From a virus: 64,000 nucleotides of DNA. Shown here one piece after another: positions 1 through 64,000 of this stretch (the first letter of the stretch is position 1; each line of letters starts with the position of its first letter). Below the pieces are notes generated by a model. The model saw only the letters and a program-made list of their open reading frames with translations, searched no databases and was not told the DNA's origin. The stretch covers positions 1 through 64,000 of the IMG/VR virus record IMGVR_UViG_3300030419_003950, one strand, 5' to 3'. Position numbers and translations under genes: made by a program.

Positions 1-2083
1 ATAAATCTCTTTCTTCTTCAAGTTTTTCTAATTTGTAATAATTCTCTTCTACACCATCTTGTTGATAGATAACAATCTTATTCTCAATCTCTTTTACTGC
101 CCTATCAAAGTCATATTGTTCTGTTTCATATTCTGAAAGTTTATGCTTGACATTTTCAGATAATGTTGTTAACTTAGTATGTTGTTCTTCCAACTCTTCT
201 ATACTTTTCAAACTATCATCTACAGGTTTTAATCTTTTAGTTTGGTTTTTGATTTCATTTAAAACCTGTTTTACTTGTTTCTTTAAATCACCCTCATCAT
301 TTTTAAACTCTGTCTCTTTTCCTTCAAGTAAAATTAAATCATCAGTAATTTGTGCCAACTCTTTATCATAATCTGCCTTTTTAAAATCATTTAAAAGTGT
401 ATTCACTTCCTTAATATCTTCTGCAGCCTGTTGATATAATGTATCAAATATTTTCAATCCCATAAACTGAGATAATAACTCTTTTCGTTCTTTTTGAGTT
501 TTATTGATAAATACGGTTGAATCATTTTGACTACTCATACTTGTTAAAATGAAATCATCAAATCCACCAATAACTCTTTGTATATTTTTCTGTGTAGTTC
601 GTCTTTGGTCACCATTTAAACTTACATGTTCACCAGTTTCATCTACCATCCAAAAATCTATATCTACTTTAACATGTCCTGTCCTTAAATTCTTCTTACC
701 TCGTTTCTCAATATAATAATCTATACCATCAATCTCAAAATTAACTTTACAATGTAAATTAGTTTTTGATTTATTAATAATATTATCTGCTTTATATGCA
801 CGAGAACTAACATCAAATAAATTAAAACATAATGCATCCAACAATGCAGATTTACCACTTGCATTTGGAGCAAATAATCCTATCATCCCATTTAGTTTTG
901 TGAAATCAACTACATTATCCTCACCATAACTAAATAAATTACTGAATTCAAATTGTTTTAACTTCCAACTAATGTTTCTTTGTATATCTGCTTCAGGTAT
1001 AACTTGATTCAATTCTTTTAATATATCTTTAATCTTAATCATAGTATCATCATCAACAATATAATTGTTTTTTAAATACTCACTAACTAAATCATATTGA
1101 TAATCAGGATTATTTACATCACCAATGTTGATTTTCTTATCACGAATTTTTTCTGATGACAATCCATCTACTCTCGTGATAACACTTTCTTGTACTTTAC
1201 ATTTCTTCTGTAATTGTGTCATCAACTTTTTTAATTGTGATGGTTTAGTATTACTTACACGAACACGAATTCTTGGTTTATTTGGTAAGTTTGGTAGTTC
1301 AGGTAATTTACCATTATCTATATTAATTGTATAATAACCATAATCATTATGTATTTCTATATATTCAGATTTTCTATTTGGAACATCCCATAACAAATAA
1401 CCTTTACCAATATCTTCTCCATGATTTTGTTGAACCAATGAACCACAATAAGATATAGTTTCTTCTTTATTCAAATGTTGTCGTTTGTGAATATCACCAA
1501 GTAATCCTAAATCATAACCTTTGAACATACTCATCTTTATTTTACTTGGTAGTTTAAATCCTAAATCAGTTTCACTTCTATCTACGGTTCCATGATACAA
1601 TACAACTTTAGTTCTATCACCTGGAACATCTTTTGCTTTAATATAATCTTTCTCTTTATCCCAAACATCCCATACAATAAAGTCTGTATCTGCACAAGTG
1701 TAAATACCAGTTCTCTTTAGATAGTGTAGATTAGGATGATTTAAATTTTCTACGATTGGTGTTAATACATCTAATCTATTTAAATTGTTTAGATTACAAT
1801 CATGATTACCTGCGATAATAATCAATGGACAAATATCTGCTAAGTTCTTGAATAGACGAGATAATTGGTCTACTAACTCAGGTGACATTTCTGTTTTACT
1901 ATGTGCAATATCACCACCAATATATGAAACAGCATTATTAGGATTTTTCTTTACTTCTTTGTAAAGTCCTTCAAATACTTGTTCATATTCTTTATGTCGT
2001 TTTAAATTTCTTATTTGTATATCACTTATGTGATGTATGTGTTTAAGTTTCCTAAATGGAACCTTTATTTTATCTGTTACCAT
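1..2083 (-). CDS. Mre11-Rad50 (SbcD-SbcC, gp47-gp46) single-chain fusion, 3' end outside window
   Basis: I translated this frame by hand from the ATG at 2083 and met no stop to base 1 (about 694 codons, still open). Residues 1 to about 330 are an Mre11/SbcD/gp47 metallophosphoesterase, with GGDIAHSKT, AGNHD, LYHGTVD and GLLGDIHKRQ motifs. Residues from about 370 on are the N-terminal half of a Rad50/SbcC/gp46 ATPase, with Walker A PNASGKS near residue 408, running into a Glu/Lys-rich coiled coil at the edge. In T4 these are two proteins that process DNA ends for recombination-dependent replication. Motif I reads SDIQ where DxH is usual, so one metal-ligand His is Gln. The start overlaps the primase stop by 14 nt. 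The nuclease and ATPase calls are secure; activity of the nuclease site is uncertain. Confidence 0.9.
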   Translation of the reverse strand, partial: MVTDKIKVPFRKLKHIHHISDIQIRNLKRHKEYEQVFEGLYKEVKKNPNNAVSYIGGDIAHSKTEMSPELVDQLSRLFKNLADICPLIIIAGNHDCNLNNLNRLDVLTPIVENLNHPNLHYLKRTGIYTCADTDFIVWDVWDKEKDYIKAKDVPGDRTKVVLYHGTVDRSETDLGFKLPSKIKMSMFKGYDLGLLGDIHKRQHLNKEETISYCGSLVQQNHGEDIGKGYLLWDVPNRKSEYIEIHNDYGYYTINIDNGKLPELPNLPNKPRIRVRVSNTKPSQLKKLMTQLQKKCKVQESVITRVDGLSSEKIRDKKINIGDVNNPDYQYDLVSEYLKNNYIVDDDTMIKIKDILKELNQVIPEADIQRNISWKLKQFEFSNLFSYGEDNVVDFTKLNGMIGLFAPNASGKSALLDALCFNLFDVSSRAYKADNIINKSKTNLHCKVNFEIDGIDYYIEKRGKKNLRTGHVKVDIDFWMVDETGEHVSLNGDQRRTTQKNIQRVIGGFDDFILTSMSSQNDSTVFINKTQKERKELLSQFMGLKIFDTLYQQAAEDIKEVNTLLNDFKKADYDKELAQITDDLILLEGKETEFKNDEGDLKKQVKQVLNEIKNQTKRLKPVDDSLKSIEELEEQHTKLTTLSENVKHKLSEYETEQYDFDRAVKEIENKIVIYQQDGVEENYYKLEKLEEERDL

Positions 2084-2993
2084 ATATTTTCATTCTCATT
2101 AGTTCTTTAAAGTTTACCTCGGTTGAAGTATTTAAATGTGTTATCATATTTTTATAACCTAAGTCACTTGGGTCTTGTCCTTTAAGTTTAACAAAGTCAA
2201 CTTTTATTCCCATATTATTAAATTTTTCAATCATTTTTAATGAGTCGTTAAACGCATCATCGTCTAAAACTATAACTATATTCTTAACTTTCTTTTCAAC
2301 GATTTTTTTCTCAAGTTTAGGAAGTATAGTTTTTCCAAAAAGTGGAATCGTATTATTTTTAATAGCCATTGCATCAAATACGCCTTCACAAAGGATAATC
2401 GGTTCACTCCAATTTACATATAGGTCAAAACCGATAATGTCCTTTTGTATAGGTGGATTTTTATATTTCATGGTAGATTTATAAAAGTCTCTACCTACAA
2501 AATAATTCAATATACCATCTGAATCATAACTTGGAATAATGATACGATTCTGATATACACCATTCAAACAATAATATAGATTGTAACGAAGTATATCACT
2601 CATATCCAATCCTCTTTTATAAAGAAAATTTAATGCGTGTTGTTTCTGAACTGAATCACCACCATTCCATAATGGTTTGGCTTCCTTTGGTAGATTTAAT
2701 ACAATATCTTTCTTATCTTTTTTCTCTGAAGTATAATATGTCCCACCAATACTATCACTTAATTCTTTAAATAATTCTCTTGGTGCACCCACCTGTTTTA
2801 ATAATTGAAAAAGATTATGTCCACCTTGATTACTTACCCAACAATGCCATTTACCTGTTTGGATATTTACTTGTAACTTAGGTTTATGGTGAGATATAAA
2901 TGGACTCCACCACATATACTCATTTGTTTTCTTTAAGGGTTGTCCTTTAGACTTTAACGCCTTATCTAATATATTAATAACTAATTGACTCAT
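2070..2993 (-). CDS. DnaG/gp61-type DNA primase
   Basis: A 307-aa protein with a Toprim domain: ILCEGVFDAMA (catalytic Glu near 203) and IVIVLDDDAF (acidic cluster near 244-246). The N-terminal part has WHCW near residue 50, where primases carry a zinc site, but too few Cys/His for a full CHC2 zinc ribbon. Its length is close to T4 gp61 rather than to bacterial DnaG, and no helicase-interaction domain is seen. It should make RNA primers at the phage fork. It lies between an SGNH hydrolase and the Mre11-Rad50 fusion and overlaps both, so translation is probably coupled. Confidence 0.85.
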   Translation of the reverse strand: MSQLVINILDKALKSKGQPLKKTNEYMWWSPFISHHKPKLQVNIQTGKWHCWVSNQGGHNLFQLLKQVGAPRELFKELSDSIGGTYYTSEKKDKKDIVLNLPKEAKPLWNGGDSVQKQHALNFLYKRGLDMSDILRYNLYYCLNGVYQNRIIIPSYDSDGILNYFVGRDFYKSTMKYKNPPIQKDIIGFDLYVNWSEPIILCEGVFDAMAIKNNTIPLFGKTILPKLEKKIVEKKVKNIVIVLDDDAFNDSLKMIEKFNNMGIKVDFVKLKGQDPSDLGYKNMITHLNTSTEVNFKELMRMKIYGNR

Positions 2994-3726
2994 TCAATTC
3001 CTTGATAAAAAATTCACTTACCCACTCATGATATAATGGGCCTGGATGATTATCTTTTGCATTTCCATGTTTTTCATAATCTATAAACTTTTCATAACTC
3101 TCTACCACGAATGGTATATCTTTACATATGTTCTCTATTGAATAAATATCTTTTAAACAATTGAAATACAAATTTTCTTTTTCATATAAAGTTAATGCCA
3201 TCTCTTGGTTCTTATGTGTAAAACAATTTTCTTTATTACGAAACCAAAATGGTTCTTGTTTCCATTCTAAATAACTTACCTCAGTTGGTCTTGAAAAATG
3301 ATACCTACCTCTTGGTGGAATTAACATACAAACTGCCTTTGGTTTTAATTTTGGTATCCATTTATTTGCAAGTTTAAAACACATATCTTCACCTTGTGCA
3401 CCAACACTTAAATTCCACACTTTCTTATTAAAATGTTTTCCAACTATCCATGGCCATACTAATTGTTCATTATCTATTCCAACACCCATAGTTAAACTAC
3501 ATCCTAAAAATAAAATTCCATCTTCATCAGTATCAAATGTATCACTACGAAACCAATGTTCATTAAAAATCATATCAGTATTATATAATGATAATTTATC
3601 TATATTATGTTTATAGTCTGTTGGTAGATTAGTATGAAATTTAGGTAACATATTTTCATATGTATCTTCTTCCCATCTTTTTACATTATCAATCTCATAA
3701 TGTTTTTTAACTATTGTTGATATCAC
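2974..3726 (-). CDS. SGNH/GDSL-like hydrolase
   Basis: A 250-aa protein with an SGNH block I, FLGCSLTMGVG (nucleophile Ser about 77), a block-III-like GAQGED about 108-113, and a C-terminal DNHPGPLYHEW resembling the Asp-His block V. Members hydrolyse esters on lipids, glycans or peptidoglycan substituents. No signal peptide is seen, so an intracellular or virion location is more likely than secretion. The frame opens with GTG at 3726 inside the 3' end of the nuclease gene (20-nt overlap); an ATG about 25 codons later is an alternative start. The substrate is unknown. Confidence 0.65.
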   Translation of the reverse strand: MISTIVKKHYEIDNVKRWEEDTYENMLPKFHTNLPTDYKHNIDKLSLYNTDMIFNEHWFRSDTFDTDEDGILFLGCSLTMGVGIDNEQLVWPWIVGKHFNKKVWNLSVGAQGEDMCFKLANKWIPKLKPKAVCMLIPPRGRYHFSRPTEVSYLEWKQEPFWFRNKENCFTHKNQEMALTLYEKENLYFNCLKDIYSIENICKDIPFVVESYEKFIDYEKHGNAKDNHPGPLYHEWVSEFFIKELNESISY

Positions 3727-4057
3727 TTAATAAATCCATCAATGTTTCTATTCTTAAAACTGCATATGTTTTACTACGATTTCTTTTAAATACCAACAAT
3801 GGTTCATGGTCATTTGCATTTTCTTCTGCTTGTTCTAATGAACTCCATATGTTTAATTTTTCTTGATTTTTACATTCTACAGAGAATGGGAATAATTCTC
3901 TTGCTTTAGGTGACAACAAAACATCTTCACCACTTGCACCCATTGAAGTGGAACGAACATCGTCTTCTTGTAATTCTTCTTTAAATGTTTCTAAGATAAG
4001 TTCTCGGACTTGTTTCTGTAACCTTCGTCCTTTGGACTTTGCTGATTGTGTTTTCAT
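3707..4057 (-). CDS. PD-(D/E)XK endonuclease, Holliday-junction-resolvase-like
   Basis: A 116-aa protein with the pattern GASGEDVLLSPKARELFPFSVECKNQ. The Glu/Asp and the ECK triplet fit the PD-(D/E)XK nuclease core found in small phage resolvase-like proteins. The N-terminus is basic (KSKGRRLQKQ), suited to DNA binding. It heads the row primase/Mre11-Rad50, consistent with branched-DNA processing. Assignment to a specific resolvase family is inference. Confidence 0.65.
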   Translation of the reverse strand: MKTQSAKSKGRRLQKQVRELILETFKEELQEDDVRSTSMGASGEDVLLSPKARELFPFSVECKNQEKLNIWSSLEQAEENANDHEPLLVFKRNRSKTYAVLRIETLMDLLSDINNS

Positions 4058-4100
4058 ATTAATAAGTATAATTTAAAAACTTTAAAACTTAATTTATTTT

Positions 4101-4181
4101 TTAATTGCTTTTTGCTTTAATATTAATGCTTCCATTTCTTATTTTATCAGAGCATAATTCTCTAATAGGAAATTGAAACAT
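4101..4181 (-). CDS. 26-aa small protein
   Basis: ATG at 4181 follows AAGGAAAATAAAA, a good Shine-Dalgarno site at proper distance. The frame encodes MFQFPIRELCSDKI and a short basic tail, then TAA. It sits alone in the gap between the metallopeptidase and nuclease genes. The ribosome site is the main evidence; no family is recognised. Confidence 0.45.
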   Translation of the reverse strand: MFQFPIRELCSDKIRNGSINIKAKSN

Positions 4182-4246
4182 TTTTATTTTCCTTAAAACC
4201 TTTGTGTTATAACATCAATAATATATAGTAAAGTAATTAAAAAAAA

Positions 4247-4642
4247 TTAGTATTTATTTTTCCATTTTTTACGATATTCTTGTTTTGCCCAATTCTCAGC
4301 TTTCTTTTCCCACTTATTATCGTGATATCTTCTGAATCCTTGGAAGTCTGCCATGGCATCTGCTTGTGCATATTTTTTTAGAAATTTTTTCAATCCATAT
4401 TTCTTTACCATATCTGCATGATGTATTTCATGTAATACTGATATGATAAATTCTTTGACACTTGGGTAACTTCTTCGTAACTTAATAGTATCTGTATCCC
4501 AATCGTAATCACCCTCAACACCTTTACTTGCAGTCATTTTTACTTTAGATTTTAATCCATAGTATTTAACTAATTCAGTAGCAATAAATTGGAAGTCTGC
4601 TCTTTCCATCATCAAATGTATATTAGTTAGTTTAGGTATCAT
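4247..4642 (-). CDS. Zincin-type metallopeptidase-like protein
   Basis: A 131-aa protein with VLHEIHHADM, an HExxH zinc/catalytic motif near residues 72-76, followed by AQADAMADFQGF and EKKAENWAKQEY, where a third ligand Glu is plausible. The C-terminal third is strongly basic. Small HExxH proteins of this kind in phages are mostly uncharacterised, some SprT- or IrrE-like. Overlap with the PAP2 gene (ATGA) points to a shared transcript. Confidence 0.65.
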   Translation of the reverse strand: MIPKLTNIHLMMERADFQFIATELVKYYGLKSKVKMTASKGVEGDYDWDTDTIKLRRSYPSVKEFIISVLHEIHHADMVKKYGLKKFLKKYAQADAMADFQGFRRYHDNKWEKKAENWAKQEYRKKWKNKY

Positions 4643-5259
4643 TTCATACCTTTAAATAAAGCTTTAGCTACTTTCTTACCATATTCTTTATCACTTGGAT
4701 AATGTGCTTTTGCAATAATTCTTGATTCTGCAATATCATTTCCTAAACCAAGATATTCATTAGAGTTTCGTGAGTCAATAGAAGAAAGATACTCACCTAA
4801 TAAATATCCTTGAATTGCATGTCCACTTGGAAACGATGGTGTTTTCATACTATCTAATTGTGTTCCATTTAAATCAATATCATAAAACTTTGCAATCTGA
4901 TATGGTCTTGGTCTATTGTATTTATATTTTAATTCCATTATAAACTTAATACTCTCTCTAACAATTTTTTTAAGTTGTTTTTTTGTTATGTTAGTATTAT
5001 GTTTCTCTACAAGATTCATAAATACTTCAACAACATCATCATTTGATTCAACAAATTCAGGATTAGGTTCAATACTTGCAAGATATTTAATTTCTTTTAA
5101 AGTTAAAGAAGAATCATTTTCTGGTGGTAGTTTTCTTGGTAAAACTATATTCTCATCAAATATCTCTAATTTACGAGCCATTCTCTTTTTATCTTTTGGT
5201 CTAATACTTTCAGTATAAACCATATTTCTTAAATTTAATAATTCTTTTAACTTAATCAT
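4639..5259 (-). CDS. PAP2-family phosphatase
   Basis: Carries the full three-part PAP2/haloperoxidase signature: KYKYNRPRP (KX6RP), PSFPSGH, and SRIIAKAHYPSD (SRX5HX3D). Such enzymes remove phosphate from lipid phosphates, undecaprenyl-PP or similar. No clear membrane spans are visible, so this is a soluble-type member. An ATG at 5283 exists, but the ATG at 5259 forms a clean ATGA with the upstream stop and follows a purine-rich site, so I chose it. The physiological substrate is unknown; a role in envelope lipid or wall precursor turnover is possible. Confidence 0.8.
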   Translation of the reverse strand: MIKLKELLNLRNMVYTESIRPKDKKRMARKLEIFDENIVLPRKLPPENDSSLTLKEIKYLASIEPNPEFVESNDDVVEVFMNLVEKHNTNITKKQLKKIVRESIKFIMELKYKYNRPRPYQIAKFYDIDLNGTQLDSMKTPSFPSGHAIQGYLLGEYLSSIDSRNSNEYLGLGNDIAESRIIAKAHYPSDKEYGKKVAKALFKGMK

Positions 5260-5582
5260 TTTTTCTTCTTCTTCTTTCCCCAACTAAGTGGATTTATATT
5301 AAATTCCTTTTCATAAAATTTAACTCGTTCTTCAAGTTGTTCTCTTTCTTCTGCCTCTTTTGCAGAATGTCTTGCTACAATTTCAGTTATCTGAGTATTT
5401 GCCTCAGTAAAATCTTTTTCCAATTCAATTATTCTCATTTCTATTCTGTAATAAGAATAAATTAACATTCCCACTAAACTCAATATTTGAACCAGCCATT
5501 TCAAATTCAAACTAACGACCATATTGTCGCCTATCACCGTACCTTTATATGACCGGGCAGTGTCCTCTTTACCTATAGACAT
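5256..5582 (-). CDS. Small membrane protein with coiled coil
   Basis: A 108-aa protein with one hydrophobic span about residues 29-46 (LVQILSLVGMLIYSYY), then a charged heptad-like region 50-95 and a terminal poly-lysine run (six Lys). The topology is membrane anchor plus cytosolic or periplasmic coiled coil. It is one of three such proteins in a row (5.2-6.8 kb). A holin- or spanin-like lysis role is conceivable but not shown. Confidence 0.6.
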   Translation of the reverse strand: MSIGKEDTARSYKGTVIGDNMVVSLNLKWLVQILSLVGMLIYSYYRIEMRIIELEKDFTEANTQITEIVARHSAKEAEEREQLEERVKFYEKEFNINPLSWGKKKKKK

Positions 5583-5591
5583 AATAAACTC

Positions 5592-5735
5592 CTATCTGTA
5601 AAAACCTGGTTGTCCTTGTTTTGGTTGTTTTGCTTTCCACTTTTTATGTTGGTTAGCAGTTCTGCCTTCTCTTGCCCATTTGGCATTCAAAGCTTGTCTT
5701 TTTTGTTTTCTACTCTTTGCTGCTCTATTTGGCAT
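5592..5735 (-). CDS. 47-aa basic protein
   Basis: Hand-translated: MPNRAAKSRKQKRQ start, AKWAREGRTANQHKKWK middle, GQPGFYR end. It contains about one-third Lys/Arg, with an amphipathic look suited to nucleic-acid or ribosome binding. The ATG lies 11 nt inside the 3' end of the upstream gene, a typical coupling. No family recognised. Confidence 0.6.
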   Translation of the reverse strand: MPNRAAKSRKQKRQALNAKWAREGRTANQHKKWKAKQPKQGQPGFYR

Positions 5736-5970
5736 TTTTTCCCTTTATATAGTTTAAATCGTCTGTAATACGATTAACTTGTTCCAATAATTGTTCGTGT
5801 CTTCTATCTCTAATCTCATCACTACGATTCCATCGGTCAATTAATTTAATACATATCTCTTCAACCTCTGATAATTTGCTTGTTAAAGATGATTGTAGAA
5901 ATTTAATCATACCTATAAACAAGGTTATAATTACTCCGATTGCACCATACTCTAAGTATTCCTCAATCAT
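5725..5970 (-). CDS. Small membrane protein, holin-like topology
   Basis: An 81-aa protein with one span about residues 8-25 (YGAIGVIITLFIGMIKFL), then a charged coiled-coil tail. This one-span-plus-charged-tail plan resembles BhlA/UviB-type phage holin-like proteins, but I see no diagnostic motif, so the function is open. Confidence 0.55.
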   Translation of the reverse strand: MIEEYLEYGAIGVIITLFIGMIKFLQSSLTSKLSEVEEICIKLIDRWNRSDEIRDRRHEQLLEQVNRITDDLNYIKGKNAK

Positions 5971-5994
5971 TTTATTCTCCTTAACCTAATGGAA

Positions 5995-6747
5995 TTATCT
6001 CCAATCCCATATTTTAAATGCATTATAAGTTACACCAAATCCTACAACAGGCTCTGTCAATCCTGTTACTTGGTCATATGTTATACCAATAAACGGCCCT
6101 ACACTTATTTGGTTCCTCGGTGGTTTAATTTTAAATGGACTACTTTTTCTACCATTCAACCTTAAACCATCAAATTGTATTGTAGGAACTTCTGCATAAT
6201 ACTCACCTTTTACTTCACCCTCAACAATCTTAGGTTCTCCGATTTCTAAACTACCATCAAAACCTAATTCAGTTTCAGAATCCACAATACTATCATTAAC
6301 TATTGCAACACCAGTTCTACCAAATATTCTAAGGTAGGAACTTTGTGTACCAAACTCCTTTTCAAATGGAACTACACCAGCACCACTTGAATAAGAGTTG
6401 TTATTATCATAAATAGATACTTTTTGAGAAAGTTGTTTTTTGATAGTATCAAGTTGAATCTCAAAGTTATCCATCCTATTTTTTAATTCTTTGTTTTCTA
6501 TACCACGAGTTTTATCATGGTCATGTAAATCCTTTAGTAAATCATTATTTTGTTTTACTAAAATCTCAACAGAGTCTTGTAACTCTGTAATCATTACATC
6601 TTGTCTTGCAGAATCGTCTCTCAAGAATTCCATTTCTTCTTGAGCATAATAATAACGAACTCCTACCACACATAATATAAAAAGTATGTTGAGAAAACCA
6701 CCAATGACCCACTCTCTTCTTTTTTGTGGCCAATGTTTTAATAACAT
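5995..6747 (-). CDS. Membrane-anchored coiled-coil protein with beta-rich C-terminus
   Basis: A 250-aa protein: basic N-terminus (KHWPQKRREW), one span about 14-32, a long coiled coil about 35-110, then a Ser/Asn linker and a beta-rich C-terminal part ending NQISVGPFIGITYDQ...WDWR, which looks like terminal strands of a small barrel or adhesive domain. It could bridge inner membrane and periplasm. It begins a run of envelope genes. No family recognised. Confidence 0.55.
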   Translation of the reverse strand: MLLKHWPQKRREWVIGGFLNILFILCVVGVRYYYAQEEMEFLRDDSARQDVMITELQDSVEILVKQNNDLLKDLHDHDKTRGIENKELKNRMDNFEIQLDTIKKQLSQKVSIYDNNNSYSSGAGVVPFEKEFGTQSSYLRIFGRTGVAIVNDSIVDSETELGFDGSLEIGEPKIVEGEVKGEYYAEVPTIQFDGLRLNGRKSSPFKIKPPRNQISVGPFIGITYDQVTGLTEPVVGFGVTYNAFKIWDWR

Positions 6748-6759
6748 ATCAACTCCTTG

Positions 6760-7287
6760 TTAATCAATATTTTTTATGGCGTCTTGGATAGCTTTTCTAA
6801 TTGAACCACCCAATTCAGATTTACCAAACTCAACATCTTCTTGAATTTGTAAACCAGCTGCTGATACCGTAGTGGTTGTTTCACCGATACCACGATAACT
6901 TTTCTGAGTACCCTCTTTGTTCTCAACAAGGTTAACCACTAATCTAACTTCAGTAGATTGGTTTCTTCTATTGAATATACCTGCTATACTAAATGCCTCA
7001 TTTGGTTTACCAATATAAAGAACTTCTACATTCGCAGTAAAATCAGCATTATCATCTTCTACCAATACATATCTTGTATCTTGTAATTGTTCTTCAAGTA
7101 GTTGTTTTATACCTAAAGTTACTCTATCATCTGCAACACCTACAGATTCATCAACTTTAACAAATTGTGATATTCTTAATGTAGGGTAATTTATATCCTC
7201 ACCAACAACGGTTGGTTGTGGTATAGTTTGTCCACTAATAATAGTGAATATACAAAATCCTAAAAGAAATCTCATTGCTAATCTCAT
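6760..7287 (-). CDS. Exported CsgG-like periplasmic protein
   Basis: A 175-aa protein with an N-terminal signal peptide (MRFLLGFCIFTIISG) and no lipobox Cys. The body has the CsgG/curli-transport-like layout: an early TLRISQF strand, a variable nucleotide-binding-like core, then GIGETTTTVSAAG and a C-terminal helix (SELGGSIRKAIQDAI). A second CsgG-like protein, a lipoprotein, is two genes away. CsgG proteins form outer-membrane secretion pores or scaffold-like structures. Family assignment is by fold pattern only. The effective start may be the second Met (MRFLL). Confidence 0.55.
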   Translation of the reverse strand: MRLAMRFLLGFCIFTIISGQTIPQPTVVGEDINYPTLRISQFVKVDESVGVADDRVTLGIKQLLEEQLQDTRYVLVEDDNADFTANVEVLYIGKPNEAFSIAGIFNRRNQSTEVRLVVNLVENKEGTQKSYRGIGETTTTVSAAGLQIQEDVEFGKSELGGSIRKAIQDAIKNID

Positions 7288-7296
7288 TTTCTTCTC

Positions 7297-8280
7297 CTAA
7301 AAGTATGTTCCGAACAATATAGAGTAAGTTGTTGTTCTTTCTCCATAATCGTTCACAACCGTGTTATATCCCATACTGAATCCTAAATTAACTTTAAATG
7401 CCTGACTCAATTGAAAATCAAATGATAAAGTTGGCATGAGCATAATAGGACTCTGTAATAATAAATATTGTTTACCTGAATTTAAACCCTCATAATATCT
7501 TAATAATGTATATGAAACATAATTTGTAAATGTCATTTTAAAACTACCAAATTCTACAGGTGTCCTTAATCCATATAATACTGAAAAATTACCAAACCCA
7601 TTGTCACTAACACTACCATATGATGCAGTTAACACAATAACTTCTGCATTTTTCTTTACAAGAGATTTTGCATATGATGATGATACTAACCAATCACTAC
7701 CCTCAAATGTTTTAAAGAAAACACCTGATGCACTTATTACTTGGTTTTGTTTTTTTGCGAGAAAGTTTACTCCTTGACCATACGATGCATTAAATCTACT
7801 TAAATCATCTGTAAAACTAAGATTACCATCGTATCTTGATTTACCATCAAAACTTTCTCGTGTGTAAATACTATTAAATGATGTTACCCAACTACTATCT
7901 ACGGTTGGTGATGATTTTATCCCATAATTAACTTGAGAAACTTCATTACTCACATCACTTTTATTAAATTGTTCTGTTGCATTACTAGCCAAAACCGATG
8001 AAAGTATTTCTTCTGCAACTCTAACTGCACAAGGAAACAAATCTTCAAAGTCATTATAGACTCTTTCTGCCCAAGATTCTAACTCTCCATTTAATACTTG
8101 TTGTAATGTGAAAAATTTTGATTTATTATAGTATGTAACATAGAATCCACCATCTTGATTCTGTATATTGTAATTGTCTCTAACCAGAATTTGATTGCAT
8201 GGGTCAATATAACTATATAAAAAGCCTTGGGCAGAGAGACTACTACATAATAATAATATGTATAAAACTCTCTGCCACAT
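7297..8280 (-). CDS. Predicted outer-membrane beta-barrel protein
   Basis: A 327-aa protein with a signal peptide (VLYILLLCSSLSAQG), an alpha-helical plug-like N-terminal part with two Cys (28 and 69 region), then a series of amphipathic beta strands with aromatic girdles from about 150 onward, ending TTTYSILFGTYF with a terminal Phe as in Omp85-inserted barrels. It sits between two CsgG-like proteins, suggesting an outer-membrane assembly or surface-modification role. No enzyme motif seen. Confidence 0.6.
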   Translation of the reverse strand: MWQRVLYILLLCSSLSAQGFLYSYIDPCNQILVRDNYNIQNQDGGFYVTYYNKSKFFTLQQVLNGELESWAERVYNDFEDLFPCAVRVAEEILSSVLASNATEQFNKSDVSNEVSQVNYGIKSSPTVDSSWVTSFNSIYTRESFDGKSRYDGNLSFTDDLSRFNASYGQGVNFLAKKQNQVISASGVFFKTFEGSDWLVSSSYAKSLVKKNAEVIVLTASYGSVSDNGFGNFSVLYGLRTPVEFGSFKMTFTNYVSYTLLRYYEGLNSGKQYLLLQSPIMLMPTLSFDFQLSQAFKVNLGFSMGYNTVVNDYGERTTTYSILFGTYF

Positions 8281-8285
8281 TCATT

Positions 8286-8924
8286 CTACCAACCTCTTCT
8301 GTCAATTGCCTTAATAACATTAACAACCGCAGTTTCCATAGCTTTGTTAGATGCAGAACTTAAAGAACTTTGATTCCATTCCATATTAGGATTTTTTAGA
8401 AATCCTTGACCTATGGTGGATGCTCTTCCTTGTCCACTACCAACAACATACTGAGTATTCTCATTATTGATTACTTTAACTTGGATACCAACAATAGTTT
8501 CGTTTATTGTTTGAACTTTTCCACCTTTGATATCTTCTTTTAAGTTAACAGCGAAATCATAAATAGTTACATACGCAGTGTATTTGGTTTTCTCTATTTT
8601 AGCTTCGTTGGCTTTCAAATCATTTAACATAGATAATTGAATATCTCTATCCGCTTCTACGAGATTAAATCTTCCAATGAAAGAAATAACATTTGCAAGT
8701 TCTTGATTTAACCCAAATGCAACTCGTTTATCTCCAAGTTCTGGATATCTTTCTTCAAGTTCTTTATTAAACTTAACATCCAAAATCTTTAGATTATCTA
8801 CTTTTGTGATTTCCACTTCATCCAATGATTTTTGCTTTTCATACTCACCAACATATTGTTCGGTTGATACTGATGCAGCACATCCCATTAAAACCATTAA
8901 ACTAAGTAGTAATAGTTTTTTCAT
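8286..8924 (-). CDS. CsgG-like outer-membrane lipoprotein
   Basis: The start at 8924 follows AAGAGGAAAATAAA and yields MKKLLLLSLMVLMGCAAS, a type II signal peptide with lipobox LMGC. A longer frame upstream lacks this logic. The mature part (about 195 aa) resembles CsgG: IFDFAV-like strands, GIQVKVINNENTQYVVGSGQG and a C-terminal amphipathic helix. Curli transporter CsgG forms a nonameric secretion channel; CsgG homologues also occur in marine myoviruses. Co-occurrence with the related protein at 6760 and a barrel gene suggests a joint envelope complex. Confidence 0.7.
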   Translation of the reverse strand: MKKLLLLSLMVLMGCAASVSTEQYVGEYEKQKSLDEVEITKVDNLKILDVKFNKELEERYPELGDKRVAFGLNQELANVISFIGRFNLVEADRDIQLSMLNDLKANEAKIEKTKYTAYVTIYDFAVNLKEDIKGGKVQTINETIVGIQVKVINNENTQYVVGSGQGRASTIGQGFLKNPNMEWNQSSLSSASNKAMETAVVNVIKAIDRRGW

Positions 8925-8925
8925 T

Positions 8926-9294
8926 TTATTTTCCTCTTGTTTCCCATCCAGGTCTTGTTTTATCAAAACCTTTTTTATGATGAGATTTTTTTGCTGATTC
9001 ATGTCCTATCCAAAAAGAAATACCACCAACAATTGCATAAGTTAAAATTTGTTTATGTTTTCTTGTTGGTTTCTTAACTTCATACTTCTTATGATGTAAT
9101 GCTTTCATATGAGCTCTTTTATGAGCTTCTTCAAATCGTTTCCATTCCATCATAGATTTATTTGCCATTTTTTGTTGGGCAAGAAGTTGTCTCATTTCTC
9201 TTTGTTCTTGTTTAGTAATTTCTTTATCAGTCTCCGTCTGTACATCTTGTCCAAATAACAATCCAATGAATAATAACATTATAAGATGTTTCAT
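8926..9294 (-). CDS. Small exported/membrane protein, His/Lys-rich
   Basis: A 122-aa protein with an N-terminal signal (MKHLIMLLFIGLLFGQ), a Gln/Glu-rich helix, a His/Lys-rich stretch (KRAHMKALHHKKYEVKK), a second hydrophobic span (ILTYAIVGGISFWIG) and a basic tail. Its stop is one base from the CsgG-like lipoprotein start. It could bind metal or polyanions through the His/Lys tract. No family recognised. Confidence 0.55.
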   Translation of the reverse strand: MKHLIMLLFIGLLFGQDVQTETDKEITKQEQREMRQLLAQQKMANKSMMEWKRFEEAHKRAHMKALHHKKYEVKKPTRKHKQILTYAIVGGISFWIGHESAKKSHHKKGFDKTRPGWETRGK

Positions 9295-9314
9295 AATTTT
9301 ACCCTTTCCGGTTT

Positions 9315-9704
9315 TTATTTAAAATCTGCTAATGGGTCTTTTAATAATTTCTCTAATCTTGAGATTTCACCTTTGAGTTTATCAATCTCATTCTGTAGTT
9401 TAATTATATCCCCATCATAAGACTTCACTTTTGGTGTTTTTAAACCATCTACTTTTTCTCGTAGATACTTTAATTCTTCATCAATATTGTTAAAGTTATT
9501 GGTTACAATTTCAATATCACTTGCTTCTGCAAATCCTTGAACTACTTCTTCCAATGAGTCAATACGGCCAGTAAAACTATACCAACCAGCAATAACGGTG
9601 GAAAGAAAAGTAACAATAGCAACAATATTCTGTATTGAGATTCCAAACTTTTTTCCTTTAACATCTTCTAATAGATTTTCTGCGTCTACTACATCTTTTG
9701 CCAT
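9315..9704 (-). CDS. Membrane-anchored coiled-coil protein
   Basis: A 129-aa protein with one span about residues 24-44 (IQNIVAIVTFLSTVIAGWYSF) and long C-terminal heptads (DGDIIKLQNEIDKLKGEISRLEKLL). The layout matches the proteins at 5256 and 5725. A periplasm-spanning or holin-regulatory role is possible. Function unknown. Confidence 0.55.
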   Translation of the reverse strand: MAKDVVDAENLLEDVKGKKFGISIQNIVAIVTFLSTVIAGWYSFTGRIDSLEEVVQGFAEASDIEIVTNNFNNIDEELKYLREKVDGLKTPKVKSYDGDIIKLQNEIDKLKGEISRLEKLLKDPLADFK

Positions 9705-9721
9705 AACTTATCTCCTATTTA

Positions 9722-9778
9722 TTAATTGCAACAACCACATTCACAATTATCACAATCACATTGTTTATAATTACACAT
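9722..9778 (-). CDS. 18-aa cysteine-rich micropeptide
   Basis: Hand-read frame MCNYKQCDCDNCECGCCN then TAA: 7 Cys in 18 residues, in CxC, CxC and CC arrangements typical of metal-thiolate peptides. The ATG lies 7 nt after a GGAG site that overlaps the stop codon of the upstream PorV-like gene (coupled translation). Much too short for standard gene calling. Metal binding or redox function is inference; disulfide-rich export is unlikely, as there is no signal peptide. Confidence 0.6.
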   Translation of the reverse strand: MCNYKQCDCDNCECGCCN

Positions 9779-9779
9779 A

Positions 9780-10649
9780 TTATATCTCCACATTTAATGT
9801 TAATAATAGTGTTTCTTTTAAAGGATGAGTTTCACTACCATTTAGCATACCCACTCCTATTTTATATTTATCAATTTTAAAATCTAATCCTACTGATGAA
9901 TAATTTAATTGGTGTGTTACATCATTATAGTATCCTGCATTCACCCATAACATATTTTTCCAATTATAAGAAACACCTTGTCCATGAGTATGATAATTCT
10001 CATACAAGTTCCATTGATTATAAATAGTCCATTTATTTTTAATTGGAATATTAAAACCAACATTAACTGAAGCTGGTATTTCAGGTTCATACCCATTTAT
10101 TTTAGTCACTACACCAATATTAGATACCATAAAATCTAAATTAATTATTCCATATAATTTATGAAAATGTAATCCTGTATCAAATAACATACCTTCAGTT
10201 TTTTCAGTATGTAATGAGTGACCAACTACTTTACCTCTAAATCCTATAGAGATACTATCAATTTTTTCACCTTTATATAGTAAGTTAGTTCCCCAACCAA
10301 CAGATGCAACTATTGAATTTGGTGTAAAAGTACCACTAATAATACCTGCATCATCTGCAATATTTTGTGCACCATAATCAAAGTATAAAAGTGAGTAATC
10401 TAATTTACCTCTTTTTACTTGAACATAATTAAATCCCATATCATCAACAATATTACCCAACCATTTTACATTAGTAAAACTTACTTCAGTTGTAGTATCT
10501 GTATTTAATAAGTTCATTGCAGGATTTCTAAATGCAAGTGATTGATTACCAAGAATTGTTTCACTCGTAGTAGGTGATATTGTTAGAACACGATTTACTT
10601 GTCCAAACAAAGTTCCTATCATTAATAATCCTAATAATATTTTTTTCAT
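9780..10649 (-). CDS. PorV/PorQ-type outer-membrane beta-barrel protein
   Basis: A 289-aa protein with a signal peptide (MKKILLGLLMIGTLFG) and the N-terminal pattern LGNQSLAFRNPAMNLL, similar to the GNA..A..NPA opening of PorV/PorQ/UPF0164 barrels, followed by regular amphipathic strands to the C-terminus. In T9SS bacteria PorV binds cargo sorting domains at the outer membrane. Its neighbour two genes upstream encodes a T9SS-type sorting domain, which strengthens the reading. Whether it is PorV-like in function or just the same barrel family is open. Confidence 0.6.
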   Translation of the reverse strand: MKKILLGLLMIGTLFGQVNRVLTISPTTSETILGNQSLAFRNPAMNLLNTDTTTEVSFTNVKWLGNIVDDMGFNYVQVKRGKLDYSLLYFDYGAQNIADDAGIISGTFTPNSIVASVGWGTNLLYKGEKIDSISIGFRGKVVGHSLHTEKTEGMLFDTGLHFHKLYGIINLDFMVSNIGVVTKINGYEPEIPASVNVGFNIPIKNKWTIYNQWNLYENYHTHGQGVSYNWKNMLWVNAGYYNDVTHQLNYSSVGLDFKIDKYKIGVGMLNGSETHPLKETLLLTLNVEI

Positions 10650-10756
10650 TTTTTATCCTCTATTTTTTCGGAAATCCAAATTATACCTTTAATTGTAAAA
10701 TACATCGCAGGTAACATAAATATTAATATTCCGAAAAATGTTATTACTTCTAACAT
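10646..10756 (-). CDS. 36-aa single-span membrane protein
   Basis: Frame MLEVITFFGILIFMLPAM... ending EKIEDKK, one hydrophobic span about residues 4-30 with a charged tail. Both ends overlap neighbours: its ATG overlaps the TAA of the 916-aa gene (TAATG) and its TGA overlaps the ATG of the PorV-like gene (ATGA). This double coupling is strong evidence for translation. Function unknown. Confidence 0.65.
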   Translation of the reverse strand: MLEVITFFGILIFMLPAMYFTIKGIIWISEKIEDKK

Positions 10757-13506
10757 TATTTAACTACCGTAAATTTATTAGCTTTTATTTTTTTATCTGT
10801 TTCAAGAACAAATATATAAACACCTGGTTCTAATGTTTGGTGATTTTCATACACACTTACTTCAGGTAACCAAACACTTGGTTCATTTGTAAAATCAAAT
10901 GTATGTATTCCTTGACCAACAACTTCATCTAATAAAGTTCCAACATATTGTCCATTAGAATTCAGTATGTAAAGTTTTACATGTTCTTCTGTATCTATGA
11001 AGAATTGAAATTTTGTATTATCTTTAAATGGATTTGGATAATTGTAAGTAAGTTCATCATCTTCTGGTTCTCCACCACCGAATGCCCAATACTTATTCCA
11101 TACCAAGACTTTACCATCTTGTCTTTCCATTAGTAAGTCATCACCATTTGGATTACCTGCTGCATATTTACCAACAAATCTTATAGGAGCCTCAGTCCAT
11201 TCAGATTCAGGGAAGTCTGCTCTAAACATTAATTTTAATGCATTCATTTCATCACTAATCCAATAAGTTGATGGTGCATTACCTGGTGAATAATCTAAAC
11301 CACCAAATGACAATCTTTGCCATCCTAAGTCATCTACCTCACCAACATTTACATAAGTAAACCACGGTCCTGGTAAGTTTCCAGTCTTCATATCAATGAA
11401 TTCTAATTCATTAACATTATACTCAACCTCAAATTCAAACCCAGCAATATTAACATCTACTGGTGTAAGTTTTAATGGAACTTCAATCATCTCACCACTC
11501 TGAACCCTTACGGTTGAATCTGCTGGGAATGATAATAATACATCATGATTTGTTAACAATGATTTCATTGACATACGATTATTTGTTGGTGGTGAAGTTC
11601 TATTCCAAGTTGCTGGTGGGTTACCATTACCCCATCTATAAAATGTATCACCATTTAAAGATTGTGCAACTGCTGTTCCACTTGAATCAACTAATGTTCC
11701 AGTTAAATTCATATCACCTGTAAAATAATATGCCAAACTATCAATTGTATAATCAGGATTTGCATCATTACCATATGTTGAACTACCAGCACCTAAATTA
11801 ACAATTACGGTATCTAAACCTGTGATAACTTCATCCATCATATCAGGATTTGTAATCTCAATATATCCAAAATTTAATTCAGAATCTTCTTGGTCTAAAT
11901 CATCATCATAGAAAATACTAAATTCTCTTTTTTGATTACGAGTTTCTTCATTAAATGTTTGATAGTAATTTCTACTTACAGATTGATTGTTTTCTTTTAA
12001 ATTATCTGTCGTTGAAAAGTCTTCATAAGAGTTACCATTAAAGTGTGTATAATTAGTAAACACTCCACTTGTGTAAGCCCATAAGAAATATGTATCATTT
12101 AATTGAAATACATCATCACCATCAATATCACCAATGAAATATGAAGTTGGTGATAGAGTATCTATTTGTGCAATCTCTTTAAATTTACTACCTTGGAAAT
12201 TAAATGATTTAATTGCATCATTTATATTAGTGATTGCATCTCTATCTAATTCATATTGGTCGTGTGTTTCTATATCATCTGCAGCATCTGGTGGCCAGAA
12301 TGAAATAGTATATCTATTGTTTCGTGGTAATTGAATATTATAATATCCTTTATCATCTGTATATGTCCAATCATAATAAGATACATTTAGATATCCACGA
12401 TTTACGGTTTCACCCTCTGGTGCAGAAGAGAATTTAGGTAATGCATACATACCAGTAACACCCTCTGTAGTTTCTGTTTTCTTATGATAATAAAAAGTAT
12501 CTGTATTATCACCAATAACATCATCAGATAAATCTTCATCTGTAGTGTTTGCAGTATTTGATACTTCTTCTAAGTTTTGCCAATTACTAACACCATTTGC
12601 ATTTTCATCTAAATCAAACTTAACTTTCCAATAAGGATATTTGTTTCTTGTAAAAGTTTCACCCTCATCTTGGTCACCATCTTGGTTTGTATCTACCCAT
12701 TCACCAATATATCTATAGAAACCTTCAACATCAACAAGTTTTGGATGAAGTGTAATATCACCTCTTGCCCCACCATTGTCTGTTTCTTCAGTTCCCCAAT
12801 TTCCATCTATATAGACTTTATAATCTAATAGATAATCATCAGATACATAAGTATAGTATCCTGTTCCACCTTGATAAAGTGTTGCGATTTTAAAAGATTT
12901 AGGTTCAAAGTTATCTACCACATCTTCTATTTTAAATTCTAATTTTAATATTTGAGTTTCATTTCCGTTCCCATTACCGAATTCCATTTCATTCACATCA
13001 TGAGAAACAGCAGTTATTCTCAACCAATCATAACGATTGTTACTTGTTGATATTTCATTATCTTCATCATCTAATGCATCATTATATCCAATGTCATCAT
13101 ATTGAACGACTTCATAAGAATAATCTGCATTTGCATTTTCATCACCCTCAGTATATTGTGCTAAATGTGAACCAACCAATACTTTAGTGTCGTCATCATC
13201 CCAATCAATTAAATCATTATCAAATAATAAATCTAATCTAAATGTTGAAATATCAGCACCATTATCATCAAGTGTAACTTCCATTGTGAGAACACTATCT
13301 CTCCATGTATCAAAGTTATTATTATATAGTGCGACTGCACTTGTATCGGAAGCAAGGAATTTATCCAAATCAATCGTTTCTGATTCTTTCCACCAAAATT
13401 TTGGTGTATCGTATGTACCTGTCTGTTTGATTCTAATTATCGGATTTTGTGCGACGGCAGTCCCAATAAACCCTAATAATAAGAGCCAATTTAAAAACCT
13501 CTTCAT
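10756..13506 (-). CDS. Secreted protein with T9SS C-terminal sorting domain
   Basis: A 916-aa protein. Signal peptide 1-19 (MKRFLNWLLLLGFIGTAVA). N-terminal half: acidic beta-domains, including a cohesin-like segment about 75-215. About residue 455: GDIDGDDVFQLND, a dockerin-like Ca2+ loop. About 665-800: a second cohesin-like domain (GFEFEVEYNVNELEFID). C-terminal 95 residues: NYPNPFKDNT, VKLYILNSNGQYVG, GIHTFDF, LEPGVYIFVLET, KANKFTVVK, the classic type A Por-secretion sorting tail. The chain should be exported by the host T9SS and attached or released at the surface. The gene precedes a PorV-like barrel. The role in infection (surface remodelling, superinfection exclusion, matrix) is inference. 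Confidence 0.85.
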   Translation of the reverse strand: MKRFLNWLLLLGFIGTAVAQNPIIRIKQTGTYDTPKFWWKESETIDLDKFLASDTSAVALYNNNFDTWRDSVLTMEVTLDDNGADISTFRLDLLFDNDLIDWDDDDTKVLVGSHLAQYTEGDENANADYSYEVVQYDDIGYNDALDDEDNEISTSNNRYDWLRITAVSHDVNEMEFGNGNGNETQILKLEFKIEDVVDNFEPKSFKIATLYQGGTGYYTYVSDDYLLDYKVYIDGNWGTEETDNGGARGDITLHPKLVDVEGFYRYIGEWVDTNQDGDQDEGETFTRNKYPYWKVKFDLDENANGVSNWQNLEEVSNTANTTDEDLSDDVIGDNTDTFYYHKKTETTEGVTGMYALPKFSSAPEGETVNRGYLNVSYYDWTYTDDKGYYNIQLPRNNRYTISFWPPDAADDIETHDQYELDRDAITNINDAIKSFNFQGSKFKEIAQIDTLSPTSYFIGDIDGDDVFQLNDTYFLWAYTSGVFTNYTHFNGNSYEDFSTTDNLKENNQSVSRNYYQTFNEETRNQKREFSIFYDDDLDQEDSELNFGYIEITNPDMMDEVITGLDTVIVNLGAGSSTYGNDANPDYTIDSLAYYFTGDMNLTGTLVDSSGTAVAQSLNGDTFYRWGNGNPPATWNRTSPPTNNRMSMKSLLTNHDVLLSFPADSTVRVQSGEMIEVPLKLTPVDVNIAGFEFEVEYNVNELEFIDMKTGNLPGPWFTYVNVGEVDDLGWQRLSFGGLDYSPGNAPSTYWISDEMNALKLMFRADFPESEWTEAPIRFVGKYAAGNPNGDDLLMERQDGKVLVWNKYWAFGGGEPEDDELTYNYPNPFKDNTKFQFFIDTEEHVKLYILNSNGQYVGTLLDEVVGQGIHTFDFTNEPSVWLPEVSVYENHQTLEPGVYIFVLETDKKIKANKFTVVK

Positions 13507-13611
13507 GAGTCTTTTTCCTTTGTAGTTATTATAATCGTATCCCTGAACTTATGGGATTATGATGTAGCCTTAATTCAGTTCATTAATAAATATCATATAT
13601 AAAAAAAATAA

Positions 13612-14625
13612 TTAGACATCAAAGCGAACAATAAATGTAGTATCAAGTTCCTTACTTAGTTTAACTGGTTTTGCTAACTTCCCTACTACCAACAAGTTAT
13701 CCTTATTATCATACAACCCAATCTCTGAAACATATGGGTAGAAATATGAACTTGTTACGAATCCATGTTGGTCTTCTGTTGCTTCATATGATGTTTTAAA
13801 ACTTCCTGTTCCTTCAATGCCTGGTTGGTCACCTGGTGGGAAAAATAGGTGAACATTTTGAGTACCCTCTTTCAACATTATACTTCCACTTCTTCCTGCA
13901 GTTAAACTAATATTCATACTTTTATTCATTTTGTTTGCGGGAACCATACATTCATAAAAATATTCATAATGTCTATGTGTTGCTTTATATTTTATATCAA
14001 AACCTGTTCCAAATCCAACATCTCCATATGAACCTGAATTATTTACAACTGCTATTCCATGTTCATAGAAAATATTACCTACTTGAGAACCACTTCCATT
14101 GGCCAATACACCTTGACCTTGTGTAAAAGAACTTGATTTATATGCTGCAAAACTTGATGAATATGCGAAGTCATATAAATTACCATCACCATCATCTCTA
14201 ATATCAAATGTTGTACCTCTTGAAGTATCACTTAGTTCAAATGTCAATGGTTTAATTTGTTCACCAAACACATCTTTTGCAATACTAAATACAGATGCAC
14301 TTGTATGTAATTCTCGTTTGATTAATGTTGTGTCGGATTGACCAAAAGTATAGAGTGGATTTTCAATTTCATCACCATCCATCTTTGTTTTATAGTAAAG
14401 TTTATTTATGGTATGCCAAGTTGGTAATGCATAATAATTTGTATTTATGGAACCTGATGTGATTGTTGTAACCATATCAGAACCAGAATCATAATTATAA
14501 AGTGACTTTGAAACTGCTCTTACTGCAAAGAAACCACTTCCACTATCGTTATTTGTGAAACTAAAAGTTTTATTGGTTTCAAATCTCTTGATGGAAACAT
14601 TTTTTCTATCAATGTCTATGAACAT
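13612..14625 (-). CDS. Virion/tail structural protein, paralogue of the gene at 14635
   Basis: A 337-aa Ser/Gly-rich beta protein (many SGSG, TSAS turns). Its C-terminal 50 residues (VSEIGLYDNKDNLLVVGKLAKPV) match the end of the next protein (ITQVGLYNENNDLLAVAKLSKPV), so the two share a C-terminal attachment domain with different bodies. It lies in the tail/baseplate run. Probably a fibre, whisker or baseplate-peripheral protein. Confidence 0.7.
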   Translation of the reverse strand: MFIDIDRKNVSIKRFETNKTFSFTNNDSGSGFFAVRAVSKSLYNYDSGSDMVTTITSGSINTNYYALPTWHTINKLYYKTKMDGDEIENPLYTFGQSDTTLIKRELHTSASVFSIAKDVFGEQIKPLTFELSDTSRGTTFDIRDDGDGNLYDFAYSSSFAAYKSSSFTQGQGVLANGSGSQVGNIFYEHGIAVVNNSGSYGDVGFGTGFDIKYKATHRHYEYFYECMVPANKMNKSMNISLTAGRSGSIMLKEGTQNVHLFFPPGDQPGIEGTGSFKTSYEATEDQHGFVTSSYFYPYVSEIGLYDNKDNLLVVGKLAKPVKLSKELDTTFIVRFDV

Positions 14626-14634
14626 GAAAGTTTC

Positions 14635-15669
14635 CTAAAAATCAAGTTTGACTTTTATAATAGCTTCCCTTGAATATGATTTTAATACAGGTTTACTTAA
14701 CTTAGCGACTGCCAATAAATCATTGTTTTCATTATAGAGACCAACTTGTGTAATAAAAGTTTTAGGGTCTTTAAAGAAAGTTCCTTGTGTGAAATCCCCA
14801 TTTGTATCTGAAAATGTAGGATTATTACTAAAGTTAAACTTTTGGTTATTTACTCTACAAAAATAATTTGTAGAACTAATTTCTTCTTCTCTACGAACTT
14901 GGAATTTTGAACCAGTAGCTACTGATAAAAAGAAGTTATGTGGATTATCACCATAAGTATCCGAAGTTCTACTTGCCTTCAAAGAACCACTTGCTTCCAA
15001 TACTGATGGATGTAGTAATATAATTCCTAAGTCAGGATAGAATAAACCATATGCTCCACCAGGTTGATTTGCTGCAGTTGTATTTGTTACTGCAGTTCCT
15101 GTGGCGATTGAACCACTAATAATATTAAATACTCTACCACCCTCATTTACGGTTGGATTTGTAGTAGCACCACTATCATCAATTAATTTCAAAGTAGATG
15201 TAGCTCCACTTCCACTTAAGTGAAGTTCCCAATTACCTGGGTCAATCTTTTCTCTTTGTCGTGCTCTTTGGAATGTTACAAAATAAAAATCATCACTTGC
15301 ACTTTCGGCTCCTGTGAATGTAAATTTAGAAGTTTCTGCTGGTAAGATAACATTTGCAAATTGTCTATACAATGCAGCAGTTTGTCTACCACCTGTATTT
15401 AATTTAGTTGTGTTACCTGCTGAACCACTTCCCCAATAATGTGCATATCCTAATGAGAATTGTATCTCCGCCGTATCTACGGTAGCACTACCTGCAGTTG
15501 GGTCTTGATGATAAACATCTATATAGGAACCTGTTGAAGCACCTTGTGCCGATTGACTATAAAATGATGTCATCGTTCCACTTCCACCACTAAAGATACC
15601 ACTTGATACTACGGTTCTTTGGTTTTTTATTACATCATTATCTTGGTCAAATGTTTGAAAAGTTGCCAT
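14635..15669 (-). CDS. Virion/tail structural protein, paralogue of the gene at 13612
   Basis: A 344-aa protein with an N-terminal MATFQTFDQDNDVIKNQRTVVSSGIFSGG and Ser/Thr/Gly-rich beta repeats. The C-terminal GLYNENNDLLAVAKLSKPV block is shared with the adjacent paralogue. The N-terminal style resembles virion proteins of marine myoviruses. No enzymatic motif. Confidence 0.7.
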   Translation of the reverse strand: MATFQTFDQDNDVIKNQRTVVSSGIFSGGSGTMTSFYSQSAQGASTGSYIDVYHQDPTAGSATVDTAEIQFSLGYAHYWGSGSAGNTTKLNTGGRQTAALYRQFANVILPAETSKFTFTGAESASDDFYFVTFQRARQREKIDPGNWELHLSGSGATSTLKLIDDSGATTNPTVNEGGRVFNIISGSIATGTAVTNTTAANQPGGAYGLFYPDLGIILLHPSVLEASGSLKASRTSDTYGDNPHNFFLSVATGSKFQVRREEEISSTNYFCRVNNQKFNFSNNPTFSDTNGDFTQGTFFKDPKTFITQVGLYNENNDLLAVAKLSKPVLKSYSREAIIKVKLDF

Positions 15670-15681
15670 TATTCATTACTC

Positions 15682-16320
15682 CTAATTAGTTGTGCCACTT
15701 GCTTGAGTTACTATACTTATATTACCTATAGCTCCAGTTCCAAGTCCTTGAATGGTTAAGTTTGTAGTTATTTGGGAATTTAAATTTTTACCAATAAGTC
15801 TTGCTTCTTTTGCATTTATAGTAACAGACTTTGTTGAATCTGTTTGTGAAGTAAATGTTACTTGTTGTTGTGTTTCTGGGTCCACACCTGCAGTTTCTAC
15901 CAGTAATTCAGCTGCATCACTATTATGTATGGTGAATCTATATCCCACTGCATCATCTAAAGTTGAATTATTTGTTATTGGTGAAATGACTTGTTGTCCA
16001 CCTGTCGGTAATGTAACGGTTGGTGCTGGTAAAGTCATTTTTGGTAATTTGTTTGTATTTTTACCTAAAGTTATTAACTTAAACCTCATTACCTGATTCT
16101 CATCTACGAATGATTCTAATAAAGGCATGTTTTCAATAACTGCCCCATAATAAGAAGAACCATTAGGATGAGTTACATCCCAAAGATTATAATCAATCTC
16201 ATCATCTGCTAATGCAAATTTTGTTATTTCAAATTCGTTTTGCCCTCTTGCCAACAATTCACGACCTTTTTTGGTAAGGACGGCATCTACGGTTATACTT
16301 GTATTATCTAAAAATCCCAT
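15682..16320 (-). CDS. Virion structural protein
   Basis: A 212-aa protein opening MGFLDNTSITVDAVLTKKGRELLARG and KFALADDEIDYNLW, a pattern I know from uncharacterised structural proteins next to tail genes in T4-like marine phages. The C-terminal half is Thr/Gln-rich, beta, with a SVTIN-type Ig-like flavour. Preceded by AGGAGTAAAAACA. Position suggests tail fibre or baseplate association. Confidence 0.65.
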   Translation of the reverse strand: MGFLDNTSITVDAVLTKKGRELLARGQNEFEITKFALADDEIDYNLWDVTHPNGSSYYGAVIENMPLLESFVDENQVMRFKLITLGKNTNKLPKMTLPAPTVTLPTGGQQVISPITNNSTLDDAVGYRFTIHNSDAAELLVETAGVDPETQQQVTFTSQTDSTKSVTINAKEARLIGKNLNSQITTNLTIQGLGTGAIGNISIVTQASGTTN

Positions 16321-16391
16321 TGTTTTTACTCCTGTATGAATAGATATAACTTTACTATAGATAAATAGTGTTATACCTAATTTTTCTTAAA

Positions 16392-19300
16392 TTATTTTAC
16401 TAATAGTTTAGAATCTCCTGGTTCTTTTGTAATTAATGTTGTTGGTGTAGTTACGGTAGTTTCTATTGGGTCTTCACCATCAGGAGAATTATTCTTTGTC
16501 ATAGTACTACCAACAAATGGTTCTGTAGTACCTACACCATCATCTCTTGTGACTGAACCACCAACAAATGACCTATATAAATTACTATCATAATATACAC
16601 TCTGATGTTGACTTGGTATATATGAAGAACTATAAGGTATATGTGCTGATGCACTTGCACTTGATGAATAAAAATATACCATTTCTTGATTATGTTCTGC
16701 TAATCTTGAACCACTTATATTTGGTTGTAATACTTCACCAAAGGTTGTTCCCTCACCACCTGATGTTACACTTGCAGTTGCATAATTGTATCCATATGCT
16801 GTTTTTTGGTCTACAACATTCAATTTTAATAATGTTGGTTGATTCAAAGTACCAAGTGAACCACTATTATCTTGGAATCTCAAATTCACTTCACTTTCAT
16901 GATAATCAGAACTTCCACCTATATCAAAATAAATATCATCTCTTGACCCACTTATGAATCTTGTTACTAATAATCCATCTTCATATTCACCTGCATTTTC
17001 ATAATAACGATTATCATATTCAGGTCTATCCCCAACAATTTGTTTACTTCTTTCCAAAATATTTGGTTCTATTAAAACACCTGTTGTTGCTTTACTTCTA
17101 GCAGGAACCCATTGTTTTAATTGTGTAAATACACTTGGGTCATAATATGTTAGTATTCTTAAATAATCCCAAAAGTTATTAGGTCTTGAATACTTTTGCC
17201 AATATTCTGTTCTTAATTTTTGTAATCCTCTATATGATAATTTATATTGGTCTCTTGGGTCTCCAATATAATCATCAAAATTAAAATCTGCAATACTATA
17301 CATTATATCTTCATTAATAACATCAACTGGTGAAAAATAAATACCAACCTTTTCACTATCTATTGGTGCAAAGTCTTGTGATGATTTTTCTCTACGCGAT
17401 TCTGAAGAAAGATTACCAGTTAATGTAGTATCTTCAATTCTAATCTTTGTTGCATTTCTTCTCGTAGGGCCGATATTTGGAACCTTTAATTGTTCTTTAT
17501 CAACTAAACTTCTAAATGTATTTGTAGTAAATCCATTTGCTGAACCAGTTGTGTCGGTTGGTGCACTTATATAATAATTTTGTTTATTCGCAACATTTGT
17601 TACATAAGATGTTGTATTTAAATTAATATTATTATCAAGTGAATGTCTTATTAATAAGTCATGGTAAGATGAACTATAAGTATTACCATTATATGACTTA
17701 GGTGCTCTAACATGATTATTAAATATACTTTGACTTAATGGTTCTGACCATAAACGATATTCCATTAATGAACCACTATATCTTGCACCAAAGTTTGTAT
17801 TTTGACCACCAAGATAAATATATTTTGAACCACCACTTCCAGTAAATGCAGCATTTATTGCACTACTACTTGCATGTCCTATACCTGTTGTTAAACTTGA
17901 ACTTGTTTGGAATTTAATTCTTTCTCGTGTTGAGTCATATTGTTTTGCAGTTAACTCATACTTTACATTTCTTGATGTCAAATCATCACTCATTGGAACA
18001 CCACTTGCACTAATTCTTGTCAACATCACACTCCACATATCATCATTATAAAATGGTTGTAAAGATGAAGTTATACCATACTCACCTGTTGATGCACTGA
18101 TACTAAATTTTAAATATCCAAAATCATCTGCTGTTCCGTTGTCTTTTAAATGTATTGCCCAATCATTTTCTTTTTGTGCAATCACCATACTACCAGAACT
18201 TCCTACACTATGTGGTGTTCTAAATCTAAACTCTATTGTTTGTGGATAAATACTATCATTATCGGTTGTCCATAATGTTTTTATATATTGTGATGCATGA
18301 AAATCTAATGCATATGTAAATTTTCTTTTTACTTCATAACTAACTCTTTCTTGATTATCTGGGCCACCATATTCTCTTACTCTTAATATTGTAGATGGTA
18401 TACCATAACAATTTAATATACCCTTTAGACATCTAATTGAACCTTTACTCTTTACAAAAAATGGTAAATTATTTAATAATCGTTTCCATATTTCTTCAGT
18501 CACTTGTTCTTGTGGTGTTTCATATTTTGAACTACCATCTGCACCCTTGCCTAACAGATATTCTGGTAATATCATCAAGTCATTTCCATTTGCCAATTCT
18601 AACCCAAGTGATTTTGCATATGATGCAGCAATGTCTTTTGAAATACCCTCTGATATATTAGGTGATTTAGTATTAATATCTGTAATATGTTTTGTGTATA
18701 CCCATATTTCATCAAATTGTTGTCCTGACATATCCATAAATTCTAAGAAAGGATTGTTTTGAGTATCATCAACAACATGTAATGGTAAATTATTAACTAA
18801 TCTATCTTTATTTTCAGTATCATAAATTGATGCACTTGATATCATAGTATCAAACCAAGTAGTTGCTGCAGAACCTGTTGAATGAATTAATGTATAGGGT
18901 TCTGATGAATTAGATTTAGGCCATGTGTTATCATGATATTGCCCTGCAGACGAACTTACATAAGATGAACTTTCAAAATACATATAATGTTCAAATGGGT
19001 CAAAAGAATTGACAACTCTTTGTCTTTTATTTTCAAGTAATGAAATTTCACCAGCAGATGATGAAATAGGAACCAAGGATTGACTTGATTTATTATATCC
19101 CTCAATCAACTCCACTTTCTTTTTAAAGTTTTTTATTCTTCTTTCTGCACTTGAGAAATGTACAAAATTACCAAAACCTATATCATCAGTTTGTAAATTA
19201 ACATCTACTGATGTCCTATTAAATTCAGTATTAACTTGGACATCTAATAAACTACCACTAATTAATTTTCTTTCTATATCTTTATTAACCGAATCATCAC

Positions 19301-21251
19301 TACCCAATAAACTTGTATGTGTTTCTAATCTTGTGGTTCTAAAGTTTATAGGATTTTCTACAGATTGTAAATTTGGTAGTTGTAAAAATAAACCATCTGG
19401 GTCTTCATCTATAAATGGTATTAATCTTATTGTATCATTATGGTCAGGAAGTCTTTTCTCTACAAAAAATACTTTTTTATATTGTTCAATATCATCTGGT
19501 AATGGTTGTTTAAGTTTAAAAACTCTTTTTAATTCTTGTGTTGAAAAGAAATCTTTATTTTCATTTGTGACTAAATAATAATCATCATCACATACCATAT
19601 ATGTTTTAAATCTTTCTATATTATTTTTTTCATATAATACATTCCAACCAAAAAAATCATAATTTCTTTTATCAACACCATCATGTCCTACCTCTTCTGC
19701 AGCCTCATAATAACTGATATCAACTCTAATTCTATTATAATCTAACACCTCTACAATTTTTGCAACATAATCAACATTAAAAGTTGTGTCTATAATAGTA
19801 GGTGGTGCTCCAGGAATAATATTATTTTGTAAGTTTTCTGCATCTGCATTATTTCCTGCTTCTTGTTCTGGTGTTGTAGTTACTTCCCATGTAAATGTTG
19901 GATTATTTTGGGTACCACCAGTATAATATCCAGCATGACTACCATGACCTTCTTGATTTTCTGGAACTGCAAGTAACATTTTAATTCTATTTCTTTGTTC
20001 AAGAAAACGCTCTTGCCAATGTTTATTTTCTGTAGTTTTCCATTTACCTAAAGATGCTGCAACTATATTGTTTGCAAATATTGTATGGTGTTTATCTAAT
20101 ATAAGATTCCATACTTGAAATGGTGGTTTTTGAAAATATTCGGTTCCTATTTCTTTTGACATAAACCAACCATCTTTTGTTCTGATTGGATGATGGTCTG
20201 TAGTGATAAGGTTTTTATATTTAACCATTTTGTCACCAAAACCTCTATCACTCTTTATTACTTTTTTAACTCTTGCAACACCTTTATCTGTTCTGACTTT
20301 CATACCAGCTCTCATCATCTTGATTGGTATTTGTCTACCATTACTTAGTGTTACTTTAGTGTTAGGATGAAAACAAACACCATCATAATCAAACTCTGAC
20401 CCACCATCAAAATCCTCTGATTCAGTTGTTTCATTCTCTGTTTGTTCTTCTTCTGTAAATGCATCTGGAACACTATCGTCTACAAAGTCATCTCCCTCAC
20501 CCATACTATCATCAAAGTCTTCAGGATTTGAATCTTCATATACTTCTTCAGTTACGGTGTATTGAAATAATCTTGGTATTCTAATCTCACCACCAACCAT
20601 ATTTTGAGTAAAACCTCTATCACCATCTTGTAAATTTGCAATTAAAGTATGTTCATTGTCATCATCAAATGTAAGTGAACCATCAGCATCTGATTCTGGT
20701 ATATTAATGGGTCTATATTTAACGAGAGTATTCATCTCTCTAAAGTTTTTAAAATATGTTTGGTTTTTAAAATCTTGAGTAGATACAATTACTTCACTTC
20801 TATCACCAGAAATGTGTTCAAGGACATATTTTAAATCTCTTAAGAATAATTCTTTAGGTGGGTTTTGATATATTTCCTCTGCAGACATCCCTGCAACACT
20901 TGAATAGTATCTTGTTTCATTATTTAATACTTGTGTTTGTACTTGACCTGCATATATTTGACCCTCATCATCAACAAATACACTTTGGTCTCTACCAGCT
21001 AATTTTCTTAAAAATTTATAAACAACTCTATAGGTTCCCTCATGAAAACCCTCGTCCCTAAAGAGTTGGCCAATATTTAAATCAATAAAACCATCTTCAA
21101 CATTTGGTGATAATTTTTTAGTGAATATTAAATTGTCTTCCTCATCATATGCATGAACAATAATAAAGTCATTACCTCTACCAAAACTACTATATACCCT
21201 ACCTGGGTTATAATATAATTCTCTTTCTTCTGGTGTAAATCCATATTCCAT
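16392..21251 (-). CDS. Giant tail/baseplate protein with embedded Hint domain and LamG-like lectin domain
   Basis: A 1619-aa protein. The N-terminal about 230 residues are a structural region; 230-292 is a very acidic linker; Hint (hedgehog/intein) domain about 293-400 with start CFHPNTKVTLSNG (Cys293), ITTDHHPIRTKDGW (block B, TxxH) and VWNLILDKHHTIFANNIVA (block F). It lacks the terminal His-Asn of splicing inteins. The rest is structural beta sheet; a concanavalin/LamG-like domain at about 975-1205 (YALDFHASQYI, YLGGQN, LMEYRLWSEPLS) suggests glycan binding; the tail is Ser/Thr-rich. Placed beside baseplate wedge genes, so a host-contact component is likely. Whether the Hint domain cleaves the chain is unknown. 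Confidence 0.8.
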   Translation of the reverse strand: MEYGFTPEERELYYNPGRVYSSFGRGNDFIIVHAYDEEDNLIFTKKLSPNVEDGFIDLNIGQLFRDEGFHEGTYRVVYKFLRKLAGRDQSVFVDDEGQIYAGQVQTQVLNNETRYYSSVAGMSAEEIYQNPPKELFLRDLKYVLEHISGDRSEVIVSTQDFKNQTYFKNFREMNTLVKYRPINIPESDADGSLTFDDDNEHTLIANLQDGDRGFTQNMVGGEIRIPRLFQYTVTEEVYEDSNPEDFDDSMGEGDDFVDDSVPDAFTEEEQTENETTESEDFDGGSEFDYDGVCFHPNTKVTLSNGRQIPIKMMRAGMKVRTDKGVARVKKVIKSDRGFGDKMVKYKNLITTDHHPIRTKDGWFMSKEIGTEYFQKPPFQVWNLILDKHHTIFANNIVAASLGKWKTTENKHWQERFLEQRNRIKMLLAVPENQEGHGSHAGYYTGGTQNNPTFTWEVTTTPEQEAGNNADAENLQNNIIPGAPPTIIDTTFNVDYVAKIVEVLDYNRIRVDISYYEAAEEVGHDGVDKRNYDFFGWNVLYEKNNIERFKTYMVCDDDYYLVTNENKDFFSTQELKRVFKLKQPLPDDIEQYKKVFFVEKRLPDHNDTIRLIPFIDEDPDGLFLQLPNLQSVENPINFRTTRLETHTSLLGSDDSVNKDIERKLISGSLLDVQVNTEFNRTSVDVNLQTDDIGFGNFVHFSSAERRIKNFKKKVELIEGYNKSSQSLVPISSSAGEISLLENKRQRVVNSFDPFEHYMYFESSSYVSSSAGQYHDNTWPKSNSSEPYTLIHSTGSAATTWFDTMISSASIYDTENKDRLVNNLPLHVVDDTQNNPFLEFMDMSGQQFDEIWVYTKHITDINTKSPNISEGISKDIAASYAKSLGLELANGNDLMILPEYLLGKGADGSSKYETPQEQVTEEIWKRLLNNLPFFVKSKGSIRCLKGILNCYGIPSTILRVREYGGPDNQERVSYEVKRKFTYALDFHASQYIKTLWTTDNDSIYPQTIEFRFRTPHSVGSSGSMVIAQKENDWAIHLKDNGTADDFGYLKFSISASTGEYGITSSLQPFYNDDMWSVMLTRISASGVPMSDDLTSRNVKYELTAKQYDSTRERIKFQTSSSLTTGIGHASSSAINAAFTGSGGSKYIYLGGQNTNFGARYSGSLMEYRLWSEPLSQSIFNNHVRAPKSYNGNTYSSSYHDLLIRHSLDNNINLNTTSYVTNVANKQNYYISAPTDTTGSANGFTTNTFRSLVDKEQLKVPNIGPTRRNATKIRIEDTTLTGNLSSESRREKSSQDFAPIDSEKVGIYFSPVDVINEDIMYSIADFNFDDYIGDPRDQYKLSYRGLQKLRTEYWQKYSRPNNFWDYLRILTYYDPSVFTQLKQWVPARSKATTGVLIEPNILERSKQIVGDRPEYDNRYYENAGEYEDGLLVTRFISGSRDDIYFDIGGSSDYHESEVNLRFQDNSGSLGTLNQPTLLKLNVVDQKTAYGYNYATASVTSGGEGTTFGEVLQPNISGSRLAEHNQEMVYFYSSSASASAHIPYSSSYIPSQHQSVYYDSNLYRSFVGGSVTRDDGVGTTEPFVGSTMTKNNSPDGEDPIETTVTTPTTLITKEPGDSKLLVK

Positions 21252-21613
21252 TATATGTCTCCACTCCTATCTTCTTCATCATAGTATTGTGTAAAATTTT
21301 CTGAAATAAAAACTTTAAATTCTCTTTCTTTATTTATTTCAGGTAACATATCATCATTAAAATATTGTTGTTCATTCATAACACGAACATATTCATATAA
21401 TTCTTCGTTTGCAGAACCAAGATTATCAGGGTCTTCATATGATAACAATACACCATTACCATCTCGTATTGGTTTATTTGCATCAAATGAACCACTTTCT
21501 TGCATTTTTTGTTTTGCATCATTTATATCACGCTCTAATGCAATCCTTTCTGCATCAAGTATTCGTGTGTAAAGCTCTGACCTATTTCTCGCTTGTTCTT
21601 TTGTGTATGGCAT
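21251..21613 (-). CDS. Small baseplate-region protein
   Basis: A 120-aa acidic helical protein (YTKEQARNRSELYTRILDAERIALERDI) with a single-base overlap to the giant tail protein start and 2 nt to the preceding gene. Likely a virion accessory or chaperone for the neighbouring large proteins. No recognised family. Confidence 0.55.
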   Translation of the reverse strand: MPYTKEQARNRSELYTRILDAERIALERDINDAKQKMQESGSFDANKPIRDGNGVLLSYEDPDNLGSANEELYEYVRVMNEQQYFNDDMLPEINKEREFKVFISENFTQYYDEEDRSGDI

Positions 21614-21615
21614 TG

Positions 21616-22791
21616 TTATCTCTCAATGTTTCTTACAACCTTAAATGACCATGCTGGGTCACTATAATAATTTATTATTTCTTCTGATGTACCACTACCA
21701 CTTACAACTTTAATTGAAATATCATAATGTCTTTCTGATTGAAAACTATCCATTCTTAGATTGAAATAATTACCTGTTGAATCACAACTAACTTTAGAAC
21801 CTGTTCCAAATGGAACAATAGTTTCTTCAGTAACAGAATCTTTAATTGAATAATAAGTTGATGCACTTGGTAGTGTTCTAATTGTTAGACCCTCAGGTGT
21901 AGTATTAAATACTCTATCATTATATCTCGGTCTACCAACTAATCTAAATCTTGATATTGATTTTTCTAAATATTCTTCTCTTATACCTTTAAAATAAATT
22001 ACGGTATCTTCCAATGCACTACCTGTTAGTTGTGTTAAACTTCCTGTTGACCAACTTGAATCATCCCAAACAACCTCTAATGATGGTGGATAGATTGTGT
22101 GTGTTTCTCTTGAGAAAAATTGTAATGTCCCAAATCTTGAAGTTCCACCCTCATCTGAATCTGAATCACCACTAAAGCTATAAGATGTTCCATAGGAACC
22201 TGTTGATTCTCTCTTAATTATAAATCCATTATTAGGATATATTGAACTTGAATGTATATGATTATTAACCAAATCAGTTACATCAAATCTAACATCTCGT
22301 TTATCATAAGTTAAATCATAAGATTGACTTATATTATATTGTGAATATGAATCTTGTGAACCAGTAAACCATGCACCACCATCAGTAGTAATTGAACCAG
22401 TTACCCATGGTGTTTCTTTTTGTTGGTCTCTATATTTAAATGATGCACCATCTTCTGTTACAGGACTATCAAACTTTTTACCAGTTCCTGACTTCCAACT
22501 ACCACTAATCATATAGATATGTAAATTTTGTTCTGCTTCTAAATCTTTTGAACCAGCATCATATAAATTTAAATAAAATTTTGCAGTAGTAGGTATCTTA
22601 CCATCTTGTATTGATTTTGATACATATGAATAATCTACTTCCAATAATATACGAGATATATTTATTGTGCTACCATCATCACTTACTTCTTTAACAACTT
22701 CAAGTATCTCATCGTGACCTGCATTTAATGATGAAGTAGTTCCACCAGAAAATAATGTTGTATCCTTTTTTATATATTCAAAATAATGCAT
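21616..22791 (-). CDS. Virion protein, DNRLRE-like beta domains
   Basis: A 391-aa beta-rich protein. The first 200 residues (ISRILLEVDYSYV, KFYLNLYDAGS, VRFDVTDLVNNHI) look like a DNRLRE/jelly-roll domain common in surface and fibre proteins, followed by two Ig-like segments ending WSFKVVRNIER. It sits right after the gp6-like wedge, so a baseplate or tail-fibre connector is likely. Confidence 0.65.
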   Translation of the reverse strand: MHYFEYIKKDTTLFSGGTTSSLNAGHDEILEVVKEVSDDGSTINISRILLEVDYSYVSKSIQDGKIPTTAKFYLNLYDAGSKDLEAEQNLHIYMISGSWKSGTGKKFDSPVTEDGASFKYRDQQKETPWVTGSITTDGGAWFTGSQDSYSQYNISQSYDLTYDKRDVRFDVTDLVNNHIHSSSIYPNNGFIIKRESTGSYGTSYSFSGDSDSDEGGTSRFGTLQFFSRETHTIYPPSLEVVWDDSSWSTGSLTQLTGSALEDTVIYFKGIREEYLEKSISRFRLVGRPRYNDRVFNTTPEGLTIRTLPSASTYYSIKDSVTEETIVPFGTGSKVSCDSTGNYFNLRMDSFQSERHYDISIKVVSGSGTSEEIINYYSDPAWSFKVVRNIER

Positions 22792-24767
22792 TAGAAATCT
22801 CCTACTACTCTACCCTCAATATCTGAATCTGGGAATTTTACTTCAAATATACTTGGGTCTAATGATGGATATACCACACCATCTCTTGATGCTGATGATA
22901 TGTCATATATGTTACCACTATATTCACTTGTTACTAAGTGTTTATTTTCAATACAAACTATATCTTTATTTGGATTATTGTGGTCAGGTGGAACAATACT
23001 TGCAACACCATCAACTAAAGAAATTTGATAGGCAATATCACTTAATACTATTGGTTGACCAATTTGCCACTTATCAATTTTAAAATAGTCTTTTACCTTT
23101 TGGATTGCTCTAAATAATACATCATTTTTATTAAATCCTCTTTTTGTAATAATATTAAATCTAACACCTATATTAATAATATATGCATTTTTAATGTTGA
23201 TTGCATCTGTTACCATTCTATATTGTGATAGATAAATTTTTAAATTTTCTTTTACTGCTCTATTTACAGCAATAAGTTTTTTATTTGCATCATATCCAAG
23301 AACATACATATTTAATGCCAATGGATTTGGATTAATACTTACATTTTCATTTTCTACTACTTCACCAGTAACACTATCTACATATGTTTCAGTAGCCTTT
23401 TCTAATTGTTCATCTTGAACAATAAATGCTTTTGCAATATTACCATATTTTTGTGGTAATGAATATATTCTTGTAATATAATCTTTTTGTGTTACTGAAC
23501 GACCTTGTGCATTAAATATAGATGCTGCATTTAAACGAATAGATTCTATTGGTTCCTCACCACTACCACCTGATGCAGGTTTTGGGTTTGTAAAAGATAA
23601 ACTTTCTTCTGCAGTTTGTTTTTTTGTTGAATCTAAATTATCACCTGTAATTGTAAAAGTTACATCACTTGAATTTGTGATGGTATTAGAAATTACATTA
23701 TGTTCAACATCTCCACCATGATTATATTTTACGGTTAAAGTTGTATTACTTGGTGCAAGACCAAAAGTTTTTGTTTTTAAAAAATTACTTGGGTCAAATG
23801 TTTCATCTATCTTTGAAACACCTACTCCTAAAGAAGAACCAACACTATCTGGATTTGGTATTATTTCTTCATCAGGATTATCTGATATACCAGCACCAAA
23901 CAATAATTCTGTTTTTAAATCTGTTCCTCTAATATTTGTTGAAAATCTTTTTGAAGTTTTAATTAATTTTAATAGATAAGGTGTATCGTTTGCATATTGT
24001 GCAAGGTTTGGGTCATTGGTTGTAGAATTTTCTTCATCTTCATATACGGTATCTTGTGCAAGATAAGGAACTTGATACCAATTATTACCATTACTATCTG
24101 TTACAGAAATAACCTCAGTTACATTAGGTTCAGATAAAACAATTTTGTCAAACTTTTTTGCAGAAGTAAATGTAAATGTTTCTGATTTTCTTTGACCACT
24201 TTTTACGAGAGCCTTTTTAGTTAATTTAAATTCTGTTGGAACATTACCACTTGATGGTTCCAATGCCTCTTTAACAAGTGGGTCTAATGAACTTGACACT
24301 TTAAAGTTAACATCATCCAACATAGTAAAATCAACACCACTTGTTGATGATACAACACTATTAGAACTCATTATACCAGCATAACTTAAATCAGGAATAT
24401 ACTCATCCGATGCATTTACCTTTGCAGGAACATTCATTGATACTTCTATCTCTGCAGTTGCAGGTGAAGCTGTTTTTGGTTTGTATCCTAAAGATTGTGC
24501 AATATCATAAATATTCTTTTTCTCTTCTGCTTGTAAAATTAATGTTTCTCTAAATTGATTATCCACATAAAAATTTAATACATCACCAACATATGCTGCC
24601 ATCTCTATAAACATCATACCTGGGTCTGATTCATTAAAGTCATTATATGTATTTGGAAAATATGATTTTGCAAACTCAATAATATTCTGTCTTATTGTTG
24701 AGAAATCTCTTCCAAGATAATTTACTTCTTTTTTAACTACTTTTTTATTTGTTCCATAATCAGACAT
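22791..24767 (-). CDS. Baseplate wedge protein, gp6/gpJ-like
   Basis: A 658-aa protein. The N-terminal DFSTIRQNIIEFAKSYFPNTYNDFNESDPGMMFIEMAAYVGDVLNFYVDNQFRE is the diagnostic opening of T4 gp6 / P2 gpJ baseplate wedge proteins. The C-terminal part (DYITRIYSLPQKYGNIAKAF, VDGVASIVPP) also fits. gp6 dimers form the inner baseplate ring. Directly followed by the gp25-like gene with ATG 2 nt after stop, as in T4-like modules. Confidence 0.9.
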   Translation of the reverse strand: MSDYGTNKKVVKKEVNYLGRDFSTIRQNIIEFAKSYFPNTYNDFNESDPGMMFIEMAAYVGDVLNFYVDNQFRETLILQAEEKKNIYDIAQSLGYKPKTASPATAEIEVSMNVPAKVNASDEYIPDLSYAGIMSSNSVVSSTSGVDFTMLDDVNFKVSSSLDPLVKEALEPSSGNVPTEFKLTKKALVKSGQRKSETFTFTSAKKFDKIVLSEPNVTEVISVTDSNGNNWYQVPYLAQDTVYEDEENSTTNDPNLAQYANDTPYLLKLIKTSKRFSTNIRGTDLKTELLFGAGISDNPDEEIIPNPDSVGSSLGVGVSKIDETFDPSNFLKTKTFGLAPSNTTLTVKYNHGGDVEHNVISNTITNSSDVTFTITGDNLDSTKKQTAEESLSFTNPKPASGGSGEEPIESIRLNAASIFNAQGRSVTQKDYITRIYSLPQKYGNIAKAFIVQDEQLEKATETYVDSVTGEVVENENVSINPNPLALNMYVLGYDANKKLIAVNRAVKENLKIYLSQYRMVTDAINIKNAYIINIGVRFNIITKRGFNKNDVLFRAIQKVKDYFKIDKWQIGQPIVLSDIAYQISLVDGVASIVPPDHNNPNKDIVCIENKHLVTSEYSGNIYDISSASRDGVVYPSLDPSIFEVKFPDSDIEGRVVGDF

Positions 24768-24769
24768 TT

Positions 24770-25189
24770 TTATGCTCCAACACTTCTATTAAAATTGAAT
24801 GTTATATTTTCTAAAGATTCTTTTTCAGTCTCTATAAAGTATTCTAATTGTATTTGTACCAAATTAGGATTACTTGCATCTTGAACCACGAATATATTAT
24901 TAACATTAACATAAGGTAACCAATTTTCAATTGCATCTCTGATAGTTTCCTCTATCTTATTATCAAAGTCGTCTACGATTGGTTCAAATAATAAATTTGT
25001 TAGTTCCGAACCAAATTCTGGTTGGAAAGGTCTTTCACCTTTTGATGTTAACAACAAATTTCTAAGATTTGATTTAGTTTGCTCTAATAAAGTTTTACTT
25101 TGGTTAAAAGTAGAAAAAAGATTACTCGTCATTGGAAATCTTAATCCGACAAACTTGTCAGGATTTTTATCTGTTGCTCTTACACCCAT
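24770..25189 (-). CDS. Baseplate wedge protein, gp25/lysozyme-like
   Basis: A 139-aa protein with NLRNLLLTSKGERPFQPEFGSELTNLLFEP, the hallmark of the gp25/GPW family, which nucleates wedge assembly and contacts the tail sheath. Length and position next to the gp6-like gene agree. Despite the family name, no catalytic lysozyme pair is evident. Confidence 0.9.
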   Translation of the reverse strand: MGVRATDKNPDKFVGLRFPMTSNLFSTFNQSKTLLEQTKSNLRNLLLTSKGERPFQPEFGSELTNLLFEPIVDDFDNKIEETIRDAIENWLPYVNVNNIFVVQDASNPNLVQIQLEYFIETEKESLENITFNFNRSVGA

Positions 25190-25192
25190 TTA

Positions 25193-25678
25193 TTATTTTT
25201 TTCCCTTGAATTTATCATGATTTATTAAATCACTATAGTCACGAGTCAATGCATTCTTTAATGAATCTGGTAATTGTTCTGAAGTAACTCCTGCCTCTTT
25301 CATAGTTTGGACTGCTGCTATTTCTCTTTGAACTTTTTTATCACCACCTGCTACGAGACCATCTCCATAACCTAACAACTCTGCTGCTCGTGATGAATCA
25401 AATGTTCCATTACCCATTGTAGGCCATTCAGAATCTTCTGTTTCACCTTGACTTAAACCTATAGTTTCATTTAACACTTCATTCAATGGCTCATTTTTTG
25501 TAAACTGAACCTTTTCCTTTTTCTCAATAGGTTTGATTTTTTCCACATTTTTTATGGTTTCTTTTGCGAGAGACTTAAGAGATTGTTTGTTCTCCTTTAT
25601 AAATATCTCATTGACTTGTTTTTTTACTTCTTTACGAACTACTAATTCTATTATTTTTATTAGTTCTGTTTTTTTCAT
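25193..25678 (-). CDS. Baseplate-region protein with Lys-rich N-terminal helix
   Basis: A 161-aa protein: N-terminal helix MKKTELIKIIELVVRKEVKKQV, a charged linker, then a compact C-terminal region (FDSSRAAELLGYGDGL, AVQTMKEAGVTSEQLPDSLKNAL). Similar arrangements occur in uncharacterised proteins between gp25 and hub genes of marine myoviruses. Function not known. Confidence 0.55.
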   Translation of the reverse strand: MKKTELIKIIELVVRKEVKKQVNEIFIKENKQSLKSLAKETIKNVEKIKPIEKKEKVQFTKNEPLNEVLNETIGLSQGETEDSEWPTMGNGTFDSSRAAELLGYGDGLVAGGDKKVQREIAAVQTMKEAGVTSEQLPDSLKNALTRDYSDLINHDKFKGKK

Positions 25679-25690
25679 GTTATTACTCCT

Positions 25691-26125
25691 TTATGTAACC
25701 GTGTATACCCCACTAAATGTTGCACCACTACTTGTATTAGTAAATATCACCGTATCTAAATGTTCTTTAAAATAATTACCCATATTATTTAAAAATCCAT
25801 CTAATGTATTAGATTCCCATGTTGATGTGGGTGGTGTTCCACCAGCAGTTACAAATACACCATTAGTTAATGCCGTCCAATATAAAACTAATCCTGCACC
25901 AACACCATCAAGTAATACTGATACTGATTGTGATTGTAATCCTGCTTTCATTGGTGTTAATATTAAATCTTTATTTCCTGTTTGCATATTATATGCACCA
26001 CCACCACTTGTTATAGTATTGTGATATTCATCCACAATAAACTCTGCACATTCATCAGTTGTTTCAAAAAACTGACCATTGTTCATTTTACTTCTATAAT
26101 TATCTTGTAATGTATCAAATGACAT
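25691..26125 (-). CDS. Baseplate/virion protein
   Basis: A 144-aa protein, helix at start (DECAEFIVDEYHNTITSGGG), Gly-rich middle with amphipathic helix, Thr/Ser-rich end. Its ATG overlaps the stop of the hub gene. The DECAEFIVDEYH helix and length fit small baseplate proteins of marine T4-like phages. No clear homologue named. Confidence 0.55.
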   Translation of the reverse strand: MSFDTLQDNYRSKMNNGQFFETTDECAEFIVDEYHNTITSGGGAYNMQTGNKDLILTPMKAGLQSQSVSVLLDGVGAGLVLYWTALTNGVFVTAGGTPPTSTWESNTLDGFLNNMGNYFKEHLDTVIFTNTSSGATFSGVYTVT

Positions 26126-27282
26126 TACTTATCAATTCTATGTTTATCACTTAATGCATCTTTCACTGCACTCATAGCACTTGTTACTGCACTCCAATTA
26201 GGTGCTGCACTTACAGGTCCTGGTGTTGGGCCTGTTGGTGTTGGTATACCAGTCACTCCACCAATTGCAGTAACCAATGCATCTAACTTATCATATAGTA
26301 TTTGTCCCAACACTTGTGGTTCAGTTCCACTATCATCACCTATCTTAACTTCAGGTGATTCCATTACAATTTTATTAACTGCACCTATTGAAACATTATC
26401 ACTTGAATATAATCCAATACTATCTGTTCGTGTAGTAAAAATTATTCTATCACTACGAACTTGTATTTGTGACTTATCATAATCAAGTGAGTCTTGTATT
26501 ACTTTAGATGTTATTGGTAGTTCTAAGTTTACTTTTTCATTATAAGTCATATTAATAGAACTCAAATCTTCTTTAATAGACTCAACTGCTAAATTATCAT
26601 TTACAAATCCTGATACACCATTTGTTATTTTTATACTTGGTGATATTTCTTGTTCATCAATTTGGTTACTACCTAATCTAATCATATTACCAAATCGTCC
26701 ATTAAGAATTGTATCACCCTCAAACATAACAGGTCGTTTTACATCTTTATCTGCTGTATAATAAAAACCAGGTTTATACTTATCTGAATTTACCATTGGT
26801 GACCTATCCCAAGTAAAGTCAGATTGTTTTACATTTGCATTTTTATTTGTTAAATTACTAATACCTGGTCTTGCCATATTAGTTGGTGAATTATTTAAAT
26901 GAACAAATCCTAAATAATATCTTTCACCATTATCAACATATCCATATACAACTTCACCTGCTACAGGTATTCTTTGTATATCTGGCATCAATGGTCTAAA
27001 CCAACTACAACTACTTATATTTACATTATCTTCTGAAAGTAAAAATCTACCTTTTATACCACCATAATAAGTATAGTCAGGTTCCCCATCTATTTTTCTT
27101 CGTGGTAAATCTTCTTCTTGTAAACAAACATTCAATACTTCAACTGGTTCTAATTCATAAAATAAGTCACTATCTTGATTTAATTTATTTATAAGATTTT
27201 GACTTTGTGCTGTTACTAAACCAGTTTTATCTTTACCAACACCAGGTGATGTAGTTTGTTTAACTTTTAATGTTACTGGCAT
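26125..27282 (-). CDS. Baseplate hub/spike protein, gp5-like OB fold
   Basis: A 385-aa protein. Residues about 70-130 (GRFLLSEDNVNISSCSWFRPL...PVAGEVVYGYVDNGERYYLGFV) have the OB-fold look of gp5/VgrG-type hub proteins; the later part carries short beta repeats (IKITNGVSGFV, IIFTTRTDSIGLYSSDNVSIGAVNKIVMESPEVKIG) like a spike stem. The Pro-rich TPTGPTPGPV linker precedes a C-terminal helix. No lysozyme domain is visible. Confidence 0.7.
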   Translation of the reverse strand: MPVTLKVKQTTSPGVGKDKTGLVTAQSQNLINKLNQDSDLFYELEPVEVLNVCLQEEDLPRRKIDGEPDYTYYGGIKGRFLLSEDNVNISSCSWFRPLMPDIQRIPVAGEVVYGYVDNGERYYLGFVHLNNSPTNMARPGISNLTNKNANVKQSDFTWDRSPMVNSDKYKPGFYYTADKDVKRPVMFEGDTILNGRFGNMIRLGSNQIDEQEISPSIKITNGVSGFVNDNLAVESIKEDLSSINMTYNEKVNLELPITSKVIQDSLDYDKSQIQVRSDRIIFTTRTDSIGLYSSDNVSIGAVNKIVMESPEVKIGDDSGTEPQVLGQILYDKLDALVTAIGGVTGIPTPTGPTPGPVSAAPNWSAVTSAMSAVKDALSDKHRIDK

Positions 27283-27292
27283 TATTTATCCT

Positions 27293-27682
27293 TTAGTCTT
27301 GATTCAAACTCGCCTGAATAGTATCAGAATGACTTTGTAACTCTTGAACATCGTCTTCTATTGCATCCATTAATTGTTTCTTTTCTGCATCTGTAAGTCC
27401 GAATTCATCTCCACTATCGTTACTAATTCTTCCCTCAGCTGCCATTATTCTTTGAACCACGGTTGCTAATTTAACTAATTGTTCATCATTTTTAACATTT
27501 ATTTCTAAATATTCTTTTAACATAGGTATTATTTGCACAGCCGTATCACCATCTTTAATAAACCCTACTACCTCTTTCATCAATACTTCTAATTGTTGTT
27601 TATTGGTTTTGGAATTATCATAGATGTCTTTGAATACATCTGATAAGGTTTTACCCTCAAATATTTCGTAATCATTTGCCAT
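27293..27682 (-). CDS. Small acidic helical tail-module protein
   Basis: A 129-aa acidic all-helical protein (VFKDIYDNSKTNKQQLEVLMKEVVGFI, ETTVV-like middle, LMDAIEDDVQELQ). First gene of the leftward tail operon; a short AT-rich leader precedes it. May be a chaperone or tail accessory. No family recognised. Confidence 0.5.
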   Translation of the reverse strand: MANDYEIFEGKTLSDVFKDIYDNSKTNKQQLEVLMKEVVGFIKDGDTAVQIIPMLKEYLEINVKNDEQLVKLATVVQRIMAAEGRISNDSGDEFGLTDAEKKQLMDAIEDDVQELQSHSDTIQASLNQD

Positions 27683-27737
27683 AATTTTGCCTATACATTA
27701 TCAATAATAAATATTAAAACTTCAAAAAATGTTTATA

Positions 27738-27745
27738 TATAAATA
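27738..27745 (+). promoter_or_regulatory. T4-type late promoter (TATAAATA)
   Basis: A perfect TATAAATA, the T4 late-promoter element, in the divergent gap about 80 nt upstream of the plus-strand gene at 27824. Transcription from it would include the hairpin at 27788. Whether this phage has gp55/gp33/gp45-like late factors cannot be seen here. Confidence 0.55.
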
Positions 27746-27787
27746 TATATCAACCCATGAAAGTCTCATATATACAATAGTTATTTA

Positions 27788-27806
27788 AGTCGGTGGAAAT
27801 CCGACT
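27788..27806 (+). other. 5'-leader hairpin
   Basis: AGTCGG and CCGACT arms (6 bp) around a 7-nt loop, just upstream of the CGGAG ribosome site of the gene at 27824. Likely stabilises the mRNA or affects initiation. Confidence 0.5.
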
Positions 27807-27823
27807 ATAACGGAGAAACAAAA

Positions 27824-28045
27824 ATGAAGGAAATCATAACAATAGTTAAGGGATATGTAGATGATTTAGCTCATCTTCTTTTATCCTTGGTTGCCATAGG
27901 TGCTGTTTCTGAAGTAATTTTTGGAACTGGTATCTTCGGTGTAAATGTTATCGGTAACCTAACATCAATCATAAACACATTCGGCGAATCTGGATTCGCT
28001 GGACTCGTCGCATTGTTGGTGTTGGTGGGTTTATTCCGTAAATAG
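27824..28045 (+). CDS. Small hydrophobic two-span membrane protein
   Basis: A 73-aa protein with spans about residues 13-37 (LAHLLLSLVAIGAVSEVIFGTG) and 54-72 (GESGFAGLVALLVLVGLF) and a short basic end FRK. ACGGAGAAACAAAA gives a strong ribosome site. It is bracketed by its own late promoter, a 5' hairpin and a strong terminator, so it is a separately expressed, probably abundant late product. A holin or a small hydrophobic virion/membrane protein are both possible. Confidence 0.65.
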   Translation: MKEIITIVKGYVDDLAHLLLSLVAIGAVSEVIFGTGIFGVNVIGNLTSIINTFGESGFAGLVALLVLVGLFRK

Positions 28046-28068
28046 TACTAATTCGGATAGAAGTAAAT

Positions 28069-28100
28069 AAAAAAGGGTGGGATTTTTCTCACCCTTTTTT
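28069..28100 (+). terminator. Rho-independent terminator
   Basis: AAAAAAGGGTG stem pairs with CACCCTTTTTT across a 10-nt loop, U-tract present. Ends the transcript of the small membrane protein. Confidence 0.8.
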
Positions 28101-28122
28101 GTTATATTAAAATATTTATATT

Positions 28123-28147
28123 TAATCAACCGCATATGTGTTGATTA
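28123..28147 (+). other. 5'-leader inverted repeat
   Basis: TAATCAAC and GTTGATTA form a perfect 8-bp stem with a 9-nt loop, about 27 nt upstream of the next plus-strand start. It parallels the leader hairpin of the preceding gene; an operator is an alternative. Confidence 0.45.
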
Positions 28148-28173
28148 TTAACGCGTTAGTACAGGAGTATATT

Positions 28174-28371
28174 ATGAAGACAATACTAACTGGTATACTT
28201 TCTCTTTTAATTCTCTTTGGTTCAGTTCCAACTGCACAAGCATCTGATATGAATAATAAAGCTGGTATGGAAGAAGTGAAGAAGAAGAAAAAGAAGAAAG
28301 GAAAGAAACTTGGTGAAAAAGGTAAGAAGAAGAAAAAGGGTTTTTGGTCTAAAGTCTTTGGAACTAAGTAG
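28174..28371 (+). CDS. Small exported Lys-rich protein
   Basis: The start at 28174 follows ACAGGAGTATATT; an earlier in-frame Met lacks a ribosome site. The 65-aa product has a signal peptide (MKTILTGILSLLILFGSVPTAQA) and a mature part of about 42 residues dominated by Lys/Gly (KKKKKKKGKKLGEKGKKKKK) ending FWSKVFGTK. A secreted polycation could bind DNA, LPS or peptidoglycan. Flanked by terminators, so independently expressed. No family recognised. Confidence 0.65.
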   Translation: MKTILTGILSLLILFGSVPTAQASDMNNKAGMEEVKKKKKKKGKKLGEKGKKKKKGFWSKVFGTK

Positions 28372-28381
28372 TATTAAAATA

Positions 28382-28409
28382 AAAAAGGGAAGTGAAAACT
28401 TCCCTTTTT
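28382..28409. terminator. Bidirectional rho-independent terminator
   Basis: AAAAGGGAAGT-GAAA-ACTTCCCTTTT: a GC-centred stem with A- and T-tracts on both sides, between convergent genes ending at 28371 and 28412. It can stop transcription from either strand. Confidence 0.85.
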
Positions 28410-28411
28410 AT

Positions 28412-29326
28412 TTACCAAAATTTATTATTGGTGTTTATAATATAATCTTCAAAATTATCTTTAAATTTTCCTAATCGTTTTGCAGTTTCTTTTGGATTAC
28501 CCTTTGAAAACATTAAAACATTTTGATGTGATTTAGGAACTTTTCTACTTGTGTTCATAAATTTTTCTGCTCTCATACCTGCAGTTGCAGGTTCTTGTAA
28601 TAAAATCATTTCATTATAATAAGACATTCCAGCATCTTCAAACGCCTGAATCGTATCTGAAACAAAACCAACATAAGAATCTTTTTCTCTTACCTCACCA
28701 ACAACAAATACCGCAAAAGAATTATCTTCTAATTTATCACAAGATTTTTTAATAATTTCTCTATATTGTTTTAAAAAAGTTTTATAATCCATATTAGAAA
28801 TATCTTCTGGGTTATCTGAATATTGTTCAAGATTATAATAAGGTGGACAAGAAAATAAAAAATTATATTTACCTTTTACCTTATCTATATTTAAAGAATT
28901 ATCATTTATCCAAGTTGGTATGTGAGTATCACATATTTTTTTACCTTGAATTATATTGTGTTCTATTTGGTTTTTTGATAAATCAACACCAGTATAATTT
29001 CTTTTTAATTTACTTGCAACAATTCCTCTAACTGAACCACCTGCAAAACAATCTAAAATTTTATCATCTTCTTTTGTAAACCATCTATAAATACATTCAC
29101 ATAAAACAGGGTCAAATACAGAAGTGCTATTCTGTCTCATTTGTTTCATCAAATTACTAAGACTTAAAAGATTTTCTTCCCTACCTAATTCACTTTCTAT
29201 ACCAAGTTCGTTCCACACTTTTTTTCTTTTTTTCCATCTAAGAGATTTCACATCAAGAATACTAATAGGTGGTATTACGAATACTTGTTCAAGTCTACCA
29301 GAGCGTGATTTTATTTCATCGTTCAT
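28412..29326 (-). CDS. SAM-dependent DNA methyltransferase (N4/N6 amino type)
   Basis: A 304-aa protein with SAM motif I ILDCFAGGSVRGIVASKLKRNYTGVDLS (about 92-119) followed by motif IV FSCPPYYNLEQYS (about 157-169), the [S/C/T/D]PPY signature of amino-methyltransferases. The N-terminal region (VFIPPISILDVKSLRWKKRKKVW) is a phage-type extension. Its ATG overlaps the asparagine synthetase stop (ATGA). The second methyltransferase in this operon carries a sister motif SPPYFNREQYS. The target sequence and modified base are unknown. Confidence 0.8.
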   Translation of the reverse strand: MNDEIKSRSGRLEQVFVIPPISILDVKSLRWKKRKKVWNELGIESELGREENLLSLSNLMKQMRQNSTSVFDPVLCECIYRWFTKEDDKILDCFAGGSVRGIVASKLKRNYTGVDLSKNQIEHNIIQGKKICDTHIPTWINDNSLNIDKVKGKYNFLFSCPPYYNLEQYSDNPEDISNMDYKTFLKQYREIIKKSCDKLEDNSFAVFVVGEVREKDSYVGFVSDTIQAFEDAGMSYYNEMILLQEPATAGMRAEKFMNTSRKVPKSHQNVLMFSKGNPKETAKRLGKFKDNFEDYIINTNNKFW

Positions 29327-31023
29327 ATTTTTTCAATTTTTATTCTTGCATTATTATGTCCGAAACTTCGGTGTATATAATTATACCCTATTTTCTTCTT
29401 AATGAAAAGTTTTTCAAACATATCATCAATTTTATTTTGTTCATTTTTTAAATAGTCTGTATGACATCCAACTTGAAAAGTTTTTTTAGGTCTCCACAAT
29501 AACTCTTCTGATATTTCACCTTCAAAAGCTTTTCTTAAAATATATTTCATCACATTACCATCATCTATTTTTGTATCAAATACTTCTGTTTTTGTTCTAA
29601 GTGAATGATTTTCATCTCGATATTTTGTTGGTATTGTTAATCCAAAATCTATAACTTCTTTATTTAAAAATGGTGTTCTCAATTCTACCTTTCCACCATA
29701 CATCATTGATTTGTTTGTTCGAACTAAATTACTTTTATGTAAACCATTTAACAAATTAATTCTCTTTTGATGCCAATGAATTGGTTGATTCCAACAAAAT
29801 CTTTTTACATCACCATATGAAGCAAATATCTCATCAGCTCCCTCACCACCAAATACAACTTTAAATCCTTTATCTCTTATTTCCCAAGATAAAAATAATT
29901 GTGCTACTGCTGGTGAAACTTGTGTCCACTTATGTGTTTCACTTGCCCATATACTTTCTTCTAAAACTCTTTCAATATCTTTTCTATCTACATTAACCTC
30001 GTGTAATTTAATTCCAAATTCTTTTGCGGCCATTCGGGCATAATGTAAATCATCTTTATATTTTGATTTTCTTGTAGGATTAACATTAACCACAAATGCT
30101 TCTAAATTAGGAAATTTCTTTGATAGTAAATAAGTAATAATTGTGCTATCAATTCCACCACTTAATATTGTACATATTGGAACATCACTAATAGTTTCAT
30201 CATCAACAGCCTTTTCCAATACTTCTCTAAATCCTTTTGTATAATAATCTAATCCTTTATCTTCTGTATCAAAATTTATAAATTGTTCTTCATCTCTTGT
30301 ATAATATGATTTACCATTTTTATCATAATCTTTTTTAAAATCAAACCATTTAGTTTCTTCCATCCCATATTCATTCGGCACAAATGGATGTGGTTTAAAA
30401 TGTATTAATGTGCCAGGTAAAACTGGATGTATTGTTTCTTTATCTCTCCATTCAGATAGTGGTTGATATTTTTTAGTTTTTACATCTACTTTATAATATG
30501 ATTCATTTAACCCAATTACTAAACCTTTAGCCTCACTTGTATAGGCAAACCTATTACCATCATAATAGAAATACAAAGGTAAACGGCCGATAAAATCTCT
30601 ACCCAAATAAGTTTCATCCTTTTCACTATCGTAAAGTGCAAAACAAAACATACCATCAAGTTCGTTTAACGCCGTTGGAATATCATCAAGGTGGTGTATC
30701 AAATAATAAAGTAAAAGTTCCGAATCAGAGTTCTTTGATTTAAAGTTATAAAGTTTACGAAGTTTCTTATCAAATTTTTCAAAGGATGGCTTCCACAACT
30801 CACCATTAAATGCCAAATAAAATCTCGAATCATCGGACACCATAGGTTGATTTGCAACTTCCGATAAATCTTGTATAGATAATCGATTATGCGAGATATA
30901 ATTTTTCCATTTTTCAAATGAGAATATAGTGTTACCATCTGTTCCCCTATGCATCATACTCTGTAATCCTTTAATTACCCTATCTTCTGAGTTAAATGCA
31001 TTACCGCCTATAATTCCACACAT
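29323..31023 (-). CDS. asnB: Asparagine synthetase B-like glutamine amidotransferase
   Basis: A 566-aa protein, full AsnB length. Cys2 (MCGIIGG) is the class II glutaminase nucleophile; HRGTDG, FNGEL motifs follow. The synthetase domain has ILSGGIDSTI (PP-loop, about 288-297), FGGEGADEIFA and a late ELRTPFLNKEVIDFG. The normal reaction adenylates Asp and transfers ammonia from Gln. It sits between, and is translationally coupled to, two DNA methyltransferases (3 nt and 4-nt overlap), which makes an amidation step in DNA-base modification an alternative role. Free-Asn synthesis is the default. Confidence 0.85.
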   Translation of the reverse strand: MCGIIGGNAFNSEDRVIKGLQSMMHRGTDGNTIFSFEKWKNYISHNRLSIQDLSEVANQPMVSDDSRFYLAFNGELWKPSFEKFDKKLRKLYNFKSKNSDSELLLYYLIHHLDDIPTALNELDGMFCFALYDSEKDETYLGRDFIGRLPLYFYYDGNRFAYTSEAKGLVIGLNESYYKVDVKTKKYQPLSEWRDKETIHPVLPGTLIHFKPHPFVPNEYGMEETKWFDFKKDYDKNGKSYYTRDEEQFINFDTEDKGLDYYTKGFREVLEKAVDDETISDVPICTILSGGIDSTIITYLLSKKFPNLEAFVVNVNPTRKSKYKDDLHYARMAAKEFGIKLHEVNVDRKDIERVLEESIWASETHKWTQVSPAVAQLFLSWEIRDKGFKVVFGGEGADEIFASYGDVKRFCWNQPIHWHQKRINLLNGLHKSNLVRTNKSMMYGGKVELRTPFLNKEVIDFGLTIPTKYRDENHSLRTKTEVFDTKIDDGNVMKYILRKAFEGEISEELLWRPKKTFQVGCHTDYLKNEQNKIDDMFEKLFIKKKIGYNYIHRSFGHNNARIKIEKI

Positions 31024-31025
31024 AT

Positions 31026-32642
31026 CTATTCCTCACCTTTTTTAAATACAAATATTGGTTCAAACTTATAAGCCTTTTTATTATGTATTACCGCATTCTT
31101 AATACCACTCTTACTCGGGTCTAACCCAACCATACGAGTCATTAACATTTTCAATTTACCCATATAAGTACATCCTAATTCTTCCAAGATATCAATTGAA
31201 TCTTGTTCCAATGGATAGTATAATGATTCTCCAATTTTAATATCTGCGATATTCCAAAGGATATATCTATCATTCTTTAGATACTCATACGCCGTAGTTA
31301 ATGTTGGTCTTAAAAAATTATCTCTCCAATCTTCGTATTCGCTATAAGCCTTGAATGATTGGTTCTCATCTTGACTGTATTGCTCTCTGTTAAAGTATGG
31401 CGGTGATGTGAAAACAATATCGAAAGTTCCCTTATACGATTGAAACTTCGGATTGTTCCCAATTAATTCACTACCATCCGTAAATAATTCATAAGTATTA
31501 CTTTTCTTTTCCACATCAAAAAACTTTTGGAATGTTTCACTCTCATTATCTACACAATTATTATTATAGAAATCTGCAACTGCTTGGTATCTTCCTGTTG
31601 TATCTGGATTAGGGTCTGTTCCAACATAGTGTGCTTTCTTTCTCATACTCATAGCACCAATTATTCTACCACCCCATCCACTACTACTATCATAAATTGT
31701 TATTGGGCCATCAACATTCTGTGTGAATGTTTCATATAAATACTTTGCAGTTAATGCTGGAAAGTTTACAGCAGGTTGTCCACATGATAATCTAAACACT
31801 TGTAATATCTTTGGAAAGATACCATCAGTTTTATCATACCAACGAATTAAATAAAAATACTTTGTAACCTTACCACTCTTTGCCACACTCTCACTTGGTA
31901 TATCACCAAGATTACTAACCTGTCTTTTATTTAAATAACCATCTTCAACTAATTGTTTTACTTCATCTGCCTTTAAATATAAATTCTTAAACCCTTGATA
32001 CTCTTCATTAAATGTTCCATAATTATCGGTTGTAATATCTTTAACTCTAGCCAACACAATATCTAAATCAGAATATTTATCCACGAATACTTTACCATCA
32101 TGAACATCTTTAATAAATTCTATACCACTTTGTCCGTTCCAAAAAGGATTTTCATCTGCTTTATTTACAACACTTCTACTCCAACTATACATTGAATCTC
32201 TTTTTACAGCTCGTTTCATAATGTTAACAAACTTTTCTTCCATATCAGGGTCTGCGAAATGGTCATAAATAGATAAACCATTATCTGCGGATTTACCAAT
32301 ACTGATTTTTGTTTTTAACATTGTAGGAAAGAATTGATTTACAACACTTGCATCTTTGTTGAAGTTTTGTATTATACCAAGTGATTCTTTATCACCTGTC
32401 AAATCTTTTTGTCTGAAATCACAAGGATTGGATTTCAATTTAGAGAAACTTTTAATTATACCTGCTTCATCTTTTCCAATGACAGGCGGTGTTCCATACT
32501 CATCCCATTGTGAAGTAACTTCTCCACGAAGAGTACGAGCCCATTCTGTAAATTCACTATCACTCATACCTAATAAATCATGGTATGTAGTGTTAGATTT
32601 AAATTCAGAGAATTTGCTTCTTTCGTAAAACCATTTTTTCAA
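31026..32642 (-). CDS. DNA methyltransferase, large phage type
   Basis: A 538-aa protein. The N-terminal 270 residues have no recognised motif (likely target recognition or accessory domain). Then ITIYDSSSGWGGRIIGAMS (SAM motif I), GTDPNP, and FTSPPYFNREQYSQDENQS (motif IV), with ILWNIADIKIG downstream. The motif order is that of amino-methyltransferases. First gene of the methyltransferase-AsnB-methyltransferase operon. Base specificity not deducible. Confidence 0.75.
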   Translation of the reverse strand: MKKWFYERSKFSEFKSNTTYHDLLGMSDSEFTEWARTLRGEVTSQWDEYGTPPVIGKDEAGIIKSFSKLKSNPCDFRQKDLTGDKESLGIIQNFNKDASVVNQFFPTMLKTKISIGKSADNGLSIYDHFADPDMEEKFVNIMKRAVKRDSMYSWSRSVVNKADENPFWNGQSGIEFIKDVHDGKVFVDKYSDLDIVLARVKDITTDNYGTFNEEYQGFKNLYLKADEVKQLVEDGYLNKRQVSNLGDIPSESVAKSGKVTKYFYLIRWYDKTDGIFPKILQVFRLSCGQPAVNFPALTAKYLYETFTQNVDGPITIYDSSSGWGGRIIGAMSMRKKAHYVGTDPNPDTTGRYQAVADFYNNNCVDNESETFQKFFDVEKKSNTYELFTDGSELIGNNPKFQSYKGTFDIVFTSPPYFNREQYSQDENQSFKAYSEYEDWRDNFLRPTLTTAYEYLKNDRYILWNIADIKIGESLYYPLEQDSIDILEELGCTYMGKLKMLMTRMVGLDPSKSGIKNAVIHNKKAYKFEPIFVFKKGEE

Positions 32643-32656
32643 TTATTAACCTTTAA

Positions 32657-33268
32657 TTAGTTTAAGTCGTTATTTATCAATTCATCAACCATTGTTAAAT
32701 CTGTTTTTATAATTTCTGCTCTATCAAATTTATATGGTTTAGTTCCAGGACTCTCCAGTATATCAATACGACTAACGAATCTTTTATTCATTGTATCTTT
32801 TACTTGATACACGCCGTCTTTCCCATCTGTCCCTTTGAGTAAAATGAAATCACCATAATCTAAGAATCCACCATGTCGTTTCAAAAGATTTCTACTAACC
32901 GCTATAAATCGGTACTCGCTAGCTTTATGTACCCTAATACGCGTTCCATCCGCGAGAATGTTCGGTGTAGAATCAGTTTGAGAACGAACAGGATGATACA
33001 TGGTTACGGTCACTTCTAATCCCTCAAGTTTAAACTCCTCAACTATTCCATTGAGTCGTTTGTTTTCCGCTTTCAAACCCACAAGCGTTTGCTCATGGAA
33101 TTCTTTATAGTTATCAAAAAGCTTTGTCCATATGAATGTGTTGAATAATAGCATTATCATTAATCCACCACAAAAATATTTAAATGTGTTCTTCATAATT
33201 ATACTTTCAAAAAATGAAGTCTTCATATCACTCGTATATAAATATCTGTTTAGTTTGTTAAAATTCAT
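32657..33268 (-). CDS. Membrane-anchored 3D-domain protein (lytic-transglycosylase-like)
   Basis: A 203-aa protein with one span about 30-48 (FCGGLMIMLLFNTFIW), then a 3D (double-psi barrel) domain: VTMYHPVRSQTDSTPNILADG, ISNN-like RFIAVSRNLL, YGDFILLKG and VKDTMNKRFVSRIDILE, containing the three Asp cluster typical of MltA/YabE-type domains. A peptidoglycan-active or lysis role is likely. The ATG at 33268 overlaps the upstream stop (ATGA) with AAAGGAAT ahead; ATG at 33226 lies in a 22-bp sequence repeated at 62.9 kb and may be a second start. Confidence 0.7.
   Translation of the reverse strand: MNFNKLNRYLYTSDMKTSFFESIIMKNTFKYFCGGLMIMLLFNTFIWTKLFDNYKEFHEQTLVGLKAENKRLNGIVEEFKLEGLEVTVTMYHPVRSQTDSTPNILADGTRIRVHKASEYRFIAVSRNLLKRHGGFLDYGDFILLKGTDGKDGVYQVKDTMNKRFVSRIDILESPGTKPYKFDRAEIIKTDLTMVDELINNDLN
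33224..33245. repeat. 22-bp dispersed repeat, copy 1
   Basis: CATATCACTC then one variable base then TATATAAATAT; 21 of 22 bases match 62889..62910. Read on the minus strand it gives ATATTTATATA, GAGTGAT and an ATG, and in both copies the ATG begins an open frame on the minus strand. It may be a shared promoter-plus-ribosome-site cassette; the plus strand reads TATAAATA. Confidence 0.6.
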
Positions 33269-33585
33269 TTTATTTGTATTCCTTTCAAAATTTCACTTTC
33301 GTTTTCTCTCATGTAATGTTGAATTACGAACGCTTCGACTATGTGCGTAAAGAACCAAAAGAAACTAATCAATGGTACATATATTTGGTAATCCAAATTC
33401 AATTTTGATATCCCTAACCATACTAAGAATATCATTCCAATTGATTTTGTTAAGAATCCCATTCCTGAAAATCCTAAAGACATTATATTACCTCTCTGTA
33501 CCACCACATAAATTCCAACTAGCATATGCATCAAGTTTAGAAATATAGGTGCGAGAATACCTAACAAAATATATTCTACTATCAT
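33265..33585 (-). CDS. Polytopic membrane protein
   Basis: A 106-aa protein with four hydrophobic spans (5-29, 40-60, 68-88 and around 88-97) and short polar loops, ending RENESEILKGIQIK. A transporter-like or holin-like role is possible. Sits between tmRNA and the 3D-domain gene, to which it is coupled. No family recognised with confidence. Confidence 0.55.
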   Translation of the reverse strand: MIVEYILLGILAPIFLNLMHMLVGIYVVVQRGNIMSLGFSGMGFLTKSIGMIFLVWLGISKLNLDYQIYVPLISFFWFFTHIVEAFVIQHYMRENESEILKGIQIK

Positions 33586-33613
33586 ATTATTATAACCTTT
33601 TTCATTTTTATTG

Positions 33614-34024
33614 TGGAGCTGGTGGGAGTCGAACCCACGTCCAGTCTGCCTTTACTAAAGAGTCATTCACAACTTAGTTTAGTTCCAAATCGGTAGTCAC
33701 TAACAACCCACCATGTCCCATTTTACTCAGAATGGTTTAACTAAGATTTCATTTATACTCTAAACCTGAAGTGAGTTCGTGTTCAACTTATTTTATGCTC
33801 GGGTGTTGAACAACCCAAGAACTTATGCGTAAGCGTAAGTTGGTTGGTAGTCTTGAGCCATTACTGGTTCAGCAACTGGAACATCTATTTCGAATAGATG
33901 CCAATCTATTACCAACCCGTCAAGCGATAATTCGCCAATTGAGTTTGTGGGATTTTTTCTAAGACCTTCCCAATCTCTGTTGCACTCTGTTATTAAATAA
34001 CACCTGTCGATACCAAGCAGCCCC
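33614..34024 (-). ncRNA. ssrA: tmRNA (ssrA), one-piece, 411 nt
   Basis: The 5' end GGGGCTGCTTGGTATCGACAGG pairs with the 3' end CAGCTCC plus discriminator A (7-bp acceptor, one G-U), the tmRNA/Ala-like arrangement, with a T-arm GGGTTCGACTCCC and GG(T/A)TCGACAGG D-region. CCA is not fully encoded (CAA follows), so it must be added. Tag frame: CAGTT|GCT resume context, then AEPVMAQDYQPTYAYA and TAA at 33823-33825; a shorter 11-aa reading (AQDYQPTYAYA) is possible. It rescues stalled ribosomes and adds a degradation tag. Directly downstream of a 53-aa gene and probably co-transcribed. Confidence 0.9.
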
Positions 34025-34029
34025 ATATT

Positions 34030-34191
34030 TTAATCTATCTCATCATCCAATTCTTCATTAGGCCAATCATCATCACCATAATCATTTATTTCTACACTAT
34101 ATGATAATGTTTCAATTAACTCTTCAATGATATTCCAATTTTCATCATTGTAGGCCTGTTCTAACTTGTCTTTAATTTCAGATAAGTCCAT
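34030..34191 (-). CDS. 53-aa acidic protein
   Basis: ATG at 34191 follows AAAAGGAGAAATTAAT, a strong ribosome site. The product is highly acidic (MDLSEIKDKLEQAYNDENW..., ending DDDWPNEELDDEID), predicted helical. It ends 6 nt before the tmRNA 5' end, so both share a transcript. DNA mimicry is possible for such a protein but unproved. Confidence 0.65.
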   Translation of the reverse strand: MDLSEIKDKLEQAYNDENWNIIEELIETLSYSVEINDYGDDDWPNEELDDEID

Positions 34192-34237
34192 TATTAATTT
34201 CTCCTTTTATACTTGTTAGTATAAGTAGTGTATTCAT

Positions 34238-34819
34238 CTATAATTCGTATTCCAATCCTACTTTAAATTTATAATATTTTTTACCCTTAACATCATTGTA
34301 ATCAAAAATATTAGTTAAAGTAAGTTTCTCATTCAACTTCCAATTAATTTTAGCATAATCTTCCATATCAAATCTACTCTCACCTGTTAATTCATTTCTG
34401 AATAAATAACCATCCCATTTTGCTTCCATAGAAAATCTATCATTAATTTCTTTCTTCTTATTCACACCAACTGATATACCACTCTCGAACTTATCATCTG
34501 CATACATTCCAGTATAACCAACTGAGTAATCACCATTACGATAACGAATATCTGCCTTACCATACTTTAAATCACGAGATGTTTTATTAACATATTGTGG
34601 TTTAAAATAAAAGTTCTTTGGTTTCCATTCGAACCATATCTCATCATCAATATAATTCTGTCCTAACTCTCGTTCCCAATCTCGTTTGAAATACATCTGT
34701 TCGTTTTTAAATCCAAGTGTTATTTCATAATCATCAACATTGATTGATGTATCATTTGGTGTTCTCATAGCAAATGATGTAAACAATACTAAACTACTAA
34801 GCATTCCTTGTAGTATCAT
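34238..34819 (-). CDS. Predicted outer-membrane beta-barrel protein
   Basis: Starting at 34819 (after GAGAGGAGACAGAAA; an upstream in-frame Met lacks a site) gives a signal-like N-terminus MILQGMLSSLVLFTSFA and about ten amphipathic strands alternating aromatic/charged residues (FWFEWKPKNFYF, GKADIRYRNGDYSVGY, LTLTNIFDYND, KYYKFKVGLEYEL). The final residues fit a barrel C-terminal strand. Second barrel gene class of this phage, away from the 5-13 kb module. Confidence 0.6.
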   Translation of the reverse strand: MILQGMLSSLVLFTSFAMRTPNDTSINVDDYEITLGFKNEQMYFKRDWERELGQNYIDDEIWFEWKPKNFYFKPQYVNKTSRDLKYGKADIRYRNGDYSVGYTGMYADDKFESGISVGVNKKKEINDRFSMEAKWDGYLFRNELTGESRFDMEDYAKINWKLNEKLTLTNIFDYNDVKGKKYYKFKVGLEYEL

Positions 34820-35012
34820 TTTCTGTCTCCTCTCCTCGTGGATTAATATAATAAGGTGGTGGAACATTCTCTGTTGAATCAGGTGGTAGTTCTGTTCTTA
34901 TACCAATTCGTTCTTCAAACTTATTTAAAGAATCTTCCAATGTTCCATTGTGGTCTTTCCACAATATTGTTGCAGAAAGAAAACAAATAAAATAGAACCA
35001 TGTTAAATCCAT
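34797..35012 (-). CDS. Small membrane-anchored protein
   Basis: A 71-aa protein: hydrophobic N-terminus (LTWFYFICFLSATILW) then a polar, Pro/Glu-rich region (ELPPDSTENVPPPYYINPRGEE). It overlaps the start of the barrel gene downstream by 23 nt, a coupling. Spanin-like embedded arrangement is conceivable, but there is no lipobox. Confidence 0.5.
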   Translation of the reverse strand: MDLTWFYFICFLSATILWKDHNGTLEDSLNKFEERIGIRTELPPDSTENVPPPYYINPRGEETENDTTRNA

Positions 35013-35013
35013 A

Positions 35014-35160
35014 TTAATATCCTCTCATCATTCTATGTAATTCCGCCCAAGCATACATACCTTCAGAGAATCCCATCATTACTTTTAATATTAAGAATCC
35101 TGCTGTAAGTAATAATATGGTTTCAATGGTATCAAATACCACTTGTGCTTTTCTTTTCAT
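35014..35160 (-). CDS. 48-aa membrane protein
   Basis: MKRKAQVVFDTIETILLLTAGFLILKVMMGF then a polar end HRMMRGY: basic start followed by one span. ATG overlaps the stop of the upstream gene (TTAATG) and the stop is 1 nt from the next ATG, arguing for a real gene in the operon. Confidence 0.6.
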   Translation of the reverse strand: MKRKAQVVFDTIETILLLTAGFLILKVMMGFSEGMYAWAELHRMMRGY

Positions 35161-35369
35161 TAATCAATTACCTCGACAATCTTAGATTCTTTAGCCACTT
35201 TAACTTCAAATGGATAAGGTGAATCCTTTAGTGTTTCATTTACTTTTGCTTCTGCTACACTTACTGAATCACATTCAACTAAAAAATTTCTACGAGTCTT
35301 TTTTTCTTTGACTCCATTCTTTGTTGGTATTTCTTCTGTAAATATAACCTGTGTTTCATAATATGTCAT
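35160..35369 (-). CDS. DUF4494-like small protein
   Basis: A 69-aa alpha/beta protein: YYETQVIFTEEIPTKNGVKEKKTRRNFLVECDSVSVAEAKV...FEVKVAKESKIVEVID. The KxG..KK.TR..LV.A.S..EAE pattern resembles DUF4494, found in Bacteroidota genomes and their phages. Function of that family is unknown. Confidence 0.55.
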   Translation of the reverse strand: MTYYETQVIFTEEIPTKNGVKEKKTRRNFLVECDSVSVAEAKVNETLKDSPYPFEVKVAKESKIVEVID

Positions 35370-35705
35370 TTATAACTCCTTATTGTTTAATCGACTATCA
35401 TAATATCCTTTCACGAAATCTACTTCGTGTGGATACACTCTTCTGATGATATAATGTTTTACACCATCCTTTATTATTAATTTAATACTTTCACCACCAT
35501 ATTTTGTATCACCACCATGATACCAGCAATTCTGATTTAACAACTGATTATCTCGTGGAAACTCTAAAGTATCCATATTGATTTTCCACAAATGGTCTAC
35601 ACCCTCAACATCAGTATATCTTCTGAAGATAGGTTCATCTTTAGTTTGCCAAAAATTTGTGGATGAACAACCGAATACTATTAGTAATACTAAAAGATTT
35701 CTCAT
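35370..35705 (-). CDS. Small lipoprotein
   Basis: A 111-aa protein with type II signal MRNLLVLLIVFGCSST (lipobox VFGC). The mature part is a compact beta domain with a DTLEFPRDNQLLNQNCWYHGGD segment and HYIIRRVYPHEVDF. Position and lipobox suggest an outer-membrane/periplasmic role; o-spanin is one thought but there is no partner evidence. Overlaps the downstream zinc-finger gene by 4 nt. Confidence 0.6.
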   Translation of the reverse strand: MRNLLVLLIVFGCSSTNFWQTKDEPIFRRYTDVEGVDHLWKINMDTLEFPRDNQLLNQNCWYHGGDTKYGGESIKLIIKDGVKHYIIRRVYPHEVDFVKGYYDSRLNNKEL

Positions 35706-35977
35706 CTAAGAAAATCATCTTCTGTATAGGTGTTAATAAAACTATCACCAGCACATTCAATAGAACAATAGTGTTCCGTAACAACTCCTGGAACTTCAGT
35801 TCTCTTTTTGTGTGTTGCATTCTTATTATAAGTTGGAATCTTATATTCAGATGCAGCTGTTGGTATTGTTTGTTTCCTATGTTTTACCAAACGAACTTTA
35901 CCACAAGTAGCACACTTTCTTCTATAAGGTTCTACAACTGGTCGTTTATTACTCGGTCTACCTTTTCTAAACATCAT
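35702..35977 (-). CDS. Zinc-finger-like basic protein
   Basis: A 91-aa basic protein with CATCG (CxxC, about 22-25) and HYCSIEC (CxxxC, about 70-74) and an N-terminal RKGRPSNKRP. The four Cys fit a treble-clef or ribbon zinc site. It might bind DNA or RNA. ATGA coupling with neighbours. Confidence 0.6.
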   Translation of the reverse strand: MMFRKGRPSNKRPVVEPYRRKCATCGKVRLVKHRKQTIPTAASEYKIPTYNKNATHKKRTEVPGVVTEHYCSIECAGDSFINTYTEDDFLR

Positions 35978-36408
35978 TTACTCCCCCTTTCTTTTTTCAT
36001 TTTATTTCTATACCATTCCATAGTTGGATTATCTTCACTTGTATTCCATACAGCTTTTTTAATCAACTCACTTATTGGTTTATTTTCTTCTCCAAATCTT
36101 CCATCACTTTCCCACAATACATATAATTCTGTATTTAAGCTTTGGGCAATTTCTCTTAACACATTATAATCCTCTGTAAGATTTAAATCTCCATACCAAA
36201 CTTTACCTACATCCTTCATAATTACATTAGCATTAAATACTATTAAATCTTCTGGATGGTCATTTTGATAAATGTATTTAGCACCACCCAACATTCTGGC
36301 ATCTTCAAGTCCAAAAGCTCTAAAGAACTTTTGTATTTCCATGACATTTGTTGTTGGTGTAAAATCACTTGGATATTCACCTGTTAATTCAATTGTCTTG
36401 TTTATCAT
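35974..36408 (-). CDS. Conserved-looking acidic phage protein
   Basis: The start at 36408 follows AAAAAGGAGAAAAAGAAA; the open frame upstream overlaps another gene. The 144-aa product MINKTIELTGEYPSDFTPTTNVMEIQKFFRAFGLEDARMLGGAKYIY... is alpha/beta, with LYVLWESDGRFG. It is not recognised. It lies downstream of deformylase. Confidence 0.5.
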   Translation of the reverse strand: MINKTIELTGEYPSDFTPTTNVMEIQKFFRAFGLEDARMLGGAKYIYQNDHPEDLIVFNANVIMKDVGKVWYGDLNLTEDYNVLREIAQSLNTELYVLWESDGRFGEENKPISELIKKAVWNTSEDNPTMEWYRNKMKKERGSK

Positions 36409-36538
36409 TTTTCTTTTTCTCCTTTTTCTTACCGAAAATTTTTTCCCAATTATCTTCGTATCTTTTTCTATCCGAAGTTCTTGGTGCACTACCCTTTGTA
36501 GTTCCTGAATCGTATATTGATTTCTTTTTCTTAGCCAC
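36389..36538 (-). CDS. 49-aa basic protein, GTG start
   Basis: Frame (M/V)AKKKKSIYDSGTTKGSAPRTSDRKRYEDNWEKIFGKKK..., 14 or more Lys/Arg, overlaps the deformylase stop at GTGGCTAA and the next gene start by 20 nt. AAGAAAAAG-type starts are common for this phage's small proteins. The start is GTG, with GGGA further upstream. Confidence 0.55.
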   Translation of the reverse strand: MAKKKKSIYDSGTTKGSAPRTSDRKRYEDNWEKIFGKKKEKKKNDKQDN

Positions 36539-37169
36539 TAATATATAGTTCCCATTGACCACTATCTATAAGTGGTTTTGCTTTTTTCCATTTTAATTCT
36601 TTTGCTTCGTTACCATCGGTAATCATAACCTTTTCGTTTCTACCAAATTTCTTTCCTGCTCGATAGGTTGTATCAATTTTTCTATCCATACATACAATAC
36701 CATTTAAGTGGTCTATCTCGTGTTGAACACATACAGCTTCTAACAATCTTAATTCTTGGTCTTCTTCTTTTCCTTTTTGTTCCCAACTACCTCGTGCTTC
36801 TTGTGTAGATTCTGCTCCACTAAAATACCATCCACTTTCCTCTTGTTCTGTTTTAACAATAACATTAGAATATCGTTTGGTATTAACGCCTTTCTTTGGA
36901 TAACTTAAACAACCCTCATAATAATCTATCTCATCCCATTGTTCTTTTATAACAGGATTAATTAGAATAAGGGGCTCCCTAACATTAACCACAGCAACCC
37001 GAGCATCAATACCCACCTGGTTAGCCGCAAGACCAATTCCATCTTTCCTCTTAGCGAGTGTAGAGAATAAAATCTCGGCAATTTTAAGTCCTTCATCAAC
37101 TGATACCTTTCTAAGTTTTTTATTTATTAAAGGATTATGTTCTTTAAAACAATTTATAACTTTTTTCAT
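36531..37169 (-). CDS. def: Peptide deformylase
   Basis: A 212-aa protein with all three PDF motifs: GIGLAANQVG (motif 1), EGCLSYP (motif 2, zinc Cys) and QHEIDHLNGI (motif 3, HExxH zinc). It removes the formyl group from nascent N-terminal Met. Phage copies in marine myoviruses usually have shorter ends; this one has an insert of about 25 residues between motifs 2 and 3 (EQEESGWYFSGAESTQEARG). Preceded by a 30-aa membrane peptide gene (TAATG). Confidence 0.9.
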   Translation of the reverse strand: MKKVINCFKEHNPLINKKLRKVSVDEGLKIAEILFSTLAKRKDGIGLAANQVGIDARVAVVNVREPLILINPVIKEQWDEIDYYEGCLSYPKKGVNTKRYSNVIVKTEQEESGWYFSGAESTQEARGSWEQKGKEEDQELRLLEAVCVQHEIDHLNGIVCMDRKIDTTYRAGKKFGRNEKVMITDGNEAKELKWKKAKPLIDSGQWELYISG

Positions 37170-37261
37170 TAAAACCTTGGTCTATTTCTATTTTCATTAT
37201 CTATATCATACAACTTTATTGCAATATAGAATAGTAATACAACTACAAAAAATTCAAACAT
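37169..37261 (-). CDS. 30-aa membrane peptide
   Basis: MFEFFVVVLLFYIAIKLYDID... ending NRPRF: one span plus charged tail. Its ATG overlaps the TAA of the upstream gene and its TAA overlaps the ATG of def (TAATG at both ends). Confidence 0.6.
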   Translation of the reverse strand: MFEFFVVVLLFYIAIKLYDIDNENRNRPRF

Positions 37262-37464
37262 TATTTCCTCTCAATTATATATCCCTTTAGATAATCTCTT
37301 ACCATTTTGTTTTCAACTTTCATACGAACTTTATAATCTTCGTATGATTCATCTTCTAACCTCTCGGCTCCCTGTATCATATCACTAACTCTCAATCTTG
37401 GGTCTTCATTCTTCTTTCTCATCTTTTGAGTTTGGATAGGATAAATATATGGTTGTCCTCTCAT
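37261..37464 (-). CDS. 67-aa charged protein
   Basis: MRGQPYIYPIQTQKMRKKNEDPRLRVSDMIQGAERLEDESYEDYKVRMKVENKMVRDYLKGYIIERK: basic start then helical. Coupled to the gene before it (ATGA) and after it (TAATG). No recognised family; length and order suggest a phage accessory. Confidence 0.55.
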   Translation of the reverse strand: MRGQPYIYPIQTQKMRKKNEDPRLRVSDMIQGAERLEDESYEDYKVRMKVENKMVRDYLKGYIIERK

Positions 37465-37616
37465 TCTTTCACCTCTTTTAGTTTACCTAAATTGGTATGT
37501 TCCATATGTTTCAAGTAATCCAAAGCATCTTCTTTGGTTTCTGCTACAAATATGTAACCCTCATCAGTTGTCCATTTCTTGTAATGGTCGAACTGACCTT
37601 TTTTCTTTTTAGCCAT
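37461..37616 (-). CDS. 51-aa basic/helical protein
   Basis: Hand-read frame MAKKKKGQFDHYKKW, then DEGYIFVAETKEDALDYLKHME. Starts at the TAATG with the next gene and ends in ATGA. Alpha/beta with a possible small nucleic-acid-binding fold. No family known. Confidence 0.6.
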   Translation of the reverse strand: MAKKKKGQFDHYKKWTTDEGYIFVAETKEDALDYLKHMEHTNLGKLKEVKE

Positions 37617-37813
37617 TAATGACTCCTTTTGTATTTATGTTTATTTTCTTTCCAAAATTCATCAATCTCTTTTTTCGTTCCACCTTGTTTCTCAAATGAT
37701 TCTTTACGAGTCATCATTGTCATTGGAACATCTGAAAGATTAGGGAGTCTGCCATAGGTATCCCTAAATACCATTTCTGACAACCATTCTTTTTTTGTCA
37801 TTTGTTTACTCAC
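37616..37813 (-). CDS. 65-aa protein
   Basis: MSKQMTKKEWLSEMVFRDTYGRLPNLSDVPMTMMTRKESFEKQGGTKKEIDEFWKENKHKYKRSH: basic helical. Overlaps the gene at 37810 by 4 nt. No recognised family. Confidence 0.5.
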   Translation of the reverse strand: MSKQMTKKEWLSEMVFRDTYGRLPNLSDVPMTMMTRKESFEKQGGTKKEIDEFWKENKHKYKRSH

Positions 37814-38280
37814 TTATCCCCCGTTTTATGATTAAGAAAATCTTGTTGTTTCTTCAACTCTTTAGCCAACTCTCGTTTTTGTTTTCGTTGAGCTGCCATT
37901 TTTTCTTTATGTTTAGCAACTAAGATTTCATCACGAGTTCTTCGTTTAGCTTTCTTCTTAGGTTTCTTAACCTTAGTAGGTGGAAGTGTTCCTTTAAGTT
38001 TTGGTTGTTCTACACCCTTATGAAATACATTACCATCTTTATCCACGAACTCAGCCATCCAATGCCATCCTGCTGGACGACCTGTAGGTTTGTAAGATGG
38101 TTTAAAAGCTACATCCATACTTTCTGGAAACTTTTTATACATCTTAGCCTGTAAAGCTTTTGGGCCGATTACATATTTCACATCAGTGCTTACATTACGA
38201 ACTGGTTCACCTGTATATTTACAATCCATATACGGAACTCCATCGATATAATAACCACCATTGTCTTCGAACTTACTCAC
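37810..38280 (-). CDS. 156-aa basic protein
   Basis: N-terminal half contains GGYYIDGVPYMDCKYTGEPVRN and PSYKPTGRPAGWHWMAEFVDKDGNVFHKG, a compact beta domain; the C-terminal half is a Lys-rich helix (KVKKPKKKAKRRTRDEILVAKHKEKMAAQRKQKRELAKELKKQ). Probably binds nucleic acid. No recognised family. Confidence 0.5.
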   Translation of the reverse strand: MSKFEDNGGYYIDGVPYMDCKYTGEPVRNVSTDVKYVIGPKALQAKMYKKFPESMDVAFKPSYKPTGRPAGWHWMAEFVDKDGNVFHKGVEQPKLKGTLPPTKVKKPKKKAKRRTRDEILVAKHKEKMAAQRKQKRELAKELKKQQDFLNHKTGDK

Positions 38281-38308
38281 GCTTATAACTCCTTTGTTTT
38301 TCCTTTAT

Positions 38309-38458
38309 TTATGATATTAAATCCTTTATATAAAATAAAATTTGTTTATAGTAAATACCTACGGCTGTAAATAAAGCCCCGCCTGATACTATTAAACTTG
38401 GATGTGCCTCACCACACAATCCAATTAAATGTTTTAAAAAATGTATTATTCCATCCAC
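38309..38458 (-). CDS. 49-aa two-span membrane protein, GTG start
   Basis: GTG at 38458 overlaps the stop of the upstream gene (TAGTG) and follows TTGGAGAAGCGTA, a good ribosome site. Product: GIIHFLKHLIGLCGEAHPSLIVSGGALFTAVGIYYKQILFYIKDLIS, with one or two hydrophobic spans. Function unknown. Confidence 0.55.
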   Translation of the reverse strand: MDGIIHFLKHLIGLCGEAHPSLIVSGGALFTAVGIYYKQILFYIKDLIS

Positions 38459-38673
38459 TACGCTTCTCCAATCGAACCTGATTTGATTCCTTCCGTCATT
38501 AACATTTCCATAAAATCTTCTTCTATCTTTCGAGTAATTCCTTTCATATTTTTTTCCATATGAATATCAAATTCAATCAAGTCATCAATTAATGTTGAAC
38601 ACATTTCTTGAACTTCACCATCTGCTTTACTCTCAATCTTTTCCAATCTATTTACTAAATCTCTAATTCTCAT
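38458..38673 (-). CDS. 71-aa helical protein
   Basis: Start at 38673 follows AGGAAATAAA (the longer frame would run into the tRNA-Cys). Product MRIRDLVNRLEKIESKADGEVQEMCSTLIDDLIEFDIHMEKNMKGITRKIEEDFMEMLMTEGIK is amphipathic helical. No recognised family. It is the first coding unit downstream of tRNA-Cys on the same strand. Confidence 0.55.
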   Translation of the reverse strand: MRIRDLVNRLEKIESKADGEVQEMCSTLIDDLIEFDIHMEKNMKGITRKIEEDFMEMLMTEGIKSGSIGEA

Positions 38674-38691
38674 TTTATTTCCTAAGTTTTG

Positions 38692-38765
38692 AGTGCAGGA
38701 CTGGATTCGAACCAGCGAATAATGGTTTTGCAAACCACCCCATTAGACCACTCTGGCACCTGCAC
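38692..38765 (-). tRNA. trnC: tRNA-Cys (GCA)
   Basis: 74-nt cloverleaf read by eye: acceptor GTGCAGG/CCTGCAC, discriminator U (T in DNA, typical of tRNA-Cys), D-stem CCA/TGG, anticodon loop TTGCAAA in a 5-bp stem GTGGT/ACCAT (G-U at the base), T-arm GCTGGTTCGAATCCAGT. Anticodon GCA. CCA is not encoded. The 5' 23 nt overlap the end of the upstream SWIM-domain gene. Confidence 0.9.
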
Positions 38766-38994
38766 GGCCACTGCGTTGTGCCAATTTATTACTTTGTATT
38801 TCTTCAATATGTTTACAATATTTCTTTTTAAACTTATGTCTAAATTTAAATGCCATACAATCACATGCCCATTCAATCCTTGATGGGTCAAAACGAATAT
38901 CGTAATCCTTACCCTTTATTTTATAATGTTCCCATCCATAATCATCAATGAGAACACCATCAAACTTTTCGATTATTAAATCAAGTAGTTCCAT
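38743..38994 (-). CDS. SWIM-type zinc-finger protein
   Basis: An 83-aa protein: MELLDLIIEKFDGVLIDDYGWEHYKIKGKDYDIRFDP, then WACDCMAFKFRHKFKKKYCKHI, which is the CxCxnCxH SWIM zinc signature (C44-x-C46...C60-x-H62 approximately), and a basic tail. SWIM fingers bind DNA or proteins. The final codons lie inside the tRNA-Cys gene, an unusual overlap. Confidence 0.7.
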   Translation of the reverse strand: MELLDLIIEKFDGVLIDDYGWEHYKIKGKDYDIRFDPSRIEWACDCMAFKFRHKFKKKYCKHIEEIQSNKLAQRSGRAGARVV

Positions 38995-38997
38995 ATA

Positions 38998-39090
38998 TTA
39001 AATATTACCTACCACCATGAAAATGTAAAAAACTATAAACATCCATACGGCTGTTAAAAATTCTGCAATTCTATATAATATCAATTTCAT
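38998..39090 (-). CDS. 30-aa membrane peptide
   Basis: ATG at 39090 follows AAAGGAATATTAT. Product MKLILYRIAEFLTAVWMFIVF then YIFMVVGNI: single hydrophobic span with a basic start. It is the first gene after early promoter P1 (TSS about 20 nt upstream). Confidence 0.6.
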   Translation of the reverse strand: MKLILYRIAEFLTAVWMFIVFYIFMVVGNI

Positions 39091-39116
39091 ATAATATTCC
39101 TTTAAATAATGTTAAT

Positions 39117-39145
39117 AAGATAAAACAAATATTTGTAAAAGTCAA
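39117..39145 (-). promoter_or_regulatory. Early-type promoter P1
   Basis: On the minus strand: A-tract, AAGAC, -35 TTGACT (39140-39145), 17-nt spacer, -10 TATCTT (39117-39122). Drives the 30-aa, SWIM, tRNA-Cys row. Member of a six-copy family sharing the AAGTGAAAAAAAGACTTGACT core. Confidence 0.8.
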
Positions 39146-39282
39146 GTCTTTTTTTCACTTTTTTTCAATTTTTTTTCTTCTCGTTTAACTTGAAGCAAAT
39201 TAATTAAAAATTTAATACTTTCTTGGACATCTTTATCCATCTTATCAAATACATAATTAACCTTTTTAGTTGCTCCGTTCAA
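39142..39282 (-). CDS. 46-aa protein, TTG start, stop inside P1
   Basis: Frame begins at TTG 39282, 9 nt after GGAG, and reads NGATKKVNYVFDKMDKDVQE, a Lys-rich middle, then KKSEKKT; the TGA stop lies within the TTGACT of promoter P1. The overlap of gene end and promoter recurs at 63796. Internal ATG is an alternative start. Moderately supported. Confidence 0.4.
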   Translation of the reverse strand: MNGATKKVNYVFDKMDKDVQESIKFLINLLQVKREEKKLKKSEKKT

Positions 39283-39283
39283 C

Positions 39284-39793
39284 TTAAAAATCTCCTGGAG
39301 CAACTTGAAAGGTATTCAATCCCAAACTTCTCCACATATCAACAACTTTATTTCTATCATCTACAACCAAAAATACATCATCAATATCTACAAAAGTATC
39401 CAACATCTTTTTCTTCAAGATATCATCTGGCATAAATCTCATATCGGGAGTGGCAGGATTACCATCGGCGATTGGCCACGATTTGTCTTTAAACTTGTCA
39501 GGTCTCATTACCAAAAGGTCGTGAGGCACATCGTGAATCTTCAACCAGTCTCTGGTAGCATGAAAGCTTCTATCGTTTCTACCACTAAAGATTACAACCC
39601 TGAATCCATCCTTGTGAAACATTTGAGCCATTTTAATGACTGGATGGTTTGGTGTATCCCAATCCATAATGGATGTAGGAGCTGCGAATAAATCCCAGTC
39701 TAACTTACCATTAGGTTTGGTAGATTTATCTCTCCTAACATCGATGTTAGCAAGAGTACCATCAAGGTCAAATATGACTGTTTTCTTGTTCAT
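39284..39793 (-). CDS. HAD-superfamily polynucleotide 3'-phosphatase-like protein
   Basis: Start at 39793 follows AAAAGGAAAAATATT (the earlier TSS and ATG at 39814 coincide with the promoter). The 169-aa product has FDLDGTLAN (HAD motif I), SGRND (motif II-like) and VDDRNKVVDMWRSLG near the C-terminus, the pattern of the T4 PseT/Pnkp phosphatase half. No kinase domain is present. It could remove 3'-phosphates during tRNA or DNA repair. Confidence 0.8.
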   Translation of the reverse strand: MNKKTVIFDLDGTLANIDVRRDKSTKPNGKLDWDLFAAPTSIMDWDTPNHPVIKMAQMFHKDGFRVVIFSGRNDRSFHATRDWLKIHDVPHDLLVMRPDKFKDKSWPIADGNPATPDMRFMPDDILKKKMLDTFVDIDDVFLVVDDRNKVVDMWRSLGLNTFQVAPGDF

Positions 39794-39819
39794 AATATTT
39801 TTCCTTTTATTCATAGATG

Positions 39820-39849
39820 AATATACAAAAGAATTAGTATATGAGTCAA
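39820..39849 (-). promoter_or_regulatory. Early-type promoter P2
   Basis: -35 TTGACT (39844-39849), 18-nt spacer, -10 TATATT (39820-39825), preceded by an A-tract (AAAAAAAGTTAAAAAAAGAC). Directly upstream of the HAD-phosphatase gene. Confidence 0.85.
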
Positions 39850-39868
39850 GTCTTTTTTTAACTTTTTT

Positions 39869-40705
39869 TTAATTGATTCTCCACGCAGAATATGGGTTAT
39901 ATTTAGGGACTTCATATGTTGGTTGATTTAACCATTCACTTAAAGTTACTTCAGCCGACTTATCTGATAGTGTAAATTTACTTTCATACCTTGTTAATAA
40001 TTCAGGTACAATAGGATGTCTTACTACATCCATCATTTCAAATTTACTAAATCCTACACCATAAACACCAGTAAATCTTCTAATACTATCCTCTAAAGCA
40101 TTATGTTTAGCCCTTAAATCACTTTGCATTAAATCTCCACTTACAATATATTTAGAACCCATTCCTATTCTTGTAAGAAAAGTTTTGATTTGTGGAACTG
40201 TCGCATTCTGTGCTTCATCCATTAATACTATTTTATTTTCTAATGTTAATCCTCTCATATAAGCTAATGGAATAACTTTAATTATTCCAGCCGCTCTCAG
40301 TACATCCAATCTTCGTTTACCTACAATCTGTTCCATATTATAATATACTGATTGCATAAATGGTTCGGTTTTCTCATCAATATTACCTGGTAAATATCCC
40401 ATCTTTTCGCCATCAACTTCTACCATTGGTTTAGTAATAATAATACCATCATATTTAGAATTCTTATCTACTAAATGTTGTAATGCCCAATAAGTTGCCA
40501 CATATGTTTTACCACATCCAGCCGGGCCAATACAAAATGTAATAGTATTAGAATTAATAGTATCCCAAAAATATTGTTGGTTCTTATTCTTGAATTCTAA
40601 ATTCCATTTGATTCGTTTCATTTGAGAGAGTGCTTGTCGTTTGTTTTGACAATCTTGATTACTTACAACCTTTGTTATTGTTTCTACTTTTGGTTTTCTA
40701 GCCAT
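39869..40705 (-). CDS. phoH: PhoH-family P-loop ATPase
   Basis: A 278-aa protein with FCIGPAGCGKTYVA (Walker A, about 55-68), IVLMDEAQNAT (Walker B) and SGDLMQSDL. PhoH-like ATPases are common in marine phages, linked to phosphate stress or RNA metabolism. Between the HAD gene and a 301-aa membrane protein. The final residues are just upstream of promoter P2. Confidence 0.9.
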   Translation of the reverse strand: MARKPKVETITKVVSNQDCQNKRQALSQMKRIKWNLEFKNKNQQYFWDTINSNTITFCIGPAGCGKTYVATYWALQHLVDKNSKYDGIIITKPMVEVDGEKMGYLPGNIDEKTEPFMQSVYYNMEQIVGKRRLDVLRAAGIIKVIPLAYMRGLTLENKIVLMDEAQNATVPQIKTFLTRIGMGSKYIVSGDLMQSDLRAKHNALEDSIRRFTGVYGVGFSKFEMMDVVRHPIVPELLTRYESKFTLSDKSAEVTLSEWLNQPTYEVPKYNPYSAWRIN

Positions 40706-40771
40706 AGTAACTTCCCCTTTTGATTGTTGTTATTATAAACTCTGGGTTCTTACTAATAAATAGAATATATA

Positions 40772-41677
40772 TTAAGTCTTAACACCACCTTTTAGTGGTC
40801 TTCTTAATTCTTTTTCAGAAGTTATTTCTTCGTCCTCTTCTTCCTCTATCTCTGGTTCAGATGAATATATTGCAATAGGTTCTGGTTCAGGTTTTGGTTT
40901 TTCATCATTATACATTTCCCAAAACTTCCACCAAGATTTTTTTCTTACAACTTTTGCTAATTCAGGTTTTTCTTGTTCTCTAAGTATAAGTGCTTGGTTA
41001 AAAGCTATAACTAACATCACAGCTAATGGGTCAAACACAAAGATAAGAATAAAGATAAAGAACTTAACGACTGTATCAACATCTGTTTCAAATGTTCTGG
41101 CCAAATAAATTGCTGGGCCTACATCCACACCAGTCTCAACCAATTGAACTTTCAAATCACCAATTTCACTTTTAACTCTAAGTATCTCATCGTTAACTGA
41201 TTGAATTCGTGGATTATATTCTTCTCTTAGTTTTCTTTTTGCAGTGATATAGTTATCAGGTAAATCTTTAACCTGAACATCTAACTCATCTTTTAAAAAT
41301 ACTTTATCTTCTTGTAATTGTTCTAACCTATCTTCATATGCAAATAATTGATTAGATTGTTTTTCGAAACTGACTGTTGCACCTTGATAGGCATTTGATA
41401 GATATCCAAAGATACCTGCACTTGTGATTAATACTAATGTTACTACCGCAGTCATTAAATAAGTTTTTTGGAATAGATTAACTTTATCCCAATATCTATA
41501 CAAAAATGCAGCAGTAACCAACTTACCGAATTCTAATGAACCCGCCATGATGATTACACTTAATGCTGCTCCTGCAAATAATTTACTTAAACCGAATACT
41601 GAAAAGAATGCAGCACTTCCAGCTATAAGTAATGCCGCAATTCCCAAGTATATGTGGAAATTATTTGAGCGTTCCAT
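40772..41677 (-). CDS. Large membrane protein with coiled coil, DUF4407-like
   Basis: A 301-aa protein: three to four spans at about 8-28, 36-56, 72-94, and a later span about 205-230 (FFIFILIFVFDPLAVMLVIAF), with a coiled coil (residues 105-190) between and a Pro/Glu-rich C-terminal tail. The MAGSLEFGKLVTAAFLYRYW segment and the overall plan match a recurrent marine-phage family. Function unknown. Confidence 0.6.
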   Translation of the reverse strand: MERSNNFHIYLGIAALLIAGSAAFFSVFGLSKLFAGAALSVIIMAGSLEFGKLVTAAFLYRYWDKVNLFQKTYLMTAVVTLVLITSAGIFGYLSNAYQGATVSFEKQSNQLFAYEDRLEQLQEDKVFLKDELDVQVKDLPDNYITAKRKLREEYNPRIQSVNDEILRVKSEIGDLKVQLVETGVDVGPAIYLARTFETDVDTVVKFFIFILIFVFDPLAVMLVIAFNQALILREQEKPELAKVVRKKSWWKFWEMYNDEKPKPEPEPIAIYSSEPEIEEEEDEEITSEKELRRPLKGGVKT

Positions 41678-41690
41678 GTAGTTCTCCTAT

Positions 41691-41873
41691 TTATTCTTCT
41701 TCTTCTAACTCTACAAGATTTTCTAAATTATCAAGTTGTTTTTCAATACCACGAATAATTCGTAACCATAGTTCGAATCTTTCATCTACATCCTGTGGTA
41801 TTCTTTCAAACAATCTTCCTAGCTCATCTTGTATAGAAGAAATCGAGTCTAATACTTGATTTTTTCTTCTCAT
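41691..41873 (-). CDS. 60-aa helical protein
   Basis: MRRKNQVLDSISSIQDELGRLFERIPQDVDERFELWLRIIRGIEKQLDNLENLVELEEEE: helical, with an acidic tail. It precedes the membrane protein gene by 13 nt. No recognised family; may be its partner. Confidence 0.5.
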   Translation of the reverse strand: MRRKNQVLDSISSIQDELGRLFERIPQDVDERFELWLRIIRGIEKQLDNLENLVELEEEE

Positions 41874-41910
41874 ATCAACCTTTATATTTTTACTTATTAA
41901 TAAATATCGG

Positions 41911-42438
41911 CTATATCCCTAATTGTTGCAAAATAAACTTACGAAAATTATCTTTTGAACCCTTATCTATATGTATCCAAGTCCATGCCCATGTAGTTTT
42001 AATCTTCGTTGTTGTATCTATAATAGCCTGTATTTGTTTTTCTATTTCGATAATCATCTCATCATCGATTGGTACTTCTAAATCCATTTCATCTGCCATT
42101 TCTAACAATGCACCAAAATCTTTATTTCTATTAGCTTCATTAGCCTTTTTAAATTTATCTTCATCTCCATCCTTTTTATCAGGATGTGTTTTACCAGCCA
42201 CCTTACGATAAACCTTTCTGAAAGTATCTTCTTCAACTTCTGTTTGTATCTTTTCAAATGGGTCTTTTTCAGGTTTAGTTGTTGGTGTTGGTGTGCCTCC
42301 TGAAAGATAAGAAGAAAAGTCTGCATTAAACTTTTCCAAACATTGTTTATATATAATTTTAGTTTCTTCTAATTCAGTTTGTAGATATCGTAACTTGTGT
42401 CTAATTTTTTTTCGTTTTAACTCGTTGACATTATTCAT
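41911..42438 (-). CDS. J-domain (DnaJ-like) protein
   Basis: Start at the ATG 42438. A 175-aa protein with an N-terminal helix, a Pro/Thr linker and a J-domain (TFRKVYRKVAGKTHPDKKDGDEDKFKKANEAN) containing the HPD motif that stimulates Hsp70 ATPase. The C-terminal helix ends at a hydrophobic segment. Near hsp20, tmRNA and deformylase in the genome, fitting a proteostasis set. Confidence 0.8.
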   Translation of the reverse strand: MNNVNELKRKKIRHKLRYLQTELEETKIIYKQCLEKFNADFSSYLSGGTPTPTTKPEKDPFEKIQTEVEEDTFRKVYRKVAGKTHPDKKDGDEDKFKKANEANRNKDFGALLEMADEMDLEVPIDDEMIIEIEKQIQAIIDTTTKIKTTWAWTWIHIDKGSKDNFRKFILQQLGI

Positions 42439-42527
42439 ATTCAATAAATATTGTATTTGCGTAGTATTCCGTTACTTATTTCAAATTCTTCCGACTTTTT
42501 GCTATATCAAAAAATCTCAATTCGTAA

Positions 42528-42743
42528 CTACCACCTCTGGTCTACAACCCAGCCTAACTTGTAGTAGCTACCGATGATACTTGTGTTAGGGTCATCTCCT
42601 GTTGGCTTTGCTTTGACTCTACTAAAGTTCCCATCGGAACTTATCATTGTAGGTGATATATATGAACAAATATATTTGTATCTGCCAATACTACCCGCAA
42701 GGACTTTTGTTCGGTCACTAATCCGAAACCTTTTCACCCACAT
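42528..42743 (-). CDS. Uncharacterised 71-aa protein
   Basis: ATG 42743 opens WVKRFRISDRTKVLAGSIGRYKYICSYISPTMISSDGNFSRVKAKPTGDDPNTSIIGSYYKLGWVVDQRW. Composition is coding-like and beta-rich. It has no clear ribosome site; a terminator-like hairpin lies just upstream. It may be a real gene or a remnant of a longer structural protein. Confidence 0.45.
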   Translation of the reverse strand: MWVKRFRISDRTKVLAGSIGRYKYICSYISPTMISSDGNFSRVKAKPTGDDPNTSIIGSYYKLGWVVDQRW

Positions 42744-42768
42744 GGAAAACAACAAAACCCTTTCGGGT
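42744..42768 (-). terminator. Possible terminator
   Basis: Minus strand ACCC-GAAA-GGGT then TTTTGTTGTTTT: short GC stem with tetraloop and T-rich tail, after the gene ending at 42789. Confidence 0.4.
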
Positions 42769-42788
42769 AAACAAAGAAATCACCTCAA

Positions 42789-42989
42789 TTATGTTTCTTG
42801 ATTTATATCTTCAAATTCTGCTTCAATAAGTTTCATACATATATAAAATGTATCATCTCTTCTCAAGACGGCATCAGCCAATCCCCACATACCTTTTAAT
42901 TGTTCTGGAGTGTAACCAGATTTAACCGATACCGTCCCAAGTATTTGAAACCTATCCTCTCCGATTGTGATAAATTCTTTTATAAGAAT
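42789..42989 (-). CDS. 66-aa protein with no canonical start codon
   Basis: The stop-to-stop frame from 42998 to 42789 has coding-like composition: FITIGEDRFQILGTVSVKSGYTPEQLKGMWGLADAVLRRDDTFYICMKLIEAEFEDINQET. No ATG, GTG or TTG occurs before the internal Met at about residue 37. The AUU at 42989, overlapping the hsp20 TAA, is the nearest candidate start, or translation begins at the inner ATG. Either reading is uncertain. Confidence 0.45.
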   Translation of the reverse strand: MLIKEFITIGEDRFQILGTVSVKSGYTPEQLKGMWGLADAVLRRDDTFYICMKLIEAEFEDINQET

Positions 42990-43465
42990 TATCCAATCTT
43001 AACAGAATGTTTTTTCGGTTTTTCTGGTTCTATCTTTGGAATAGAAACTGAAAGAATCCCATCTTTGAAATTAGCTGAAATATTTTCACCATCCAACATA
43101 TCACCTAATTCAAATTGTCTTTTGAATGAAGACTGCTTTAATTCTCTACGAATTACTTTAGCACCCTCAGCATCAAAAGAACTATGTTTATCTCCAGAGA
43201 TAGTTAAGATACCTTCTTCAACATCAACACTTAATTGTTTCTTGTCGAGTCCTGGAATCTCAGCTACAACTCCAACTTTGTCATCGTATTCATATACATT
43301 GACTTTTGGATAAGCCGTGCCAGAGTATGGATTTACTCCAACTGATTTTGTTATATCTGGAAATTGTGTTGACACGATTTGGTCAAACATTTTATCAAAC
43401 GGGGTTAAAAAATCTTCCCTATCGATTACAGGGAAGCCACCTTTGTGAAAAGTAACTTTAGTCAT
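42989..43465 (-). CDS. Hsp20 family small heat-shock protein
   Basis: A 158-aa alpha-crystallin-domain protein: YPKVNVYEYDDKVGVVAEIPGLDKKQLSVDVEEGILTISG and the late FKDGILSVSIPK with the GxLxVxIPK motif. A holdase chaperone; common in cyanophages and other marine T4-like phages. A long AT-rich leader precedes it. The stop is shared with the following frame. Confidence 0.9.
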   Translation of the reverse strand: MTKVTFHKGGFPVIDREDFLTPFDKMFDQIVSTQFPDITKSVGVNPYSGTAYPKVNVYEYDDKVGVVAEIPGLDKKQLSVDVEEGILTISGDKHSSFDAEGAKVIRRELKQSSFKRQFELGDMLDGENISANFKDGILSVSIPKIEPEKPKKHSVKIG

Positions 43466-43602
43466 TTTATTTCTCCTTTGTTAACTTGTTAGTCTAACTG
43501 AATATTGATTCACATTGACATCAATATCCATCTCTTCATATCGACCTCATTCGAGCGTCGAATCCTTTATTCAATAATAAATATATACTTATTGCCGAAA
43601 AA

Positions 43603-43779
43603 TCAAATTTTTTTCAATAATTTTTTTGGTATCCAAACTATCTTACCCATATCATCCGTTCCTTTAACCTTCTCATCATGTTGTTTTGATTCAAACAATT
43701 GTTCATCACATTTGATGATTGTATCCTTATGTATCATCCCTTCAATAGTAGGATAATCGAATAATACCTTAGCCTTCAC
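43603..43779 (-). CDS. 58-aa small protein, GTG start
   Basis: GTG at 43779 lies inside the thioredoxin 3' end; reading V/MKAKVLFDYPTIEGMIHKDTIIKCDEQLFE then ...MGKIVWIPKKLLKKI. Coding-like composition; no recognised domain. The start overlaps by 11 nt, typical coupling here. No strong ribosome site. Confidence 0.55.
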   Translation of the reverse strand: MKAKVLFDYPTIEGMIHKDTIIKCDEQLFESKQHDEKVKGTDDMGKIVWIPKKLLKKI

Positions 43780-44053
43780 TGCTGGTATCTAACGGGTAGT
43801 AAAGTTGAAACTTAGCAGTTAATATTTCTGGGTCTTGAACACCAACCATCGTTTCTACCACACTATCATTTTTTAAAATTTTAATTGTAGGTACTGAACG
43901 AACATGATGACTTTCTGCCAGAATAGGGTCTTCATCCACATCTTCAAAATAGATTGGATAACCTGCCTGTTCCAAACTTTCCATTAATGGTTTATAGGCT
44001 TTACAAGGCCCACACCACTTGGCACTAAAATATATGATTTTTACATCATCCAT
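43769..44053 (-). CDS. Thioredoxin
   Basis: A 94-aa thioredoxin fold with active site WCGPC (about 13-17), SVPTIKI cis-Pro loop and a GVQ ending strand. Shorter than E. coli TrxA (109 aa), typical for phage thioredoxins. Could serve a ribonucleotide reductase or polymerase processivity; partner genes are not in this window. Confidence 0.9.
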   Translation of the reverse strand: MDDVKIIYFSAKWCGPCKAYKPLMESLEQAGYPIYFEDVDEDPILAESHHVRSVPTIKILKNDSVVETMVGVQDPEILTAKFQLYYPLDTSSEG

Positions 44054-44130
44054 TATTTACTCCATGTCATTTGTTTATAACTCATTGTAGTTGTTTCCGT
44101 TGCATAGGGAACAACAATTTTATATTGCAT
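44053..44130 (-). CDS. 25-aa peptide
   Basis: Frame MQYKIVVPYATETTTMSYKQ, ending WSK. It starts 6 nt after AAGGA inside the nuclease gene and ends in TAATG with thioredoxin. Coupled, but tiny; no family. Confidence 0.5.
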   Translation of the reverse strand: MQYKIVVPYATETTTMSYKQMTWSK

Positions 44131-44653
44131 CTGGTCCTTCTTCGGACGGTTTGTCAACAAAATCTTTTTCTTTCTCGATTTTCTCATTTTTTATTTCCTT
44201 AGCTGCTTCAGCTTTGAAATCTTTTTTAGTTCCACCATGATAATCATAAGCATGACCTTCTTCAATTAGAATATCATTTACACTTACCCAACCATCATGT
44301 GATAAATCAATTTTACTATCAGGATTAGAAATACACTCAGTAATATGTTCACCAACAAAATCAGGTGATACAAATACCTCACCAAGAACTCTACCAAACT
44401 TACCTGTTCCATGTGAGATTATTTTAAAACTTCCACCCTCTAATAATTCTTTATTACGAGCTTTGGCTAATAAACCTTTTGCCTTTTCTTCTAAATCTCT
44501 TGTTCTTGATTCCCAGGTATCAATACCCATGTATCTAACTCTTTTTTTAATTTTTAAATCAAATCCTAAATCGATATAACAATCGATAGTATCTCCATCT
44601 AAAACTCTTACTAACTCTGCCTCGTATTCACGAGTATCAAGTTTTTTTGCCAT
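44120..44653 (-). CDS. Staphylococcal-nuclease-family (thermonuclease) protein
   Basis: A 177-aa protein with VRVLDGDTIDCYI, VRYMGIDTWESR, GKFGRVLGEV and LIEEGHAYDYHGGTK, the order of SNase active-site elements (Asp, Arg, Glu). Calcium-dependent DNA/RNA cleavage is expected. No signal peptide, so cytosolic. The C-terminal tail is charged, with a KxxEKxKDFV stretch. Confidence 0.85.
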   Translation of the reverse strand: MAKKLDTREYEAELVRVLDGDTIDCYIDLGFDLKIKKRVRYMGIDTWESRTRDLEEKAKGLLAKARNKELLEGGSFKIISHGTGKFGRVLGEVFVSPDFVGEHITECISNPDSKIDLSHDGWVSVNDILIEEGHAYDYHGGTKKDFKAEAAKEIKNEKIEKEKDFVDKPSEEGPDAI

Positions 44654-44681
44654 CTTATTTCTCCTGTTATTTATGTAACCA

Positions 44682-44700
44682 AGAGAAATAAAATTTCTCT
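44682..44700 (-). other. Hairpin at a gene end
   Basis: Perfect inverted repeat AGAGAAAT-AAA-ATTTCTCT, overlapping the stop codon of the gene at 44699 on the minus strand. There is no U-tract, so this is likely a 3' RNA stabiliser or processing site rather than a strong terminator. Confidence 0.5.
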
Positions 44701-44980
44701 AAATTCTTAACAACCCAACTTGGTTTGCTATATTTTTAGTTTTATCTAAAATTTTCGAATACTTAATTTCTTCTACACACTTTAATATGGATTGTATCTC
44801 ACTTAACTTTAAATCACTCTGATAAAAGTTCTCTTTATATAAATATGTAGTTTGTTGTTTTGCCAACATATTTTCCAAGATATTTATCACTTCTTTAAAA
44901 TTAATCCAAGATGAATAATCCCCATTTAATTTTGGTGCATGAGATGCAAGGACAAGATAATTTGAATATTCTAATTCCAT
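44699..44980 (-). CDS. Uncharacterised 93-aa helical protein
   Basis: MELEYSNYLVLASHAPKLNGDYSSWINFKEVINILENMLAKQQTTYLYKENFYQSDLKLSEIQSILKCVEEIKYSKILDKTKNIANQVGLLRI. Predicted helical. ATG overlaps the stop of the next gene. Not recognised. Confidence 0.5.
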   Translation of the reverse strand: MELEYSNYLVLASHAPKLNGDYSSWINFKEVINILENMLAKQQTTYLYKENFYQSDLKLSEIQSILKCVEEIKYSKILDKTKNIANQVGLLRI

Positions 44981-45297
44981 TAATTTAACTTAGCCGGTCG
45001 CCTTAATTCTATCCCACCGCCTTGTGGTCTTTTAGTTATTGTTTTTCCACCATCTGGACTTTCATAAATCCACTTTCTATCTTCTGGCCAGATTTCTAAT
45101 TGTTCACCAATTAATACATCATCGAGCACAGGTGGTAATTCTTTTGCTTCCCATTCATCAACACTATCAGTATCAGAAAGTTCAGAAATTAATACGGCAG
45201 ATATTTCAGTTGCCAACATATCTCTGGCACTTTCAGATGCCAAGTTTGGTTGATTATCACTATGTCTATTTAAAACTTTTTTAATAATCTCTTTCAT
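44980..45297 (-). CDS. Uncharacterised 105-aa protein
   Basis: Acidic N-terminal helices, then a Trp-containing motif (IWPEDRKWIYESPDGGKTITKRPQGG) that looks like a short beta hairpin. Coupled to the gene downstream by overlap. No recognised family. Confidence 0.5.
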   Translation of the reverse strand: MKEIIKKVLNRHSDNQPNLASESARDMLATEISAVLISELSDTDSVDEWEAKELPPVLDDVLIGEQLEIWPEDRKWIYESPDGGKTITKRPQGGGIELRRPAKLN

Positions 45298-45358
45298 TAA
45301 TACTCCATCATTACAATTATAAGTATCAAGTTCACTTTCCTTATTACAATATTTTTTA

Positions 45359-45421
45359 GGTGGGACGGAAAAGAAAGGAAATAAAAAACCATCCCACCCA
45401 AGACTTCTTAATTAGAAGTCT
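45359..45421 (-). other. Two stem-loops downstream of cobS-like gene
   Basis: First, AGACTTCT-taatt-AGAAGTCT (45401-45421), overlapping the stop codon of the AAA ATPase gene. Second, GGTGGGA...TCCCACC (45359-45398, 26-nt loop). On the minus strand these follow the ATPase gene end. They may attenuate transcription into the gene at 44980. Confidence 0.5.
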
Positions 45422-46581
45422 GAATCATCTGAATTTTCTTCATCCTCATTGAACAAGTCTTCAGAAGAACCATCAGAAACATACTTTTGAACAAGCTGTT
45501 TCACAAAAGTTCTTTCACTATCCATCCCACCATCATCAGCGAATTGTGGATAGATACTTACTTCAGAAGCCTCATCAATTCCGAAACCATCATAAATCAA
45601 ACCAGCCATCTCAACAGAAGTTCTGGTAGAAACACCAGTCGTAACTTTACCTGAATCAGATTTTGATTCCATTCTCGTAGTGTGAGCAATCTCAGAAACA
45701 GCCTTCAACAACTCAGGGTCTACATGGGGAAACATATAAGTTAGTAATCCGAACTCTTCTTCATCAGTCAGAACATCCATCTCAACGATAGTGAATCTGT
45801 CCATCAAAGCCTTATCCATAACTCTGGTAGAAGTGTATTCATTACCAATGTTAGCGGTAGCCACAAAAGTAACTCCCTCAGCAACTGGAATTGTTTCCTG
45901 TCCTGAAGCCTCATCCAACCTAAGATATCTCTGTCCATTATCTAAAACGGTCATCAAAATATTCCAAGCATCTGGGTGAGCCCTTGATAACTCATCAAGA
46001 AGAATCACAGCGTTTGGTGTTTGAATAGCCTTTACAAAAAGTGATTCTGAAAAGTAAGTTCCTTTCTTCTTATCGAAGTGAACATTACCAATCAGAGTGG
46101 CTCTTGGGTCTTGAGTAGAACCCATATTAAAATAGAAGTCAGGTCTATCTAAGGCGTTAACCAAAGATTTAGCAGCCATGGTTTTACCACAACCAGCAGG
46201 ACCAGTCATTAAAATGTTCTTACCACGAACGGCAGAACGAATTAAGTATTTCCATTTCAATTCCTTCATCACCAAACCTTTAGGTTTTAGTGAATAAGAA
46301 CCATGAATGAAATTTAAAATTTCACCATGTTCCTCAGGAACTTCTACGGAAGATACATCAAATACAGGAGCCGAAGAAGCTTCGAATTCACTCATCGGAA
46401 CAGCCCACCAATATTTACCACCAGATTTATTAATCCTACGCTCAAGAGCCATTCCATTATTGAAGGCTTTTTTACGAGCACCAGTAGTAATATCGGATGT
46501 CCATTTCTTACCATCGGCATCCCAAGCATTGTATCGGTTTCCCGATTTCTCAATGCGAACTATTACTGAATTATTATCCAT
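45412..46581 (-). CDS. MoxR/CobS-like AAA+ ATPase
   Basis: Start at 46581: AAAAGGAAATAAAAAAT precedes it, and the TSS from P3 and a TATAAATA element are just upstream; the ATG at 46620 would be nearly leaderless. 389 aa. ILMTGPAGCGKTMAAKSLV (Walker A, about 125-143), VILLDELSRAHPDAW (Walker B), VTTGVSTRTSVEMA (sensor). A MoxR-type ATPase pairs with a VWA protein, here the gene at 46866. In cyanophages cobS is a known auxiliary gene. Substrate unknown. Confidence 0.85.
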   Translation of the reverse strand: MDNNSVIVRIEKSGNRYNAWDADGKKWTSDITTGARKKAFNNGMALERRINKSGGKYWWAVPMSEFEASSAPVFDVSSVEVPEEHGEILNFIHGSYSLKPKGLVMKELKWKYLIRSAVRGKNILMTGPAGCGKTMAAKSLVNALDRPDFYFNMGSTQDPRATLIGNVHFDKKKGTYFSESLFVKAIQTPNAVILLDELSRAHPDAWNILMTVLDNGQRYLRLDEASGQETIPVAEGVTFVATANIGNEYTSTRVMDKALMDRFTIVEMDVLTDEEEFGLLTYMFPHVDPELLKAVSEIAHTTRMESKSDSGKVTTGVSTRTSVEMAGLIYDGFGIDEASEVSIYPQFADDGGMDSERTFVKQLVQKYVSDGSSEDLFNEDEENSDDSDF

Positions 46582-46632
46582 ATTTTTTATTTCCTTTTCT
46601 TTTGTTAATTTTTCACTCATTATTTATACCTA

Positions 46633-46662
46633 AATATACAACATAAATACTATACAAGTCAA
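46633..46662 (-). promoter_or_regulatory. Early-type promoter P3
   Basis: -35 TTGACT (46657-46662), 18-nt spacer, -10 TATATT (46633-46638), A-tract AAAAAAAGTGAAAAAAAGAC upstream. A TATAAATA late-like element (46621-46628, minus strand) follows, so the cobS-like gene may have both early and late control. Confidence 0.85.
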
Positions 46663-46685
46663 GTCTTTTTTTCACTTTTTTTAAA

Positions 46686-46862
46686 TTAATTTTTCCACCA
46701 ATGTAACTTACCATTAGCATCTTGAAATGTTCCCCAACCACATTTTTTCCAAATACATTTCCACTCCATATGAAACATTGAATCTTTCCATAATTTCATA
46801 TTCCAGCCACAATTACACATTGGATTATATTTATTTATTAGAGTATTATATAACCATTTCAT
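46686..46862 (-). CDS. 58-aa Cys/Trp-rich zinc-peptide-like protein
   Basis: Hand-read frame, ATG 46862 after GGAAAAATAAATT. Contains MCNCGWN (CxC, about 16-18) and CIWKKCGWG (CxxxxC) with eight Trp in 58 residues, suggesting a small zinc or aromatic-binding module. Between the VWA gene and promoter P3. Confidence 0.55.
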   Translation of the reverse strand: MKWLYNTLINKYNPMCNCGWNMKLWKDSMFHMEWKCIWKKCGWGTFQDANGKLHWWKN

Positions 46863-46865
46863 AAT

Positions 46866-49121
46866 TTATTTTTCCAAGAACTTATCATTCATTGTTTTTG
46901 AGATTTGAACAACCGAACTCAAGTCAATCATCTCAGCATCTTTACCATACATTCTTTTGAAATCTTTCACACTATCTTCTCTACCATAACTTGAATCACT
47001 AACAAAGTAAGAAAGAACTTTAACACCCATCTTTCTAAACTCATCAACTTGTCTCTTAGTGTGATTAACAGCATCTTGATGATAGTAATTAATTGAACTA
47101 TTACTGAACATTGGCATCCCATCAGAAATATTCAAGAAATACGAATCACGAGTATTTGTAGTAGGAAGAATATCTTTCATAATAGCCTCGAAACATAATC
47201 CCTCAGGTGTAGTTCCACCAGGATAAATGTTAGGAAACATTTTCTTTACTTTTGAAAACTTATCAACTCTTGAATCATAAGCCACTAAAATAAGTGGTGA
47301 ACAAGAATTTCCTCTTCCGTATCTATTAGTATCATGAGTACTTCTGAAACTAACCATCACATCTAAACCTTGAATCATATCGATAGCCTTGATAAGAGCA
47401 ATAGTAGTAATCATTGTTTGATTCCACTTATCTCCACCCATCGAACCAGAAGCATCAACCGAGATATGTAAGAAAGCATCTGAATACTTATCAACGAAAG
47501 TGGTTGAGAAAACTCTCTCGTTTCCAAAACCTAACTCAGCGATTAATCTTTTATCAATCTTTCCACTATCTAATCTGTTCCATTTTAAATCTCTTGATTC
47601 TCCACGAACTTGAAGTTTTCTACCTAACTTAGTTCCAAGTGAAACACCTTTAGCAACAACACTTTCATCAGTTCTGTAATAGTGTGATTGACCACGAATA
47701 ACACTTGGGAATAATGATTCATCAATCATAGTTTGAGTAAGTTTCTTAACATAAATAACATCAACACCTTTACCAGGAAGATACTCACCAGTTCTGTAAT
47801 CATATTCATCAGAACCAATACCTTCACCAGCGGTAACTTTCTCAACACCAGCCTCTTCCATAGTCTTTACAATGGCCGAATCTTTCTTGGTTAACTTACC
47901 AACTTTTTTGGTATCACCATTATTAAAATCTTTTTGTTTCTCAATAGCGTTCATCAATTGTTTTCTTTGTCTATCAGATAATTGAATTGGTTTACCTTTT
48001 TCATCAGTTCCACTAGCCGAGTAATTTGAATCAGAAGAACTTGGAATCTGAATTGAATTTTCACCACCTGAACCACCACTCATTGAATCAGAAGTTTCAA
48101 GAGAATCTAAAAGTGAATCAAACTCATCATCACTCATAGTAGTTCCACCACTCTCGCCATCTGTTGGTGAACCATTATCTCCATCGTGCTCTATCCCACT
48201 CATACCAGAAGTATCAATTGGATTACCATTTTCATCAAACTCAATTTCTGGAAGATTGTTTAGAATCAATGAGTAAACTTCAAGAGCAACATTGAAAGCC
48301 TCTTCAGTAGAATTAAGTTTTTTAACTCTTCCACCACCGAAGATTGTTTTATAAATTTTATCTAAATCAGGAAGAACATCTAACCTACGATTCTTATTAG
48401 TTAGATTTAAGATTCTCATTATATATGAATCCCAATCTAATGATGTGTGTGAATCAGTAAGTAGAGCCTTATCAATTACTTTAGAATGAAAATACTTATC
48501 ATACATTGAATGATAGTAACCTTTATAACCAGGTGAAGAAGTGAAAACATAATTATCAATTCTTCTATCTTCAACATAGTTTAATAAATTTTTAATATGA
48601 GTTCTAACATCATATCTACCGAAACCAACTTTCTCACCTTTAAGAAAAAATTCTTCAGGAATATTGTTTTCAAGATTTCTTAAAAATTCGAAATCAGAAA
48701 GTTTAATGTGAGAACCTTCATGAAGAGCCAACCCAACAACAGGGTCAAAATTCTTTTCATCAATCTTAGAACCAATAACAACTCTTTTACCATCAGTATA
48801 AGAATCATCATTACTTTGGAATCTAACAGGAATATCAGATTTGTTAGTAACGATAGTTACAAAGTTTGAAATAGCCCTACGATAAGAAGCAAGTTTAATA
48901 TGGTCAACACCAGGTTTTTTTGGTTTAACAATTTCACCATTCTCATCTATATCATTATCTAAATCTAAAATACTCGTTCTACGAGTTTCCCAAGAATTAT
49001 CAGCCCAAAACGATGAGAACGGATTTGATTTCTTTTTGTATGAAGAATCATATTTCTCACGAAGAGCCATAGGATTAAAATGTTTAATTTTTGTATCTTT
49101 CAAATTTTTTCCCTTTTTCAT
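46866..49121 (-). CDS. CobT-like VWA-domain protein
   Basis: A 751-aa protein. The N-terminal region has VVGLALHEGSHIKLSD, an HExxH-type motif near 133; an acidic Ser/Gly-rich middle (SGGENSIQIPSSSDS); C-terminal VWA domain (about 545-750) with MIDAS DASGSMGG near 558, and TTPEGLCFEAI, ISDGMPMFSN. VWA-MoxR pairs act as chaperone-like machines. The upstream element P4 puts the ATG at the TSS; TTG 49103 after AAAGGGA is an alternative start. Confidence 0.8.
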   Translation of the reverse strand: MKKGKNLKDTKIKHFNPMALREKYDSSYKKKSNPFSSFWADNSWETRRTSILDLDNDIDENGEIVKPKKPGVDHIKLASYRRAISNFVTIVTNKSDIPVRFQSNDDSYTDGKRVVIGSKIDEKNFDPVVGLALHEGSHIKLSDFEFLRNLENNIPEEFFLKGEKVGFGRYDVRTHIKNLLNYVEDRRIDNYVFTSSPGYKGYYHSMYDKYFHSKVIDKALLTDSHTSLDWDSYIMRILNLTNKNRRLDVLPDLDKIYKTIFGGGRVKKLNSTEEAFNVALEVYSLILNNLPEIEFDENGNPIDTSGMSGIEHDGDNGSPTDGESGGTTMSDDEFDSLLDSLETSDSMSGGSGGENSIQIPSSSDSNYSASGTDEKGKPIQLSDRQRKQLMNAIEKQKDFNNGDTKKVGKLTKKDSAIVKTMEEAGVEKVTAGEGIGSDEYDYRTGEYLPGKGVDVIYVKKLTQTMIDESLFPSVIRGQSHYYRTDESVVAKGVSLGTKLGRKLQVRGESRDLKWNRLDSGKIDKRLIAELGFGNERVFSTTFVDKYSDAFLHISVDASGSMGGDKWNQTMITTIALIKAIDMIQGLDVMVSFRSTHDTNRYGRGNSCSPLILVAYDSRVDKFSKVKKMFPNIYPGGTTPEGLCFEAIMKDILPTTNTRDSYFLNISDGMPMFSNSSINYYHQDAVNHTKRQVDEFRKMGVKVLSYFVSDSSYGREDSVKDFKRMYGKDAEMIDLSSVVQISKTMNDKFLEK

Positions 49122-49128
49122 ATACCTA

Positions 49129-49158
49129 AATATACTAATAAAAATACATATAAGTCAA
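49129..49158 (-). promoter_or_regulatory. Early-type promoter P4
   Basis: -35 TTGACT (49153-49158), 18-nt spacer, -10 TATATT (49129-49134), same A-tract and AAGAC lead as the others. Drives the CobT-like gene. Confidence 0.85.
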
Positions 49159-49181
49159 GTCTTTTTTTCACTTTTTTTAAA

Positions 49182-49268
49182 TTATTTTTTTGCACAATAC
49201 CAAGTACAATATTTACCATTTTTATACTTGACTACTGCTTTAATCTTTTTACATTTATCACAATTCAT
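49182..49268 (-). CDS. 28-aa zinc-ribbon-like peptide
   Basis: Hand-read frame starting MNCDKCKKIKAVVK and ending YCTWYCAKK: CxxC then CxxxC 14 residues apart, fitting a single zinc site. ATG lies close to the predicted TSS of P5 (leaderless or nearly so). Sits just upstream of promoter P4. Real translation is supported only by composition and position. Confidence 0.5.
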   Translation of the reverse strand: MNCDKCKKIKAVVKYKNGKYCTWYCAKK

Positions 49269-49273
49269 ATCTG

Positions 49274-49303
49274 ACGCTACGAATAAAAGCATATATAAGT
49301 CAA
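49274..49303 (-). promoter_or_regulatory. Early-type promoter P5
   Basis: -35 TTGACT (49298-49303) with the A-tract and AAGAC; the -10 at 18-nt spacing is TAGCGT (49274-49279), a weak match. Upstream of the 28-aa zinc peptide. Confidence 0.6.
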
Positions 49304-49383
49304 GTCTTTTTTTAAAAAAGTTGTTATTTTTTTATATTTTTCTACTATATATTATTGTAGGTAGGTATCCAAAGGGCGAAATT

Positions 49384-50016
49384 CTATATAGTTTTTTCAT
49401 ATCCGAAAATTCTGAAATCATCACAATAAAAATCATACACCAATTCCATTAATTCATCATCATAAAGTTCTTTCCATTTATATGGTGGTTCTGATTTATT
49501 ATAATGTGGTAATTCATATGGTTCAATTCCTATCTTCTCACACGCGTAATCGAAATCATTTTGTAGGTTTTCATATCTTCCAATAAAATCTAATTCTCTA
49601 TCAAGATAATAATGTTGTGGTATCTGTGACCACCAACCTTGTCCTACTGCTGATGTTCCTTGTTTATATTGTATATTTGCATTTATACCTTGTATTGCCC
49701 ATTTCTTAAATGTATTTATTTTTGCTATCTCTTTACCTTGTGAATGTTTAGGTCCAGGTCTATAACGATTTGACCTATGATAAAAATAATAACTACACAA
49801 TCTACTATATGGATTTCTTACGAATGCAAATTTAAAATATTTATTCCAAATTCTTGAACCATGTCTTTTATAAACTACACTTGCAGCATCATGTGGGTAA
49901 ATATTACCTCTTGATATTACTCCATATTGTTCAAATGGAAAACTATTACGAACACTTGTTCCACCAGTTTTAGGAACATGAATAAATATAAATTTATGTT
50001 TATGATGAACCCACAT
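49384..50016 (-). CDS. Sulfotransferase family 2-like protein
   Basis: A 210-aa protein with FIFIHVPKTGGTSVRNSF (5'-PSB loop) and FAFVRNPYSRLCSYYFY (3'-PB motif), the two PAPS-binding signatures of carbohydrate sulfotransferases. It would transfer sulfate from PAPS to a sugar, perhaps a host surface glycan. First gene of the glycan-related row on this strand. Confidence 0.85.
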   Translation of the reverse strand: MWVHHKHKFIFIHVPKTGGTSVRNSFPFEQYGVISRGNIYPHDAASVVYKRHGSRIWNKYFKFAFVRNPYSRLCSYYFYHRSNRYRPGPKHSQGKEIAKINTFKKWAIQGINANIQYKQGTSAVGQGWWSQIPQHYYLDRELDFIGRYENLQNDFDYACEKIGIEPYELPHYNKSEPPYKWKELYDDELMELVYDFYCDDFRIFGYEKTI

Positions 50017-50231
50017 TAATTCTTACTCGGTTTTATATCAGGATAATCTAATAACCTAAATGTTAAAATAACCTTATCACCTTCCCACACTTCATAACCT
50101 TCAAATACACAATTACCTGGTTTAATCATTCTATCTATAACTCGTTGTTGTTGTGATTCTTTATGACAAATACATTGTATTAAATTACCACTAACATTTA
50201 CATATACAAAATCATCTTTTTCAGCTTTCAC
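50016..50231 (-). CDS. Uncharacterised 71-aa protein
   Basis: MKAEKDDFVYVNVSGNLIQCICHKESQQQRVIDRMIKPGNCVFEGYEVWEGDKVILTFRLLDYPDIKPSKN: beta-rich, one-base overlap with the sulfotransferase. Possibly an SH3-like or OB-like small domain. No family recognised. Confidence 0.5.
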   Translation of the reverse strand: MKAEKDDFVYVNVSGNLIQCICHKESQQQRVIDRMIKPGNCVFEGYEVWEGDKVILTFRLLDYPDIKPSKN

Positions 50232-50724
50232 CTTTTAACTCCACAATATCATTTTGTAATAATACACAATGTCCATCATATTCAACATCTATCTTAAATT
50301 CATTTCTCTCTACAGCTAACTTATCTATTTCAGAAGCCTCATCAAATCCAAATCTTAATGTAAAAGTATTTTTTGGTAAATCAAACATAGGAACTGGTTC
50401 AGGCCATGGTTGTTGGTAAAAATCAAACACCTTAATAAAATTATTTTCTAATTCATTTTTAAGTGTTTTATATGTAGTTCTATTTGGTATATCATTATCA
50501 TTACCAGCTTCAAACTTAGTTCTCATTACCAATAATACATTTTCATATTCCTTATCTACAAGATAATCTACAAGTGGATTCATATCAATATTATTTAATT
50601 CATCATTAACATCAATTTCAAGTGTATTACCTCTTCTCCAAGAAAACTTTACAACTACACCATAATCTTTTCTATCCCAATACTGATAACTTCTAAAATA
50701 TTTTTTTATAGTTTCGATAGCCAT
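50221..50724 (-). CDS. Uncharacterised 167-aa protein
   Basis: Alpha/beta protein with MDLPKNTFTLRFGFDEASEIDKLAVERNEFKIDVEYDGHCVLLQNDIVELKG. It overlaps the neighbours on both sides. Position suggests association with the glycosyltransferase genes. No recognised motif. Confidence 0.45.
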   Translation of the reverse strand: MAIETIKKYFRSYQYWDRKDYGVVVKFSWRRGNTLEIDVNDELNNIDMNPLVDYLVDKEYENVLLVMRTKFEAGNDNDIPNRTTYKTLKNELENNFIKVFDFYQQPWPEPVPMFDLPKNTFTLRFGFDEASEIDKLAVERNEFKIDVEYDGHCVLLQNDIVELKGES

Positions 50725-51644
50725 TCATCTACCTCTCTACGATATAATTCATTAGACAATTTATTTTCTGATATACCACCTTTTAAATGTGTGCAAAAAT
50801 CTATACTACCATATTGATATGTATGTAATCCTTTAGGTGTTTTAAAGTTTGGATTATCATAATAAGGTCCCAGATGTTTATATGGTAAATTTAATTCCAA
50901 ACACTTTAAAGTTGCACCATGATTGGAATCACCATATTTCCAATCAACATCATAATCATCAAAGAAAGATTTTTTACACATAAAGAAATATGCATCAGAA
51001 AACCCAAACTCTGTTTTAACATATCCACCATCTTCTGGCGATATCTTTGGTGGTCTACCATGAAAATCATATTTTAATTCTCTTTCATAATCTTGTAGTT
51101 CTGGATACTTTAAATATGTAGATAACCAAACCTTTTTATTATCAACTGATATGTAAGCATATTTATTTAAATCTTCAATTAACATATCAAAAAAATCATT
51201 ATGATAATATAAATCATTATGTTGTAATACAATATATTCACCATCTGCAGATTGTATTCCTTGATGGAATGCTAATGAAGTCCACATAGTCATATTACCC
51301 ATCATCTTCTGAACCATTCTACCATCTTGATGTGATTGTATGAGTCCACTTCTAAGAACATTAGATTCGTATAAATTTTGTAATCCCTTTATAACTCTTA
51401 AATATTTGTAATCATCTTGTTTTAAAAATTTATTAAATGTATTACTATTATCTACAACTATAATCTCATAATCTTGTTTACAATTCTTTTCAATATTCAA
51501 TAAAACTCTATTCGTTGAATCTGCAATCGAATAACTATCAGTTTGTATAAAATGATTATGTTCTTTCTCATCCAATAATAATTGTTCTTCCTTTTCTATT
51601 GTACAGAATGGTATTACAAAACTTATTTTAGGAAACTCATTCAT
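50706..51644 (-). CDS. GT-A-type glycosyltransferase-like protein
   Basis: A 312-aa protein starting PKISFVIPFC, with a nucleotide-sugar-binding fold pattern: YEIIVVDNSNTFN (about 76-88) and GEYIVLQHNDLYYHNDFFDML, where HND may take the DxD metal position. C-terminal part has AYISVDNKKVWLSTYLK and FFMCKKSFFDDYDVDWKYGD. Likely adds sugars to a host or virion glycan. Confidence 0.65.
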   Translation of the reverse strand: MNEFPKISFVIPFCTIEKEEQLLLDEKEHNHFIQTDSYSIADSTNRVLLNIEKNCKQDYEIIVVDNSNTFNKFLKQDDYKYLRVIKGLQNLYESNVLRSGLIQSHQDGRMVQKMMGNMTMWTSLAFHQGIQSADGEYIVLQHNDLYYHNDFFDMLIEDLNKYAYISVDNKKVWLSTYLKYPELQDYERELKYDFHGRPPKISPEDGGYVKTEFGFSDAYFFMCKKSFFDDYDVDWKYGDSNHGATLKCLELNLPYKHLGPYYDNPNFKTPKGLHTYQYGSIDFCTHLKGGISENKLSNELYRREVDEWLSKL

Positions 51645-52396
51645 ACTACTCTTCCTTCTTCAAATGTTAACTCCATATCTAACTTACCATCCATTTTATA
51701 AAATTTCCACTTACCATCCATTTCACCATCTTTCATATTACCTGAAGCTCTTTTTGTTCCAGTAACAAAACAATCTAAAAACTTACCATCTAAGTTACCA
51801 TCTTTATAATTCTTCTCTTGTATTACTTGTGGTTTTCTACTTGGTCTATATTTGTGATATTGTCTATATCTACATTCATATATTATATTATCATCTTGAT
51901 ATTGTTTATAAGTTTCTTTTGAACCATCATGATGATATGTAAACCAATCACCATCTTTTGTTCCATTTCTAAAACTTTCTACACCTTGTAATCTACCATC
52001 AGTATAATAAAACTTTTGTTCACCATGTTTAAATCCACTTCTAAAATTCTCATCTGTAATTATTACACCATGTTCATCATAATTTATTTTATTACCATGT
52101 GGTAAAGTTCCTTTCATTTCTTGTTCACATTGTATAGTTCCATCTTCATACTTCCAAGTATAATGTGAAATACCATCCATAACTTTTATATCTGGTGCCA
52201 TCCACTTCTTATCAATCAATTGAGCCTTCTCTTGTGCTTTACAATCCTTTACCATTTGTTTAGCCATCTTAGGATTATCTTGTTGCCATCTAACTAATCT
52301 CCCCCATTCTGGACTAAATGGAAATATAACTTTATTATCTTTTAAATCCAAATATGCATTAGGATTAAATAACATTTTTTTATATCTTAAATCCAT
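51641..52396 (-). CDS. MORN-repeat (YwqK-type) protein
   Basis: Start at 52396 follows AGGAGAAGATGC; an earlier ATG (52417) overlaps the next gene more deeply. 251 aa with repeated MORN_2-like units: GTLPHGNKINYDEHGVIITDENFRSG, KHGEQKFYYTDGRLQGVESFRNG, KDGDWFTYHHDGSKETYKQ, DGKWKFYKMDGKLDMELTFEEG. Such proteins are antitoxin-related or membrane-associated in some bacteria. Ligand unknown. Confidence 0.75.
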   Translation of the reverse strand: MDLRYKKMLFNPNAYLDLKDNKVIFPFSPEWGRLVRWQQDNPKMAKQMVKDCKAQEKAQLIDKKWMAPDIKVMDGISHYTWKYEDGTIQCEQEMKGTLPHGNKINYDEHGVIITDENFRSGFKHGEQKFYYTDGRLQGVESFRNGTKDGDWFTYHHDGSKETYKQYQDDNIIYECRYRQYHKYRPSRKPQVIQEKNYKDGNLDGKFLDCFVTGTKRASGNMKDGEMDGKWKFYKMDGKLDMELTFEEGRVV

Positions 52397-53127
52397 GCAT
52401 CTTCTCCTGATATCCATTCATCAAATTGTGATGTTGTAGCTTCCCACCACTCTTCACCTTTATGGTCTTTTTGTATTGTAGTGAAGTGTTGATGTTGTCG
52501 AGCACAATAAGGTAAATAATCTGCAATAGGAAAATGTTCTGTTTGTAAAAAAATATCCGTAGGAACAATCCCGCCCGCGGTAGCTTGTTCTATTAATTTC
52601 TTAGATACACTTGGTGTTACTATGTAACTATGTGCACCTATTATCCAGTTTCTTTCACATTGACAATACTCTGGTTTATCTATAACAGCATCTTCATAAT
52701 GTGGTTTTGTACATTTACTTAAATCTCTAACTACAACACCATCTGAGAAATCATTATACCAATCACCCCAAAGTGGCTTACCAATATTTAATATACCATC
52801 ATAATATACATCTTTATATTCATTCATAAAAATTGCATCGTGTTCTAATATCATAATTCGTTCATTGGTTCTAACTGATTCTTCCCATAAAGAAAAATGA
52901 CTCATGAAACATCCAACTATACAATCAAGATAAGCATTTCTTTCCCATTTATTAGAGTTTCTTAATCTCAATCCTTTGTTATACATTTTTCTAAATGAAC
53001 CATCACGATGCACACCTTCCCACAATTCAGGTTTTATATTACCAAATTTTATAGCACTATCCATAACTTCTTTTGAAGATTGAACACTAACCTTTGATGA
53101 TGGAAGATATATTATATAACTTTTCAA
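52387..53127 (-). CDS. GT25-type glycosyltransferase-like protein
   Basis: A 246-aa protein with SYIIYLPSSKVSVQSSKEVMDSA opening and CFMSHFSLWEES, RIMILEHDAIFM, pattern of family 25 (LPS/collagen-type) transferases, with GAHSYIVTPSVSKKLIEQA later. Likely transfers a hexose to a lipopolysaccharide or surface sugar. Confidence 0.75.
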   Translation of the reverse strand: MKSYIIYLPSSKVSVQSSKEVMDSAIKFGNIKPELWEGVHRDGSFRKMYNKGLRLRNSNKWERNAYLDCIVGCFMSHFSLWEESVRTNERIMILEHDAIFMNEYKDVYYDGILNIGKPLWGDWYNDFSDGVVVRDLSKCTKPHYEDAVIDKPEYCQCERNWIIGAHSYIVTPSVSKKLIEQATAGGIVPTDIFLQTEHFPIADYLPYCARQHQHFTTIQKDHKGEEWWEATTSQFDEWISGEDAWI

Positions 53128-53739
53128 CTATTTTGGTATCCCACTTAAAACCTTTTCTTTAAATTCCACAATTCCATCAGCAAGATTTGCTTCCCAATCT
53201 TCGTGAGCTTGTTCATCTGCACCATCAGTAATATACTTGAATGATACAAATGGAACTTTTCTTATATGACAAACCTTTGCTAATGCATATGCTTCCATAT
53301 CAACAACTTCACCATAGTATTGTGTTCTATCTTCTACGAAAGAATCACCACTACCACAAGTTGCTCTTCTCTTAATATTATTATATTCGGTAATACCAAA
53401 ATCTAACATCAATGGTATATCATCTTCAAATGGTGTTTCACCTCTCATAAATCCAAGACCTGTTACATCCATATCTCTCTGAACAAACTTTGTACAATCA
53501 ACCAATGTTTTCTTTTTAATTTTACGACTACCAGCAGTTCCATAATTAATAACTAAATCATAAGGTATGTATGAACCATACTTACCAAAGTGTGTTGTTA
53601 ATGCATATGTTGCATTCACTTTACCAACTCCTGTATAAAGAACTTCGTAATCTTCTAACTCACCTTGTGTTTCTACTTCAAGTGCACAAACGATTAATAT
53701 CTTCTTATCTAATTCTGATGCCGTTCCATATTCACTCAT
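53128..53739 (-). CDS. Nucleoside phosphorylase-fold protein (MTA/SAH nucleosidase-like)
   Basis: A 203-aa protein with ILIVCALEVETQG (N-terminal Glu/Ala pattern of MtnN), GTAG (ligand loop), EVVDMEAYALAKVC (the VxDMEAxA signature with the catalytic Asp/Glu) and KYITDGAD. Expected to hydrolyse SAH/MTA or a purine nucleoside. Close to metK, Apt and an IMPDH-like gene, giving a SAM/purine cycle. Phosphorylase versus nucleosidase is unsettled. Confidence 0.75.
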   Translation of the reverse strand: MSEYGTASELDKKILIVCALEVETQGELEDYEVLYTGVGKVNATYALTTHFGKYGSYIPYDLVINYGTAGSRKIKKKTLVDCTKFVQRDMDVTGLGFMRGETPFEDDIPLMLDFGITEYNNIKRRATCGSGDSFVEDRTQYYGEVVDMEAYALAKVCHIRKVPFVSFKYITDGADEQAHEDWEANLADGIVEFKEKVLSGIPK

Positions 53740-53813
53740 AATCTTATTTTCTCCTTAATTACTACATAGGTTAACCATATACCAAATAACCATAATAATA
53801 CTAATTCCATCAT
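53736..53813 (-). CDS. 25-aa membrane peptide
   Basis: MMELVLLWLFGIWLTYVVI, then KEKIRL. Ribosome site GAAGAGGAAATTATT before ATG; the stop forms ATGA with the nucleosidase start. Also contains the nucleosidase ribosome site AAGGAG within its last codons. Confidence 0.6.
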   Translation of the reverse strand: MMELVLLWLFGIWLTYVVIKEKIRL

Positions 53814-55243
53814 AATAATTTCCTCTTCAACTTGTGTTCTAATATTTTATTTAATTCATCTATCGTACCTTGACCAAATCTTTCTCTCAAAAAATCAACA
53901 TATTCTTTATCACGATATAAGTTATTAAAAGCATTATCTCTAAACTTTAACACTTCTGCTGCTGATAAATATTCAGTAGGTGTAGGTTTACAATCAAAAG
54001 AATGTTGTGAGTATCCTGTATAAGAATCAGGTAAATCTTTTTCGTCAAATTGAGAATGTAATGCCGAACCTGGATATGCCATGGCTGAATACATACTTGT
54101 CCATTCACATTTTAATTCTTTAGCCATATCATAAGTTTCTTGCATAGTTTCTAATGTATCATTTGGTAGTCCAAAAATAAAATTACCAACAACACTTATA
54201 CCATGGTCTTGTATTTTCTTTACAATATCATTTATATCTACTTCAGTAAATTTTCCTTTTGTTACTTCTAATCTAACTTTTCTATTACCACTTTCTATTC
54301 CAAGTGCTAACCAATTTACTCCAGCCTTTTTTAATGTTTTTAAATATTCTTCTTTGACTGTATCTATTCGTGAGTAAGCCCATATATTAAAATCATAACC
54401 TCTCTCAATAATCAACTCACATATTTTTAGAAAATGTTTTTTATTCAAAACAAACATCTCATCAGCTATTTTAATATTCTTTATTCCCATTTTATGTAAT
54501 ACATCAAACTCTTCAATTATATGTTCAGGTGCCCAATATCTAAATGTATGTTTTTCAAATGGTGCATTGATACAACAAAAACTACATCTATAAGGACAAC
54601 CCAAACTTGTGTATATAGATGCAAATGGTTGTGTTATATTATTGTTTGTCATAGAGTGCCAATTAGCAGTTCTATATTTTTCCATATCTAAAAGTTCCCA
54701 TGGCAATCTTGGAAATTCTTTTTCCAAAGAACCTTGTGGTATTAATTGTGCAGTTGGATTACCAACAATATCATCACCATCTCTATACCACAATCCTGGA
54801 ACATCTTTTAGTTTTACATCTTGTAATAAATTATGTATGGTGAATGGTCCTTCACCCTTACAAACAAAAGTGCACTTCTCATCCTTCATTGTTTTTTCTG
54901 GTAGTGCTGATGGATATAAACCAAGTAACATAGTTATTATTTTATTATCCAACACTTCTAATACATCATGAACACCTTGCATATTTTGTGTAGATGCTGA
55001 TGGTTGTTGACCATAAACAACAAAACAATTAAGTTTAGCTTTTCTCTTTAATATTTCATCGGCAGTTTCTTCAGGAGTTAATCCATCTGCCTCAGCATCT
55101 AATATCTGAACCTCGTAATTATTCTTTTGTAAATTACCTGCTAACATTAAAGCCCATACTGGTGGTTCAATTTGAGATACTTTATTTAAAGATTGATAAA
55201 TCTTTCCAGATGCATTTGTATGTATTAATAAAACATCAATCAT
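53810..55243 (-). CDS. Radical SAM protein with N-terminal B12-binding-like domain
   Basis: A 477-aa protein: N-terminal Rossmann-like domain (VLLIHTNASGKIYQSL, ALMLAGNLQKNNYEVQILD, GEGPFTIHNLL), then the radical SAM cluster motif CPYRCSFCC (CxxxCxxC, about 215-223), ALGIESG and GNFIFGLPNDTLETM. It belongs to the B12-binding radical SAM group that acts on complex substrates. In this neighbourhood a sugar or lipid modification fits. Overlaps neighbours on both sides. Confidence 0.85.
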   Translation of the reverse strand: MIDVLLIHTNASGKIYQSLNKVSQIEPPVWALMLAGNLQKNNYEVQILDAEADGLTPEETADEILKRKAKLNCFVVYGQQPSASTQNMQGVHDVLEVLDNKIITMLLGLYPSALPEKTMKDEKCTFVCKGEGPFTIHNLLQDVKLKDVPGLWYRDGDDIVGNPTAQLIPQGSLEKEFPRLPWELLDMEKYRTANWHSMTNNNITQPFASIYTSLGCPYRCSFCCINAPFEKHTFRYWAPEHIIEEFDVLHKMGIKNIKIADEMFVLNKKHFLKICELIIERGYDFNIWAYSRIDTVKEEYLKTLKKAGVNWLALGIESGNRKVRLEVTKGKFTEVDINDIVKKIQDHGISVVGNFIFGLPNDTLETMQETYDMAKELKCEWTSMYSAMAYPGSALHSQFDEKDLPDSYTGYSQHSFDCKPTPTEYLSAAEVLKFRDNAFNNLYRDKEYVDFLRERFGQGTIDELNKILEHKLKRKLL

Positions 55244-56546
55244 TATATATCTCCACTATGTGTTTTGTCCAACATCTTAACCAATGATTATCACCATAAC
55301 TTAAAAATAATTTTCTGTTATGTGCTAATATATCCTTTATACTAATATACCACTCGTGAATTTCATCAAGTGGTTTTTCTTTTATCTTGAGTATCTCTTC
55401 AAATATTGCTTTTATTCTTTCACCATCATCTTCTATTTCATCATAACTCTCATCAATAAATGGATGAAATGTTTTGAACCCATATGTTTTTAAGTGTTTT
55501 AAAAATCTATAACAAGATAAAACTATAAATGGTTGATATTGTAATACGGCATGAAAAACTTTATCAGTAACAAACAACTCATTTTTTAAGAACATAGTTT
55601 CAGTTGCAACATGAATATAAGAATCTATAAAACATTCTTTTTTATAATGTCTACCACCTTCATAACCACCATCCCAATGTTCTTTACATTCTACATTTTG
55701 TGTATCAATTTCTATTGTTCCTATTTTATCATAAAAGTTACCAGAATGTTTTAGTATCCCAGCATCATATTCTTTATCATTTGTTTTAATTAATCTTGAT
55801 GCAAATGCTGATTTAACTAAATCTGTAAATAAAAAACTTGCATAAAAATCATCCCATAAATTTTTCCATTCTAAAAAAGAACCTAAAGTTATTCTATGGT
55901 CATACTGAACACCTTTATTCATTGTCATAAATCGTTTACTTCTTTTTCTATCTATCTCACTTAATTTTATAAATTCTGATTTATAACCCAAACCATTTTT
56001 GAATTTACCTTTAAAATCATTCTTTGAAATATCACCATTCTTAACAAACATCTTCTCCATATAAAAAGCTTTTTCTGCTGATGAATATATTACAGCATCA
56101 TTGAATTTAAAAATAAATCCATACTTCTTCAATTCTGGATAATTAGTAAGTGTATTTGTTTGTCCTAAGAAAAAAATAATATCAGAAGGTTTAATATTTT
56201 GTTTAAGAATAGTTTTATAAAATGTATCCCAAATTGTTTCGACAGTATCATTCTTACCTATACTATCTAATTTAAATTCATGACTATAGTTAATAAGAAA
56301 TTTTAATTTACCTTTTTTATATAGATTCAAAACCTTATCAGAAAATTTTACCGTCTGTAATCCATGCATCAAACCACCAGCAATTTCTATTGGATAAATA
56401 TAATTTACATCTTGATTATCAACTTCATCTATATGACAATATCGAAACTGACCATCACGACATCCATGTCTTAATTCAGAATTATTAACACTAAATTGTC
56501 CATCACAATTTGGTTTTTCAAAATGTTCAAAAACAAAGTAAAACAT
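55236..56546 (-). CDS. Uncharacterised 436-aa protein, glycosyltransferase-like end
   Basis: Opens MFYFVFEHFEKPNCDG, with an internal DIIFFLGQTNTL; the late part FVTDKVFHAVLQYQPFIVLSCYRFLKHLKTYGFKTFHPFIDESYDEI resembles the FxTEK..P(F/I)..G..FL..LR..GF.TF...DESYD pattern of GT-B-like proteins in marine phages. Function not established; it sits among glycan genes. Confidence 0.5.
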   Translation of the reverse strand: MFYFVFEHFEKPNCDGQFSVNNSELRHGCRDGQFRYCHIDEVDNQDVNYIYPIEIAGGLMHGLQTVKFSDKVLNLYKKGKLKFLINYSHEFKLDSIGKNDTVETIWDTFYKTILKQNIKPSDIIFFLGQTNTLTNYPELKKYGFIFKFNDAVIYSSAEKAFYMEKMFVKNGDISKNDFKGKFKNGLGYKSEFIKLSEIDRKRSKRFMTMNKGVQYDHRITLGSFLEWKNLWDDFYASFLFTDLVKSAFASRLIKTNDKEYDAGILKHSGNFYDKIGTIEIDTQNVECKEHWDGGYEGGRHYKKECFIDSYIHVATETMFLKNELFVTDKVFHAVLQYQPFIVLSCYRFLKHLKTYGFKTFHPFIDESYDEIEDDGERIKAIFEEILKIKEKPLDEIHEWYISIKDILAHNRKLFLSYGDNHWLRCWTKHIVEIYND

Positions 56547-56548
56547 TT

Positions 56549-57151
56549 CTACCCCTTTTTGACTGGAAAAATTCTCATACTTATTGCTGGAATATTATTT
56601 TCTCTACTCCAACATTTTAAGATATGTTCATTAATATATTTACTAACACCATTGATGACGGTGTGTTCTTTTTCGTGTAGGTATGGATTAATTTCCATTG
56701 ATGTAGGATAATTATTCGTTGAAAGATTAACACAACTATATCCATCTGAATAAGCTTCGTGTTCTATTAAATGTATAATATTACCAGCAACAAAGTCTGG
56801 TTCAATTGAATCAGTTGGTTCAAAACCATATACTGCACAGGAAGATGCATATAAAAATCTTTTTGTATTACGACTATATCTTAATAAATCAAATAACATT
56901 TTTGTATCTGTAGCCATAGTTTCTACATCTCTAATTCTTGGTATCTCCATTGGATTTCTCGTTACTGCAAGATGAACTACAACATCAGGATTATATTCTA
57001 AAAATTTACGAACAATATCAGATTCATTCTTTAAATCTGAATCAGGTGTTCTTTTGAACTCAAGAACATTCCACTCTGGTTTAAGTTCTCGTATTTTATT
57101 TTTTAGTGCCCAACCAATTTTTCCTGTTGAACCTGTTATTAAAATGTCCAT
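56549..57151 (-). CDS. Truncated NAD-dependent epimerase/dehydratase-like protein
   Basis: A 200-aa SDR-type protein: ILITGSTGKIGWALK (GxxGxxG, about 4-18), VVVHLAV, FLYASSCAVYG and TVINGVSKYINEH. Full extended SDR sugar epimerases are about 300 aa, with a YxxxK pair; here Asn replaces Tyr and the chain ends at MRIFPVKKG, so the substrate-binding half is missing. It may be a non-catalytic remnant. Confidence 0.7.
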   Translation of the reverse strand: MDILITGSTGKIGWALKNKIRELKPEWNVLEFKRTPDSDLKNESDIVRKFLEYNPDVVVHLAVTRNPMEIPRIRDVETMATDTKMLFDLLRYSRNTKRFLYASSCAVYGFEPTDSIEPDFVAGNIIHLIEHEAYSDGYSCVNLSTNNYPTSMEINPYLHEKEHTVINGVSKYINEHILKCWSRENNIPAISMRIFPVKKG

Positions 57152-57699
57152 ACACCACTCCCTTTTAAGTGTAAAGAATCTTCTGTTTCAACTCCTGTTA
57201 TCTGCATTGTATATTTTGTTTTTCTACCACCATTCATTGATAGATGATATGTTCCATATTCCCAAGTATAACAATCACCTTGTTTCCAATTCGATACAAC
57301 TTCATTATCTATTTGTAATATTTGTCCGATATCCCAATCTTCTAAAAATATAAGATATCTATAAATTTTTGTTTTATCTTCAATACCATACTTTGATACT
57401 AAATATGAATTAGTATCATAATGCCATGGATTAACTTGTCCAACTGGTTGTTTAAATAATGCAACTGCGGTATTATCTAATCCAGTTAATTTGGTTATGT
57501 CATAACATTCTTTTGGCACATCATCATATATTTGTGAAAATTTGGTATTCTCTTCTACATAACCCCAATCATAATATTTCTCTTTATTTTTATTTATTTC
57601 ATCTTGACCTTCAAAATACTTTATTGCAGATTCTGAATCTGGATATTTAACATTTAAAATGTTTTTATAATCACCACTAAATCTACCTACATACATCAC
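57139..57699 (-). CDS. 2OG-Fe(II) oxygenase-like protein
   Basis: A 186-aa protein with NPWHYDTNSYL (HxD, about 92-94), IFLEDWDIGQILQID and TYHLSMNGGRKTKYTMQITG (distal His plus Arg/Lys that may hold 2-oxoglutarate). The HxD...H facial triad suggests hydroxylation of a sugar, nucleoside or peptide; the target is unknown. Cupin-type dioxygenase is an alternative. Confidence 0.65.
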   Translation of the reverse strand: MMYVGRFSGDYKNILNVKYPDSESAIKYFEGQDEINKNKEKYYDWGYVEENTKFSQIYDDVPKECYDITKLTGLDNTAVALFKQPVGQVNPWHYDTNSYLVSKYGIEDKTKIYRYLIFLEDWDIGQILQIDNEVVSNWKQGDCYTWEYGTYHLSMNGGRKTKYTMQITGVETEDSLHLKGSGVWTF

Positions 57700-58685
57700 T
57701 TATCCCATTCAAAACCATTTCCATAAGCACCCCATTCAGATGTCTTATAATAAATAGGTTTCTTTAATTTTAAATATTCAATTATCTCATTTGGATAGAC
57801 TGGATAATGACTTGGAATATCCCAAGTATTATCAATCTTATCAGGAGTATGAACAGTCATTTGTAATGGTTCTTTCTCACCGATTGCATAACTCAAATAA
57901 ACATAACATTCTTTCAAACCTTTTCTTTTTAATTCTTCTACCGCAATATGTCTTGCCATATAGGCTGCACTTCTATCAACCTTACTCGGGTCTTTCCCAC
58001 TATAAGCCCCACCACCAATCGGCACTCTGGGACCATAATTATCTACAACTAATTTTCTACCAGTCAATCCAGCATCTGCATCGAATCCACCTTGTTCCCA
58101 ATTACCAGCAGGATTGGCATGTGTAATCATTAATCCATAATCCTCAGTCTTTAACCATTCACTAACTTCTTTATGTAGTGTAATTCTATCTGTATTCTGA
58201 AATGAAGTTACCACGAAAAGATTTCTATCACCTCGTGTGGTTACTTGAGTTTTGCCATCGTATGGAAATTTATTATACAGATGTCTACATAAACTTCTTG
58301 CTAATCTATATTCTTCAGGAACATATTCATCATTCTCATCACAAGCATAACCAACCATAATTCCTTGGTCTCCTGCACCACCAGTATCAACACCACGAGA
58401 AATCTCTGGTGATTGTTTAACTATATTAACTGATGTTGTGTGAGTTTCATCATATATTTCTGGCTCACCTAAAACCTCATCTACTAAATGTGGTATAGGT
58501 ATTTCTTTATTTGTATTAATTGTAACTTCACCTGTAACATAGATTTGCCCGTGTCCACCCATAGTTTCTACGGCCACACGAGCATCTCTATCTTGTTCAA
58601 GACAGTAATCTAATATCCTATCGGAAATTCTATCACATATCTTATCAGGATGTTTAGGTGAAACAAACTCTGCTGTTCTATACAC
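57696..58685 (-). CDS. metK: S-adenosylmethionine synthetase
   Basis: A 329-aa protein with GAGDQGIMVGYACDE (ATP/Met site), HANPAGNWEQGGFDADAGLTGRK and GGGAYSGKDPSKVDRSAAY (P-loop-like Lys). Cellular MetK is about 384 aa; this copy lacks about 50 residues, mostly in surface regions. It makes SAM from Met and ATP and could supply the two methyltransferases and radical SAM enzyme of this phage. Confidence 0.9.
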   Translation of the reverse strand: MYRTAEFVSPKHPDKICDRISDRILDYCLEQDRDARVAVETMGGHGQIYVTGEVTINTNKEIPIPHLVDEVLGEPEIYDETHTTSVNIVKQSPEISRGVDTGGAGDQGIMVGYACDENDEYVPEEYRLARSLCRHLYNKFPYDGKTQVTTRGDRNLFVVTSFQNTDRITLHKEVSEWLKTEDYGLMITHANPAGNWEQGGFDADAGLTGRKLVVDNYGPRVPIGGGAYSGKDPSKVDRSAAYMARHIAVEELKRKGLKECYVYLSYAIGEKEPLQMTVHTPDKIDNTWDIPSHYPVYPNEIIEYLKLKKPIYYKTSEWGAYGNGFEWDK

Positions 58686-58693
58686 CTACTCTC

Positions 58694-58774
58694 CTATCGG
58701 TTTCTTTCTGCATACACTAAATATAATATTCCTGCGAATGTTAAAAAGTGTATTGAATTGAATATAAATTCCAT
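58694..58774 (-). CDS. 26-aa membrane peptide
   Basis: MEFIFNSIHFLTFAGILYLVY then AERNR: single hydrophobic stretch. GAAGGAGTTATATA precedes the ATG. 9 nt from metK, so part of the operon. Confidence 0.6.
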   Translation of the reverse strand: MEFIFNSIHFLTFAGILYLVYAERNR

Positions 58775-58791
58775 TATATAACTCCTTCCGT

Positions 58792-58974
58792 CTACTTCGT
58801 CGATGCTACTGATTCTTTACGATACTCAGTAACAAGTTTTTTAATCTCCCCAATCGCTTTACGAGCTCTCGTTCCAGCTGCCTTATTACCTTTTTCGGTA
58901 AAGACTTCGTGGTTTACTTTGAACTCATCAAAGTGGTTAGAAATTTCTGTAAATAACTCATCTACTTTTGCCAT
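58792..58974 (-). CDS. Hc1-type histone-like protein
   Basis: A 60-aa basic helical protein with VFTEKGNKAAGTRARKAIGEIKKLVTEYRKES, which follows the [F]xxKGNKAAGTRxRKA...LKxLAxxxRK pattern of the histone H1/Hc1-like family common in FCB bacteria. It should bind DNA, possibly in genome packaging or host nucleoid interference. Encoded between metK and apt, with 11-nt spacing to the latter. Confidence 0.75.
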   Translation of the reverse strand: MAKVDELFTEISNHFDEFKVNHEVFTEKGNKAAGTRARKAIGEIKKLVTEYRKESVASTK

Positions 58975-58987
58975 AACTCATTCTCCT

Positions 58988-59506
58988 TTATTCATATGTT
59001 ATAACTGATTTAACTTTATCTTTATTCAAGAAACTAAGATTGATTAAATATAGTTCATCAACTACCTCGTATCCAGCTTCTTGACATAACTTTCTTGCTG
59101 CTTTTGCAGTTCCACCTGTGGCATATACATCATCCACAATAATAACTTTAGGCCATTCACCTTCTGGTGCTGGTTTTAATTCTAAAGTATCTGTTCCATA
59201 CTCTAATTCATAATCGTGGGAAATAACAGGTGGTGGAAGTTTACCTGCTTTTCTCAATGGTATAAAACCTAATCCCATTCTCTTTGCTAAATAAGCACCA
59301 AATATAAAACCTCTTGCTTCTATTCCAACTATATAAGTTACACCTACACTTGATTCCAATAATCCTCTCATCAATAGTGTGGCATGATTTAATGCGTTAC
59401 TATCTTTTAATAATGGTGTTATATCTTTAAAGGTAATACCTTCTTTAGGCCAATCTGGCACATCAATTATATAATCTTTCAAATTCATTTTATTCTCCGA
59501 TGACAT
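58988..59506 (-). CDS. apt: Adenine phosphoribosyltransferase
   Basis: A 172-aa protein with IPDWPKEGITFKDITPLL (Apt N-terminal signature), VGIEARGFIFGAYLA and VIIVDDVYATGGTAKAA (PRPP loop). It turns adenine and PRPP to AMP. Together with the nucleosidase-like and MetK genes, adenine salvage after SAM use is plausible. Overlaps the next upstream gene by 17 nt. Confidence 0.92.
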   Translation of the reverse strand: MSSENKMNLKDYIIDVPDWPKEGITFKDITPLLKDSNALNHATLLMRGLLESSVGVTYIVGIEARGFIFGAYLAKRMGLGFIPLRKAGKLPPPVISHDYELEYGTDTLELKPAPEGEWPKVIIVDDVYATGGTAKAARKLCQEAGYEVVDELYLINLSFLNKDKVKSVITYE

Positions 59507-59849
59507 TTGTTACCTGTATTAATATAATTGATAATGCTAACAAAAGACAAATCATTGTCTTCAATGTAGGAATCTCTCGTAGGAATAAATAGGACATAAT
59601 ACCAAAAATAATAGTTCCAACACCAAACCCTATCAATCGAATATTCCATGTGAATCCAAAGTGTTCATAACTTAATCTTGTTGCATGAAAAAATAACCAA
59701 CCAATTGGTATTCCGAATAATGCCATCCAATTAGCATTACTCCAAAACCAATGTCCTTTTAATGTTTCGGTGAATTGAGCATTCAACTGCCACCAAGCCA
59801 TTATATTACTTATAACCAAAATGGCCATCGCCATCATTAATTTTGTCAT
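59490..59849 (-). CDS. Four-span membrane protein, EamA/SMR-like
   Basis: A 119-aa protein with four hydrophobic segments (about 3-20, 38-56, 70-90, 97-117), small-multidrug-resistance-like length and the SYLFLREIPTLK loop typical of half-size DMT transporters. No Glu14-type drug-binding residue is obvious. A nucleobase or metabolite transporter is one possibility. Confidence 0.6.
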   Translation of the reverse strand: MTKLMMAMAILVISNIMAWWQLNAQFTETLKGHWFWSNANWMALFGIPIGWLFFHATRLSYEHFGFTWNIRLIGFGVGTIIFGIMSYLFLREIPTLKTMICLLLALSIILIQVTNVIGE

Positions 59850-60077
59850 CTAATACTCTTCTCCGTAAAGTGAATATTTCTTAATCGTTGGTGGTTTCTC
59901 TTTTCCATCCTCAAGATGAACTTCACCTTTCTGTGCATCGATATAAAACTCTGTCATACCTGTTTCCATAAATATCTGATTCAAACATTCAGTTAGTGAT
60001 GAATGTATTATATCCTCACCATCCACGATTGCCCACCTATCACCAGGTGGAACTCTTGTTGCTTTAAGTTCTTTCAT
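59850..60077 (-). CDS. Uncharacterised 75-aa protein
   Basis: MKELKATRVPPGDRWAIVDGEDIIHSSLTECLNQIFMETGMTEFYIDAQKGEVHLEDGKEKPPTIKKYSLYGEEY: mixed alpha/beta, no motif known. Directly abuts neighbours on both sides (1-nt overlaps). Confidence 0.5.
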   Translation of the reverse strand: MKELKATRVPPGDRWAIVDGEDIIHSSLTECLNQIFMETGMTEFYIDAQKGEVHLEDGKEKPPTIKKYSLYGEEY

Positions 60078-60304
60078 TACATTATCTCCTTTAACTCACA
60101 TTGTAAATGATTTGTTCCTGTTCCAATATAATCATAATCAACTTCATGTGTATGTTCACCACATAATTCACAAGTCCAGAAATCAAGATATTCTTTATCT
60201 AACTTTTCTTCTGCTTGTTGTTCAAAATACAACTCACGAATCTTCTTACCTAACTCCATATCATTAGGTGTATCCTTAACTATTTGTGTTAATGTATTAT
60301 CCAT
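60077..60304 (-). CDS. 75-aa zinc-finger-like protein
   Basis: Acidic helical start, then WTCELCGEHTHEVDYDYIGTGTNHLQCELK, with CxxC about 44-47 plus His/Cys further on that could complete one zinc site. No recognised family. Shares the ATG/TAA overlap with both neighbours. Confidence 0.5.
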   Translation of the reverse strand: MDNTLTQIVKDTPNDMELGKKIRELYFEQQAEEKLDKEYLDFWTCELCGEHTHEVDYDYIGTGTNHLQCELKEIM

Positions 60305-60551
60305 TTTCCATTTCCGTCAACAACTCTCGTGGTGTCTTTTTATCACTTTCAAAATATTTTTCAATAACATCCAATAGGTCATCATACTTAGACATTTCAT
60401 CTAATTCCTTTTCTATGGTATCCATGATATCACCATGTTCAGCCACTCCCTGTGGATTTCTCAAGAGATTTTCAACATTCATACGATGTTTCTCGACATG
60501 AGCTTGGAAGTGTATCTTACTCGCCTTAATTAAATCATCTCTCATTGCCAT
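60297..60551 (-). CDS. Uncharacterised 84-aa helical protein
   Basis: MAMRDDLIKASKIHFQAHVEKHRMNVENLLRNPQGVAEHGDIMDTIEKELDEMSKYDDLLDVIEKYFESDKKTPRELLTEMENG: helical, acidic. Good ribosome site (AAAGGAGTAAAAAA). Typical small phage virion/accessory protein; some resemble head-assembly helpers, unproven. Confidence 0.55.
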   Translation of the reverse strand: MAMRDDLIKASKIHFQAHVEKHRMNVENLLRNPQGVAEHGDIMDTIEKELDEMSKYDDLLDVIEKYFESDKKTPRELLTEMENG

Positions 60552-61051
60552 TTTTTTACTCCTTTGTATTTAACTTTACTATATTCCTGTCTTTTTGTTT
60601 TTGCTCGGATATGGTGTTCTTGATTAGTTTTTTTCTTATGACACTTTTTACATAATGTCTGTAAGTTATCTAAACTATAATAACTCCAATCCAAATCTTC
60701 TGCCTTAACACCTTTCTGTTCCCATAAAGGTCTTATATGGTCTACATCCCATTTACCAGTATTTGTTCCACAATGATTACATTGTCCTTTATCTCTCTTT
60801 CTCAAATGAGCTCGTTGCTCTTTTGAATGATAAATAATCATATATTCTGTGGCACAATCTTGGTGCCAACTCTTTCTTTCGTTAATGGTGCCATCCTCAT
60901 TTATAATCATCAACCCACACCATCTACATTGTCCTTTTACTTTCGTATAATAACTATCTGGTTTTGGTGGTTTCCTAAAATTACCATCCCATTCTTCTTT
61001 CTCTTTACCAAATGTTCTTTCGTGTCTTCTACCAAATCTACTTAGGGGCAT
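60542..61051 (-). CDS. HNH endonuclease-like protein
   Basis: A 169-aa protein with an N-terminal zinc-finger-like CRWCGLMI and SWHQDCATEY, and an HNH core: KRDKGQCNHCGTNTGKWDVDHIRPLWEQKG...LDNLQTLCKKCHKKKTNQEHH. HNH proteins cut DNA (homing, packaging or restriction). No intron or intein context is seen, so a stand-alone or packaging-related role is likelier. Confidence 0.8.
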   Translation of the reverse strand: MPLSRFGRRHERTFGKEKEEWDGNFRKPPKPDSYYTKVKGQCRWCGLMIINEDGTINERKSWHQDCATEYMIIYHSKEQRAHLRKRDKGQCNHCGTNTGKWDVDHIRPLWEQKGVKAEDLDWSYYSLDNLQTLCKKCHKKKTNQEHHIRAKTKRQEYSKVKYKGVKKWQ

Positions 61052-61475
61052 CTTCCTCTGTTTCCCAACTTACCTGCCAATCTTTAAATTCAGAAGCAAT
61101 ACAATCAATCTTATAATCTTTTCTACCACCAACTACTTCCATAATTTTATTAATAGCAGTATTTCGAATACCATTTAATCCATGTGTTAACATAAGATTA
61201 TCTGAACCCTTTTCACCATTACGAACTTGTGATTCATTATACCAAATATGTGCATTCATTTGTGATAACACCACAATGGCTCTAATCACATCACCATTGA
61301 TTTCACCTTTATGTTCTTTAAGTATTAAACTAATATCATGAACCATATCATTTATTTCAGATGCATAGTTCTCTTTGTTTTCTGGAATGAAAACTTCTTT
61401 CAATTGATGAATACTTAATCTATCAATCAATTCGCCTAATGTAGGTAACCACTTTCTATTCATTTTCTTACTCAT
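61038..61475 (-). CDS. Uncharacterised 145-aa helical protein
   Basis: KMNRKWLPTLGELIDRLSIHQLKEVFIPENKENYASEINDMVHDISLILKEHKGEINGDVIRAIVVLSQMNAHIWYNESQVRNGEKGSDNLMLTHGLNGIRNTAINKIMEVVG. Helical, resembling small conserved phage proteins in T4-like genomes next to nucleotide metabolism genes. Ends right at the HNH start (14-nt overlap). Function not known. Confidence 0.5.
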   Translation of the reverse strand: MSKKMNRKWLPTLGELIDRLSIHQLKEVFIPENKENYASEINDMVHDISLILKEHKGEINGDVIRAIVVLSQMNAHIWYNESQVRNGEKGSDNLMLTHGLNGIRNTAINKIMEVVGGRKDYKIDCIASEFKDWQVSWETEEDAPK

Positions 61476-61484
61476 AAATTTTAG

Positions 61485-61557
61485 TGGAGCTGACAGGAAT
61501 CGAACCTGCGACCTCCGCAGTGCAAGTGCGGCGCTCTCCCAACTGAGCTACAGCCCC
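61485..61557 (-). tRNA. trnA: tRNA-Ala (TGC)
   Basis: 73-nt cloverleaf: GGGGCTG/CAGCTCC acceptor with discriminator A, D-arm TAGCTCAGTTGGGAGAGC, anticodon loop CTTGCAC (TGC) in stem CCGCA/TGCGG, T-arm GCAGGTTCGATTCCTGT. CCA is not encoded. UGC anticodon could support A-ending alanine codons. Same acceptor stem as the phage tmRNA, giving both an Ala identity. Confidence 0.95.
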
Positions 61558-61582
61558 AGCTCTCAGGCTTTACTCCACCATT

Positions 61583-61729
61583 TTATTTAACTGATTTACC
61601 TTTAGGGAAAGGTGATTCTAAGAATTTTATCATTCCGTTTCTAACTCTTGTTAAAAACTCATCTTCTTTACCTCTAAAGTTACCAACTATATTTTTTCTT
61701 TTTGTAGTTTTCTTCTTTGCTCTTGGCAT
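61583..61729 (-). CDS. 48-aa basic protein
   Basis: MPRAKKKTTKRKN then IVGNFRGKEDEFLTRVRNGMIKFLESPF, basic end. TATAGGAGTATAAA precedes the ATG. Lysine-rich, could bind nucleic acid. Located between the IMPDH-like gene and tRNA-Ala. Confidence 0.6.
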   Translation of the reverse strand: MPRAKKKTTKRKNIVGNFRGKEDEFLTRVRNGMIKFLESPFPKGKSVK

Positions 61730-61738
61730 TTTATACTC

Positions 61739-62767
61739 CTATAATAAATGAGGTCTGGCTTCTATTTGTCCAGCTCTCGTTACTTCTATAAATTCTACTT
61801 TGCTATGAAACTCAGAAATATTGTTAGCCCCAACATAACTGAAACTACTACGAATTCCATCCTTAATATCTGAGAGTATTCTAAGGGTTTTCCCTTTATA
61901 CGATATAACTTTGTGATTGCCTTCAACATTCTTATCACTCCTTTTGGAATCCCTACTAGCAGAACCCCTGTATTTTTTAAATAACTTTTCGTTAGGCCAT
62001 TCGCCTTGTTTTTCTATTTCCCCTGGACTCTCTTTAGTACCTGAGAGAAGACTTCCCAACATAACCGAATCAGCCCCACAAGCCAATCCTTTACAAACAT
62101 CACCGATATTACGAATACCACCATCAGCAATAACGGGAACATTAAACTTATCTGCAACACTAATCCCATCAAGTAAAGCAGAAACTTGGGGAATCCCAAC
62201 ACCAGTTCTAATCCTCGTTTCACATAAACTTCCATTTCCGATTCCGACTCTAACCGAGTCAGCTCCTTTTTGACATAAGAACCTAACACCTTCTCCCGTT
62301 GCAACTGAGCCCGCAACGATTTCAACTCCTGGTAATTTGGTCTTAATTTTTTCAATTGCATCTCCCACTAATTTATGATGTCCATGTGCTACATCTATAA
62401 GTAGTGTATTACAACCATTATTAAATAACTCTTGAGCTCTTTCTATATAATCTCCTTTAACACCAACGGCGGCACATAATGGTAATTCACAATGGTCATA
62501 CTTTTCAGTATGTAACCGATTCATTATTGATGATTGTTCTTCTATAGAATTAAATCTATGAACAACACCAACACCACCCAACTTCATCATTTCAAAAGCC
62601 ATATCAAATCCTGTGACTGTATCCATTGGTGAGGCTACTATTGGTATTTCTAATTTTGTATTCTTAGTAAACCTTGTATCTAACTTAACATCATCACGAG
62701 ATTTAATATCAGAATAATTAGGGATGATATTTACATCATCATAAGTATAACATTTATTATTTATCAT
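61739..62767 (-). CDS. IMP dehydrogenase/GMP reductase family protein
   Basis: A 342-aa TIM barrel: TYDDVNIIPNYSDIKSRDDVKLDTRF, IVASPMDTVTGFDMA, VGVVHRFNSIEEQ, GIGNGSLCETRIRTGVGIPQ (active-site Cys loop), ADGGIRNIGDVCKGLACGADSVMLGSLLSG. There is no CBS insert, so the protein is short. The loop has ETR where IMPDH/GMPR have TTR, and both activities are possible. Preceded by a 44-aa frame that overlaps its start. Confidence 0.85.
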   Translation of the reverse strand: MINNKCYTYDDVNIIPNYSDIKSRDDVKLDTRFTKNTKLEIPIVASPMDTVTGFDMAFEMMKLGGVGVVHRFNSIEEQSSIMNRLHTEKYDHCELPLCAAVGVKGDYIERAQELFNNGCNTLLIDVAHGHHKLVGDAIEKIKTKLPGVEIVAGSVATGEGVRFLCQKGADSVRVGIGNGSLCETRIRTGVGIPQVSALLDGISVADKFNVPVIADGGIRNIGDVCKGLACGADSVMLGSLLSGTKESPGEIEKQGEWPNEKLFKKYRGSASRDSKRSDKNVEGNHKVISYKGKTLRILSDIKDGIRSSFSYVGANNISEFHSKVEFIEVTRAGQIEARPHLL

Positions 62768-62891
62768 ATATAACTTTTATTTTCTGACTGTGCGGATTAA
62801 CCATCTCCAATACATTATACATGCAATTAGTAAAATTATATCCAACCAATCTAATACTATCATATGTTAATTCGACCAAACGAATCATCAT
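62757..62891 (-). CDS. 44-aa protein preceding the IMPDH-like gene
   Basis: Starts at ATGATG (62891) after TATATTTATATATGAGTGAT, 22 bp of which repeat at 33.2 kb. MMIRLVELTYDSIRLVGY then NVLEMVNPHSQKIKVIYDK; stop overlaps the next ATG region by 11 nt. Weak but coherent translation unit. Confidence 0.5.
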   Translation of the reverse strand: MMIRLVELTYDSIRLVGYNFTNCMYNVLEMVNPHSQKIKVIYDK

Positions 62892-62910
62892 ATCACTCAT
62901 ATATAAATAT
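62889..62910. repeat. 22-bp dispersed repeat, copy 2
   Basis: Matches 33224..33245 at 21 of 22 bases; here it immediately precedes and includes the start codon of the 44-aa gene. Confidence 0.6.
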
Positions 62911-62922
62911 AACATAATCATA

Positions 62923-63399
62923 CTAAACACTCAAATAATTTCTAATTCCAGTTCCAACTAATTGTTCATAAAATTTACCATCTACATCATGCCACACATA
63001 TGGTGATTCTGGATTCTCATCCCAACCAAATTGAGAATAATACTCATAATCTTTACGAAGTAAATTAGCTCTATGTGATGAATGTATTCTATCATCACCA
63101 ATCCAATGTGGTTTAACTGGATTGTTCACATCATATAATTCCATATTATTATTATAACCTCTATCAATCCATTCTCGTATAATAACATTAGTATATAATT
63201 TTAAAGAATCTACATAAGGTCTCCACATGACTGTGGCTGGATGATTTAACCAACCCTTATATTGTTTACCATCTTTTCTTGGTTTACCCTCGATGGCATT
63301 AATAATTTGCATTCCTTCTACTCGTTGTTTTCCTAATCGTCTCCAATCAAGAACACGAGCTGAAGCTTCATAACTTGGGTATGGTAAAAAAGTTTGCAT
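62923..63399 (-). CDS. Pyrimidine-dimer DNA glycosylase-like protein (MSMEG_6728 type)
   Basis: A 158-aa protein opening QTFLPYPSYEASARVLDWRRLGKQRVEGMQIINAI, the signature of the MSMEG_6728/pyrimidine-dimer glycosylase-related family, with GWLNHPATVMWRPYVDSLKLY and SHRANLLRKD. Related family members, including T4 DenV-like enzymes, repair UV damage. Catalytic activity is inferred. Confidence 0.75.
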   Translation of the reverse strand: MQTFLPYPSYEASARVLDWRRLGKQRVEGMQIINAIEGKPRKDGKQYKGWLNHPATVMWRPYVDSLKLYTNVIIREWIDRGYNNNMELYDVNNPVKPHWIGDDRIHSSHRANLLRKDYEYYSQFGWDENPESPYVWHDVDGKFYEQLVGTGIRNYLSV

Positions 63400-63509
63400 T
63401 AATATTCTGGTCTCCTTCCGAAATTATTCTTTTCGATTCTCATTTTAAGATGTCTCTTATATGTCCATAACATATACACATTCTTAATATAGGTTAATAT
63501 CTTCCTCAT
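63399..63509 (-). CDS. 36-aa basic peptide
   Basis: MRKILTYIKNVYMLWTYKRHLKMRIEKNNFGRRPEY: one short hydrophobic patch and 10 basic residues. Both ends are TAATG overlaps with the neighbours. Function unknown. Confidence 0.55.
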   Translation of the reverse strand: MRKILTYIKNVYMLWTYKRHLKMRIEKNNFGRRPEY

Positions 63510-63754
63510 TATATTAGTTCACTCCACTTTTTAAGTTTCTCTTTTTTAATCTTTACTCTCTCTTCTATATCATTCCAACTAACAAGGTCATATTCGTGTA
63601 ACAATTCAATCATACAATAAACATCTCCTACTTCTTCAAGTAGTTTATCATTGTCGTGATAATCATCACATCTGATTGCCTTACTACATTGTTGAATAAG
63701 TTCACCACACTCTTCCATTGTGATGGTTAATAGTTCTTGTAATTTATTATCCAT
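63509..63754 (-). CDS. MazG-like nucleotide pyrophosphohydrolase
   Basis: An 81-aa single-domain MazG fold: ITMEECGELIQQCSKAIR (EExxE) and LLEEVGDVYCMIELL (ExxD), the Mg2+-binding pairs. Phage MazG proteins hydrolyse dNTPs or alarmone-like nucleotides. P6 promoter is just upstream with a leader of about 10 nt and no ribosome site. Confidence 0.85.
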   Translation of the reverse strand: MDNKLQELLTITMEECGELIQQCSKAIRCDDYHDNDKLLEEVGDVYCMIELLHEYDLVSWNDIEERVKIKKEKLKKWSELI

Positions 63755-63770
63755 GATATAAAATTAACTG

Positions 63771-63799
63771 AATATACGAAATAAAACAATACAAGTCAA
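63771..63799 (-). promoter_or_regulatory. Early-type promoter P6
   Basis: -35 TTGACT (63794-63799), 17-nt spacer, -10 TATATT (63771-63776), AAGAC lead. Drives the MazG-like gene. The stop codon of the upstream 49-aa gene lies inside the -35. Confidence 0.85.
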
Positions 63800-63945
63800 G
63801 TCTTTTCTTCAATTATTTTCCAAGTGAATGGTTGCCTGTTTCTTTGATATTGTTGCATAGTCCATTCAATATCATTTGTTTCTAAAGTTACAACCTCATT
63901 ATCTTTAGAATAAGGTGCATAAGTTATCTGTATTCTATACTTCAT
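63796..63945 (-). CDS. 49-aa protein, stop inside promoter P6
   Basis: ATG 63945 after GGAGATGAATATTA. MKYRIQITYAPYSKDNEVVTLETND, then WTMQQYQRNRQPFTWKIIEEKT. Alpha/beta, coding-like. The TGA is contained in the P6 TTGACT, the same arrangement as at 39142. Its start overlaps the stop of the partial gene to the right (TAATG). Confidence 0.65.
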   Translation of the reverse strand: MKYRIQITYAPYSKDNEVVTLETNDIEWTMQQYQRNRQPFTWKIIEEKT

Positions 63946-64000
63946 TAATATTCATCTCCTCTCAACCATATATCTAACGCTACATATAATGTAAACAATA
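63945..64000 (-). CDS. Partial CDS at right edge
   Basis: Last 17 codons only (LFTLYVALDIWLRGDEY). The stop overlaps the next ATG (TAATG). The rest lies outside the window; no identity can be given. Confidence 0.5.
   Translation of the reverse strand, partial: LFTLYVALDIWLRGDEY

Follow-up and report, generated by a model that had tools for sequence, protein, structure and literature searches.

Which peptide does a viral tmRNA encode, and what would it do to the proteins that receive it? The window analysed here comprises the first 64,000 nucleotides of a 67,345-base IMG/VR viral contig (IMGVR_UViG_3300030419_003950; 31% G+C) that encodes a T4-type baseplate wedge protein. An earlier note on this DNA had described a phage tmRNA whose tag, AQDYQPTYAYA, ends in YAYA rather than ALAA. 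ARAGORN does place a tmRNA gene there, in one piece on the minus strand (33613–34024), and Rfam agrees: the covariance model RF00023 scores 75.9 bits against a gathering score of 47 (E = 1.1e-27). The alignment covers the full model (1–374) in the standard order, not in the circularly permuted order of two-piece genes. Both of its ends are confident and its middle, where the tag sits, is poor (mean posterior 0.50), unlike that of a standard one-piece tmRNA.

We assembled 74 distinct full-length tmRNA genes of this kind from marine IMG/VR contigs, the window's included. G3-U70 is found in all of them and the complete set of seven acceptor pairs in 73, with covariation at pair 5 (C-G in 63, G-C in 7, A-U in 3). 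Because these pairs are kept and pair 5 covaries, the RNA would be expected to be charged with alanine. Pseudoknot 1 lies 10–13 nt from the resume codon in 56 of the 72 relatives in which our script detected the stem; the window's spacing of 11 nt is also that of E. coli. The G3-U70 acceptor stem, T arm, pseudoknot 1, A(-4), canonical place of the resume codon and stop codon within a helix are all shared with standard one-piece tmRNAs (RF00023; E. coli ssrA, tag ANDENYALAA). E. coli ssrA differs in its tag, which has 10 codons rather than 37, ends in LAA rather than AYA and lacks the conserved IDWH motif of the phage. Judged by sequence, the locus is a tmRNA in every feature, and the novelty lies in the tag (Table 1).

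Table 1. Features of the tmRNA locus, with positions in the window.
Feature	Position	Strand	Basis or remark
53-aa acidic ORF directly upstream	34030..34191	-	stop codon 5 nt before tmRNA
tmRNA (ssrA), one-piece	33613..34024	-	412 nt, counting as far as the C that follows the discriminator base; no encoded CCA tail (ACAA)
Acceptor stem, 5' strand GGGGCUG, including G3 of the alanine identity pair G3-U70	34018..34024	-	stem pairing in relatives
Pseudoknot 1 (GAGA/UCUU + UGGGA/UCCCA)	33948..33977	-	sequence; last base 11 nt before resume codon
Frame-setting upstream bases, A(-4) = 33940 and U(-1) = 33937	33937..33940	-	74/74 for each base
Full tag frame, 37 codons, GELSLDGLVIDWHLFEIDVPVAEPVMAQDYQPTYAYA; resume codon GGC 33936-33934	33826..33936	-	relatives' conservation, frame analysis
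RNA hairpin GGCGA-AUUA-UCGCU over first tag codons	33923..33936	-	same stem in 59/74
Conserved tag motif SLDGLVIDWHL	33895..33927	-	invariant residues; present in sets not selected for motif
Tag C-terminal YAYA	33826..33837	-	ARAGORN and relatives
Tag stop codon UAA	33823..33825	-	UAA or UAG in 73/74 relatives
Acceptor stem, 3' strand CAGCUCC	33615..33621	-	stem pairing in relatives
106-aa ORF directly downstream	33265..33585	-	open reading frame
Gene next after the 106-aa ORF	32657..33268		commonest neighbour family beside these tmRNAs (89 loci)

Where does this tag begin? ARAGORN starts it at 33858, and the GGC at 33936 lies 78 nt further upstream in the same frame, which stays open for 37 codons before UAA. 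At this GGC the base four positions upstream is A and the base directly upstream is T (U) in every one of the 74 genes, and A(-4) is absent at the codons on either side. The resume codon itself is GGC in the family, but AGC or GAC in twelve of the 74. We take the A at 33940 to be the counterpart of E. coli A86. In E. coli, A86 fixes the frame that opens four nucleotides further on, and function is lost when this base is mutated (PMC2481249). Two relatives (L011 and L082) carry an in-frame stop two codons upstream of the resume codon, and therefore the tag cannot begin further upstream. The phage tag has 37 codons rather than the usual ~10, and the ARAGORN tag is its tail. The earlier note, which took AQDYQPTYAYA for a whole tag and allowed 11 or 16 codons, was right about the end and mistaken about the boundaries: it overlooked a conserved insert of 25–30 codons that contains the IDWH motif. 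The refutation that it had proposed, a resume codon placed elsewhere and with it a different end, applies by half: the codon does lie elsewhere, but in the same frame, and the end is unchanged.

The tag region evolves as protein. We computed pN/pS from 174 sequence pairs that match in length and differ by no more than 25%, leaving out the 21 bases of our search pattern to avoid circularity, and obtained 0.25 in the tag frame versus 1.85 and 2.42 in the two remaining sense frames. Since the 74 sequences are related, as are the 174 pairs, these counts are not independent events. Changes fall mostly at codon position 3, the most variable one, and synonymous changes occur inside the conserved Leu, Ile, Asp, His and Asp/Glu codons. 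Every other frame is interrupted by stops in 35–74 of the 74 tags. We considered an antisense gene as the source of the codon signal and rejected it: one antisense frame has a pN/pS of 0.37, as expected from mirroring, and contains stops in 74/74 tags. RNA structure contributes as well. The start hairpin has variants in which both sides are changed (GACGAAU/AUUCGUU, GCGAG/CUCGC) or only one (AGCGA/UCGCU), and its retention through two-sided changes argues that the region is under RNA and protein constraint simultaneously. Part of the conservation at the start and end of the tag is thus also RNA structure, in the start hairpin and in the helix around the stop codon.

Might the true tag nevertheless be the short one, with its resume codon at 33858 and with upstream conservation due to RNA structure? 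ARAGORN reports exactly this and RNA stems are indeed present in the region, but we regard it as very improbable given the low pN/pS over the tag, the synonymous changes within its conserved codons and the invariant A(-4) and U(-1) at GGC, the codon at which short-tag siblings of this tmRNA (below) also resume. The ARAGORN start, moreover, shifts among the relatives. The program detects 40 of the 74 genes, misses 34 and never reports the full tag, giving tags of 11–25 residues instead. About half of these tmRNAs escape it and the others are given a shortened tag, so databases of tags that rely on the program may contain wrong entries. A conserved open reading frame of 34–43 codons could in principle also be translated independently, as a small protein that is no tag at all. 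We give this the least credence: from its upstream stop as far as the motif L011 contains neither ATG nor GTG, the sole candidate TTG is TTA in 6/74, and the frame begins exactly at the canonical resume codon and finishes at the canonical stop.

How widespread is the long tag? A DNA-pattern scan for the motif block returned at least 119 viral stretches, about 113 of them tmRNAs among the matches listed, and the long-tag motif occurs in more than 110 marine viral contigs. All 74 tags have 34–43 codons, varying by whole codons, and share one layout: G(D/E)xSLxGLxIDWHL is followed by an acidic linker that varies and usually by (P/Q)(T/S)YAYA(A). L5, G7, L8, I10, D11, W12 and H13 are invariant in 49 tags, with P32, Y34 and A37 nearly so, while the linker varies in length and sequence; the net charge of the tag is about -6.6 on average. 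The last residue is Ala in 73/74 tags, of which 32 end in YAYAA and most others in YAYA, in keeping with the end given by the earlier note. The window's own tag ends TYAYA and not in the LAA, or similar -AA, of a ClpXP-type ssrA tag. In two sequences, L050 and L102, CAA replaces the UAA stop, and the tag would extend by ten residues (QVSELSNTRT).

The motif was also seen in sets fetched without it, so that the long tag is not an artefact of the search pattern. A block like NGDNSLDGLVIDWHLAEYDYS, upstream of YAYA in the same frame, is present in L003, a relative retrieved through a neighbouring gene, and in six of eight loci retrieved by a T arm plus YAYA pattern. The remaining two of these eight are L010, truncated before it reaches the block, and L008, whose tag is short. 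We also fetched 80 loci by another neighbour, an HD-domain phosphohydrolase gene, ignoring the tag. Eight had both tmRNA halves, seven with a long tag and one (L344) with a short tag; among the seven is L394, whose GLKVDWH does not fit the pattern first used. In most of the 80 loci the stretch examined contains no complete tmRNA, so that across the wider virus group the gene is patchily distributed. When viral tmRNAs are sampled by their tRNA-like domain alone, most have tags of 12–15 residues with a canonical start, such as ANDNVEFDYALAA. A further viral tmRNA (L251:5004–5360), unrelated to the IDWH class, has a long tag, AEDISDFTYEDAMALVGTPVEELV, in the canonical place, with an end that is not Ala. 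Elsewhere in the phage loci, G-L-x-I-D-W-H occurred in only two non-tmRNA cases (L016 and L052), which we take as chance.

The tags of the short-tag siblings have 10–11 codons and no IDWH insert, and have the resume signature and the AYA(A) end in common with the window. L284 and L332 encode GTQANLTYAYA, with the GGC start, A(-4), U(-1) and YAYA end of the window; they sit at the window's genomic position, with neighbour genes 72–74% identical to those next to its tmRNA. L344 (DNYTQYAYAA) and L008 (DNYNTQIAYA) share the resume-codon signature of the long-tag tmRNAs. In a tree built on the 5' and 3' parts of the tmRNA, L284 and L344 are nested among long-tag sequences (nearest-pairing support 0.96 and 0.80, deep node only 0.40) and L008 falls outside them. 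Their position suggests that the short forms of L284 and L344 are probably losses or recombinants. Because L284 and L332 keep the GGC start and the YAYA end, the end is separable from the insert, and judging by these siblings the IDWH insert is dispensable. Those at the same locus also offer natural comparison pairs for experiment.

Long tags of 25–27 residues are known from mycobacteriophages (record annotation) and from Mesoplasma florum (PMC9097571). The Mesoplasma florum/Mollicutes tag (AANKNEENTNEVPTFMLNAGQANYAFA), recognised by Lon, resembles the phage tag in being long, in its aromatic-Ala end (NYAFA versus TYAYA) and in an acidic/polar body with a hydrophobic stretch, but it is bacterial, lacks the IDWH motif and has 27 residues counting the charged Ala (PMC9097571). 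The tmRNA of cluster C mycobacteriophages (tag ATDTDATVTDAEIEAFFAEEAAALV, 25 codons, annotated in PV105552) is likewise phage-encoded, with a long acidic tag and an unusual end; its sequence is unrelated and shorter, and its hosts are actinobacterial. Melnitz and other pelagiphages also have a marine phage tmRNA, thought to serve infection, but theirs is a circularly permuted two-piece gene with a glutamine riboswitch, and the parts of that report available to us do not discuss long tags (PMC9004378). The latest tmRNA database paper, in its accessible part, gives 10 as the commonest tag length, highlights 2-residue tags and does not mention an IDWH class (PMC11915505). Our search of openly accessible papers found no published description of IDWH tags. 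The motif had no significant match in Pfam, PHROGs or PDB; the best profile match, the GH18 chitinase motif DGLDIDWE (E 0.24), was taken as chance.

What would such a tag do? We think it rather probable that this is a working phage tmRNA with an enlarged tag, in which motif, linker and AYA end act as a two-part degradation signal. The charged RNA would enter stalled ribosomes together with SmpB; none of 44 records carrying the family encodes an SmpB, so that of the host would be needed (a phage-encoded ClpP is found in 1/44). Translation would then resume at GGC and A-GELSLDGLVIDWHLFEIDVPVAEPVMAQDYQPTYAYA would be appended to the stalled protein, the added peptide beginning A-GELSLDGLVIDWHL... 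with this resume codon. Such a tag would have a linear motif (SLxGLxIDWHLA) near its start and Ala-Tyr-Ala(-Ala) at its end, both conserved and joined by an acidic, variable linker. We read a two-part signal because the invariant residues are confined to the motif and the end, with the variable linker between them. The E. coli tag is also two-part, combining an SspB site with LAA for ClpX. In the phage, a host AAA+ protease may engage the tag through its AYA end, as ClpX does through LAA, and the motif may offer a further site at which this protease or an adaptor docks. Proteins released during infection might in this way be cleared faster, or by another protease, than those tagged by the host tmRNA. 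AlphaFold2 predicts a disordered tag (mean pLDDT 60.6, no secondary structure), which speaks against a stable fold, and the predicted disorder would fit a degron. That an AYA end may alter degradation, as the earlier note proposed, is plausible in view of the C-terminal Ala and of the M. florum YAFA precedent, but depends on the protease of the host.

More tentatively, a widespread marine virus lineage could have reprogrammed trans-translation, with the IDWH motif binding one particular partner (a protein of the phage, an adaptor of the host or a protease other than ClpXP) that sends the products of stalled ribosomes elsewhere than the host tmRNA does. A long tag with a selected internal motif would imply that the ribosome-rescue addition can carry extra instructions, exploited by viruses, and suggests that these viruses have equipped a bacterial quality-control system, itself very conserved, with a second signal.

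Two other readings accept the long tag and assign it a different role. It may carry no degradation signal, being instead an acidic disordered peptide that solubilises or protects released products, or shields truncated phage proteins from the host protease. The net charge, the predicted disorder and the AYA end in place of LAA would suit such a peptide, and the YAFA-ended M. florum tag escapes most proteolysis in E. coli, its own Lon degrading it (PMC9097571, PMC8138137). We nevertheless hold this to be unlikely, since solubility alone would not need an invariant L-x-G-L-x-I-D-W-H and since the C-terminal Ala is kept as in degrons. Alternatively the motif could be a Lon degron, the insert redirecting tagged proteins from ClpXP to Lon as in the long M. 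florum tag ending NYAFA. There is a resemblance between LDGLVIDWHL and LSGLKIHSNL, a stretch of the SulA degron Sul20 (PMC8087443); the ungapped BLOSUM62 score against Sul20 was reached by 29 of 5000 shuffles for the window tag and, with two further tag types, by 86 and 684 of 5000. This likeness is weak and was singled out post hoc, and for the commonest tag type it does not reach significance; Sul20 binding also needs a terminal Tyr-His, which has no counterpart in the phage tag, and we consider a Lon degron distinctly unlikely.

Which host would supply the protease? Searching isolated phages with the tag by tblastn revealed none that carries the long tag; the single match, antisense inside a large gene of a Microcoleus phage (E = 3), was taken as chance. 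In the nearest isolated phages by two proteins, Flavobacterium phage immuto and Microcystis phage Mel-JY01, no tmRNA scored above the cut-off. Bacterial matches to the DNA pattern were dismissed as chance except one, the sole tmRNA among them: a 7.5-kb phage contig (L177, NHIV01000037.1) that carries the same tmRNA type with three tRNAs and is binned in the GTDB representative MAG TMED198, which gives that genome two tmRNA genes. TMED198 is the only lead to a host, and the contig may be a binning accident. The comparison with a host tag that the earlier note proposed could be made for this one candidate: the tag of its own tmRNA is ADYGYAAAA, likewise not ending in ALAA, and tags of this kind predominate in the family of the MAG. 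In four genomes of that family (L308–L311) ARAGORN gives EN(S/N)FTSVNIQD(S/N)FILL at gene position ~223, probably a miscalled tag position.

The earlier note had also set the tmRNA between a small acidic gene and a membrane protein. The acidic 53-aa gene is confirmed and an open reading frame is present on the downstream side. Family searches gave no match for the 53-aa product; because its stop codon lies so close to the tmRNA, the two are probably co-transcribed. At 29323–31023 the window encodes a 566-aa glutamine-dependent asparagine synthase-like enzyme (PF00733 + GATase), 78% identical to that of L003 and only about 31% to that of the short-tag phage L284. A SAM-related set (53810–55243, 57696–58685, 28412–29326 and 31026–32642) comprises a B12-binding radical SAM enzyme, an S-adenosylmethionine synthetase and two DNA methyltransferase-like proteins. 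An AAA ATPase of CobS/MoxR type (45412–46620) adjoins a 751-aa protein (46866–49121) with a weak match to a 'cobalamin biosynthesis' phage family, forming a CobS/CobT-like pair. Peptide deformylase and an IMP dehydrogenase/GMP reductase are also encoded (36531–37169 and 61739–62767), and many related contigs have proteins of either kind close to their tmRNA.
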